DNA from: Ignavibacteria bacterium
Lineage (GTDB): Bacteria; Bacteroidota; Ignavibacteria; Tepidaquicellales; OLB5
Reading direction: 5' to 3'
NCBI GenBank assembly: GCA_019912545.1
Contig: JAIOIK010000110.1
Location: forward strand, 1-42,877
DNA: 42,877 nt
The position numbers and the translations under genes are program-made. The notes beneath the pieces were generated by a model. It worked only from the letters and a program-made list of their open reading frames with translations, did no database searches and was not told where the DNA came from. Numbering within the stretch: the first letter of the stretch is position 1; each line of letters begins with the position of its first letter. Positions 1-42,877 of this stretch are shown piece after piece.

Positions 1-342
1 GCTTACAATTTCTGGAAGCACAGGGCTTTTGTTGTTAACGATACTATAAATGATATTGTTCAAACCGCTGCTATGGAGGAAAGCTCAATTGGAGCAAAGT
101 TTGATTTGAAAAAAATAAATGAACGTGAATTTGAGATCAGGACCCATGCACCGCGACACTACTTCTATATTGAAGGTTTTGATAGCGAAAAGATAAGGCT
201 TGGCTTTCAGAATGAAGATATTTCAGTCGAGTTCACAGAATTCAATAACATCAATAAACCGGTCAGGCTTAAGCTTAAGCTGCTTTCAGATAATATACAA
301 TGTTACCTAGCAGATGAACTGAATTTCATTAAGATCTATTGA
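1..342 (+). CDS. C-terminal part of an unrecognised protein (5' end outside window)
   Basis: The reading frame is open from the first base to a TGA at 340-342, so the window holds the last 113 residues of a longer protein. A Met at 73 is in frame, but nothing suggests it is the true start because coding sequence continues upstream. The segment is soluble-looking, rich in charged and aromatic residues, with no membrane helix and no sorting domain. I do not recognise the family. It ends 7 nt before a glycosyltransferase start on the same strand, so it is probably part of the same polysaccharide-related operon. That functional link rests on neighbourhood only. Confidence 0.7.
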   Translation, partial: AYNFWKHRAFVVNDTINDIVQTAAMEESSIGAKFDLKKINEREFEIRTHAPRHYFYIEGFDSEKIRLGFQNEDISVEFTEFNNINKPVRLKLKLLSDNIQCYLADELNFIKIY

Positions 343-349
343 AAGCATT

Positions 350-1423
350 TTGAAGCCGAAAATACTTCATATCACACCTGATTTTGACTACGCATGCGGA
401 AGGTCCTATTATGTTTTTCTGCTTCTGAAATACTTGAAAAAGGATTTTAATGTAAGCCTCATTACCAACGGCGGGGATTCAATCCAGAGAATAGAAGAAG
501 AGAGCATAAAATACTCAATTTTTAGAGGGCTCAAATCCAAAAATCCCATTTCGGTTGCAAGGAACATAAGCGGGCTTAGAACATATATTAAAGAGCACAA
601 AATTGATATTGTTCATACTCATCACCGTTTGGCAGAATTCATTGCGCTGCAATCGATAAGTTCAAACGGCTCAGGGGAAGTAAGTTCAGTCTTTACTTCA
701 CTTAGCATTGTGAATAGAAAATTTAATGTTGAATTCAAGTCTGATAGGATTATAGCAGTAAGCAATTCTGTAAAAAATATGCTTACCGGAAAGTTTAACA
801 TAAGTGAGAGCAAAATAAGCCTGATTCCAAATTTTACCGATACCGATGAGATAAATGAACTGGAAATCATCGCGAAGCATACTAGGGATCATGGCAGATT
901 TTACAACATACTTGCAGTTGGCCGGTTTCATCATGAAAAGAATTTTGAGACATTGTTGAAGGCTATGAAAATTATCAACAATGCTAATTTCAGTTTAATC
1001 CTGGTTGGCGAAGGAGATAATGATATAGATTACAAGAAGTATATCTCAAAGCATAATTTAAACGTTGAGATCATTGTACCGCAGAAAAACCTGCTTCAGT
1101 ATTTCCTGGTTGCTGATCTATGCGTTCTTCCTTCCGTACGGGATCCTTTCCCTAATTTCATGCTGCAAGCCGGACTGCATAAGAAACCATTTATCGGTGC
1201 AAACGTTGACGGCATAGGAGAGCTGATAAATGATGGCGTTAACGGGTTACTCTTCAGAAGCGGAAATGAGAATGAACTGGCTGAAAAGATCATGAAATTT
1301 GCAACGGATCGGGATTTTGCGGCGCACTGCGCAGATAACCTGCATAAAGATGTCCTCAACAACTTTACTCAGGAATTTATAATTCCAAAGATCAAAAAAC
1401 TGTATAACAGCCTTCTAAAGTAG
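350..1423 (+). CDS. Glycosyltransferase family 4 (GT-B fold)
   Basis: A 357-residue retaining-type glycosyltransferase expected to move a sugar from a nucleotide-sugar donor onto a lipid-linked or polysaccharide acceptor at the cytoplasmic membrane. The N-terminus (KPKILHITPDF) is the usual first Rossmann strand. The C-terminal donor-binding half has AVGRFHHEKNFETLLKAM (about 190-210), LVGEGDND, and a PSVRDPFPNFMLQAG stretch followed by GVNGLLF. In most GT4 enzymes the last block carries the EX7E pair; here the two positions are Asp265 and Gln273, which is unusual. The start is a TTG at 350, 7 nt after the upstream stop; no in-frame ATG fits the N-terminus better. WecG/TagA-type transferase follows after 6 nt, so this is one operon. 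Substrate unknown. Confidence 0.88.
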   Translation: MKPKILHITPDFDYACGRSYYVFLLLKYLKKDFNVSLITNGGDSIQRIEEESIKYSIFRGLKSKNPISVARNISGLRTYIKEHKIDIVHTHHRLAEFIALQSISSNGSGEVSSVFTSLSIVNRKFNVEFKSDRIIAVSNSVKNMLTGKFNISESKISLIPNFTDTDEINELEIIAKHTRDHGRFYNILAVGRFHHEKNFETLLKAMKIINNANFSLILVGEGDNDIDYKKYISKHNLNVEIIVPQKNLLQYFLVADLCVLPSVRDPFPNFMLQAGLHKKPFIGANVDGIGELINDGVNGLLFRSGNENELAEKIMKFATDRDFAAHCADNLHKDVLNNFTQEFIIPKIKKLYNSLLK

Positions 1424-1429
1424 CCCACC

Positions 1430-2170
1430 ATGACCAATCCGGAAAAGATCAGTATTTACGGGCTGAAAATTGATGTAATAAACTACAGCATACTTTCCGA
1501 AAGAATTATTGGCGCAATTTCAAGTAATTCGAAACTGATAATAACATATGCTAATGCGAACACCATCAACAGGATTTTCAGAAATGAAGCTTTGAAAAAA
1601 GCAGTGCAGAGTTTCGATATTATTCATCCGGATGGTGTGGGAATATTTATTGCATCAAAGTTGCTTTTTGGCAAGGGCGGGTTGAGATCACGTTTTACCG
1701 GCTCTGATTACTATCCCATACTAATAAGTGAATTGATAAGGAACAATTTCAGCATTTCTTTTTATGGTGATACCAGAGAAACTCTGATGGAGATTCAAAA
1801 ACAACATACAGATCTAAATATTCGTAGCATGGTTCAATATGTACCTGATACACCGGGGGAAATGTACGAATCTTTAATGAATTCATCTGCGGATGTGCTG
1901 CTGGTTGGACATGGCTTCCCTCGGCAGGAAGAATGGATACTGAATAATCAGGGAAAGCTAAACTACAAAGTAATTATTGCTGTTGGCGACGGTATGAAAG
2001 TTTTTGCGGGGACAAAGTTAAGAGGTCCAAAAATTTTTAGTGTACTGGGGCTTGAATGGTTCATCAGATTTTTATCAAATCCTGTAAAATATTTCAAAAG
2101 ATATATTATCGGTAACCCCCTCTTTTTATATAGAATTATTATGCTAAAAATGCGTAATTTACGTGTATGA
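1430..2170 (+). CDS. WecG/TagA/CpsF-family glycosyltransferase (GT26)
   Basis: A 246-residue member of the WecG/TagA/CpsF family, which transfers N-acetylated (ManNAc-type) sugars to undecaprenyl-linked GlcNAc during wall or envelope polysaccharide assembly. Diagnostic blocks are visible in order: TYANANTINR near 40, HPDGVGI with the conserved Asp at 68, GHGFPRQEEWI around 165, VGDGMKVFAGTKLRGP around 187, and the C-terminal basic and aromatic tail GLEWFIRFLSNPVKYFKRY, which in the family binds the membrane. Length is typical. Its stop overlaps the start of the C25 peptidase by 4 bp (ATGA at 2167-2170), so translation is probably coupled. The exact sugar is not readable from sequence. Confidence 0.9.
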   Translation: MTNPEKISIYGLKIDVINYSILSERIIGAISSNSKLIITYANANTINRIFRNEALKKAVQSFDIIHPDGVGIFIASKLLFGKGGLRSRFTGSDYYPILISELIRNNFSISFYGDTRETLMEIQKQHTDLNIRSMVQYVPDTPGEMYESLMNSSADVLLVGHGFPRQEEWILNNQGKLNYKVIIAVGDGMKVFAGTKLRGPKIFSVLGLEWFIRFLSNPVKYFKRYIIGNPLFLYRIIMLKMRNLRV

Positions 2171-5100
2171 ATAACTGCAAAACCAGCATAATAACATTGA
2201 TATTATTGTTTATTTGCAGTCATACTTTTTCACAAAATTACAACTGGATTACCCCTAATAAAAATTACCTGAAACTCCATATTAATGATGATGGAATTTA
2301 CAGAGTTACACGAAATGAATTCACGCAATCAGGCATAAATACCTCGAACATCGATCCCAGAACGGTAAAAGTTTTCTGTTTGGGCGCCGAGATCCCGATT
2401 CATTTTTTCGGTGAGCAGGACGGTTCATTTGACGCAAACGATTACCTCGATTTTTACGGCAGGAGGAATTATGGAGGTCTAACCAGTACTTACCAGGCAT
2501 CATACGGACCTACTACTCTTGATTATACAACTGACGAGTATTATAATCTGTATTCCGATACAAGTGTTTATTGGATCGGATGGGACGGGACAAACGGAAT
2601 AAGATACAGTATTTCAACATTTAACGTGCAGAATGTATACGAGGACAGCTATTCATTTGAAAAAATACATTTTGAAAGAGATTCTGTTTACAGCCTTGGC
2701 ATAACGCTGAATGCACTATCAGATTACAGATATTTTAATAACGAAAAGATAACTGGAGAAGGATGGTTCTGGAGAAATTTAGGGCCTCAAAACGGTTATA
2801 CAATTTCGCAAAACTTCTCAATTCCTTTGCTGAGTTCACAGCCTGTTAACTGCACGCTCAGAGTTTTCGCCATTCCAAATTCAATTGACTCAACTTTCAA
2901 CGAACACAAATTAGCGTTACAGGTAAACCAAACTACAATAAGCACACTAGCAAAAGATGACTATACCAGGTTTGATACATCTTTAACTTTTTCAAGTTCA
3001 TTGCTGAACCAGTCAGGAAGCAATACTATTACTGCAACTTACCAGCCGACATTTGGAAATGTTTCGGCCACACCAAGCCTTTATTTCGATCTGCTTGAGA
3101 TTTCTTACCCGAAAATTTTCAGGTTTCAGAATAATGTTTGCACGATAAAACTGCAGGGAAACGATACAACCTCAGCGCTTTTTAAGGTAACCGGATATGT
3201 TCAGGGAAACCCGACATCTATTTACGATACCAGAAATAATATCAAGATCACTAATATTAGTTCTGATGCAGACACTTTGTTTTTCACAGGCAGGAAAAAT
3301 GGAGAGTTTGAAGTGATAAACCGTGATATTACTGAAAGGCCGTTCAGGATCCAGGCACGGCAAGTGCCAAACCTTGCATCAAACACTAACGGCGCCGATT
3401 ATATTGTAGTTTATAACAGGTTGTTTGATTCTCAGGCCGAGCAGCTTCGGTCCCATAGGCAAGTACACGACAATCTCCGGTCAGTTAAAGCATCAATTGA
3501 TGATATTACGGATATTTTTAATTTCGGAATGGAAGACCCGATTGCATTGAGACGCTTCATGAAACATGTTTACGATAACTGGCAGCTGCCGAAAGTTGGT
3601 TATGTTTGCCTGATGGGCAGAGGTTCATTAGACCCAAAAAATAACAGGCAAACCTCAAGTTTCTACAGAAATTTTATCCCGGTTTACGGTAATCCTCCAA
3701 CAGATGGTTATTTTGTGAATTTCAACTTTGGAGGTTTCACATATTTTCATAAGGCTGCAATAGGCCGTCTGCCTGTATATACAACTCAGGAAGCACAGGA
3801 TGTTGTTGATAAGATACTGGCATACGATAACGGGTCACAGCAGCCGCAAAGCTGGTGGAAGAATTTTGTTATGATAACAGGCGGACCTAACAGGTTTGAG
3901 CAGATTCAATACCAGACTCAATCCAACCAGTTTATTAATGAATATGTTGCTCCCCCGCCTATAACAGGCGTTTCAAGCAGAATATACAGAAACGATTCAG
4001 CAGGATACATTACTTTCAATTATGCCGATTCAATAAAACGCGAAATAAACCGGGGCGGACTATTTGTCAATTTTATAGGACATGCAGGCAGCCAGGATTG
4101 GGAACTGGGTTTGGAAGATCCCTCTACTCTTGCAAACATAAACAAATACCCGCTTGTATTAAGTATGACATGTTTTACCGGTAAGAATTCGGAAGCCAAC
4201 AGCAGGGGTTTTGGAGAAAAATTCGTTAATACACCGGGACGCGGAGCCATTGGGTTTTTGGGAAGTACAGGATGGAGTTTTTCGGGTGCAGGTAATGAAA
4301 TTAATAAATACATTTTCAAAGGATTTGCAAATGATACTATCAGAAGAACAGGCGCACTTATTAAATATGCAAATAATATTTTAGCCGCGGATTCAGGAAG
4401 CTTCCAGGTAAGGAATATGATAAACTGTTATGACTTGCTAGGCGACCCGGCATCAAAACTATTATTACCTACAACCCCTGAGTTTTTGATAGGCCAAACC
4501 GATTACAGGATAACTAATCATTACCCGCTTGTCGGCGAGCAGGTTACTTGGACGATCTTCCCGAAAAATTACGGGCTCTACGCCGCTAATTGCCTCATTA
4601 GATTTGAGATAATCAGAAATGGCTCAACATACAGATTCAAAGATACTCTTTTACAGAATTTCGGATACTTAGATACAACTTCTTATACTTTCAGTATAGA
4701 TACTATCGGGAATTATTCCCTTAAAGCAACACTTGATTACGATAATCATTACCCGCAGGAAATTCCGACTAATAATATTTTGATGATACCGCTCCCTCTC
4801 AGGAACATTTCATATACACCTCTTAAGCCTATAGATAATTCTGTTATAACAAGCGATTCGGTTGAATTCACAGGTTTGAATCCGCAGGTTGATCTGAGAA
4901 CAAATAGTGTAAAAATTATTCTTCAGTTAGATACTTCCGGCACATTTATTTCTCCTTTGTTTAATTATTCTGCAGCAAATATTACAGGCGTTTCAACCAA
5001 AGTTAAGTACAGGATTCCCTTTTTGGATTCAAACGTATTGTATTACTGGCGGACAAATGCAATAATTAATAACGATAGCGCAGGGTGGAGTGAGATCAAC

Positions 5101-7071
5101 AGATTTGTGTATAATCCTGCAGTAAGTTATTCATCAAGCCGGTCATTTAACTCATCAAACCGAAGCAGCAGAGTTAACAATGATTCAATTGTGACATTGT
5201 ACCCGAAGCTCAGAGGACAGTTTAAACCATCCGAGATAGACGGGCTCTATTACACCGGCAGCGGGTTCAAGTTAACCGAATATTCAGGGCAGCTTCAGAT
5301 AAAATCATACGGCAGTAATGCACAGGAAGCTTCTTATTTTATCATTAATAATTTTACTCATTACGCAGATGGCGGTGAAAATACCGGGTTAAGTGTCGTT
5401 AAAGTTCGCAAACTCACAGGAAGCGTTCTGGAATTCCGGAATTTCAGAATGTCAACTCCATCATCGTCGGATTCAGTCCTGAACTTTCTGAATACATTTG
5501 ATACAACTCAATATGTTATGATCGGAATGGCAGCTTATGTATCTATATCAGATAGCCTCAGGCAAACAGCGAAAAATAAGATTAAGCAGTTTGGTGCACA
5601 ATTAATTGATTCGGTCACGCGCTTCGATATTTTTGATTCATATGCTTTTATAGGCTACATTGGCGCTGCGCCTCCGAATATTTCAGAGGGATTTCACAGG
5701 TATAGCTCTAATGGCGTTTGGACTCCATCATTTGCAAATGCATCACCTGTATTTTTGAATACTGCCGGAAGCATTGAGTTTTCTGTAGGACCTGCACACA
5801 GGTGGAAGTATTTTTCATGGGATAGAATATTGCCCGGCGGTTCAAGTGTTAATTTTGACGTTAATGGAATTACAGCCGAAGGTACTTCTGTTGGGCTATA
5901 TTCAAACCTGAATACAAGCACTTTTACAAATCTGGATACACTCAGCACTTATACATACCCAAAGCTCAGCATGTTTGCTTTGCTTGAAATTGATACACTA
6001 AGCGGCCTGGTCTCACCCGAATTCAATTCGATGTACTTTAAGTACACGCCCCCTGCTGAGATTATCCCGGATAATTACTCTTTCATAAAGAGTGATTCCA
6101 TAGTTAACGAAGGTGAACAGGTTACAATATCAGTAAAGAATTATAATATAGGGTTTGTCCCGGCAGGGATTGTTGTGTACAAATGGACCGCCAATGGACC
6201 CTCAGGGCTTGTTACACTTAAACAGGATACTATTTACACTCCCTTGCAGCCTGATAGCAGCTATACTTCTGCAGTAACATTCAACACTGCCGGACTTAAA
6301 GATCCGCAGTTGACAATTGATACACTTGATATAAATTTTGAAACAGGTATGCTCAACTTCCAGAATGATTACTATCCATTCAATAATTTTGCATTTACAA
6401 GTATAATAATTGTTGGAGATACTACCGGCCCAAGAATTGAAGCCTTGTTTGATGGAGTCAAAATATCTGATGGTGATCTTATCCCGCGGAAACCGGAGAT
6501 CTCGTTTAAGTTCTTTGATGACGGCAAGCTTGATTACAGTATTGAAGATACATCGGGAATATTCATTAAGCTGGATAGCAGAAGGATTTATTATAATATC
6601 GGGGGACAGCTGAACCCTGAGATCTCCTTTACGGCAGTAAACGATCTTAGCCTGAAGACACTTGTTATATTTAAACCCGACCTATCAGAAGGGGACCATA
6701 TGATTCAATTCATAGGTACAGATAAAGACGGCCACAGGGATACACTTCCAAATAACTTCAAGGTAAGTTATGATTTTGTTGTAAGGGATCTTTACAATTA
6801 CCCGAATCCGATGACCACCAATACCTATTTTACATTTAATTTGTTTGCACCAGAGCGGCCAGAGGCATGCCGTATAAAAATATATACAGTTGCAGGAAGG
6901 CTGATCAAAGAAATTTCATCCCCGGCAAATGTAGGCTTTAACCAGATATTCTGGGACGGCTTGGATAGCGACGGCGAAAGCATGGCAAACGGCATTTACC
7001 TGTATAAGCTTATTCTTGAGGGAAGCGGCAAAACAGAATCATCCATCCAAAAACTTGCAATTTTAAGATAA
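2167..7071 (+). CDS. Large C25 (gingipain-type) cysteine peptidase, PorU/PorU2-like T9SS sortase candidate
   Basis: A 1,634-residue secreted protein. Residues 1-22 form a signal peptide ending SHTFSQ. The peptidase C25 domain lies at about 390-780, with the catalytic dyad seen as FIGHAG (His639) and LSMTCFTG (Cys669). After it come an Ig/Fn3-like segment with a YYWR signature (about 890-985), a segment at about 1040-1170 that reads like an ILEI/FAM3 domain (KVRKLTG ... SVLNFLNTF ... DSYAFIGYIG), more beta-rich domains, and a FlgD-like C-terminal domain starting at YNYPNPMTTNTYF and ending in LAILR. PorU is the T9SS surface sortase that cleaves cargo sorting domains and joins cargo to A-LPS. 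Classical PorU is nearer 1,160 residues, so PorU2 or another C25 surface peptidase is also possible. Start overlaps the WecG/TagA gene. Confidence 0.8.
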   Translation: MNNCKTSIITLILLFICSHTFSQNYNWITPNKNYLKLHINDDGIYRVTRNEFTQSGINTSNIDPRTVKVFCLGAEIPIHFFGEQDGSFDANDYLDFYGRRNYGGLTSTYQASYGPTTLDYTTDEYYNLYSDTSVYWIGWDGTNGIRYSISTFNVQNVYEDSYSFEKIHFERDSVYSLGITLNALSDYRYFNNEKITGEGWFWRNLGPQNGYTISQNFSIPLLSSQPVNCTLRVFAIPNSIDSTFNEHKLALQVNQTTISTLAKDDYTRFDTSLTFSSSLLNQSGSNTITATYQPTFGNVSATPSLYFDLLEISYPKIFRFQNNVCTIKLQGNDTTSALFKVTGYVQGNPTSIYDTRNNIKITNISSDADTLFFTGRKNGEFEVINRDITERPFRIQARQVPNLASNTNGADYIVVYNRLFDSQAEQLRSHRQVHDNLRSVKASIDDITDIFNFGMEDPIALRRFMKHVYDNWQLPKVGYVCLMGRGSLDPKNNRQTSSFYRNFIPVYGNPPTDGYFVNFNFGGFTYFHKAAIGRLPVYTTQEAQDVVDKILAYDNGSQQPQSWWKNFVMITGGPNRFEQIQYQTQSNQFINEYVAPPPITGVSSRIYRNDSAGYITFNYADSIKREINRGGLFVNFIGHAGSQDWELGLEDPSTLANINKYPLVLSMTCFTGKNSEANSRGFGEKFVNTPGRGAIGFLGSTGWSFSGAGNEINKYIFKGFANDTIRRTGALIKYANNILAADSGSFQVRNMINCYDLLGDPASKLLLPTTPEFLIGQTDYRITNHYPLVGEQVTWTIFPKNYGLYAANCLIRFEIIRNGSTYRFKDTLLQNFGYLDTTSYTFSIDTIGNYSLKATLDYDNHYPQEIPTNNILMIPLPLRNISYTPLKPIDNSVITSDSVEFTGLNPQVDLRTNSVKIILQLDTSGTFISPLFNYSAANITGVSTKVKYRIPFLDSNVLYYWRTNAIINNDSAGWSEINRFVYNPAVSYSSSRSFNSSNRSSRVNNDSIVTLYPKLRGQFKPSEIDGLYYTGSGFKLTEYSGQLQIKSYGSNAQEASYFIINNFTHYADGGENTGLSVVKVRKLTGSVLEFRNFRMSTPSSSDSVLNFLNTFDTTQYVMIGMAAYVSISDSLRQTAKNKIKQFGAQLIDSVTRFDIFDSYAFIGYIGAAPPNISEGFHRYSSNGVWTPSFANASPVFLNTAGSIEFSVGPAHRWKYFSWDRILPGGSSVNFDVNGITAEGTSVGLYSNLNTSTFTNLDTLSTYTYPKLSMFALLEIDTLSGLVSPEFNSMYFKYTPPAEIIPDNYSFIKSDSIVNEGEQVTISVKNYNIGFVPAGIVVYKWTANGPSGLVTLKQDTIYTPLQPDSSYTSAVTFNTAGLKDPQLTIDTLDINFETGMLNFQNDYYPFNNFAFTSIIIVGDTTGPRIEALFDGVKISDGDLIPRKPEISFKFFDDGKLDYSIEDTSGIFIKLDSRRIYYNIGGQLNPEISFTAVNDLSLKTLVIFKPDLSEGDHMIQFIGTDKDGHRDTLPNNFKVSYDFVVRDLYNYPNPMTTNTYFTFNLFAPERPEACRIKIYTVAGRLIKEISSPANVGFNQIFWDGLDSDGESMANGIYLYKLILEGSGKTESSIQKLAILR

Positions 7072-9774
7072 ATGAAAAAGATATATTATTTCATTTTGTT
7101 ATGCATTCTTTCAGCCACCGCTTCTTCACAGTGGGTGCCGCTTAACAGCGGGACATCAAACAGGATAATCGGAATTTTCTTTGTTAATTCCACCACCGGA
7201 ACCGCACTTGAGTTCAACGGGAATGTGCGTAAAACCACAAACAGCGGTTTGAACTGGACCGCACAGCCAAGCGGAATTAACCAAAACACTTTTGGAATAT
7301 TTTACATCAATGAAAGTACCGGCTTCCTTTGCGGTGACGGAGGAATACACAGATCTACTGACGGCGGAACAAGCTGGAATATTATTTCTGCCCCTTCAAG
7401 TTACTACAGAGGTTTGTACTTTACTAATGCTTTGACCGGTTATGCGGGAGGAAGTCCGGGTGTTATTGCAAAAACCACTAACGGCGGGGCAAACTGGTTT
7501 GCACTTAGCACAGGCACAACTGATTTCATATTCCGTATAAAATTTGCAAATGAAATGACAGGATATGCAGCTACAGTTGAAGGTAACATTTTAAAGACTG
7601 TTGACGGGGGAAGCAATTGGACGATCTCGACAATTGGAGTAACTGCATCTTTTTACGGTCTGGCAGTTTTAAACGCAGATACGGTAACTGTATGCGGAGA
7701 CAACGGAGTAATGGCAAGAACCACAAGTGGCGGAGCAAACTGGACGGTTCAAAATAGTTCTACAAATAATCTGCTCTTCAATCTCGTTTTTGTAAATTCA
7801 GAAACCGGTACTGCGTGCGGCCACAACAACACAATTATTAGAACAACTAACGGAGGGGCAAACTGGATCCATCAATCAAGTGGTTTGACGGGAGTTGGCA
7901 TTGAAGGAGTATTCTTTACCTCTGCACAAACTGGATTTTTAACATGCACTGATGGAAATATTTTATATACAACCACCGGAGGCTTTCCCCTCCCGACCGC
8001 ACCGGTTCTTATATATCCTGTAAACGGAGCAATCAATATTAGCCCCACAGCAACTTTAGATTGGGATACAGCAACTGCAGGAAGAACGTACAGAGTTCAA
8101 TTAGGGCCTGATTCAAATTTTGCTACACCGCTGCTCGATTCTCAACTGATAGTTCAAAGCAGTATGCAAATACCTTCAGGACTCCTGGGTACAAATACGC
8201 TTTATTATTGGCGCGTTCAGAGTGAAAATGCCGGCGGTATCGGTCCGTGGTCATTAACTTTCAGGTTCAGAACTCTGCCGCCTATTCCTTTAGCCCCGGG
8301 GCTGCTTCTTCCTGTTGATGGAGCATCAAATGTTTCTTTAACGCCGCTATTTGACTGGGATAGTAATTCAACTGCTGTTTACTATACTCTGCAGGCATCT
8401 CTTGATACTGGTTTTTCCAATCCGCCAGTATTTATCAACAACATACCGCATTCTTTTCTTAATTTGACAAGTCCTGCGCTTCAGAATAATTACAGGTATT
8501 ATTGGAGAGTTAACACAACTAATCCTGCAGGAACAGGTCCATGGTCTGCAGTATTTAATTTCACAACTGTTTTCGGGCCACCTTCGGCGCCAACTCATTT
8601 AGCTCCCCCTGATAATTCAACAGGCATTAGCCTGACGCCGGCCCTTGACTGGGTTGATGATATCTCGGCGATATCATACGGTCTGCAGCTTTCGCAGGAT
8701 TCAACATTTGCAGCTTCGCTATTGATTGATACAGCAGGAGTAGTTCCATCAACATTGACTCTCAGGCCGGGATTGCTGTTAAATGTAAGGAAATATTACT
8801 GGCGTGTGAGGACATTGAATTCTTTCGGGTTGAGCGCATGGTCTGCTCCATGGAATTTTACGACACTGCTCGCACCACCCATAGCTCCGGTTCTGGTTGA
8901 CCCGCCAAATAATTCGGTAGATATTTCTACTACTCCCACTTTAGATTGGGATACAGTTGAATTTGCTGAGACTTATCGTGTTCAGGTTTCAACCAGCCCG
9001 GTATTTAGTGATACTCTGATAAATTCCGGCGGGAATATCTTTTCGCAATTCAATGTTCCCGGAGGATTTCTTTTAAACAATACTACTTATTACTGGCGTG
9101 TAAACGGAACAAATACTGCAGGTACAGGGCCATACTCTGCAATTTGGAATTTCAAGACAATTGTATCTCCCCCGGTTGCGGCGCCGGTACTGCTCGCTCC
9201 GCCCAACGGGGCTGCAAACGTAGTATTAACCCCAACTCTTGACTGGAATGATGTTTACGGTGTGACAGGATACAAGGTTAACGTTTCAGAGGATCCTCTG
9301 TTCAATACCGTGCTGATCGATTCCACAATTGGCACTGCTTCACAGTTTACAATACCTGCCGGCAAGTTAAGCGGAAGCACAAGTTATTACTGGCGCATTC
9401 GCGGATTTAACGTGGGTGGCTTCGGGCCGTGGAGCGTTACGTGGAATTTCAATACAATGGTTATTGGAATAAGCGTGATCGGAAATGAAATCCCGAAGGA
9501 GTTCAGGCTGTACAATAATTACCCTAATCCTTTCAATCCCCTAACAAAGATAAAGTTTGATATTCCGGCAGTAAGCGGTGTGAATTCACTTAGCGTCAGG
9601 CTCACAGTTTATGATATCACAGGGAAAGAAGCCGCTATAATACTGAACAAAGATATGCAGCCCGGAAAGTATGAAGCCGACTGGAATGCATCCGGGTTTG
9701 CTTCAGGTATTTATTTTTACAGACTTGAGACAAGTGAGTTTGTTGACATAAAGAAAATGGTATTGCTTAAATAA
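7072..9774 (+). CDS. T9SS-secreted surface protein: Ycf48/BNR-type propeller plus five Fn3-like repeats
   Basis: A 900-residue secreted protein whose ATG directly abuts the TAA of the C25 peptidase. A signal peptide (to about residue 19) is followed by a beta-propeller at about 20-305 built of repeats such as KTTNGGANWF and RSTDGGTSWN. Five modules of about 97 residues then start near 309, 407, 504, 603 and 702, each with a TPxLDWD-like strand, a central YYWRV strand and a closing GPWS..WNF strand, as in Fn3-type folds. The last 90 residues are a T9SS type A sorting domain (NNYPNPFNPLTKIKFDIP, ending KKMVLLK). It is likely surface-bound or released cargo of the T9SS. No catalytic motif is seen; a binding or adhesion role is inference. 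Confidence 0.85.
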   Translation: MKKIYYFILLCILSATASSQWVPLNSGTSNRIIGIFFVNSTTGTALEFNGNVRKTTNSGLNWTAQPSGINQNTFGIFYINESTGFLCGDGGIHRSTDGGTSWNIISAPSSYYRGLYFTNALTGYAGGSPGVIAKTTNGGANWFALSTGTTDFIFRIKFANEMTGYAATVEGNILKTVDGGSNWTISTIGVTASFYGLAVLNADTVTVCGDNGVMARTTSGGANWTVQNSSTNNLLFNLVFVNSETGTACGHNNTIIRTTNGGANWIHQSSGLTGVGIEGVFFTSAQTGFLTCTDGNILYTTTGGFPLPTAPVLIYPVNGAINISPTATLDWDTATAGRTYRVQLGPDSNFATPLLDSQLIVQSSMQIPSGLLGTNTLYYWRVQSENAGGIGPWSLTFRFRTLPPIPLAPGLLLPVDGASNVSLTPLFDWDSNSTAVYYTLQASLDTGFSNPPVFINNIPHSFLNLTSPALQNNYRYYWRVNTTNPAGTGPWSAVFNFTTVFGPPSAPTHLAPPDNSTGISLTPALDWVDDISAISYGLQLSQDSTFAASLLIDTAGVVPSTLTLRPGLLLNVRKYYWRVRTLNSFGLSAWSAPWNFTTLLAPPIAPVLVDPPNNSVDISTTPTLDWDTVEFAETYRVQVSTSPVFSDTLINSGGNIFSQFNVPGGFLLNNTTYYWRVNGTNTAGTGPYSAIWNFKTIVSPPVAAPVLLAPPNGAANVVLTPTLDWNDVYGVTGYKVNVSEDPLFNTVLIDSTIGTASQFTIPAGKLSGSTSYYWRIRGFNVGGFGPWSVTWNFNTMVIGISVIGNEIPKEFRLYNNYPNPFNPLTKIKFDIPAVSGVNSLSVRLTVYDITGKEAAIILNKDMQPGKYEADWNASGFASGIYFYRLETSEFVDIKKMVLLK

Positions 9775-9805
9775 TGATCAATCTTTTTAACAGGTATCAG
9801 TACCA

Positions 9806-10471
9806 TTGTTAAAGAAATTATTCGATAATACAAGCAAAAATTCCCTTGCAAACAAATTCCGCAGAAAGCGTTTCAGGATATTTCTTGAATTAATAGAAAG
9901 TATTCCCAAACCGGTTAAGATACTGGATATCGGAGGCACTGAGAATTTCTGGATCCAGATGGGACTAACTGATCCTAAGGCAGCAAAAATCACAATTGTT
10001 AATATTGATGAACCGGATGGCGGCAAAATGCAGGACCTGCCAAACATGGAATTCATAAAAGGCGATGCACGTGACGAAAATTTGTACAAGGCCGGTGAAT
10101 TTGATATTATTTTTTCAAACTCGGTGATAGAGCACATTAATGATGAAAGCGGACAGGGGCTGATGGCTAAACTAATCAGAACATACGGCAGGAAGTATTT
10201 TGTCCAGACACCGGCCCGGTCAATTCCAATTGAGCCGCATTTCCTCTTTCCGTATTTCCAGTTTCTTCCCCGAAGTATAAAGCTATTTCTGGTTATGCAT
10301 TTCAATATGGGTTGGTTTAAGAAATGTAATTCAAAAGAAGAGGCAGTAGAACTTGTTGGATCAATCAGGCTGCTGAATAAAAACCAAATGCAGCAATTTT
10401 TCGCGGATGCTGAGATCCTCACCGAGAGATTTTTACGAATTCCGAAATCATACATTGCTATAAAGAAATAG
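9806..10471 (+). CDS. Class I SAM-dependent methyltransferase
   Basis: A 221-residue soluble methyltransferase. Motif I is seen as ILDIGGTENFW (about 38-48), an acidic strand end as VNIDEPDGG, and the post-II/IV region as FDIIFSNSVIEHI, as in Methyltransf_11/23 proteins. A TTG at 9806 is the only plausible start: an in-frame TAA sits at 9788-9790 and no ATG lies between. It is 31 nt downstream of the surface-protein stop on the same strand, so it probably closes the glycosyltransferase/C25 peptidase operon. Methylation of a glycan or lipid intermediate fits the context but the substrate cannot be read. The stop is followed at once by a second stop (TAG TGA). Confidence 0.8.
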   Translation: MLKKLFDNTSKNSLANKFRRKRFRIFLELIESIPKPVKILDIGGTENFWIQMGLTDPKAAKITIVNIDEPDGGKMQDLPNMEFIKGDARDENLYKAGEFDIIFSNSVIEHINDESGQGLMAKLIRTYGRKYFVQTPARSIPIEPHFLFPYFQFLPRSIKLFLVMHFNMGWFKKCNSKEEAVELVGSIRLLNKNQMQQFFADAEILTERFLRIPKSYIAIKK

Positions 10472-10501
10472 TGAAATAGTGATTTGGTGAAATAGTGATT
10501 T
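10471..10501 (+). repeat. Tandem 15-mer direct repeat after methyltransferase stop
   Basis: The 15-mer GTGAAATAGTGATTT occurs at 10471-10485 and again at 10487-10501, separated by one base. It begins at the last base of the methyltransferase stop codon and leads into the terminator hairpin. No function is evident. Confidence 0.8.
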
Positions 10502-10512
10502 AAAATACATAA

Positions 10513-10541
10513 GCCGGGTGAGAGATCATCCGGTTTTTTTT
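10513..10541 (+). terminator. Rho-independent terminator of the region-1 operon
   Basis: The stem CCGGGTGA / TCATCCGG has one G-T wobble and loop GAGA, followed by eight T. It lies 42 nt after the methyltransferase stop. The same hairpin recurs almost base for base at 18475-18502. Confidence 0.85.
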
Positions 10542-10550
10542 GTTGCTGTT

Positions 10551-10579
10551 TTTGGAGTGCGTTGACTGTGTCAATGCTG
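10551..10579. repeat. Repeat copy A, second core (GCGTTGAC hairpin)
   Basis: The hairpin GCGTTGAC-TGT-GTCAATGC (10559-10577, one mismatch) sits in a block shared with 18604-18634, where the hairpin is perfect. In copy A this block lies within about 15 nt of the terminator hairpin; in copy B it is separated from the hairpin by about 95 nt of extra repeats. Confidence 0.75.
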
Positions 10580-10920
10580 TTATCGGGGAACAGTTTGAGA
10601 GTTCCTCCGTTTAGGGTAATACAAAGCAAAGACAAAAAAGCAGAATCAAAACCAAGGACGACACAAAGGCTCAAAGGCTCAAAGGCACGAAGAAAATCAA
10701 CAAACTCCAGTCTTTGATTTACCAATAATCTAATTCTAAGCTGAATCTTACCAACCATTAATCTTCATTCTTATAATAATATATGTTTCGGCAGAGGCTC
10801 CCGCTTCTAAAGGTAACTCTGCAAGAACAAAAGCAGCAAACCTCCATCTAAAATTCATGGTAAGCATACATTCTCGAAGAATCGAAACAATAATTAGTCT
10901 TCACAGCCTTTAATCCCCCT

Positions 10921-10952
10921 CCACGAGTCCTTACGACTCCGTGGAGTCGTGG
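10921..10952. repeat. Nested palindrome, 10-bp arms
   Basis: Arms CCACGAGTCC and GGAGTCGTGG match at 9 of 10 positions. An inner perfect palindrome, CGACTCC-GT-GGAGTCG (10934-10949), is a competing structure. It is followed by a GC-rich stretch to about 11000 with further short complementary arms (CCTGC ... GCAGG, TCCG ... CGGA). Confidence 0.7.
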
Positions 10953-11307
10953 ACCTTCGTGTTTGTAGGCCTGCCTTCCGTCTGAGCCGGACAGGTTGCA
11001 GGCAGAGGGGACGAGATCTTCCCTCATGCGCTATTTGATAATTATACGTGCTGTTTCCATTTTCGAAAAAATTCAATAGGGGTTTATGCTTTTGTTCAAC
11101 ATTCGCATAGCTCCAAAAAACGCATACCGTAAACAGGTAATACACGATAACTATCCATATACACTAAATTCTTACAAGAATATCGAACGCAGGAAATGCT
11201 AACTGCATTAAAATAATTTATAAACCCGTTTACTTAAAGTAATACATAAATTGTTTTTACCTGCCATACCCCATAACTGGTATTTTCTGAATATCCTTCA
11301 TAAACAC

Positions 11308-11337
11308 TTGAAAATTACGCAGTACTTACTAAATTAG
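11308..11337 (+). promoter_or_regulatory. Weak promoter candidate for the giant surface protein
   Basis: TTG at 11308 and TAAATTAG at 11330 resemble the TTG / TAnnTTTG pair with 22-nt spacing, but the -7 box differs at one key base. It would give a leader of about 100 nt. Confidence 0.35.
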
Positions 11338-11444
11338 CGTTAAGGGAAACAGCAAATCTAACATTTTTATTAAAAAATATACAAGTTTTGCCGGCATTTT
11401 TATGTCCGGTTAATAATGATTATTAAACTAAATCTATTATCACT

Positions 11445-14400
11445 ATGAAAAAGTCATTTCTACTCATTGCTGCACTTGTAATGTTCATTTTTGGTGCAAA
11501 CTCGTTTGCACAAAATGTTGAAGTTTCAACAGGAGGACCTGTAACTAATTACACGACGTTGAAAGCAGCATTTGATGCTATTAATGCAGGTACTCATACA
11601 GGCGTAATTCTGATAGAATTCGCCACAGGATCAACGGAAACTGCCCCTGCAGTGTTAAATTCCAGCGGTGCAGGTTCAGCAAGTTATACTTCAATTACCA
11701 TTAGACCAAGAGTAGATGGTATAGTAGTAACCAGTAGTTACAGCACAAGTGGAAGAGGTTTAGTTGAACTGAATGGTGCTGACAATGTGACAATAGATGG
11801 TGATAATCCCAACACAGTAGGCACAAACAGAAACCTTACTTTTACAAATGGAGCAGCAAACACTACTACTTATAATTCTGTAATAAGGCTTGCACTTTCA
11901 ATATTAGTAACCACTGCAAATACCAACACAGTAAAGAATTGTATTCTAAATGGAAGCGCTACTGGAATGAATGTTTCCAGCGTAACAAGCACAACAACTT
12001 CAGCGAATACGACCTACGGAATATTAGTAGGCGGCGGAGCATCTACTGTTGCAGTTACAACTGCGCCATCTGCAATAACATCCGTAACTGCTACTATTAG
12101 TGGAAGCATAACAGTAACAAGTCTTACACTTGATAATAATTTTGTAACAACATGTGCCAGAGGTATTGCTGTTCAGGGTTCCGCGACTACAGTTGCTTCC
12201 GGATTAACTGTTACAAATAATTTTATAGGGTCATCTGTAGCAGGCAGTACATCAACTGTATATTCTATGGGCATTACTGTTCAGGGCTCTTCAAATGCAA
12301 TTATCCGGTTAAATACCGTCAAAAACATGGGTTCATTCTTACTCACAGGTTTGCGGGGTATTGATGTGGGGTCAATAAGTACAGGCGTAAGTGGCGCTAC
12401 TATTGAAAGAAACACTGTAGAGACATTAATTAACAATAATACAGGTTCATATGGTGCTTATGGTATCAGCCTTGGTGGTGGCAGTACACATATTGTTCAG
12501 AATAATTTTGTTACTGGTGTAAGAAACGATCAGACCTCAGGTTCAGGTGGTTTTAGCACTACTTATGGAGCATTTGGTATTAGGATTGGAAGCGGCACAG
12601 GGCATAAGATCTATTATAACTCTGTAAATTTGTATGGTGCAATGTCCGGTGCTGTAGGCACTGACTTGTTGACTTGCATAGGAATTACATCAACCTCTTA
12701 TACCGGTTGTGATGTTAGAAATAACATTTTTGCCAACACAATGACAGGTGGTAATGCATCCGGTACAAGATTTGTTTGTGCTTATTTACCTTCAAGCGCA
12801 ACCGTTTCAATGGCTTTAACATGGAATAATAATGCCTATTTTGGCGGAACTGATGCAAACGCAAGACTAGGACAAGTGGGGACTACTTATGGTACAGGTG
12901 AATATACAGTAGCAAATTTCAATCCAGGCAGTACATCGCCTTCGACGAATTTTAGGGCTTATACAAGCCCATTATCGGCCGCAGGAACAAACGATAATGC
13001 ATCTTTTGCAACAACTTCGGCTGCCCCTTTCACTTCATCAACAAATCTTCACATTCCAACATCAACAGTTACGCAATTAGAATCAGGCGGTACGCCAATT
13101 ACCGGCCTTACAACCGATATTGACGCAGAAACAAGAAACGCAACAACACCTGATATCGGCGCAGACGAATTTGTTGGCACAGGGATAGACTTAACTGCAC
13201 CCGGGATTTCTTACACTGACCTTGCAAGTACATGTTCAACAGGTGATGTAACATTAAGCCCAGTAACAATAACGGATGCAACAGGCGTGCCAACTTCAGG
13301 CAGTTTAGTCCCAAGGATTTACTACAAGAAGAATGCGGGTTCATATTTTTCACAGCCGGGTACATTAATTACCGGCACAGGCACCAGCGGTACATGGAGC
13401 TTTCCCATAGTCGTGGCAGATATGGGTGGTGTCACAGGACTTGATGTAATATCATACTTTGTAATTGCTCAGGATATGGCAGGCACGCCGAATATTGGTT
13501 CAAATCCAAGCGGTGTTGTGGCTACAGATGTCAACACTATAACAACTCCGCCAACTCCAAAAACTTATTCAATAGGCGTTACCCTTAGCGGTGATTACTT
13601 AGTTGGAACGGGCCAAACTTTCACTACATTAACAGCAGCAGTTAATGCATATAACAGTGCCTGCGGATTAAGCGGCCCAGTAAGGTTCTTATTGAATGAC
13701 GCAACTTATTCCGGCGAGACATTGCCTATTACTATAAACAGCAGCCCTTATTCAAGCGCAACAAATACATTGACAATTTTGCCGAATACAGGTGTTACTG
13801 CAACTATTACGGGCAGTAATTCAAACTCGATAATTAAGCTAAATGGTGCCGATTATGTTATAATAGATGGCTCTAATAACGGTTCAAGTTCAAGAAACCT
13901 AAGTTTGATTAATACAAACACGAGCGGGTCAGGTGTCTGGATAGGAAGTGCAAGCGCAAGCAATGGTGCAACAAATAATATTGTTAAGAACGTTATCATT
14001 ACAGGTACCGCCGGTACAACTAACGTTGCCGGTATCCTGATAGGAAGTGGTACGACTCTTGGTGGTGCTGCAGAATCACCGAATGATAATTTGACGATAC
14101 AGAATAACTTAATTACTAAATTTCAGAACGGTCTGTACAATAGCGGTAACGCAACTACATATGACCAGAACCTGCTGATTACTCAGAACACTTTTGGCTC
14201 TGTTACAGTTGCCGAAAAACTTGGTTATAGAGGTTTGTTAGTTTTGAATATGCAGAATGTAACAATAAGCAATAACACAGTTATGGGTGTTACTACATCA
14301 ACAACCTCTACTTCAACTGGTATTGCAGTAGGAAATAACATTTCAGGCGGGAATATTTATGGCAACAAAATCAGTGATATCAAAAATACAAATACCGGTG

Positions 14401-17400
14401 GTTATGGCACTAACGGCATCCAGCTGGGTGCAACTTCTACAGCTTCCGCACTGAATATTTATAACAACTTCATTTGGGATATTGCCGGTTATGGTTATGC
14501 CTCAGGCGCAGGAATAGCTGATAATGGTTATGGTATTATTGTTGTTCAGGGTGGCGGTTATAATATCTACTACAACTCAGTATCACTTGTAACAAATCAA
14601 ACAGTAAACGGTTTGCCTTCTGCAATTAATATCACATCCGGTGTCACTACTGCAGGTTCAGTAAACCTTAAAAATAACATATTTTCAAATACTCAAACTA
14701 CAGGCACGAACAGATATGCAATTTATTGCGGCGCTTTATCCAGTGTATTTGCTTCAATTGATTACAACGATTACTATGCCGGCACTGCACCTAATCTGGG
14801 ATTCATAGGTTCAAACAGGGCAACATTAACTGATATTCAGACAGGATTTGGAAGCAATTTGAATTCGAAGTCAGTTATCCCTTTATTTACATCTGCAACA
14901 GATCTTCATTTACAGGCAGCCTCAACTCTTGATGCAAGCGCAACCCCAATAGCAGGCATTACAACCGATATAGACGGAGCTGTAAGGAATGCATTAACCC
15001 CTGATATGGGCGCAGATGAATTTACAGGTTCTGATCTGACAGGTCCAACAATTACATATACAGCTTTAACAAACACTTCTAGTACTTCTAACAGAGCTTT
15101 CGGCAGCGTTACAATTACCGATTTGAGCGGCGTTCAGGTAATTCCAACAGGCCAGCCAAAGTGTTACTATAAGCGTTCCGGGGATCTGAATGAGTTTAAT
15201 GATAATACCTCCGGAACTGACGGCTGGAAATATGTTGATTGCAACGGAGCCACTAGCCCGTTTGATTTCACAATTGATTATTCTTTGCTTTTCGGCGGAG
15301 GCGGTGTTTCATTTGGTAATGTAGTCCAGTATTTTGTAACAGCAGAAGATATGGCAGGGACACCAAACGTAAGTATCAACAGCGGTTCTTTTGCAGCGCC
15401 TCAAACAACATGCCTGCTGGGTGCAACCGCATTTCCTATAGGCGGATCGATCAATTCATATGAAATAGTTGGTGCACCGCTAAGCGGGTCGTACACTGTT
15501 GGCACAACAATGTTCAGACAGTTGACTGGCAGGAATATTGAAGAAAGACTGATGACAAGGAAAGTCAAGAAACTTGTGCCTGTGGAGAGCCTGAATAGGC
15601 CCGTTGTAAACAAGTCTGCCATAGAACAGAATAGTAGTAACTCTGAAAAAGAAGCAATCGGGTATATGACTATGAACAGGTATGCTGTTTCCGGCAAAAT
15701 GATTGAAATTGAAGTAGAAGAAGTTTATTCAGAGATGTTTGAGAACGGCAAAAAGTACACAGGTGATCAGTATGCAAAATACACGGGAAATTCTGAGGCA
15801 TTGATGGGTGATTATGCTACTCTTAGTGCTGCAATAAGCGACCTTAACAACCGCGGTGTGAGCGGTCCTGTAACATTTATTCTTATTGACGGGTCTTACG
15901 CCATCAGTTCAACACTTACTATCAATGATAATATCAGCGGTATCAGTTCTTCAAATTCAGTTACTATCAAACCGCAAACCGGAGTGAGCCCGGTGCTCAC
16001 AGGCACAATCGGGAGTAATGCGCTGTTAACAATAAAAAGCAGTTATGTAACAATAGACGGTTCTAATTCCGGCGGTACATCTCGGGATATGCAGTTTGTA
16101 AATAACAGCACTACTTCGCCGTTATGCTTACTCATAGGCTCAACAGGTACTACTACTTTAACCCAAACAACTGTAAAGAATTGTGTATTAACGGGCGGGG
16201 GTTCACTTGTGCTAAATGCGCAATGCCTCACAATCTCAGACGGATCAACAATTGGTAATCCGGGTTACTTTTCAAATATCACTGTTCAGAACAACAAAAT
16301 AGAAAAATGTGAAGTAGGTATATTTTCCAATGCAACTACAGGCAGCAGCCTAGCGATAACCGGTAATACCCTGACTTCATCGGGTTTAGATGCTGTTGGG
16401 TACTGCGGGATTTACACTCAGGGATTTGACGGTGTAACCATCAGCGGCAACGAAGCTGCTAATTTTGATGGTACGGGATTTGAAGATGACCCTGCAATCT
16501 GGCTCGCATCAGGCACAAAAAATGCTGTTGTGGAAAAGAACAATATACACAGCATTAGCTATACAGGTACTGGCGGTTACGGACCCCATGGAATTGATGT
16601 AACCAGCGGTACTGCAAGCTGTAATATAACAGTTAAGAATAATATCATTTATGATCTGACCGGGGATGGTTACGTTTATACAAGTACCACTTATGGTTCA
16701 GATAATCCTATTGGAATTCAAGTTGGTAACGCCGGCACAGTTACACAAAGCGGTATAAATATTTATAACAACACGATCAGGCTTACAGGTAGTACACTTA
16801 ACCAAACTGATGCCCTTTCAATGGGAATCAGAATTGGAGCCGGTGCAACAGTTGTTGACGTCAGGAATAATTTAGTTGTGAATAATCTGGGGCTTTTGGC
16901 AGCTACCGGGCTAGGTGCAGTGGGCCTTCATGTAAGAACCAGCAGCACTCAGTTAAGCGCATGTGATAACAATTGCTACTATATTAATCCAACTGCAGGA
17001 GCAAAGAATTTCGGCAGGATAAGCACAACCGGCCAGACAACACTTGCGGGATGGAGAACTGCAACAGGTAAAGAAACTGTTTCATTCAGTTCAAATCCTG
17101 TATTTGTCTCAGGCACAGATTACCATATCACCGCTGTAGATCTTTCGGTAAGCGGAAGAGGTACTTACATTGCCTCTGTAACAGATGATTATGACGGGAA
17201 TCCAAGGGCAACTTCTCAGAGCTCAAGCCTGCGGCCTGTTGATGTTGGGGCAGACCAGTACACTCCCGCAGGTTATTCAGGAAATGTTTTGACTCCTGCT
17301 GTAAGCGGTATTGGGGTTTATTACGATGGCGACCTGAGAGCTGTTGAAATTGAAAGTTTAACTGGTACCATTGGCGGAATCAAACAGTATCCGGGTGTTC

Positions 17401-18407
17401 AGACACCAAACAATGTACTGAGGCCGATTGACAGGAATAATAATACACAGGAGAAGATAAACAGCAAACCGTTAAACAAAGATGGTAAGCTTAACAATAA
17501 GAAAAAAGATGGTACATCCGGCGGCAATACCAGCGGCGAAGCAGTTAATACTCCATGGATATACTGGAAGTTAACAGGTATGACAGACGGCACTTATGGT
17601 ACCTTCAGGTTCTATTATAATGAAGACCAGCTTGCCGGTATTACAGAGAGCGTTCTGAGGCTTTCATACTGGGACCCGAATGCCAATACATGGGAAAACA
17701 GCTTTAGTCAGTCCGTGAATGTCTCCGGTAACTATATTCAGGTTACTTTCCCAACTGGCATGGATTGGGACAATACGGAAGCAATTTTTGCAGTTGAAGA
17801 CCCTGCTACACCGCTTCCGGTTGTACTGGAGAGCTTTGATGTTAGCGTTAGAAATCGCGATGCCGGATTGAACTGGGTTACATCATATGAGCTGAATAAT
17901 AAAGGCTTCGGCATAGAGCGCAAAGTTAAAAGCGAAGGCGGCTACACTGCATGGAAGGAAATTGGCTTTGTTAACGGCAACGGAACAAGCAATAAGGGGT
18001 TTGCTTACAGCTATACTGATAGAAAGCTGAATAAGGGCTCATACCAGTACCGCCTGCGCCAGGTTGATTATAACGGAAACGCTGAATACTTCAGCCCAAC
18101 AAATACAGGTGATATTGTAGTTGGCAATCCAAGTGTATTTGATCTCGGGCAGAATTACCCGAATCCTTCGAATCCGAAATCGAAGATAGATTTCCAGATG
18201 CCGTTTGACGGTAAGGTATCTATTAAGGTTTACGACCTGCTTGGGCGTGAAGTTGCAACACTGGCTGACGGAATAAAGACTGCGGACTTCTACACCGTAG
18301 AGTTTGACGGTTCTAACCTGGCATCAGGCACATACTTCTACCGCATCATTGCAGAAAGCGGCACGGAGAAATTCACAAAGACGCTTAAGATAGTTCTTGT
18401 CAAATAG
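11445..18407 (+). CDS. Giant T9SS surface protein with three parallel beta-helix modules
   Basis: A 2,320-residue secreted protein with a signal peptide ending NSFAQ. Three related modules follow, each opening with a TTLxAAxxA/DIN-type motif (near 35, 724 and 1456), continuing through N- and T-rich beta-helix coils (VTIDG, NNIxxx, GGYGxxGI), and closing with a GADEF or GADQY motif (about 572, 1189 and 1940). The first two modules are followed by a PxIxYTxLxxTxS domain. A charged 95-residue stretch (about 1357-1453), poor in the S/T/G/N bias of the rest, separates modules 2 and 3. Near the C-terminus there is an LPVVLESFDVSVRNRD..LNWVT domain, then a type A sorting domain (NYPNPSNPKSKIDF, ending LKIVLVK). 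Adhesin-like role inferred; no enzyme motif seen. Confidence 0.87.
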   Translation: MKKSFLLIAALVMFIFGANSFAQNVEVSTGGPVTNYTTLKAAFDAINAGTHTGVILIEFATGSTETAPAVLNSSGAGSASYTSITIRPRVDGIVVTSSYSTSGRGLVELNGADNVTIDGDNPNTVGTNRNLTFTNGAANTTTYNSVIRLALSILVTTANTNTVKNCILNGSATGMNVSSVTSTTTSANTTYGILVGGGASTVAVTTAPSAITSVTATISGSITVTSLTLDNNFVTTCARGIAVQGSATTVASGLTVTNNFIGSSVAGSTSTVYSMGITVQGSSNAIIRLNTVKNMGSFLLTGLRGIDVGSISTGVSGATIERNTVETLINNNTGSYGAYGISLGGGSTHIVQNNFVTGVRNDQTSGSGGFSTTYGAFGIRIGSGTGHKIYYNSVNLYGAMSGAVGTDLLTCIGITSTSYTGCDVRNNIFANTMTGGNASGTRFVCAYLPSSATVSMALTWNNNAYFGGTDANARLGQVGTTYGTGEYTVANFNPGSTSPSTNFRAYTSPLSAAGTNDNASFATTSAAPFTSSTNLHIPTSTVTQLESGGTPITGLTTDIDAETRNATTPDIGADEFVGTGIDLTAPGISYTDLASTCSTGDVTLSPVTITDATGVPTSGSLVPRIYYKKNAGSYFSQPGTLITGTGTSGTWSFPIVVADMGGVTGLDVISYFVIAQDMAGTPNIGSNPSGVVATDVNTITTPPTPKTYSIGVTLSGDYLVGTGQTFTTLTAAVNAYNSACGLSGPVRFLLNDATYSGETLPITINSSPYSSATNTLTILPNTGVTATITGSNSNSIIKLNGADYVIIDGSNNGSSSRNLSLINTNTSGSGVWIGSASASNGATNNIVKNVIITGTAGTTNVAGILIGSGTTLGGAAESPNDNLTIQNNLITKFQNGLYNSGNATTYDQNLLITQNTFGSVTVAEKLGYRGLLVLNMQNVTISNNTVMGVTTSTTSTSTGIAVGNNISGGNIYGNKISDIKNTNTGGYGTNGIQLGATSTASALNIYNNFIWDIAGYGYASGAGIADNGYGIIVVQGGGYNIYYNSVSLVTNQTVNGLPSAINITSGVTTAGSVNLKNNIFSNTQTTGTNRYAIYCGALSSVFASIDYNDYYAGTAPNLGFIGSNRATLTDIQTGFGSNLNSKSVIPLFTSATDLHLQAASTLDASATPIAGITTDIDGAVRNALTPDMGADEFTGSDLTGPTITYTALTNTSSTSNRAFGSVTITDLSGVQVIPTGQPKCYYKRSGDLNEFNDNTSGTDGWKYVDCNGATSPFDFTIDYSLLFGGGGVSFGNVVQYFVTAEDMAGTPNVSINSGSFAAPQTTCLLGATAFPIGGSINSYEIVGAPLSGSYTVGTTMFRQLTGRNIEERLMTRKVKKLVPVESLNRPVVNKSAIEQNSSNSEKEAIGYMTMNRYAVSGKMIEIEVEEVYSEMFENGKKYTGDQYAKYTGNSEALMGDYATLSAAISDLNNRGVSGPVTFILIDGSYAISSTLTINDNISGISSSNSVTIKPQTGVSPVLTGTIGSNALLTIKSSYVTIDGSNSGGTSRDMQFVNNSTTSPLCLLIGSTGTTTLTQTTVKNCVLTGGGSLVLNAQCLTISDGSTIGNPGYFSNITVQNNKIEKCEVGIFSNATTGSSLAITGNTLTSSGLDAVGYCGIYTQGFDGVTISGNEAANFDGTGFEDDPAIWLASGTKNAVVEKNNIHSISYTGTGGYGPHGIDVTSGTASCNITVKNNIIYDLTGDGYVYTSTTYGSDNPIGIQVGNAGTVTQSGINIYNNTIRLTGSTLNQTDALSMGIRIGAGATVVDVRNNLVVNNLGLLAATGLGAVGLHVRTSSTQLSACDNNCYYINPTAGAKNFGRISTTGQTTLAGWRTATGKETVSFSSNPVFVSGTDYHITAVDLSVSGRGTYIASVTDDYDGNPRATSQSSSLRPVDVGADQYTPAGYSGNVLTPAVSGIGVYYDGDLRAVEIESLTGTIGGIKQYPGVQTPNNVLRPIDRNNNTQEKINSKPLNKDGKLNNKKKDGTSGGNTSGEAVNTPWIYWKLTGMTDGTYGTFRFYYNEDQLAGITESVLRLSYWDPNANTWENSFSQSVNVSGNYIQVTFPTGMDWDNTEAIFAVEDPATPLPVVLESFDVSVRNRDAGLNWVTSYELNNKGFGIERKVKSEGGYTAWKEIGFVNGNGTSNKGFAYSYTDRKLNKGSYQYRLRQVDYNGNAEYFSPTNTGDIVVGNPSVFDLGQNYPNPSNPKSKIDFQMPFDGKVSIKVYDLLGREVATLADGIKTADFYTVEFDGSNLASGTYFYRIIAESGTEKFTKTLKIVLVK

Positions 18408-18432
18408 AAAGATATCCTATGTAGGCGGCTGA

Positions 18433-18450
18433 CTTGTCTGCCGCGCAGCA
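18433..18450. repeat. CTTGT-led short palindrome (copy 1)
   Basis: CTTGT followed by CTGC-CGC-GCAG. The CTTGT-plus-palindrome layout also occurs at 18526 and 40957, with different arm sequences. Confidence 0.55.
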
Positions 18451-18474
18451 TTTTTAGACAACAATTTGAAAAAA

Positions 18475-18502
18475 CCGGGTGAGAGATCATCCGGTTTTTT
18501 TG
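18475..18502 (+). terminator. Terminator of the giant surface-protein gene
   Basis: Stem CCGGGTGA / TCATCCGG, loop GAGA, then seven T. Sequence and loop match the terminator at 10513-10541. Confidence 0.82.
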
Positions 18503-18506
18503 TTTT

Positions 18507-18552
18507 GTCATCCTGAACGCAGTGACTTGTCCGCCCACTGGCGGAAGGATCC
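18507..18552. repeat. Dispersed repeat interrupted by a CTTGT-led palindrome (copy 2)
   Basis: The outer element reads TCATCCTGAACGCAGTGA and, after an interruption, AGGATCC, which resembles a widespread intergenic repeat of the form CCTGAAC..AGTGAAGGATC. The interruption at 18526-18545 is CTTG followed by the perfect hairpin TCCGCC-CACT-GGCGGA. Confidence 0.6.
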
Positions 18553-18560
18553 ATTCTTTA

Positions 18561-18586
18561 CCGTCCTAAACTCCAGTTTGGGACGG
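18561..18586. repeat. Long hairpin, 12-bp arms with 2-nt loop
   Basis: CCGTCCTAAACT and AGTTTGGGACGG pair over 12 positions with one T-G wobble and a CC loop. There is no following T-run, so it is not an obvious terminator. Confidence 0.75.
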
Positions 18587-18603
18587 AAAGCACCACCTGC
18601 CTC

Positions 18604-18634
18604 TTTTCGGAGTGCATTGACTGTGTCAATGCTG
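18604..18634. repeat. Repeat copy B, second core (GCATTGAC hairpin)
   Basis: Perfect hairpin GCATTGAC-TGT-GTCAATGC at 18614-18632. It matches copy A at 10551-10579, including the GGAGTGC before it and GCTG after it. Confidence 0.75.
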
Positions 18635-18699
18635 ATTAGCTTCACCCTTCGACGGAGTTTATCCCGTTATGTACCTACCGAGTCTCCCAGCCTTTTGGG

Positions 18700-18733
18700 G
18701 ACTCTGCGATCATACATCAAACTTCGCAGAGTC
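18700..18733. repeat. Perfect 10-bp inverted repeat in a GAGTC-rich cluster
   Basis: Arms GACTCTGCGA (18700-18709) and TCGCAGAGTC (18724-18733) are exactly complementary. Neighbouring GAGTCTCC/GGGGACTC and CAGAGTC/GACTCTG arms overlap it, giving several alternative hairpins. Confidence 0.75.
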
Positions 18734-18913
18734 CTCTTCGAGAGACTCTGCTTGAACGGATAACTTTTCGACTATATCACTTTGTAACTTTCAAACTTTC
18801 TAACTTTATAACTTTCTTACTTCTTATTCTCCCGATTCTTTCTTAAACTTATGAAATTTAAATATTTACATCTCATATTTCCCTAACATAATAAAACTAA
18901 CCATATTACGGTA

Positions 18914-18944
18914 TTGGAAAGCCATCTTTCACTAACTATAATTG
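18914..18944 (+). promoter_or_regulatory. Promoter candidate for the propeller gene at 19029
   Basis: TTG at 18914 in the context GGTATTG, with TATAATTG at 18937, 23 nt apart. It resembles the TTG / TAnnTTTG pair with one mismatch in the -7 box. An inverted repeat AGGGAATA / TATTCCCT (18949-18956 and 18968-18975) lies where transcription would start. Confidence 0.55.
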
Positions 18945-18948
18945 TGAT

Positions 18949-18975
18949 AGGGAATACTTAAATACGTTATTCCCT
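18949..18975. promoter_or_regulatory. Inverted repeat just downstream of the promoter
   Basis: Perfect 8-bp arms AGGGAATA and TATTCCCT with an 11-nt spacer, overlapping the expected transcript start. It could be an operator or a 5' leader hairpin; nothing distinguishes the two. Confidence 0.5.
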
Positions 18976-18987
18976 TGTATTAAAAGG

Positions 18988-19041
18988 ATGGAAAAAACAC
19001 ATAAATCAACGAAAGGGGCTTCAACCTTATGCATTCACTAA
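18988..19041 (+). CDS. Possible 17-codon upstream ORF
   Basis: ATG at 18988, preceded by AAAGG, opens a 17-codon frame (MEKTHKSTKGASTLCIH). Its TAA (19039-19041) overlaps by one base an in-frame ATG (19041) of the following propeller gene. The arrangement could couple translation, or it could be chance; the peptide has no recognisable features. Confidence 0.25.
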   Translation: MEKTHKSTKGASTLCIH

Positions 19042-20306
19042 TGTGTACGTACACTAAACGCTTACGTTTCTTACTATTTATCATTGCTCTTGTAATTTTC
19101 ACTATTGGCCTTAATGCACAGGATAAATTGAACAGTATCGGTTTTACCAGTCAACTTGAAGGCGCTTTTGTTGGCGATAACGGCCTGATATATAACACTA
19201 CAGATTCAGGTTTAAACTGGAGCCTCATTCCTGCATTTACATCAAACAAGCTTAACAATATTGCAGTCCACGGAAACATCATGGTAGCAGTTGGCGATAG
19301 CGGCACGATTGCGAGAAGTACTAACTCAGGCAGAACCTGGGCTTTGATACCTACTGGCGCATCATTTAATTTTAAGAGTGTGTCCATCAATGATTCCGGC
19401 ACAGGTTTTATCGTGGGAAACAGCCTTACGTTATACAAAACGACAGACCATGGCCAGAGCTGGGAAGGGATTACCGGACTACTACCAACCGGTAATGCCG
19501 TTGACCTTACATCAATTTCAATGTACGGGACAAACCGCGGAATTATTGCCGGTATGAATAGGAAATTCTTCCTGACTAGTGATGGAGGAGAGACGTGGAA
19601 CTTACCCACCTCCATGCTTTATTATGCTTTGAATTATACAAGTATCAAAATGACAGATTCCCTGACAGCCTATGCCGCTTCAATTGAAGGAAAACTAGTA
19701 AGGACAACAGATGGCGGATTAACATGGATTGTTGTGTATATTGATAACACTGGTATTTCTTACAACAATATTATAAATGTTAGGGCCGGCAAATATGCTG
19801 TTGCCGGTAATGGCGGGACTGTAAGGCTTTCTGATGGGAATATTTTTGTTTGGCAGCTTCAGGAATCCAGCACTACCAGGAATTTGAATTGTATGGCATA
19901 TATTGATACAATTACAGGCTTCGCAGGCGGTGATAACGGGATCCTGCTCAAGACAAACGATAAGGGAGCTACCTGGAGCGAAGTAGAATACCTGCAGTTA
20001 ACAGGCACAGGCACAAATACAAGTGTACCTGTAACAGCAAGGCTCCTTGCCAACTATCCCAATCCGTTCAATCCAACAACTAATATATCATACTCGGTAC
20101 CTTTTGATGCTAATGTTACTATAAAAGTTTACGATATAAAGGGCAGAGAGATCTCTTCTCCGGTAAACGGATTCCGCAAAGCAGATAGTTACACTGCTGT
20201 ATTTAACGGCTCGGGGCTGGCCTCAGGAGTTTACTTCTACCGCATAACGGCAATTGGCAAAACCGAAACTTACATCAATACAAATAAGATGATCCTTGTA
20301 AAATAA
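19029..20306 (+). CDS. T9SS surface beta-propeller protein (Ycf48/BNR-like), paralog 1
   Basis: Up to 425 residues. A signal peptide ending GLNAQ is followed by a propeller of repeats with the pattern VAVGDSGTIARSTNSGRTW, in which a GDNG/GDSG turn and a closing S/T-x-G-x-x-W recur about every 45 residues (roughly 30-325). The C-terminal type A sorting domain begins NYPNPFNPTTNISY and ends NKMILVK. The fold resembles Ycf48/HCF136 photosystem-assembly propellers, but in T9SS cargo it is a generic scaffold, so no photosynthetic role is implied. The ATG at 19029 is the longest start; the ATG at 19041 gives an equally good signal peptide and overlaps the stop of a short upstream frame. It has its own promoter and terminator. 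Confidence 0.85.
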   Translation: MHSLMCTYTKRLRFLLFIIALVIFTIGLNAQDKLNSIGFTSQLEGAFVGDNGLIYNTTDSGLNWSLIPAFTSNKLNNIAVHGNIMVAVGDSGTIARSTNSGRTWALIPTGASFNFKSVSINDSGTGFIVGNSLTLYKTTDHGQSWEGITGLLPTGNAVDLTSISMYGTNRGIIAGMNRKFFLTSDGGETWNLPTSMLYYALNYTSIKMTDSLTAYAASIEGKLVRTTDGGLTWIVVYIDNTGISYNNIINVRAGKYAVAGNGGTVRLSDGNIFVWQLQESSTTRNLNCMAYIDTITGFAGGDNGILLKTNDKGATWSEVEYLQLTGTGTNTSVPVTARLLANYPNPFNPTTNISYSVPFDANVTIKVYDIKGREISSPVNGFRKADSYTAVFNGSGLASGVYFYRITAIGKTETYINTNKMILVK

Positions 20307-20333
20307 TAAGTTTTTTTCTCCGTTTATATTTTT

Positions 20334-20364
20334 AGGCTGAAAAGCAAATTTTCAGCCTTTTTTA
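20334..20364 (+). terminator. Terminator of propeller gene 1
   Basis: Perfect 10-bp stem AGGCTGAAAA / TTTTCAGCCT with loop GCAAA and a T-run, 28 nt after the stop. Confidence 0.88.
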
Positions 20365-20770
20365 TTTGTTTTTGACTTGCATATGCAATTGTCATATAGT
20401 ATCTTACTCTATGTGCATGATGCATATTATTATTTTTAAATAATTTAATCCAAAGTTCAATTATGCCGGTCTCATTCATCCTTCTATTTAGATTTTTCAG
20501 GTTTGCAAGCCGTGAAGCATACCCGGCTTTTTCCAGGGTGTCACTACCGGCAAAGTATTGTACATCAAATGTATTCACTCGGGCATTATGTACTGGACTT
20601 TCTGCGAAGAAGAAGCATAATCAAAAAATCCGCTTGATGGAAATTGAAAAAAATGCCTCAAACTTCCGGATAGTCCAGCATATCGGCTTCACATTATTGC
20701 CTGAATTTGCCCAAAAAACGGCAATGAGATTTTGTAAAACTTACCAAAACGAAATGATATACTGTACTAT

Positions 20771-20794
20771 AATATGATATGAAATATGATATGA
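20771..20794. repeat. Tandem 12-mer duplication
   Basis: AATATGATATGA occurs twice with no gap. It could be a simple slippage product. Confidence 0.85.
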
Positions 20795-20816
20795 AGATCA
20801 CTTCAAAATCACATAA

Positions 20817-20840
20817 TTTCTACCGTAAAATAAGTAGAAA
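20817..20840. repeat. Inverted repeat with 7-bp arms
   Basis: TTTCTAC (20817-20823) and GTAGAAA (20834-20840) are perfectly complementary with a 10-nt spacer. It lies 46 nt upstream of the -33 element of the next promoter. Confidence 0.6.
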
Positions 20841-20885
20841 CAAATACTCAGAACATAATTCTTTAGAATATAACGGATTCAGTTA

Positions 20886-20916
20886 TTGATTAGCTACCAT
20901 CTAAAAGCTAACTTTG
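20886..20916 (+). promoter_or_regulatory. Promoter for propeller gene 2
   Basis: TTG at 20886 and a perfect TAACTTTG at 20909, 23 nt apart, preceded by AAAAGC. This fits the TTG / TAnnTTTG form known for Bacteroides and Flavobacterium. The leader would be about 100 nt. Confidence 0.72.
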
Positions 20917-21025
20917 TTCAATTAAGATTTACCCTATTTAAAAAAGTTCAAAATAAACAAAAAATAGAAGCAAAAAGGAAAAACTCTTTATAAATTAAAA
21001 ATTACCCTATTGGAGGAATTAAATC

Positions 21026-22285
21026 ATGTTAACCTTTAAGTCACATTTTACAGCGCTTTTTATTTTGTTACTTGCAGTTAGCTTCACATTTTCACAGGCC
21101 GTTACAAACGAGCACAGCATTAAGTTCGAAAACCCCACAACAGCCACGCTTGTTGGTGAAAACGGCGTTATTATGAGAACAACAAACAACGGTGCAAACT
21201 GGGAAGAGCAGAATTCCAATATTTCAAATGTGCTCTTTGGCAACTCCCTTAAGAACGGCACATCTATGGCAGTAGGAGAAAACGGCGTGATACTAAGATC
21301 TGTTGATAACGGGGCTAACTGGTCAGTTATTCTTCCCGGAACAATCGAAAATCTAAATGATGTAGAAGTAATTGATGGCGGCATAGTTGTGGTGTGCGGC
21401 AACAATGGTGTTTTACTGCGCTCAGACGATAACGGCGAGACGTGGGTGGGCATAACAACAAACACCACTAAGAATTTAACAGATGTAAAATTTGTTGATA
21501 ATCTAACCGGATTTGCAGCGGGAGATCTTGGCGCATTATTGAAAACTGTGGACGGCGGTTTAACGTGGGCTGCATTGGATATGTCATTTACGAATAATAA
21601 ATTCAATTCAGTTGAAGCAATTGATGCAAGCAACCTTGTGCTTGTTGGCGATCTTGGCAAGATATTGCTTTCAAATGACGGCGGAGATTCATGGTACGGT
21701 CCCTCGGGATTAATGTATGAATCAGATTTTAATGATGTAGTATTTTTTGATGTAAATAACGGCGTAATAGCCGCAAATGACGGTCTGATCCTAAAGACCA
21801 CAGACGGCGGTTACAGCTGGATACCTTCAGTAATGACAGTAAGCGGAGATGATTACGATTATTTTTCGGTAGCATTTGCAGATGCAAACAATGGCATCTC
21901 AATTGGAAGAAACGGAATTGAAATATATACAACCGATGGCGGAGATTCATGGACTGAAAATGCGCCCGGTCTCAGCAATCTATTTACGAAAAGTACAGGC
22001 AAGAGGCTTCTGAATGTTAAGCTGAACCAGAACTATCCAAATCCTTTCAATCCATCAACCCTTATCAGCTATGAACTGCCCGATGATGCCAATGTAAACG
22101 TTAAGGTATTTGATATGCTTGGCAGAGAAGTTGCATCATTGGTATCATCATATCAGAAAGCAGGCATATACACAGTTAATTTTAACGCTGCAGGGCTTTC
22201 AAGCGGAGTTTATTTCTACAAACTTAGTGCAGCAAACGGTAATCAGAACTACAACAGTGTAATGAGAATGATCTTAACTAAGTAA
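21026..22285 (+). CDS. T9SS surface beta-propeller protein (Ycf48/BNR-like), paralog 2
   Basis: 419 residues, signal peptide ending FTFSQ, then propeller repeats with VGENGVIMRTTNNGANWEE, VGENGVILRSVDNGANW and LLKTVDGGLTW patterns over about 25-320. The type A sorting domain begins NQNYPNPFNPSTLISY and ends MRMILTK. It shares repeat pattern and sorting domain with the genes at 19029 and 22545, so the three form a paralog array, each with its own promoter. A clear Shine-Dalgarno (TTGGAGGAATT) precedes the ATG, which is not the rule in this phylum and suggests strong initiation. Extracellular binding or scaffold role is inferred. Confidence 0.86.
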   Translation: MLTFKSHFTALFILLLAVSFTFSQAVTNEHSIKFENPTTATLVGENGVIMRTTNNGANWEEQNSNISNVLFGNSLKNGTSMAVGENGVILRSVDNGANWSVILPGTIENLNDVEVIDGGIVVVCGNNGVLLRSDDNGETWVGITTNTTKNLTDVKFVDNLTGFAAGDLGALLKTVDGGLTWAALDMSFTNNKFNSVEAIDASNLVLVGDLGKILLSNDGGDSWYGPSGLMYESDFNDVVFFDVNNGVIAANDGLILKTTDGGYSWIPSVMTVSGDDYDYFSVAFADANNGISIGRNGIEIYTTDGGDSWTENAPGLSNLFTKSTGKRLLNVKLNQNYPNPFNPSTLISYELPDDANVNVKVFDMLGREVASLVSSYQKAGIYTVNFNAAGLSSGVYFYKLSAANGNQNYNSVMRMILTK

Positions 22286-22336
22286 AATTCATATTGCACA
22301 ATTGTTAAGAGTTTGTTCCTCCAAATTACTTCAGAG

Positions 22337-22366
22337 CGCTGCCTTTCTTAAGATAGGCAGCGTTTA
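22337..22366 (+). terminator. Terminator candidate of propeller gene 2
   Basis: Perfect 8-bp stem CGCTGCCT / AGGCAGCG with a 10-nt loop, followed by a weak T-run (TTTAATTTT). Confidence 0.65.
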
Positions 22367-22413
22367 ATTTTCAAAGCATAACGTGATTATTATCAATCTA
22401 ACGTTTTCAGGTA

Positions 22414-22444
22414 TTGCGCTCATACCGATAATACATTAAATTTG
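22414..22444 (+). promoter_or_regulatory. Promoter for propeller gene 3
   Basis: TTG at 22414 in GGTATTG and a perfect TAAATTTG at 22437, again 23 nt apart. The leader would be about 95 nt. Confidence 0.7.
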
Positions 22445-22544
22445 CTGTGTAGTCAGGATTACGCTTACATGTAAAACTACCGGATACACAGAGAGTATTT
22501 TTTCAAATTAATTAACTTATTTTATTAACCTTTATTATAAAACA

Positions 22545-23876
22545 ATGAAAAACTTTAGCAGAATCAACTTCTTGTTCACATTTTTCTTCATCTTTGCAGC
22601 ATTAAGCACATATTCACAGCCTACAAGTCTTAACGAAAATGACATTTCGTTCGAAAGCTCTACTACGGCAATTCTGGTTGGCCAGGATGGCCTAATTATG
22701 AAAACCGAGGATGGCGGCTCAAACTGGAATGTAATTCCTTCCGGAGTGACCAATACATTTAATGCAAGCGACTATTTCACATATATTGAGTACTTCGGTA
22801 TGGTTAACGTGGTTAGCGACTCCACTGCCTATGAAATTGAACGCACAATTTCAATCGTAGCCGGTGATAACGGCTTGATAATGGTTTCGGAAGACAGAGA
22901 TTTAAACTGGATTACTTCCCCTACCGGTACATTAGAGAACATTAACGATGTACTGATTTACAACAGAGATATGATATTTGCATGCGGAAACAACGGATTA
23001 CTGCTTATGTCCAGCAATCATGGAGCATCCTGGGAAGTAATAGTAACAAATACAACAGCTAATTTAAATTCGATTTCATTTTCAGAATATGACCACAATG
23101 ATCCGTATTTGAATGCTGTTATAGCAGGAGACGGCGGCACTGTTTTGGTCTCAAATGATAATGGAGCTACATGGGCGCTGGCCTTAAGCAATACAGCAGA
23201 TAACCTAAATACAGCAGTGATTACAAACAGCGGCTTAATGATAGCAGCCGGTAACAACGGGACAATTATAAGGTCTTCTGACGCCGGGCTCACATGGGAA
23301 AATGCTGTTTCTTTATATACAGGAATAGTTTATGATATGAGATATCTCAATGGAGCAGAATTTGACATTTTTGCAGCTTCAGGTGAAAACGGAACGATCT
23401 TAAGAAGTGATGACATGGGTATGAACTGGACAATTATTGAAACCGGAAACACCAACGATCTGTTTGCTTTGAATTTTTATGATTCCCAAAACGGTATTAC
23501 AGTTGGTGAGAATGGTACTGAATTATATACCATAGATGGCGGACTTACTTGGGTAAACAAAGAAACATTTGATAACAGTGCTTCGTCAGAAAAAAAATCG
23601 AGCGACATAAAACTGAACCAGAACTATCCGAACCCGTTTAATCCTTCAACAGTCATAAGTTATGTGCTTCCTTTTGATGCAAAAGTAAGCATAAAAGTTT
23701 ATGATATGCTGGGCAGAGTAGTGGCCGATCTTTTAACTGCAAACCAGGTTTCCGGAACACACAGTGTAAGTTTCAATGCTCTGGGCCTATCAAGCGGTGT
23801 TTACTTCTACAGGCTCAATGCCGAAAGCGGCAACCAGTCATTTACCAAAGTAATGAAGATGATATTGACCAAATAA
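22545..23876 (+). CDS. T9SS surface beta-propeller protein (Ycf48/BNR-like), paralog 3
   Basis: 443 residues, signal peptide ending STYSQ. Propeller repeats such as VGQDGLIMKTEDGGSNW, AGDNGLIMVSEDRDLNW and ASGENGTILRSDDMGMNW cover about 25-345. The type A sorting domain starts NQNYPNPFNPSTVISY and ends KVMKMILTK. It is slightly longer than paralog 2 owing to extra residues inside the first and fourth blades. The sorting-domain tail (SGNQSFTKVMKMILTK) is closely shared with the otherwise unrelated gene at 24380. Function beyond surface display is not readable. Confidence 0.86.
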   Translation: MKNFSRINFLFTFFFIFAALSTYSQPTSLNENDISFESSTTAILVGQDGLIMKTEDGGSNWNVIPSGVTNTFNASDYFTYIEYFGMVNVVSDSTAYEIERTISIVAGDNGLIMVSEDRDLNWITSPTGTLENINDVLIYNRDMIFACGNNGLLLMSSNHGASWEVIVTNTTANLNSISFSEYDHNDPYLNAVIAGDGGTVLVSNDNGATWALALSNTADNLNTAVITNSGLMIAAGNNGTIIRSSDAGLTWENAVSLYTGIVYDMRYLNGAEFDIFAASGENGTILRSDDMGMNWTIIETGNTNDLFALNFYDSQNGITVGENGTELYTIDGGLTWVNKETFDNSASSEKKSSDIKLNQNYPNPFNPSTVISYVLPFDAKVSIKVYDMLGRVVADLLTANQVSGTHSVSFNALGLSSGVYFYRLNAESGNQSFTKVMKMILTK

Positions 23877-23904
23877 ACTTGAACTAAAATACATTTTTAC
23901 ATCT

Positions 23905-23934
23905 GCGCCGCTCAGAAAAGCGGCGCTTTTTATT
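23905..23934 (+). terminator. Terminator of propeller gene 3
   Basis: Perfect 8-bp stem GCGCCGCT / AGCGGCGC, loop CAGAAA, followed by TTTTTATT, about 30 nt after the stop. Confidence 0.9.
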
Positions 23935-23971
23935 GCCATATTTAGTAGATAAACAACAAATTTTAATATTA

Positions 23972-23987
23972 TACCGTTATCACGGTA
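23972..23987. promoter_or_regulatory. TACCGT-N4-ACGGTA inverted repeat, copy 1
   Basis: Perfect 6-bp arms with a TATC spacer, 96 nt after the preceding stop and about 390 nt before the next start. Copies lie at 25916 and 27804. Confidence 0.6.
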
Positions 23988-24268
23988 GGAAATCTGACAT
24001 TATTAAGTAAGTAAAATTTGTAAACGAAATATTTATAGTAATTTGAAAATAATCATTTCTCAGAAATAAAAAAATCTGTTTGACTCGTCAGCAATTAACG
24101 GTACATCCAAACTATTCCATATCCACTTCAATTTAAATCAATATTTTTTCAGTAATTTATTGCTGATAATCCCCTTATATATGCTACTTGAATTAACAAA
24201 CAGTAACCTACCCGCTTTTGTGATATACTCGGGCTCCGAGCTATTTTTATAAATCAACTAAACACCGA

Positions 24269-24300
24269 TTGTTTCCGATCCACTAACCCTGCTATATTTG
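24269..24300 (+). promoter_or_regulatory. Promoter for NWT-type protein 1
   Basis: TTG at 24269 (GATTGTTT) and a perfect TATATTTG at 24293, spacing 24. The same pair with identical spacing and flanks precedes the paralog at 26298, which supports conservation after duplication. Confidence 0.75.
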
Positions 24301-24379
24301 AATATAATTAAGTTCCATGGGGTAACAGAAAAGGTCATTTCAAAATTACTGTATCTTTTCAATAATTTATTCAGATATT

Positions 24380-25822
24380 ATGAAGCTCTTAAAGTGCTTT
24401 GCTTCCTTGATCGTTCTGGCGGGTCTAACATTTTCTCAAACGACCTATTACTGGACTGGAACTGCTAATTCAAATTTCAGCGCTGCCGGCAACTGGACCC
24501 CGCTGCGCCCGATAGGATTAAACACCGATATTCTTGTTTTTGAGACTGGCACTGAATTGAATGTCATGAACGTTCAGCAGGTAACAATTGGAGAGTTGAT
24601 TATCCGCAGGAATACAAGCTTAACGCTTTCCCCTTCGGCCGGAAATACAAAATGCATTACCATTAAGGGCGGCACTGGGGAAGATTTAGTAATCGAAAGC
24701 GGTTCGTCTTTAAGAATTTTAGGTAATGATCCGGCGTTGAATATTTATTTGTCGACAGGCGCAACAGCTGATATCAGCGGATATTTTACTTTCCAGGGAG
24801 AAATAGCTCATAACATAAACACAGCTGACCCTTTATCACTCAAGTTTAATAGTGGCTCTGTTTTCACTCAATCTTGCCCGGGTAACATTTTCAATTCGAC
24901 CGGAACAATGAACTCAGCAATATTCAAAAACGGCTCCACATTCAATATCAATCATACTAATGCTTTAAGTCCATTTGGCTTACTGGCTCCAAGCACAAAA
25001 GTAATTTTCGAACCCCAAAGTAATCTTGTAATTTTAGGAACAAGCTCGATATTGCTAAATGGAAGGTCTATACCAAATTTAACAATTGAGCAATATGCAG
25101 TTTTGAATGCTGTTGAATCATTCACAGATGGCCTAACTGTAGGAAATCTAACAATAAAGAATTCGGGTTCCTTGATTGTTGGGAGTACAGATTCTTACTC
25201 TATTCCTGAATTTAATATCCAGGGTAACATCAGTGTTAACGGCACATTTAGATTCAGCACAAATAGCGGCAGCAAGTTCAGAATAAGCCTGAACGGTACA
25301 GAAACACAGAGCATAAGTGGCTCCGGCGAGATTATTATTCCTGAAAAAGTAGAATTATTTTCAATTGATAATGATCTGATCTTATTCAGAGACTTGATTG
25401 TAAGTTGTCCTATCATTCATAATTCAGGCAGTGTAGTTCTAAATGGCCATTATATTAAACTGCCAAGCACCAAAAATCAGACTGTGATTACTCGCCCGGT
25501 TGAAGAAAGTGCCGGATCAAACTTGAAAGAAAATAGCAACTCCCCTGAAGAAATTTCAATCTCTCAGAATTATCCGAATCCTTTTAATCCATCAACAAAG
25601 ATCGATTTTGAAGTTCCTGTAGATTCTAAAGTTTCGCTCAAAGTTTACGATATTTCGGGAAAAGAAATTTCAACACTTGTTAATGATCAAGTTATGTCTG
25701 GTTACCATACAGTTGATTTTATATCAACTGGGCTTTCAAGTGGAGTGTATTTCTATCAGTTGAATGCATTTGCCGGAAATCAGACATTTACAAAGGTTAT
25801 GAAGATGATACTGACAAAGTGA
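24380..25822 (+). CDS. T9SS surface protein, NWT-type beta-rich repeat protein, paralog 1
   Basis: 480 residues. Signal peptide ends LTFSQ. The mature start YYWTGTANSNFSAAGNWT is a motif common at the N-terminus of secreted beta-solenoid proteins of this group. It is followed by S/N/G-rich strands to about residue 370 (for example ESGSSLRI, SGSVF, GSGEIIIPE) and a conserved SVVLNGHYIKLP turn. Four Cys occur in the mature part, at positions shared with the paralog at 26298. The sorting domain starts SQNYPNPFNPSTKIDF and ends KVMKMILTK. No catalytic motif seen; likely parallel beta-helix fold. It is the first of a tandem pair whose promoter was duplicated too. Confidence 0.84.
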   Translation: MKLLKCFASLIVLAGLTFSQTTYYWTGTANSNFSAAGNWTPLRPIGLNTDILVFETGTELNVMNVQQVTIGELIIRRNTSLTLSPSAGNTKCITIKGGTGEDLVIESGSSLRILGNDPALNIYLSTGATADISGYFTFQGEIAHNINTADPLSLKFNSGSVFTQSCPGNIFNSTGTMNSAIFKNGSTFNINHTNALSPFGLLAPSTKVIFEPQSNLVILGTSSILLNGRSIPNLTIEQYAVLNAVESFTDGLTVGNLTIKNSGSLIVGSTDSYSIPEFNIQGNISVNGTFRFSTNSGSKFRISLNGTETQSISGSGEIIIPEKVELFSIDNDLILFRDLIVSCPIIHNSGSVVLNGHYIKLPSTKNQTVITRPVEESAGSNLKENSNSPEEISISQNYPNPFNPSTKIDFEVPVDSKVSLKVYDISGKEISTLVNDQVMSGYHTVDFISTGLSSGVYFYQLNAFAGNQTFTKVMKMILTK

Positions 25823-25915
25823 TTAAAATAAAACCGGACCATTTTGACAATCTTCTCTTTTAGAGTGGAATTTTTCTTGCCATAAATTATTAATATACAT
25901 TTATTTATAATTGCT

Positions 25916-25931
25916 TACCGTAATAACGGTA
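25916..25931. promoter_or_regulatory. TACCGT-N4-ACGGTA inverted repeat, copy 2
   Basis: Perfect 6-bp arms with an AATA spacer, 94 nt after the preceding stop, the same relative place as copy 1. Confidence 0.6.
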
Positions 25932-26197
25932 TAAATTCTACAATATTACAGTTAGCAAAAATATTTAATATTGTTATTAACATACGTTTATAATTCTCAC
26001 ATTACTCCTATCTACTTTTAACAGTTCTTTCAATGAATGGAATTTCATTACTATATCATAATCTCGTAATCTACTGTTATTACATGATTTAATTTGAAGT
26101 TTGTCATTATAGCTAACTATCAATACTATATATTCCCTACCTAAAATCGTTATAGAATCGGGTTTGAAGCCATTTTGAAAAATCAAGTTCTCACTGA

Positions 26198-26229
26198 TTG
26201 TTTTCCATGCCATGACCCTGTTATATTTG
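26198..26229 (+). promoter_or_regulatory. Promoter for NWT-type protein 2
   Basis: TTG at 26198 and TATATTTG at 26222, spacing 24. The context GATTGTTTTCC ... CCCTGTTATATTTG closely matches the promoter at 24269. Confidence 0.75.
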
Positions 26230-26297
26230 TATAGAAAACAATTAGTAGGGGAAGCAGAAAAGTCAAACAAGAACTTTTCAATAACTTTTCCAGAACT

Positions 26298-27731
26298 ATG
26301 AGACTCTTAAAATTTACTCTTCTTCTATCCATTCTGACAAGCTTTTCTTTCTCTCAAACTACATATATTTGGACCGGATCTGTCAATTCAGGTTTTAGTA
26401 CAGCTGGCAACTGGACACCATCACGCCAGGTTGGTTTAAATACGGATATTCTCGTTTTTGAAACCGGTTCCAGTTTAAACGTTTCAAACGTTTACCAGGT
26501 AACTATTGGACAGTTAATAGTTCGCAACAATACGAATTTAACACTCTCTCCTGCTTCCGGAAATGCGAAATGCATTACGATTAAGGGCAGCACTGGCGAG
26601 GATCTGATTATTGAAAGCGGTTCTTCTTTAAAAATTTCAAGCAATGACCCTGCATTGAATATCTATTTATCAGCAAGTGCAACTGCGAGTATTAGCGGCA
26701 ATTTGACATTCCAGGGTGAAATTGCTCATTATATAAATTCAGCTGATCCTTTATCGATCAAGTTTAACAGCGGTTCAGTACTGATGCAAAACTGCCCGGG
26801 AAATATTTTTAATACATCAGGTACACATAATTCAGTCATATTTAGGAATGGGTCTACCTTTAAGATCAATCACACTGATGCATTAAGTCCATTTGGAGTA
26901 TCAGCTCCAAACACAAAAGTTATTTTTGAAAACGAAAGTAATTTGATGATCATTGGAAATAGTTCAATAAAACTCGATAAGAGAACAATTCCAAATTTGA
27001 CAATTGAACAAAATGCGGTTTTTAATGCAAAAGAGTCCTTCTCGGATGGCATTACAATTGGTAACCTGACAGTTAAGAATTCAGGCAGCTTAATTATTGA
27101 AAATACAAATGCTAATAATTTCGCCGGTATAAATATCCAGGGGAATATAAATATAACTGGTTCATTGAAGTTCAGCACAAACACAGGGAACAGGCTCAAT
27201 GTTAAATTGAACGGAACAGACACTCAAAGCATATCAGGCAGCGGCGAAATAGTAATTCCTGAGAACCTGAATATGTTTGCGATTGAGAATGATATAGTAT
27301 TATTCAGAGATCTTAATATAGATTGCCCGGTATCTCACGATTCCGGTAGTGTAGTCCTCAACGGTCATTTCATAAAACTGCCTAACTCAAAAAACCCCGG
27401 AGGCACGTTTACCCGCCCCGGTAATGAACCTGTTGAATTTGGAACAGACTCTAAGCACGGTTTACCTTTAAATTTCTCAATATCTCAGAATTATCCGAAC
27501 CCGTTCAATCCTTCTACAAAAATTGATTTTTCCATCCCTGCAGCATCAAAAGTAACAATAAAAGTATATGACATATCAGGAAAAGAAACTGCGACCCTGT
27601 TAAACAGCAATGTTGAATCAGGTTATCATACAGTTGATTTTAATGCTTCAAACCTCTCAAGCGGAATATATTTCTATACAATATTGGCCGGTGAATACAC
27701 CAGGACAATGAAAATGATCTTGACTAAATAG
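26298..27731 (+). CDS. T9SS surface protein, NWT-type beta-rich repeat protein, paralog 2
   Basis: 477 residues, signal peptide ending FSFSQ, mature start TYIWTGSVNSGFSTAGNWT. It aligns without large gaps to the gene at 24380 through the whole beta-rich part (shared blocks include GLNTDILVFETG, CITIKG, TGEDL, DPALNIYLS, LTFQGEIAH, SGSVVLNGH). The sorting domain starts SQNYPNPFNPSTKIDF like its paralog but ends in a shorter tail (AGEYTRTMKMILTK) that lacks the GNQTFTKV stretch of paralog 1. The pair is a tandem duplication that includes the upstream promoter. Role unknown beyond being secreted cargo. Confidence 0.84.
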   Translation: MRLLKFTLLLSILTSFSFSQTTYIWTGSVNSGFSTAGNWTPSRQVGLNTDILVFETGSSLNVSNVYQVTIGQLIVRNNTNLTLSPASGNAKCITIKGSTGEDLIIESGSSLKISSNDPALNIYLSASATASISGNLTFQGEIAHYINSADPLSIKFNSGSVLMQNCPGNIFNTSGTHNSVIFRNGSTFKINHTDALSPFGVSAPNTKVIFENESNLMIIGNSSIKLDKRTIPNLTIEQNAVFNAKESFSDGITIGNLTVKNSGSLIIENTNANNFAGINIQGNINITGSLKFSTNTGNRLNVKLNGTDTQSISGSGEIVIPENLNMFAIENDIVLFRDLNIDCPVSHDSGSVVLNGHFIKLPNSKNPGGTFTRPGNEPVEFGTDSKHGLPLNFSISQNYPNPFNPSTKIDFSIPAASKVTIKVYDISGKETATLLNSNVESGYHTVDFNASNLSSGIYFYTILAGEYTRTMKMILTK

Positions 27732-27756
27732 AAAACATAAGAGTGTCTCATTTCTA

Positions 27757-27788
27757 AAAACAGGCTAAAAAGCCTGTTTTTTTTATCT
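27757..27788 (+). terminator. Terminator of NWT-type protein 2
   Basis: AAAACAGGCT / AGCCTGTTTT stem of 10 bp with an AAAA loop and a long T-run. Confidence 0.9.
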
Positions 27789-27803
27789 AGGAAAATTCAT
27801 TAC

Positions 27804-27819
27804 TACCGTATATAGGGTA
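27804..27819. promoter_or_regulatory. TACCGT-N4-AGGGTA inverted repeat, copy 3
   Basis: Same layout as copies 1 and 2 with spacer ATAT and one mismatched arm position. It lies 1,888 nt from copy 2; copies 1 and 2 are 1,944 nt apart. Confidence 0.5.
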
Positions 27820-27902
27820 TATAAAACAGTGAAAATATGATGATTTAACCCAGAAATCATTATATTCAGATATTGTTTGACTAATATCACTATTATAGGG
27901 TA

Positions 27903-27933
27903 TTGAAATTACTAACGTTAAAAGCTACTTTTG
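27903..27933 (+). promoter_or_regulatory. Promoter for the small membrane protein, possibly also Omp85
   Basis: TTG at 27903 (GGGTATTG) and a perfect TACTTTTG at 27926, spacing 23. AAAAGC before the -7 box also occurs in the promoter at 20886. Confidence 0.7.
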
Positions 27934-27977
27934 AGTAGTGATAAACAGTAGTATATCTAGGTAAATAGGAGACTCAA

Positions 27978-28112
27978 ATGAAAGCCGTTAATTTTGTAAT
28001 TTCAATGTTCCAGGTAACAATAGTAATTTTGTACATATTCTTTTACAATGTGCAGTACTTCTGGTCATTATACGGAACAGTGCAGAATTTGCTCAATGTT
28101 GTTGTAAAATAG
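27978..28112 (+). CDS. Small single-pass membrane protein, 44 residues
   Basis: ATG at 27978 is preceded by a good Shine-Dalgarno (AGGAGACTCAA) and by a perfect TTG / TAnnTTTG promoter about 45 nt upstream. The peptide begins MKAVNFVISMFQVTIVILYI and ends LLNVVVK. Residues 5-23 form one hydrophobic helix, followed by an aromatic segment (FFYNVQYFWSLY). I do not recognise it. It is expressed towards the Omp85 gene 217 bp downstream, so the two may share a transcript. The promoter, ribosome site and hydrophobic content together make it likely to be real. Confidence 0.6.
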   Translation: MKAVNFVISMFQVTIVILYIFFYNVQYFWSLYGTVQNLLNVVVK

Positions 28113-28329
28113 TTAGTTTAGCGATTCATGATTTTCTGAAAATCCCTTTCTTATTATCATCAAAAGTGTGCATATGAGTTATCTTCGAATGAGGTTTAGA
28201 ATCACTATCCTGTCCCACAGATTATTCTCCCCTTTCTATTAATCAATCAATTAATCTACCAGTTTTAATCAAGTTTTTACATTCTATTATTGACTTGAAT
28301 ATATAAAGCATCTCACAAATATTAGAGCC

Positions 28330-30099
28330 ATGATGTTACTATTCTGGCGAATTAATACTTTTTTCTTAATAATCATAGCTTCCTTCCCCTTATTATACTC
28401 TCAAACAAAAGTTTCGGATATTGAATTCAGCGGAAACGTTTATTTCTCAGGGAAAGACCTTCGCAATTTTATTGTAACTAAACCGGGAAATATATTCTCT
28501 GATACTCAATTTGATCTTGACCTGAAAAATATTATCAGAAATTATGAAGAATACGGCTACATTGATGTTCAGATAAAAGGTTTTACGAGGGATTATAATT
28601 TCGATTCAAGCTCGATCGGACTTCTGGTTGAAATTGAAGAAGGAAAGCAGGCTTTAGTCGGCGATATTGTTTTGAGGGGAAACAAACTATTTAGTAATAA
28701 GTACCTTATTGAAAGTATCTCTACAAAGACAGGCAGTGTGCTGGAAGTCATCACTTTAAACAAAGATATGACAGAGCTTCTGAATTTATATGAAAAGAAA
28801 GGATACACATTTGCTTTCATTAATATTGAAGATATTGAGGAATATATTCAGGCAGGCACAAAAAAGATCCGGGTAAAGATCAACATTGAAGAAAATGACA
28901 GGATTAAAGTTGATAATATTGTAATAGAAGGAAATACAAGCACAAAAAGAGAAGTTATTGTGCGCGAAATTGTACTGGGAGAGAACAATTCTATTTCAAG
29001 AGAAAATCTTTTTGAAATAAGGAGACGGCTTGAGAATTTGGGCTATTTTGAAAGAGTTGAACAGCCGAAAATACTGAAGTATAAAAGTTCAACAGTACTG
29101 TTAATTAAGGTAAAGGAAGGCAATACAAATACTTTCGACGGAATTCTGGGTTACGTCCCCCCGACACAAACTGAGGATAAAGGATATTTTACGGGTTTGG
29201 TTAACCTTTCAATCAGGAATTTGTTTGGTACAGGCAGGAAAGTTGAGGCTAGATTCAAAAAAGAGATAAAGACTACCCAGGAACTGGAGTTAAGGTATCT
29301 TGAACCCTGGCTGCTTGGCTACCCGTTAAATGTTAATGCTGCATTTCTGCAAAGAATTGAAGATTCCACTTTTATAAAGAGAGATTTCAGCTTGAAAGCA
29401 GACGCGATGATATCCATGAAGTTCACACTCTCAGCAATATTTAATTTTGAAAGGGTCATACCAAGCTTAACTACCGGAAATCTTTTCACTATATTCGATA
29501 GCAGGCTGCTGGCCGCGGGAATTGAAATTAAGTTCGATAGCAGAGATTACGTCTATAATCCATATTCAGGCTTATTATATAGAACAAGTTATTCAGCCGG
29601 GCAGAAGAAGATATATAATGCCTCCTCTTTCACAAACCAAAATATTCCTGCAGATTTTTCTATACAGAGAGGAATGCTTGACCTGGATTTCTATCATTCT
29701 TTTTTCAAAAGGCAAAGTTCAGTAATAGGAGTGCATGGAGTTGAAATACGCTCTCCCCGATTTGAAACAGCTGACCTTTATCGGTTCGGAGGTATAAACA
29801 GTGTGCGCGGCTACAGGGAAGGCCAGTTCCTTGGCTCAAGGGTTGCATGGAGCAATATTGGTTTACGATACTCAATAACTCGCCGCAGTTTTGCAGAAGT
29901 CTTTTATGACATGGGCTATTACATGCGCCCTGAGGATGCCTTGTTTAAGATAGCAGCACAGGAAGGGTTTATTTATGGCTATGGACTTGGCATAAGGATA
30001 GAAACGGCTCTTGGTATGTTTGGAGTAAGTTATGCATTAGGGAAGGGCGATTCAATACTTGAAGGTAAGATACATTTCGGACTGATAAATGATTTTTGA
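28330..30099 (+). CDS. Omp85-family outer membrane protein (BamA/TamA-like)
   Basis: 589 residues. A signal peptide ends PLLYSQ. Three POTRA-like domains follow (about 26-100, 102-180 and 183-260), each ending in a G-Y/F-containing helix such as YEEYGYIDVQI or LENLGYFERVE. A C-terminal beta-barrel of about 320 residues carries the loop-6 signature VRGYRE (Val492-Glu497) and ends in a terminal Phe, both typical of the family. These proteins insert or translocate beta-rich proteins at the outer membrane. It is shorter than a main BamA (usually 5 POTRA, about 800 residues), so it is more likely an accessory Omp85. Its position beside a surface-protein array is suggestive only. Confidence 0.87.
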   Translation: MMLLFWRINTFFLIIIASFPLLYSQTKVSDIEFSGNVYFSGKDLRNFIVTKPGNIFSDTQFDLDLKNIIRNYEEYGYIDVQIKGFTRDYNFDSSSIGLLVEIEEGKQALVGDIVLRGNKLFSNKYLIESISTKTGSVLEVITLNKDMTELLNLYEKKGYTFAFINIEDIEEYIQAGTKKIRVKINIEENDRIKVDNIVIEGNTSTKREVIVREIVLGENNSISRENLFEIRRRLENLGYFERVEQPKILKYKSSTVLLIKVKEGNTNTFDGILGYVPPTQTEDKGYFTGLVNLSIRNLFGTGRKVEARFKKEIKTTQELELRYLEPWLLGYPLNVNAAFLQRIEDSTFIKRDFSLKADAMISMKFTLSAIFNFERVIPSLTTGNLFTIFDSRLLAAGIEIKFDSRDYVYNPYSGLLYRTSYSAGQKKIYNASSFTNQNIPADFSIQRGMLDLDFYHSFFKRQSSVIGVHGVEIRSPRFETADLYRFGGINSVRGYREGQFLGSRVAWSNIGLRYSITRRSFAEVFYDMGYYMRPEDALFKIAAQEGFIYGYGLGIRIETALGMFGVSYALGKGDSILEGKIHFGLINDF

Positions 30100-30168
30100 T
30101 GCTATTGTTACCAATTTGTTGAATACTAATTTGATACAAACAATTAATAATTATACTTATATTAGAAC

Positions 30169-30384
30169 ATGAAATTCAACATAATATTAACAGAAGCTGA
30201 AGAAGGCGGGTTTAATGTAACAGTTCCGGCCTTAGACGGTTGTTTTACAGAGGGCGATACGGAACAAGAGGCAATTGATAACGCCAAAGAAGCGATTCAT
30301 TGTTACCTTGAAGGATTGGAAAAGCTAAATGAAATATATTCCAATCCCGAAGTTAAAGTAAAAGAAATTGAAGTAATCATTTGA
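30169..30384 (+). CDS. hicB: HicB-family antitoxin
   Basis: 71 residues with the HicB fold pattern: an N-terminal strand ([15 protein letters not shown]), the [13 protein letters not shown] motif and an [17 protein letters not shown] helix. It is the short form, without a C-terminal DNA-binding domain. HicB binds and neutralises the HicA toxin. Its stop overlaps the hicA start by 4 bp, so production is coupled. Gene order is antitoxin first. Confidence 0.9.
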
Positions 30385-30596
30385 GTAAAACGTTTTCGGG
30401 GAAAGATGTAATCAAAGGCTTAAGGAGAAGTGGGTATTACATTGATCATCAATCCGGGAGTCATATCTTCATGCACAACCCTGCTGAGAATAAATCTGTT
30501 ATAGTGCCTAATCACAAAGAATTGAAAATAGGAACATTGAAAAGCATTCTTAAGAAAGCGGGTTTATCTATCCAAGAACTGAAGGAGCTGATTTAA
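30381..30596 (+). CDS. hicA: HicA-family mRNA interferase toxin
   Basis: 71 residues. HicA cleaves mRNA in a ribosome-independent way and arrests growth when free of HicB. The dsRBD-like fold is visible as [20 protein letters not shown], then SHIFM with the catalytic His28, then the [21 protein letters not shown] helix. The start is a TTG at 30381 inside the hicB stop region. Its TAA shares the palindromic TTAA with the stop of the convergent DUF2851 gene, a 4-bp overlap. Confidence 0.9.
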
Positions 30597-32026
30597 TAAT
30601 ATATTATTTTGTAATCAAAACCCTTTTTTTCAATTAAGCTCTTACCTATCGCACACTCACCACATCTATCCCTTGTACAGTAAAAATTATAAAGCTGAAT
30701 TGCAGCCTGTTCAGTGGCGGGGGAATTGATCTGAATCTCACTGCTCTTTAACACCTGATCGTCTATTATCCGCAATATTGAATTATCGGGACTTATCTTT
30801 AATCCGCAGTATAATTTGAGGACATTTTGATTTATAAGGTTATCTTTAAATATATCTGAATAAAGATATACAACCGGGATTATAACATTTATCATTATAT
30901 CAGCAGTTCTTTGTGAACCCAGAAGATTATTCCTGCTCTTTGAAGTTTTCCCGAAATCATAATGGCTTTCCCAATATTCATCTCTGGCGGGTGATAGTAA
31001 TTCCTTTAATTCATTTCTGATAGCTGCTGGCTTAAGAGCCTTACTTTGAAATAATACGATAATTTTCTTAAACAGGTCTTCATTCAGTATTTTCTGAATA
31101 AGCTGCGCACCATAAGCAAGCCTAACTGTCGGGAAGTTTTGCGGCCTTAACCTGAAAAAATTCCAGTCTGCCCTTGCTAGCTTCTCAATATTCAAATCAG
31201 GTTCCACCCGTTTCCAATTCGTTTTGATCTTATCAATATATTCATCCTTTGCCCTTACGTCAAACAACAAGCCTGCTGTGCCAAACAATAATGATTGTAA
31301 CTTTATAATATCGGTCGAGCCAAGTTTCTTTATTTTATTCAGGTTCAGAATTCCGGCCAGCTTAAGCATTTGTTCTTTGTTTTTTGAGAAACCAAGGGCT
31401 TCAAAGATAAATTCATACAATAGCTGCTCCCACTGTTCTTTTTTGTTAAGTACTTTTCTTCCGCCAAATAGTTCAATATCAATTTCTTTAAGTCTATCAG
31501 TAATCCTCCGGGATTTCAGCTTCAGGCGCTCAATTGAAAGTTTATCAAACCATTTTTCAAAAAGTTCTTTACTAAGTCCAGAAGTTTTATCATGGCATGG
31601 CAGACGGAATTTATCTGAAGGTTTTGATATTATCTCCTGCCAGATATCGTGGATTGATCGTTTTAAATGATTTGCAAGAATTACTGTTGGCAGGTCTCTT
31701 TTTATGCGGAGTTTTGGAGGTGTTTTGTCATGCGAATCCCACAGCACTACATGTAATATTACTGAATTATATCTTCTGTCTTTTTGATGATCGTGTTCAA
31801 TCCAGTTCTTAAAGTCGCGGTGAATTTCAACATCACCGGCAAGAACTTTCCCGCCAATCTTTACTTTCGCATCTTTGTAATCAGGGCCTGCATCATGATT
31901 TCTTTTACCGTATGCAATGATTTCCACCTCTTCGCCGCTATCTGCAGCCAGATCGGAATAATATTCGGCTCCGCCTTCCCATATCCTGCAGATGAAAGAT
32001 TCGTTGATATTTAATCTTGGTTTCAT
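30593..32026 (-). CDS. DUF2851 family protein
   Basis: 477 residues of a Bacteroidota-typical conserved family of unknown function. Characteristic parts are the N-terminal [11 protein letters not shown], the block [16 protein letters not shown] followed by [12 protein letters not shown], and a C-terminal [16 protein letters not shown] cluster with three Cys. No signal peptide or membrane helix is seen, so it is probably cytoplasmic. The DAGPDYKDA...GDVEIH segment has the look of a nuclease-type core, but I would not assign activity. It faces hicBA tail to tail and diverges from the restriction-modification genes. A minus-strand TATCTTTG (32064-32071) lies 37 nt upstream of its ATG. Confidence 0.85.
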
Positions 32027-32063
32027 TATTGCTGATAATAGAATTCCATAAAGGAATCAGCTT

Positions 32064-32071
32064 CAAAGATA
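32064..32071 (-). promoter_or_regulatory. Possible -7 element for the DUF2851 gene
   Basis: TATCTTTG on the minus strand matches TAnnTTTG. The nearest TTG is 25 nt upstream, slightly longer than in the other promoters here. Confidence 0.4.
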
Positions 32072-32251
32072 ATAATAAATTAGCAGAAAGTAACAATTAT
32101 TTTCTCTACATTCAAACTGGCCCTACCTTTCTGATTCAAGCACAAATTAAAGCAACGGACCAAATTGACCAATTACAAAACTGGGGAAAGTAAGAAAAAT
32201 ATGCTTTAAATTAACAAAACATTTGAATATCTTAGTAAAACAATCAAAATA

Positions 32252-33262
32252 ATGAAAATAGTAAAGTTAGACAAGAAAATCAAAAAGAAAATAGAAAAAC
32301 CTTTGACGACATTAAACAGGATTTTTAAGACAACCAAAAAGGTCAAGCCATACTATAAACGTGATTTTGGTTATGCATTTTTAGGTGACAGTTTGGAATT
32401 GATGAAATCCATCAAAGATAATTCAGTAAATCTTGTTATAACATCACCTCCTTTTGCTTTAACTAATCCGAAAGAATATGGTAATGAACCTGAACATAAA
32501 TATATTGCTTGGTTTTTGGATTTTGCTAAAGAATTTTATAGAATATTGACAAAGGACGGATCATTTGTAGTAGATTTAGGAGGTACTTATCTACCAGGTC
32601 ATCCAATAAGAAGCATTTATCAATATGAACTTTTAATTAAGATGGTAAGAGAATTAAATTTTTTCTTAGCACAAGAGTTTTTTCATTACAACCCTGCTAG
32701 ACTACCTGCACCTGCAGAATGGGTGAATGTTAGGAGAATAAGGGTAAAAGATTCTGTGAATGTTGTTTGGTGGCTATCTAAGAGCGAATATCCTAAGGCC
32801 GATAATAAAAGAGTTCTAAAACCTTACAGTAAAGCAATGGTACAGCTATTAAAAAAGGGCTATAGAGTAAAGGATAGACCCAGTGGTCATCAGATAACAC
32901 ATAAATTTAACAAAACATATGAGGGTTCAATACCTCCGAACATATTAGAATTAGGCAATAATGATTCTAATAGTATGTATATGAAGAAATGTTTAGAACT
33001 GGGGATTAAACCGCACCCAGCTAAGTTTCCTTGGAGATTTGCAGACTTTTTTGTAAAATTCTTAACAGATGAGAATGACATCGTAATTGATCCATTTGCC
33101 GGATCAAATACTACAGGTTTTGTTGCCGAACAATTGAAACGACGTTGGATTGCATATGAGATTAATGAAGAATATCTAAAAGGGAGCGCATGCAGATTCC
33201 TAAAAGAGGAAAAATTTAACGAAAAAATAGATAATTTATCATTGAACTTATTTGAAGCATAG
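32252..33262 (+). CDS. Type II DNA (cytosine-N4) methyltransferase, M.PvuII-like
   Basis: 336 residues. It transfers a methyl group from SAM to cytosine N4 in a short target to protect host DNA. Motif IV TSPPF (64-68) lies before motif I DPFAGSNTTG (from Asp280), the beta-class order. From memory of the M.PvuII protein, whole stretches look alike (EYGN, WFLDFAKE, DGSFVVDLGG, EWVNVRRIRVKD, NVVWWLSK, SIPPN), as does the length, so a PvuII-related specificity (CAGCTG) is possible but unproven. The gene is distinctly AT-rich compared with the mre genes, and the HNH nuclease follows after 6 nt: a two-gene restriction-modification unit, probably acquired. No controller gene is seen. A direct repeat GACCAAATT/GACCAATT lies at 32158-32174. 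Confidence 0.88.
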   Translation: MKIVKLDKKIKKKIEKPLTTLNRIFKTTKKVKPYYKRDFGYAFLGDSLELMKSIKDNSVNLVITSPPFALTNPKEYGNEPEHKYIAWFLDFAKEFYRILTKDGSFVVDLGGTYLPGHPIRSIYQYELLIKMVRELNFFLAQEFFHYNPARLPAPAEWVNVRRIRVKDSVNVVWWLSKSEYPKADNKRVLKPYSKAMVQLLKKGYRVKDRPSGHQITHKFNKTYEGSIPPNILELGNNDSNSMYMKKCLELGIKPHPAKFPWRFADFFVKFLTDENDIVIDPFAGSNTTGFVAEQLKRRWIAYEINEEYLKGSACRFLKEEKFNEKIDNLSLNLFEA

Positions 33263-33268
33263 TGATTT

Positions 33269-34258
33269 ATGACAATCCCTATTTATAAGAAAAAACAACT
33301 TATTGAAATTGTTTCTAATTCCATTGAAGAATGTGGCTGGAATGTTTTATTTCTCAACAATGAGGATCCATATGAAATTTACGTATATAGTGGAGACCGT
33401 AACTTAAAGTTAAGAATAATTATATACAATATTACTCATGGTGGAAAGACAAGAAGTGAAGATGAATACAGAATTCAAATAAAAGAGACCACAATTGATG
33501 AAAAGGTAAACTTTGTAACTTTGCTCTTAGGTTACTATGATGCATTGGAAGTTTACGCTGGCTTTGACATTGAGAAACATAAAAATGCAGCATATTCAGC
33601 ATCAACTCAAATCAAAAAAGAAGCTCTCGATAACGCTTATAAAAATAGATTCTCAATTTACAATAATTCCAAGGATGAAATTGTAGTAGCATTCAGGCCT
33701 GAATTTTTCATGGAGTATGTACTGAACAGAAGACAACTACATGAATTTGGTGATTATGCTTCAGACATGAAAATATTGAATTCTATTATAGAAGAGAACA
33801 GGGATGTAAATCAAGCTGTGTTAGATGAAATTTCAGAGAATAGAAAGAAAGTAGTTATTAACGTTACTAAGCGTGTTCGAGATTCTAGCTTCAAAGAAAG
33901 GATACTAGTTGCGTATAGTCATAAGTGTGCCATTTGTGGTTTACAATTGAAACTAATTGATGCAGCACATGTTTTGCCTGTCGGTGTTGATGATTCTAAT
34001 GATGAGACTTCGAATGGAATTGCGTTATGCGCTTTGCATCATAGAGCTTACGACAGGGCTTTAGTAACATTTGATGAAAAGTATGATGTCTTACATAATA
34101 CAAAAAAAATAGAAGAAATTAAGACAATAGGACATGATGGTGGATTAGATAAATTCTTAAAGAATCTTAATGAGAAAATAGCTTTACCCCCTTCTGTGTC
34201 TGATAGACCCCATGTAGAATTTATTAAGAAAGCAAATAATTATAGAGGTTGGAATTGA
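33269..34258 (+). CDS. HNH restriction endonuclease (partner of the methyltransferase)
   Basis: 329 residues. The C-terminal beta-beta-alpha-metal HNH domain spans about 215-270: Cys220 and Cys223 with Cys254 and His257 form a zinc-ribbon pattern, and AAHVLP (His234), SNGIAL (Asn249) and LHHR (His258) are the active-site positions. The N-terminal 200 residues contain GGKTRSEDEYRIQIK, a motif I associate with HNH restriction enzymes, and probably handle target recognition. Being 6 nt behind an M.PvuII-like methyltransferase makes restriction the likely role. PvuII itself is PD-(D/E)XK, so an HNH partner is a notable swap. It ends 10 nt before the convergent pyrF. AT-rich like its partner. Confidence 0.85.
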   Translation: MTIPIYKKKQLIEIVSNSIEECGWNVLFLNNEDPYEIYVYSGDRNLKLRIIIYNITHGGKTRSEDEYRIQIKETTIDEKVNFVTLLLGYYDALEVYAGFDIEKHKNAAYSASTQIKKEALDNAYKNRFSIYNNSKDEIVVAFRPEFFMEYVLNRRQLHEFGDYASDMKILNSIIEENRDVNQAVLDEISENRKKVVINVTKRVRDSSFKERILVAYSHKCAICGLQLKLIDAAHVLPVGVDDSNDETSNGIALCALHHRAYDRALVTFDEKYDVLHNTKKIEEIKTIGHDGGLDKFLKNLNEKIALPPSVSDRPHVEFIKKANNYRGWN

Positions 34259-34268
34259 ATTGACTATC

Positions 34269-35087
34269 CTATTTCCTTAACTGCAAAAATCCGTTGATCT
34301 CATCCCTTGAGCGTTTAGCGTTTTCGCTTACGATTTCCATGAATTCCTGTGCATTTTCGGCTTTTGGTGCTGAGTAAATTATCGAGCGGCTCTGGTTTAT
34401 CACAAAAAGTTCGTGGTGAAGCGAATCTATTGTTTTTTCAAGTGAATTCTTTTGTGCGCCTATGCCCGGTATTAGTATTGGTGTTTCGGGAAAATTCTTT
34501 GTCATTTTTTCAAGCTCACGGGTATGATTTGCCCCGAAAACAAAGCCTATCTTTTGGTCATTCCACGAAATTGCCTTTTCCACAACTACTTCCCAAAGCG
34601 GCTTTTTGTTTACCTGCAGGAACTGGAAATCGTTTGCACCATAGTTTGATGTAAGCGCAAGTACCCATGCAAATTTGTTCTTCCTTCTTAGAAATGGTCT
34701 TACGGAATCCTGTCCCATATAGGGCTGAATTGTAATTGAATCAAATCCATAGCTATCGAAATAGGTCTGAGCATACTGCTCAGCAGTATTTTCCATGTCG
34801 CCCCGCTTTGCATCTGCAATTGTTATCAGTTGTTCCGGTATCATTCCAATAGTTGAGCGGATTGCCGCAATTCCAAGCTCCTGCGCCTTTTCATAGAATG
34901 CTATGTTTGGCTTATATCCGCAGACATAGTCTTTTGTCGCTTCTATTACCAGATTGTTGAATTCAGCTATTGGATTAACTGAAGTTTTAACAAAATCCGG
35001 CATTTTAGATATATCCGGATCGAGTCCAACAATTAAATGAGAATTTGTCTCTCTTAAAGCCTGTTTGAATTTTTTATAGAAATGCAA
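34269..35087 (-). CDS. pyrF: Orotidine 5'-phosphate decarboxylase (long, type 2 form)
   Basis: 272 residues. It converts OMP to UMP, the last step of de novo pyrimidine synthesis, in the cytoplasm. The catalytic block ADAKRGDM is present with Lys94, and the N-terminal LIVGLDPD and the PYMGQDS and VFGANHT segments fit the longer pyrF type. The Gly/Pro-rich PGIGAQ phosphate loop is near 210. The start at 35087 is 37 nt after the rodA stop on the same strand, so it probably reads through from the mre operon. Confidence 0.93.
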   Translation of the reverse strand: MHFYKKFKQALRETNSHLIVGLDPDISKMPDFVKTSVNPIAEFNNLVIEATKDYVCGYKPNIAFYEKAQELGIAAIRSTIGMIPEQLITIADAKRGDMENTAEQYAQTYFDSYGFDSITIQPYMGQDSVRPFLRRKNKFAWVLALTSNYGANDFQFLQVNKKPLWEVVVEKAISWNDQKIGFVFGANHTRELEKMTKNFPETPILIPGIGAQKNSLEKTIDSLHHELFVINQSRSIIYSAPKAENAQEFMEIVSENAKRSRDEINGFLQLRK

Positions 35088-35124
35088 TTTTATTCAATTA
35101 AAAATTAGGAATTACGAATTGTTC

Positions 35125-36354
35125 TTATACATAATCTTTTCTGTTGCGATAGGCATTCAGGATCAATCCAAGCATAATGAGATTAGAAAGCAAAAACGAA
35201 ACTCCATAGCTCATAAATGGCAATGGAATTCCAATAACAGGCATTATGCCCATGATCATTCCTAAATTAATAAGAACATGGAATGAAAAGATCGTGGCAA
35301 ACCCTATGCAGCATATGCTCAGGAACTGGTTTTTGCAAATATAGGCAATATGGATAGTCTGCCAAATCAGGACAAAGAAGAGAAGTACAACTACAATTGA
35401 TCCTGCAAAACCAAACTCCTCTCCCACCATACAGAATATAAAATCGGTCCATTGTTCAGGAATGTATTTTAATTGTGTTTGTGTACCCTGAAGGAATCCT
35501 TTGCCTGTGAGACCGCCTGAACCTATAGCGATCTTCGATTGTATTACATTATAACCTGCGCCAAGCGGATCGCTTTCGGGATCGAACATGCTCACAATTC
35601 TCCTCTGCTGATAGGGCTGCAATTTACTGTAAACCATATTAACCGAAAGTCCTGATGCAATAGTTATGCACACAATCACCGCCGAGATAAGAAGGTTACG
35701 TTTGAATACAAACATCATAGCAATGATGAATACAACAGCAGAAACAAAATACCATGTCCCCAGGTATGCACATACTGCTGTAATAGCCGGCGCTGCAATA
35801 AAGAACATTATATAGTTAGGCATCCCCGCCCAGTATAAAACGGGCAGGATGAGAACAAGAAACACAAGCGTTGTACCCATATCGGGCTGCAGCATTATGA
35901 GCGCAACAGGAAGCAGGCAAATACCTACTGCAAAGAAGAAATCTCGAGGTTTCTTAATATCTGTATCCTGGCTTTTGTTAGAAAGGAAAAATGCAAGTGC
36001 AAGAACTGTTGCAACTTTTGCAAATTCCGATGGCTGAATACCGAAACCGCCAATACTGAACCAGCTTGTTTGACCTTTAATTTTTTTTCCGAGAAATAGT
36101 ACCGCAATCAGCATCAATATTACTAATCCGTAAAACAAGTATGATGACATTGCAATGAATTTTGGGGGTGTGTACATAATGGCAATAACAATAACTATCC
36201 CAATTACTGCTGAGACAAGCTGTTTGGTAAAATTACCCGAAACAAGTTCATTACCATACGTGGCGCTGTATATAGCAACCAGCCCGAATGATATCAGGCT
36301 TAGCGCAGAGATAAATACTACGAAATTGAACCTTTCGAATAATTTTACCTGCAT
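35125..36354 (-). CDS. rodA: RodA, SEDS peptidoglycan glycosyltransferase
   Basis: 409 residues with about ten membrane helices. RodA polymerises lipid II into glycan strands during side-wall growth, working with the class B PBP encoded just upstream. SEDS signatures are visible: GLVAIYSAT in the first helix, GGFGIQPSEFAKVA around 100, QPDMGTTLV around 160, IGSGGLTGKGFLQGTQ near 280 and GIPLPFMSYG near the C-terminus. Spacing to mrdA is 9 nt, so they form one operon. Confidence 0.95.
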   Translation of the reverse strand: MQVKLFERFNFVVFISALSLISFGLVAIYSATYGNELVSGNFTKQLVSAVIGIVIVIAIMYTPPKFIAMSSYLFYGLVILMLIAVLFLGKKIKGQTSWFSIGGFGIQPSEFAKVATVLALAFFLSNKSQDTDIKKPRDFFFAVGICLLPVALIMLQPDMGTTLVFLVLILPVLYWAGMPNYIMFFIAAPAITAVCAYLGTWYFVSAVVFIIAMMFVFKRNLLISAVIVCITIASGLSVNMVYSKLQPYQQRRIVSMFDPESDPLGAGYNVIQSKIAIGSGGLTGKGFLQGTQTQLKYIPEQWTDFIFCMVGEEFGFAGSIVVVLLFFVLIWQTIHIAYICKNQFLSICCIGFATIFSFHVLINLGMIMGIMPVIGIPLPFMSYGVSFLLSNLIMLGLILNAYRNRKDYV

Positions 36355-36363
36355 ATTAATAAT

Positions 36364-38148
36364 TTAATCAGTGTGACCCGAAATTTCTTTGACGTCAGAT
36401 TCATCATTTACACCAAAAAGATATTTCAAAATTATGCGCTGTGCTATAGGAGCAGCAACGGTTGCCCCGAAACCTGCATTTTCAACCATTACGCAAACTG
36501 CAATTTTCGGATTATCAGATGGCGCATATGCAATGAACCATGAGTGATCCCTTCCGTGCGGATTCTGTGCTGTGCCTGTTTTGCCCGAAATAGATACCTC
36601 AGATGTTCGTACACCGCGTGCGGTACCATTCCCGTTTACAACAAGATACATGCCTTTTTGAACCAGCCCAAAATATTCTTTGTTTACCGGTAACTCTGTT
36701 CTTTTGTAATTAACTGGAGTAAGCTCGCCAGTATTAGGATTCTTTAGGAATCTAACCAGGTGAGGCTGGAAGAAAGTACCTGAATTTGCAAGAATTGATG
36801 TATATACAGCCATTTGAAGAGGTGAAACTCCAAGCTCTCCCTGCCCTATGCCAAGGCTTACTACATAGCCCTGAGTCCATCCTTTAGGCCCGTAAACCTT
36901 ATTGTAGTACTCTGTTGATGGAAGCAGTCCTTTGGTCTCTTCCGGAATATCGATTCCTGTCTTGTTCCCAAAACTGAACATTCTTCCATATTTTGTCCAG
37001 TTATCAAGCCCGATTTTCAGAACAAGTTTGTAATAGAATACATTTGATGAATGTTCAATCGAAGTTGGGATAGTGATCGAACCAAACGCCCCGTGATCTT
37101 TGAACACTTTATCACCAAACCTGAAGCTTCCTTCGCACGGAATTGTGGAATTTGGCTTCAAAATCCCTTCCTGGAGCGATGCAATTGCAGATACCATTTT
37201 GTATGTTGAGCCGGGCGGATATCTTGTCTGTGTAGCCCTGTTGAACAGCGGTTTATCAGGATCAGTATTTAAGGAATTCCATATTTCAGGAGATAACTTC
37301 CCGCTGAAATAATTCAGGTCATAATCAGGTTTGCTAACCATGCATATCACTTCTCCATTAGTCGGATCAATAGCAACAATTCCTCCAGTTCTGCCTTTAA
37401 GCAAATTCTCAGCATACTTCTGCACTTCTGCATCTATGCTTAAGACAAGATCATAACCGCTTACAGCCTTAACATCATTATTGCCGTCATTAAGCGGGCC
37501 AACTTCCCTGCCCTTTGAATCCTGCAGAATGAATTCATAACCTTTTTCGCCGCGGAGATAATTCTCGTATCCGGCTTCTAGCCCTGTTGTGCCGATAAGA
37601 TCGCCCTGTTTATAATAATCGTTCTGCTGCTTTTTTAGTGAACCCTGGGATATCTCTTTTGTATATCCGATCAGATGTGAGCCGCGGAAATCGGTCGGGT
37701 AAAGCCTGATAGGGTCAATGCTGTAATCAATTCCTTTCAGCAATTCACGGTTCTCTTCGATGAAAGAGATCACTCTGAAATCAACATCACGCATTATCCT
37801 GGTTGGAATAAACCGGTTAGTACCCTCTATCTTCTTCAGTTCTTCGCGCAGATATTGTTCATCTATTCCAAGCAGGCTGCAAATGGTTGGCATCCTGGTT
37901 GTATCAAACTCTTTCTTAGTAACTGTTACACTGTATGACGGTTTATTATCTACAAGCAGCCTTCCGTTCCGGTCAAAGAACAGACCTCTGGCAGGTGTGG
38001 TAACAATAGTTTTAACGGAATTACGCTCTGCATCTTTATCAAATTTATCGGGGTTGATAAGCTGCAATTGCACAAGCCTGCCGGCTATTATAAAGCAAAT
38101 AGCGAACGAAAATATATAATAGAAATTTTTTCTTTTGCTTAGATCCAT
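36364..38148 (-). CDS. mrdA: Penicillin-binding protein 2 (class B transpeptidase)
   Basis: 594 residues. It crosslinks peptidoglycan during cell elongation as the partner of RodA. An N-terminal membrane anchor (about 10-30) precedes the pedestal domain (ARGLFFDRNGRLLVDNKPSY). The transpeptidase motifs are complete: STYK with Ser314, SSN at 367-369 and KTG with Lys523. It begins 3 nt after mreD and ends 9 nt before rodA. Typical length. Confidence 0.95.
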   Translation of the reverse strand: MDLSKRKNFYYIFSFAICFIIAGRLVQLQLINPDKFDKDAERNSVKTIVTTPARGLFFDRNGRLLVDNKPSYSVTVTKKEFDTTRMPTICSLLGIDEQYLREELKKIEGTNRFIPTRIMRDVDFRVISFIEENRELLKGIDYSIDPIRLYPTDFRGSHLIGYTKEISQGSLKKQQNDYYKQGDLIGTTGLEAGYENYLRGEKGYEFILQDSKGREVGPLNDGNNDVKAVSGYDLVLSIDAEVQKYAENLLKGRTGGIVAIDPTNGEVICMVSKPDYDLNYFSGKLSPEIWNSLNTDPDKPLFNRATQTRYPPGSTYKMVSAIASLQEGILKPNSTIPCEGSFRFGDKVFKDHGAFGSITIPTSIEHSSNVFYYKLVLKIGLDNWTKYGRMFSFGNKTGIDIPEETKGLLPSTEYYNKVYGPKGWTQGYVVSLGIGQGELGVSPLQMAVYTSILANSGTFFQPHLVRFLKNPNTGELTPVNYKRTELPVNKEYFGLVQKGMYLVVNGNGTARGVRTSEVSISGKTGTAQNPHGRDHSWFIAYAPSDNPKIAVCVMVENAGFGATVAAPIAQRIILKYLFGVNDESDVKEISGHTD

Positions 38149-38151
38149 TTT

Positions 38152-38646
38152 TTACCTTGAAAACCTCCTTCGTTTTGAAAACAGTACAGGGAATATACTG
38201 AATAATGCTGTATAAACAGTAGTCGGAATAACATAACGCAGCAGTATATCAGCGAATTGCAGATTAGACCCCTGAAAATAGATCAGGTAATATATAAAAT
38301 TGTTGACTAGTGAACAGAAGGAGACAATGAGTATAAAAGCATAGCTTCCAAGATACCGCTCCATTTTTGTTTGGTTGTGAAAAAATCCGGATAAGAACCC
38401 TGCAATTGATTTAGATAGCGCCATTAATCCAAGAAAAGAGAAGCTGAAAATATCTATGACCAGCCCAGAGATAAATCCTCCGACACTTCCTGTGATCTTT
38501 CCCCTTTTTATGCCGATATACACTACACCAATTAGAACAATATCTGGGGTAATATTGTAATCTGTAACATCAATAAGCTCTATAAAAGTTTTCTGCATTA
38601 TTATGAGTGCAAACATAATCCCGGCATATTTAAGATATTCGATCAT
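38152..38646 (-). CDS. mreD: MreD, rod shape-determining membrane protein
   Basis: 164 residues, almost entirely hydrophobic with about five helices. A GGFISGLVIDIFSFSFLGL segment matches the MreD signature region. It is an elongasome membrane component between MreC and PBP2. It lies 5 nt after mreC and 3 nt before mrdA. Identification relies on context plus this motif, since the family is poorly conserved. Confidence 0.88.
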   Translation of the reverse strand: MIEYLKYAGIMFALIIMQKTFIELIDVTDYNITPDIVLIGVVYIGIKRGKITGSVGGFISGLVIDIFSFSFLGLMALSKSIAGFLSGFFHNQTKMERYLGSYAFILIVSFCSLVNNFIYYLIYFQGSNLQFADILLRYVIPTTVYTALFSIFPVLFSKRRRFSR

Positions 38647-38651
38647 ATATG

Positions 38652-39485
38652 CTACTTCGACTTTTCGTTAAATTTCTTCTCAAGGTTTTTACGGTCATCA
38701 TCAGAAAGATACTTCAGCACAAATACTTCTTCAAGTGTCTGGAAATTTACGAAACACTCAAGCTCGATATTCTTGAACAGATTATCAAGAGTCCCGTCAG
38801 TGGTTACATAACCGATCGGGATCCCCGCCGGAAAAGAATTGCTGTACTCTGAAGTAATTATAATATCACCGATTATCACATCAGAGCTTTTTGAAACATT
38901 TTTCATTCTTATCTTGCCTTCGCCATCCCACGAAATAATGCCGTCAACCCTGCTTCTCTGGTCTTTAGCGCTGACCTTCAGATCTTTATTCAGCAGTATC
39001 TGGGCAATACTGTATGAAGCGCTTGTTGCAACTATTTTCCCGACAAGTCCCTTATCAGTTATAACAGGCATCCCAATTTTTACCGAATCATTCTCGCCAA
39101 TATTAATAGTAATATTATTCCTTGTCTGGATAAGTGACTTGCCAACAATCTTACCCGTCACAACCGCATAATTCGTCCGCTGCCTGAACTCAAGCATCTG
39201 GTTGATACGCATATTTTCGAGCTTGGCTTCTTTAAGCAAGCTGAGCTCGTTTGATAAATTGATATTAGTTTCACGAAGGGTTTTGTTTTCGCGTTCAAGC
39301 TCAAACACATTTGGTATGATAGAAAATCCGCTTTGAACCACTCCAATTACATTCACAGCTATCACGCGGATAAACCGGATCTGCACATTGTCGTTTTGGA
39401 AGATCAATATAAGACTAATAAGTATAAGAGCGGAAAATATTAAGTATTCTTTAAGATTCCCTAAATATGAAAGTAGAGTCTTCAT
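38652..39485 (-). CDS. mreC: MreC, rod shape-determining protein
   Basis: 277 residues. One N-terminal membrane helix (about 10-30) is followed by a coiled coil (about 65-95, ERENKTLRETNINLSNELSL) and the beta-barrel domain with GKIVGKSLIQTRN, GMPVITDKGLVGKI and a GIPIGYV segment. MreC sits in the periplasm and activates PBP2-RodA. The order is mreB-mreC-mreD, with 79 nt after mreB. Confidence 0.93.
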   Translation of the reverse strand: MKTLLSYLGNLKEYLIFSALILISLILIFQNDNVQIRFIRVIAVNVIGVVQSGFSIIPNVFELERENKTLRETNINLSNELSLLKEAKLENMRINQMLEFRQRTNYAVVTGKIVGKSLIQTRNNITINIGENDSVKIGMPVITDKGLVGKIVATSASYSIAQILLNKDLKVSAKDQRSRVDGIISWDGEGKIRMKNVSKSSDVIIGDIIITSEYSNSFPAGIPIGYVTTDGTLDNLFKNIELECFVNFQTLEEVFVLKYLSDDDRKNLEKKFNEKSK

Positions 39486-39564
39486 CTGGCAAAAATGAAA
39501 TGAGCTTTAGAAAGAAAGAATTTAGAAAATCGGCAAACATTAAAGGGGAAATAATCTCTTAAAA

Positions 39565-40590
39565 TCAATACTTTTTGCTTCTAATCAGCACTTTCGAGTA
39601 TTTTTGCAGGTCTTCCAGTACTCTGCCGGCGCCTCTTACAACAGCAGTTAGCGGGTCTTCAGCAACGTGGACGGGCAGGTTTGTTTCAAGCCTTATGCGT
39701 TCATCTAGTCCTTTAATTAACGCGCCCCCGCCGCTAAGCATTATGCCTCTATCAAGAATATCAGAAGCAAGCTCGGGCTGAGTGTTTTCAAGTGCAACTT
39801 TAATTGCTCTTATCATCTGGTTAACAGGATCACTTAATGCTTCTCGAATTTCAATTGAGCTGACTTCTGTCATTTTAGGAAGTCCCGAAACAAGATCGCG
39901 TCCTTTAACTTCAATGATCACTTCTTCCTTAAGGGGCATAACAGAACCAACCTGGCATTTTATTTCTTCGGCAGTTCTTTCGCCGATTAGTATATTATAA
40001 TTCTTTCTGAAGTATTCTACAATTGCAATATTAAGTTCATCACCCGCTACACGAATTGATGCGCCGTTTGCAATTCCCGAAAGGGATATGATCGCAATCT
40101 CAGTTGTTCCGCCGCCGATATCAATTATCATGTTACCAACAGGTGAAGAAACATCTAGTCCAACACCAATTGCCGCAGCCATCGGTTCTGCAAGAAGGTA
40201 AACTTCTTTTGCTCCTGCATGCTCGGCAGAATCTCTAACCGCGCGTTTTTCAACTTCAGTGATCCCGCTTGGAACGCAGATCACAACCCGTGAACTGGGG
40301 AAAATGCTTGAATGTACTCTTTTGATGAAAGCGCGGAGCATTCCTTCAGCGATCTCAAAATCGGCAATAACGCCATCACCCATCGGGCGAATGGTTTTAA
40401 TGCCTTTGTGGGTCTTTTCATGCATTTGTTTTGCTTCGTGTCCGACTGCGATTATCTTTTTAGTCGTCTCATCGAACGCTACTATCGAAGGCTCGTTTAA
40501 TATTATTCCTTTACCTTTGATGTAAATAAGAGTATTTGCAGTTCCCAAATCGATCGCAATATCTGCTGACAAAAATCCGAATAATGCCAT
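39565..40590 (-). CDS. mreB: MreB, bacterial actin homolog
   Basis: 341 residues, the usual length. It is an ATP-binding cytoskeletal filament that positions the cell elongation machinery. Actin-fold motifs: DLGTANTLIYIKG (phosphate 1), DIGGGTTEIAIISL (phosphate 2), LSGGGALIKGLDE (adenosine). It is the first gene of the operon. A minus-strand TATATTTG at 40656-40663 lies about 65 nt upstream of the ATG. Confidence 0.97.
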   Translation of the reverse strand: MALFGFLSADIAIDLGTANTLIYIKGKGIILNEPSIVAFDETTKKIIAVGHEAKQMHEKTHKGIKTIRPMGDGVIADFEIAEGMLRAFIKRVHSSIFPSSRVVICVPSGITEVEKRAVRDSAEHAGAKEVYLLAEPMAAAIGVGLDVSSPVGNMIIDIGGGTTEIAIISLSGIANGASIRVAGDELNIAIVEYFRKNYNILIGERTAEEIKCQVGSVMPLKEEVIIEVKGRDLVSGLPKMTEVSSIEIREALSDPVNQMIRAIKVALENTQPELASDILDRGIMLSGGGALIKGLDERIRLETNLPVHVAEDPLTAVVRGAGRVLEDLQKYSKVLIRSKKY

Positions 40591-40655
40591 TTAAAAATTT
40601 ATTCCTATGGTCTATAATTTATATTAATCTATGTGAAAAACGTAAAACTAATCTG

Positions 40656-40663
40656 CAAATATA
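40656..40663 (-). promoter_or_regulatory. Likely -7 element of the mreB operon
   Basis: A perfect TATATTTG on the minus strand gives a leader of about 58 nt. No TTG lies at the usual 23-24 nt upstream, so the -33 part is weak. Confidence 0.5.
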
Positions 40664-40956
40664 AGGTTTAATTTCATTAATTTAAGTGAAATTTTTAATC
40701 CTTTTTTGAGAATTTCTGTTTTTTTTGAAACAGTGCCCACTGAGAAAGCTATATGATAAGGCAATTTTGCAGAGCAATACAAATGGCTTACTAAAGCCAA
40801 GGATTTGGCAGAATTTAGGAGTTTAGTTGCCTCAACTAGTTGCGCAGTAATAGAATCTAACACATATAGTATTGACATGCAGAACTTATTGTATTAATTT
40901 AGAGAACTTAAATCATATTGATAAGGCATTAGGATCTTCTTCAATCAACTGGGACC

Positions 40957-40981
40957 CTTGTGTCTGCCTGTCGCAGACAGG
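40957..40981. repeat. CTTGT-led palindrome (copy 3) with two competing stems
   Basis: CTTGT, then overlapping perfect hairpins GTCTGC / GCAGAC (40962-40978) and CCTGTC-GCA-GACAGG (40967-40981). The layout resembles the elements at 18433 and 18526. Confidence 0.6.
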
Positions 40982-41107
40982 TGTGATAATAAACATGATA
41001 CCGATAGCTGATTACAAATCCCAAAACTTTGTAATATATGCTTAAAAATAAGCAAAACTCCAAGCCCTCCGGAATTCTGAATTTCATTCCATTCTATTTT
41101 CTAATTT

Positions 41108-41146
41108 TAACTTTGCATGTATTGTGTTATTCAATGCATGCAAAGT
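41108..41146 (+). promoter_or_regulatory. 15-bp inverted repeat over a TAnnTTTG element
   Basis: TAACTTTG at 41108-41115 overlaps the left arm ACTTTGCATGTATTG (41110-41124); the right arm CAATGCATGCAAAGT (41132-41146) matches 14 of 15 positions across a 7-nt loop. It lies 46 nt before the start codon. It could be an operator covering the promoter or a leader hairpin. No T-run follows, so a terminator is unlikely. No TTG is present at the usual distance. Confidence 0.55.
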
Positions 41147-41192
41147 GTTATTCTATTGCCATAACTAATAGAAATAAACTGATATATACTAT

Positions 41193-42767
41193 ATGAAAAA
41201 GATTATCTTCATACTATTTATTGCTCATTGTACATTGCAAATTGCAGACGCCCAAAACCCGACACAGGAATGGGTGAGGAGATATGGAGGTATTGATGGA
41301 CAAAATGACGGCGCCATGAAAGTTGTATTAGATGGACTGGGAAATGTCTTTGTGGGAGGACTGATTGTTTCTAATATTGAAAAGTCAAATATTACTGTGA
41401 TTAAATACAATGTTTCAGGAGCACAACAATGGGTTGCAACGTGGAATAGCCCGGAGAATTATTATGATCATTTCGGTGATATGGTGGTTGACAGCATCGG
41501 GAATGTGTACATTACAGGTTACACAGGCCCTGACTTTGGCCCTGCTGATTGTATCACTATTAAATTCAATAGCAGTGGTGCATTTCAGTGGGTAAAATAT
41601 TACAATTTTAATGGCGGTTCAGATGCTGGTGACGCTCTTATTCTTGATAGAAACGGTAACTTAATATTGACAGGTAATAGCAGTCAGGCAACTTTCACAA
41701 TTAAGTATGATACAAACGGCGACTCAATCTGGGTTAAAAGATATTTTCTGGCAAATAATAATTGCGCTACTTTTTCAATAGGAATTGATGACAGTAATAA
41801 TGTTTATACAAGCGGAATTAAAAGGCAAATCTCACCATTTAACGAAGACTATCTCTTGATCAAATATAACAGCAGCGGCGCAGAGCAATGGGTAAGAAAT
41901 TATGGCGAAAGCATAGAGGATGTATTCAGAAAGCATGCTGTTGATAACGCCGGCAATAGTTATTTAACAGGTTATAGTTTTAACGGTTCAAATAGTGATT
42001 ACCTAACAGTTAGATATAGTTCTTCCGGTGTTTTCCAGTGGTCCAGAAGATATAATGGTACAAGTTCTGATGAACCGCAAGATATAGTAACAGACAACCT
42101 GGGTAATAGTTATGTTACAGGAAGCAGCAGCGGAGCCGGACAGGTACTGGATTATTTGACAATCAAATACAACGGCTTAGGTGACTCATTGTGGGTAAGA
42201 AGATATTCAAACACCGGAGTTTATAATGATGAGGCTTATAGTATCACACTTGACAGTCTGAACAATGTTTATATAACAGGTAGAAGCGAGATTTCTAATG
42301 GTTTTGATTTTGCAACATTAAAATATTCAAACTTGGGTGTTCAAATGTGGGTAGCTCGTTACCCTGGTGCAGCCAGCAGCCTGGAAGTGAGGGGAAATAT
42401 GGTATATGTTACAGGCTCGAACTCAGACTCAGGTTCATCCGATTTCTTAACAATAAAATATTCTCAGGCTGTTGGGGTATATTCAAATTCAGATATTCTG
42501 CCGCGAGGTTATTCGCTTTACCAGAATTATCCCAATCCATACAACCCCTATACGAAAATTGAATTTGCCATACCTTTAAGAAGTCATGTTAAAATTACAG
42601 TTTATGGCATAACAGGAAAGGAAATTATTGAATTATTTGATAAAGATCTTGAAGTCGGACATTATGGAATTGATTTTGATGGAACTGCTTTAAGTTCAGG
42701 AATTTATTTTTATTCCTTAGTAACCGAAGATTTTAAAGAAACTAAAAAAATGCTGCTAATTAAATAG
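41193..42767 (+). CDS. T9SS surface protein with SBBP beta-propeller repeats
   Basis: 524 residues, signal peptide ending IADAQ. SBBP-type repeats of about 52 residues run from about 25 to 420, each with a core like DSIGNVYITGYT, then YLTIKYNSSGAEQWVRNYG; seven or eight copies can be counted, consistent with a propeller. The type A sorting domain begins YQNYPNPYNPYTKIEF and ends KKMLLIK. It differs in repeat type from the Ycf48-like propellers at 19-24 kb. An exported, surface-attached scaffold is likely; ligand unknown. Confidence 0.86.
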   Translation: MKKIIFILFIAHCTLQIADAQNPTQEWVRRYGGIDGQNDGAMKVVLDGLGNVFVGGLIVSNIEKSNITVIKYNVSGAQQWVATWNSPENYYDHFGDMVVDSIGNVYITGYTGPDFGPADCITIKFNSSGAFQWVKYYNFNGGSDAGDALILDRNGNLILTGNSSQATFTIKYDTNGDSIWVKRYFLANNNCATFSIGIDDSNNVYTSGIKRQISPFNEDYLLIKYNSSGAEQWVRNYGESIEDVFRKHAVDNAGNSYLTGYSFNGSNSDYLTVRYSSSGVFQWSRRYNGTSSDEPQDIVTDNLGNSYVTGSSSGAGQVLDYLTIKYNGLGDSLWVRRYSNTGVYNDEAYSITLDSLNNVYITGRSEISNGFDFATLKYSNLGVQMWVARYPGAASSLEVRGNMVYVTGSNSDSGSSDFLTIKYSQAVGVYSNSDILPRGYSLYQNYPNPYNPYTKIEFAIPLRSHVKITVYGITGKEIIELFDKDLEVGHYGIDFDGTALSSGIYFYSLVTEDFKETKKMLLIK

Positions 42768-42826
42768 TGACATTTGTCCCCTCAAAAAGTCAGTTTTAAT
42801 AATTAAATTGACAACAAGGAGGGAAC

Positions 42827-42877
42827 ATGAATAATTATTTAGATCGTCAACAGCACAAAACCTCAGAGGGTGAGTTC
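42827..42877 (+). CDS. Start of an unrecognised gene (3' end outside window)
   Basis: ATG at 42827 preceded by a strong Shine-Dalgarno (AAGGAGGGAAC), open to the window end. The visible 17 residues are hydrophilic (MNNYLDRQQHKTSEGEF) with no signal peptide. It is 59 nt after the SBBP-repeat gene with no terminator between, so they may be cotranscribed. Too short to identify. Confidence 0.6.
   Translation, partial: MNNYLDRQQHKTSEGEF

Follow-up and report, generated by a model that had tools for sequence, protein, structure and literature searches.

What does an ILEI/FAM3 (GG) domain, a fold that binds sugars in animal proteins, do within a predicted surface peptidase of an Ignavibacteria bacterium? 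The question is raised by a 1634 aa protein encoded on contig JAIOIK010000110.1 (assembly GCA_019912545.1). The window analysed here is this whole stretch of 42,877 nucleotides. According to the original prediction, the domain is a glycan-binding module that could hold the sugar acceptor in a protein related to PorU, the enzyme that links cargo of the type 9 secretion system (T9SS) to A-LPS. In a literature search that included few subscription journals, no paper on ILEI domains in bacterial peptidases, no paper using the name PorU2 and no biochemistry of the C25-ILEI family were found. The general architecture is probably already visible in domain databases. New are the nested jelly roll, the linkage to a WecG-type gene and the split of the family by its sugar-contact residues.

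Domain architecture of the C25-ILEI protein

The gene and the domains that it encodes are as follows:

2167-7071, plus strand: open reading frame of the C25-ILEI protein, 1634 aa, PorU2-like, below the curated cut-offs of both PorU and PorU2
3400-4461, plus strand: peptidase C25 domain, residues 412-765 (PF01364, 214.8 bits, E 2.9e-63)
4081-4083, plus strand: putative catalytic His639, invariant, aligned with PorU 6za2
4171-4173, plus strand: putative catalytic Cys669, invariant, aligned with PorU 6za2
4804-5133, plus strand: FN3-like domain, residues about 880-989 (model residues 14-123 compared with FN3 domains, Z about 9)
5170-5280, plus strand: N-terminal part of a split jelly-roll sandwich, residues about 1002-1038 (predicted model, inferred boundaries)
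5281-5760, plus strand: ILEI/FAM3 (GG) domain, residues about 1039-1198, inserted in the predicted jelly roll (PF15711 and fold matches; Pfam core 5386-5667)
5761-6051, plus strand: C-terminal part of the jelly-roll sandwich, residues about 1199-1295 (predicted model; G1208-P1209 and W1213 conserved)
6799-7068, plus strand: type A T9SS C-terminal sorting domain, residues about 1545-1634 (TIGR04183, 28.4 bits, cut-off 23; FlgD_ig in Pfam)

The protein belongs to the C25 peptidases by its PF01364 score and by the presence of the His/Cys dyad. In the alignment, His639 and Cys669 are invariant in 28/28 sequences from the order of the window organism and in 46/46 others (74/74).

The segment at 5287-5672 (residues 1041-1168) had been read as ILEI/FAM3, and both a PF15711 match and the predicted fold agree with this reading. 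The HMM search returned residues 1074-1167 with 38.9 bits (cut-off 27, E 1.2e-9), the excised piece gave an E value of 1e-10, and this domain is the only PF15711 match in the 3.66-Mb genome. An AlphaFold2 model of residues 1036-1178 was built on 67 family sequences (pLDDT 87.4, pTM 0.81). In Foldseek, this model matched the POMGnT1 stem, FAM3A/B/C and the TMEM2 GG domain with E values from 3.6e-7 to 5.9e-5, the next match following at 0.32. In VIA-align, Z was 13.6-16.9 to FAM3, POMGnT1 and TMEM2 entries and 3.6 to the next family. A chance domain call is ruled out by the PF15711 score together with both structure searches. The original prediction was to be given up if PF15711 did not match and the fold was unlike that of FAM3C and POMGnT1; a match and a like fold were found. 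The presence of a domain with the FAM3/POMGnT1-stem fold is confirmed at the level of the predicted model.

The closest relative of known structure is the stem (GG) domain of POMGnT1 (PDB 5ggf/5ggj/5ggl/5ggn). Its fold is the same (Z 16.5-16.9; 127-129 residues superposed at an rmsd of 1.9-2.0, with 22% identity), and by sequence, too, it is the best PDB match (E 0.046). However, the POMGnT1 stem is fused to a glycosyltransferase, the window domain to a peptidase. FAM3A/B/C (ILEI, PANDER) share the fold (Z 14.4-15.8) and the Pfam family. They are free-standing, secreted animal proteins, whereas the window domain is devoid of cysteine and of their contact residues. The same fold was found by BFVD matches in tail fibre ILEI domains of phages, which, unlike the window protein, are adhesins without a peptidase.

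According to a second predicted model (residues 867-1331, pLDDT 88.1), the full ILEI structural unit is a little bigger than the Pfam core and comprises residues about 1039-1198. The segments on both its sides, residues about 1002-1038 and 1199-1295, align jointly with jelly rolls over about 117 residues (model range 136-429). Matches are TmCBM61 (Z 9.8, 117 aligned residues across model positions 142-428) and, at Z 10.7, the C-terminal domain of PNGase; the jelly roll of the window protein is split by the ILEI insertion in these alignments. In the model, ILEI appears to be inserted into a CBM-like jelly-roll sandwich. Both matches represent common folds, and a Z near 10 is no demonstration of sugar binding.

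Linkage to surface polysaccharide genes

As the original prediction had noted, the gene is encoded right behind glycosyltransferases:

350-1423, plus strand: GT4-type glycosyltransferase gene (PF00534, E 6.4e-26), a conserved neighbour in the genus
1430-2170, plus strand: glycosyltransferase gene of the WecG/TagA/CpsF family (PF03808), immediately upstream; its last 4 bases overlap the C25-ILEI start

This proximity proves to be a conserved linkage among relatives. The WecG-type gene is the only PF03808 match in the genome. Such a gene recurs directly upstream of C25-ILEI in the majority of the order's genomes, and the same arrangement is seen in other families of the class. In the 20 same-class genomes with both genes, it lies at most 15 kb from the ILEI-C25 gene in 18 cases, 16 of them within 6.5 kb. 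By contrast, the PorU-type C25 gene, taken as the best C25 match per genome and assumed to be PorU, is within 15 kb of WecG in 0/20 of the same genomes (chance expectation 0.21). The corresponding Fisher value is 3e-9, which overstates independence since the genomes are related. Elsewhere in the phylum, the upstream gene often, but not always, encodes a GT2, GT4 or GT9 glycosyltransferase, a sugar epimerase or a Wzy ligase. A single upstream gene family throughout the phylum is therefore ruled out: the WecG linkage holds in the class of the window organism, and upstream genes differ outside it.

The linkage of the C25-ILEI family to surface polysaccharide genes is real and favours a function connected with surface polysaccharide. 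It is no proof that the product of these genes is the substrate of the enzyme.

Further genes around the locus are conserved within the genus. Window positions 1-342 hold the end of a gene of about 550 codons, which keeps its place ahead of the two glycosyltransferase genes. The gene at 7072-9774, encoding a 900 aa protein that carries a T9SS tail as well as repeats of the YCF48-like and FN3 types, and the gene at 9806-10471 are found directly downstream of C25-ILEI throughout the genus.

The sugar contacts of the ILEI pocket

POMGnT1 contacts its sugar through Arg129, Asp179 and Arg207, residues also conserved among the GlcNAc-binding FAM3 proteins; FAM3A and FAM3C are both sugar-binding and have kept them (PMC9802357). 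In the CBM_1 of a streptococcal phage Tal protein, which has a POMGnT1-stem-like fold and binds surface sugars, the equivalents of Arg129 and Asp179 are retained (PMC9437275). This CBM_1 belongs to a phage adhesin without a peptidase, unlike the window domain. The contact residues were taken from these two papers, and their states were read from an alignment that included the POMGnT1 segment. In the window protein, the three positions are occupied by other residues:

5383-5385, plus strand: Thr1073 at the position of POMGnT1 Arg129 (alignment)
5533-5535, plus strand: Ala1123 at the position of POMGnT1 Asp179 (alignment)
5632-5634, plus strand: Phe1156 at the position of POMGnT1 Arg207 (alignment)

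The same holds for the entire order: no equivalent of R129, D179 or R207 was found in any of its 29 aligned ILEI domains. Outside the order, the picture is different. Among 38 bacterial domains, not counting POMGnT1, R129 is present in 23 and D179 and R207 in 35 each; 20 domains have the full set. In further, distant ILEI clades, the contacts are mostly missing, and since several such clades lack them, a lectin function cannot hold for the whole family. The order of the window organism forms one clade in the tree (SH-aLRT 99). Therefore, a single loss of the contacts is the most parsimonious explanation, with some uncertainty about the root.

Because all three contacts are absent from the window protein and from the whole order, glycan binding by this pocket in the manner of POMGnT1 is unlikely, as judged from the aligned residues. 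The proposal of a glycan-binding module is thus borne out in part: many relatives have kept the contacts, and POMGnT1-type binding is unsupported for the window protein itself. The invariant dyad and the absent contacts together indicate that the order has kept the peptidase and not the pocket. The loss of three contacts leaves room for binding of another glycan.

Two alternative readings of the window domain start from this loss. According to the first, which is close to the original proposal, ILEI would still bind the glycan acceptor, now via a pocket remodelled to have an aromatic side chain where POMGnT1 has Arg207. Position 1156 is indeed F, W or Y in 28/29 domains of the order, the fold is intact and the glycosyltransferase neighbour has been retained. 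However, apart from the loss of all three known contacts, positions 1073 and 1123 are free to vary, with 8 and 11 residue types, respectively, among the domains of the order, and no invariant polar pocket residues are present at the contact sites. We regard such a remodelled acceptor site as improbable.

According to the second, ILEI would be a degenerate structural spacer in the order, the protein a secreted protease or an enzyme processing C-terminal sorting domains, and the glycosyltransferase linkage a historical relic. Mean pairwise identity within the order is lower in ILEI (0.37) than in the C25 domain (0.55) or the sorting domain (0.56), and the sugar contacts are lost. A mere relic is harder to reconcile with the maintained WecG adjacency, including the 4-base overlap in the window, or with the conserved scaffold residues and the presence of the domain, always at the same place, in all full-length relatives retrieved from the order. 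We give this reading about one chance in five.

Relation to PorU and PorU2

The window protein has a C25 domain with the His/Cys dyad and a type A T9SS signal in common with PorU (NF033707, PDB 6za2). Against the PorU model NF033707, it scores 344.9 bits, below the cut-off of 420, with about 736 of 1095 positions covered. Against the PorU2 model NF052324, it scores 349.8 bits, likewise below the cut-off (450), with a near end-to-end match over residues 9-870. This model represents 879 N-terminal positions and ends before the ILEI region of the window protein. Other ILEI-C25 proteins also score best with NF052324. By these profile scores, the window protein would be assigned to a PorU2-like family distinct from PorU.

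A separate PorU is encoded in the same genome. It matches NF033707 over its full length with 901.9 bits, lacks ILEI, unlike the window protein, and shares a contig with the best PorV match, to which it is adjacent. A third C25 protein of the genome has 745 aa. That the window protein is the genuine PorU sortase of this organism, transferring T9SS cargo to A-LPS, is very improbable, because the match of its C25 domain and N-terminal region to NF033707 stays at 345 bits against 420 and a 902-bit PorU elsewhere in the genome already contradicts it. Hence, the original assignment stands as far as a C25 peptidase related to PorU is concerned, and it does not extend to the cargo-to-A-LPS enzyme itself.

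The T9SS of the genome comprises SprA, PorV and PorU, and 150 T9SS tails are among the matches listed. Having a C-terminal type A sorting domain and a T9SS encoded in the same genome, the window protein has the features of a type A T9SS cargo.

Proposed role of the C25-ILEI protein

On balance, we favour by a modest measure a surface-located, T9SS-exported, PorU2-like C25 peptidase, in which ILEI serves as a lectin for polysaccharide in many members and in which its pocket has been lost or rebuilt in the order of the window organism. The protein would be exported by the T9SS to the cell surface and act there as a cysteine peptidase distinct from PorU. The hallmark of the family would be the ILEI/FAM3 domain set in a CBM-like jelly roll between peptidase and sorting signal. 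Since many members keep the sugar-contact residues, ILEI is most likely a lectin there. It would present to the His/Cys site a surface polysaccharide that the neighbouring glycosyltransferases produce. The outcome could be a sortase-like coupling of cargo to sugar or a docking of the enzyme on the glycan.

In the order of the window organism, the peptidase and the glycosyltransferase neighbour would have been kept, while the sugar pocket of ILEI would have been lost or rebuilt. Here, ILEI is most likely a structural or protein-contact module, or it has a pocket with a changed ligand, the aromatic residue replacing Arg207. Any glycan contact of the window protein would fall to the jelly roll, although a remodelled aromatic pocket might also provide it.

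In P. gingivalis, PorU depends on a separate protein, PorZ, that presents the sugar in trans (PMC8545088). By contrast, the widespread C25-ILEI family, tied genetically to one glycosyltransferase, carries a predicted sugar-binding fold in cis. In a bolder version of our reading, C25-ILEI might be a second T9SS transpeptidase family, whose acceptor is provided by the WecG-type glycosyltransferase of the operon and recognized in cis by the nested lectin, the pocket having been re-specialized or lost in the order of the window organism. We put this version forward tentatively and consider it rather doubtful. If the built-in sugar-binding fold works, the family would offer Bacteroidota a different route for anchoring or sorting surface proteins, beyond the pathogens studied so far. 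In addition, the animal FAM3/POMGnT1 domain gains a broad bacterial context with intact sugar contacts in many members, and the order of the window organism provides natural contact mutants for comparison.

Distribution and variants

An ILEI match was present in 106 of 392 sampled genomes of the phylum. Whether other C25 proteins carry the domain had been raised along with the original prediction; it was found between C25 and the T9SS signal in the PorU2-like family across Bacteroidota. Nearly all ILEI proteins retrieved in full have the order C25, ILEI, T9SS tail. The named relatives are metagenome-assembled genomes of Ignavibacteria and Bacteroidetes.

A clear exception was found in genome G062 (L095:5949-7748), where ILEI is fused in front of a phosphatidylserine decarboxylase and C25 is missing. 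All three POMGnT1 contacts are present in this domain (RG, CD, YR). At L110:1190-5439 (genome G237), C25 and ILEI are split between two overlapping frames and there is no sorting domain, which indicates a broken copy or a sequence error. The genus of the window organism has a single C25-ILEI gene. Tandem or close C25-ILEI pairs occur in the sister family of this order and in two distant lineages (L033, L034, L039, L041, L046, L050, L052-L056; L115, L121). Furthermore, three C25 proteins of 1660-2400 aa contain two ILEI domains each (L037:6202-12576, L094:166-7362 and L124:1707-6692).
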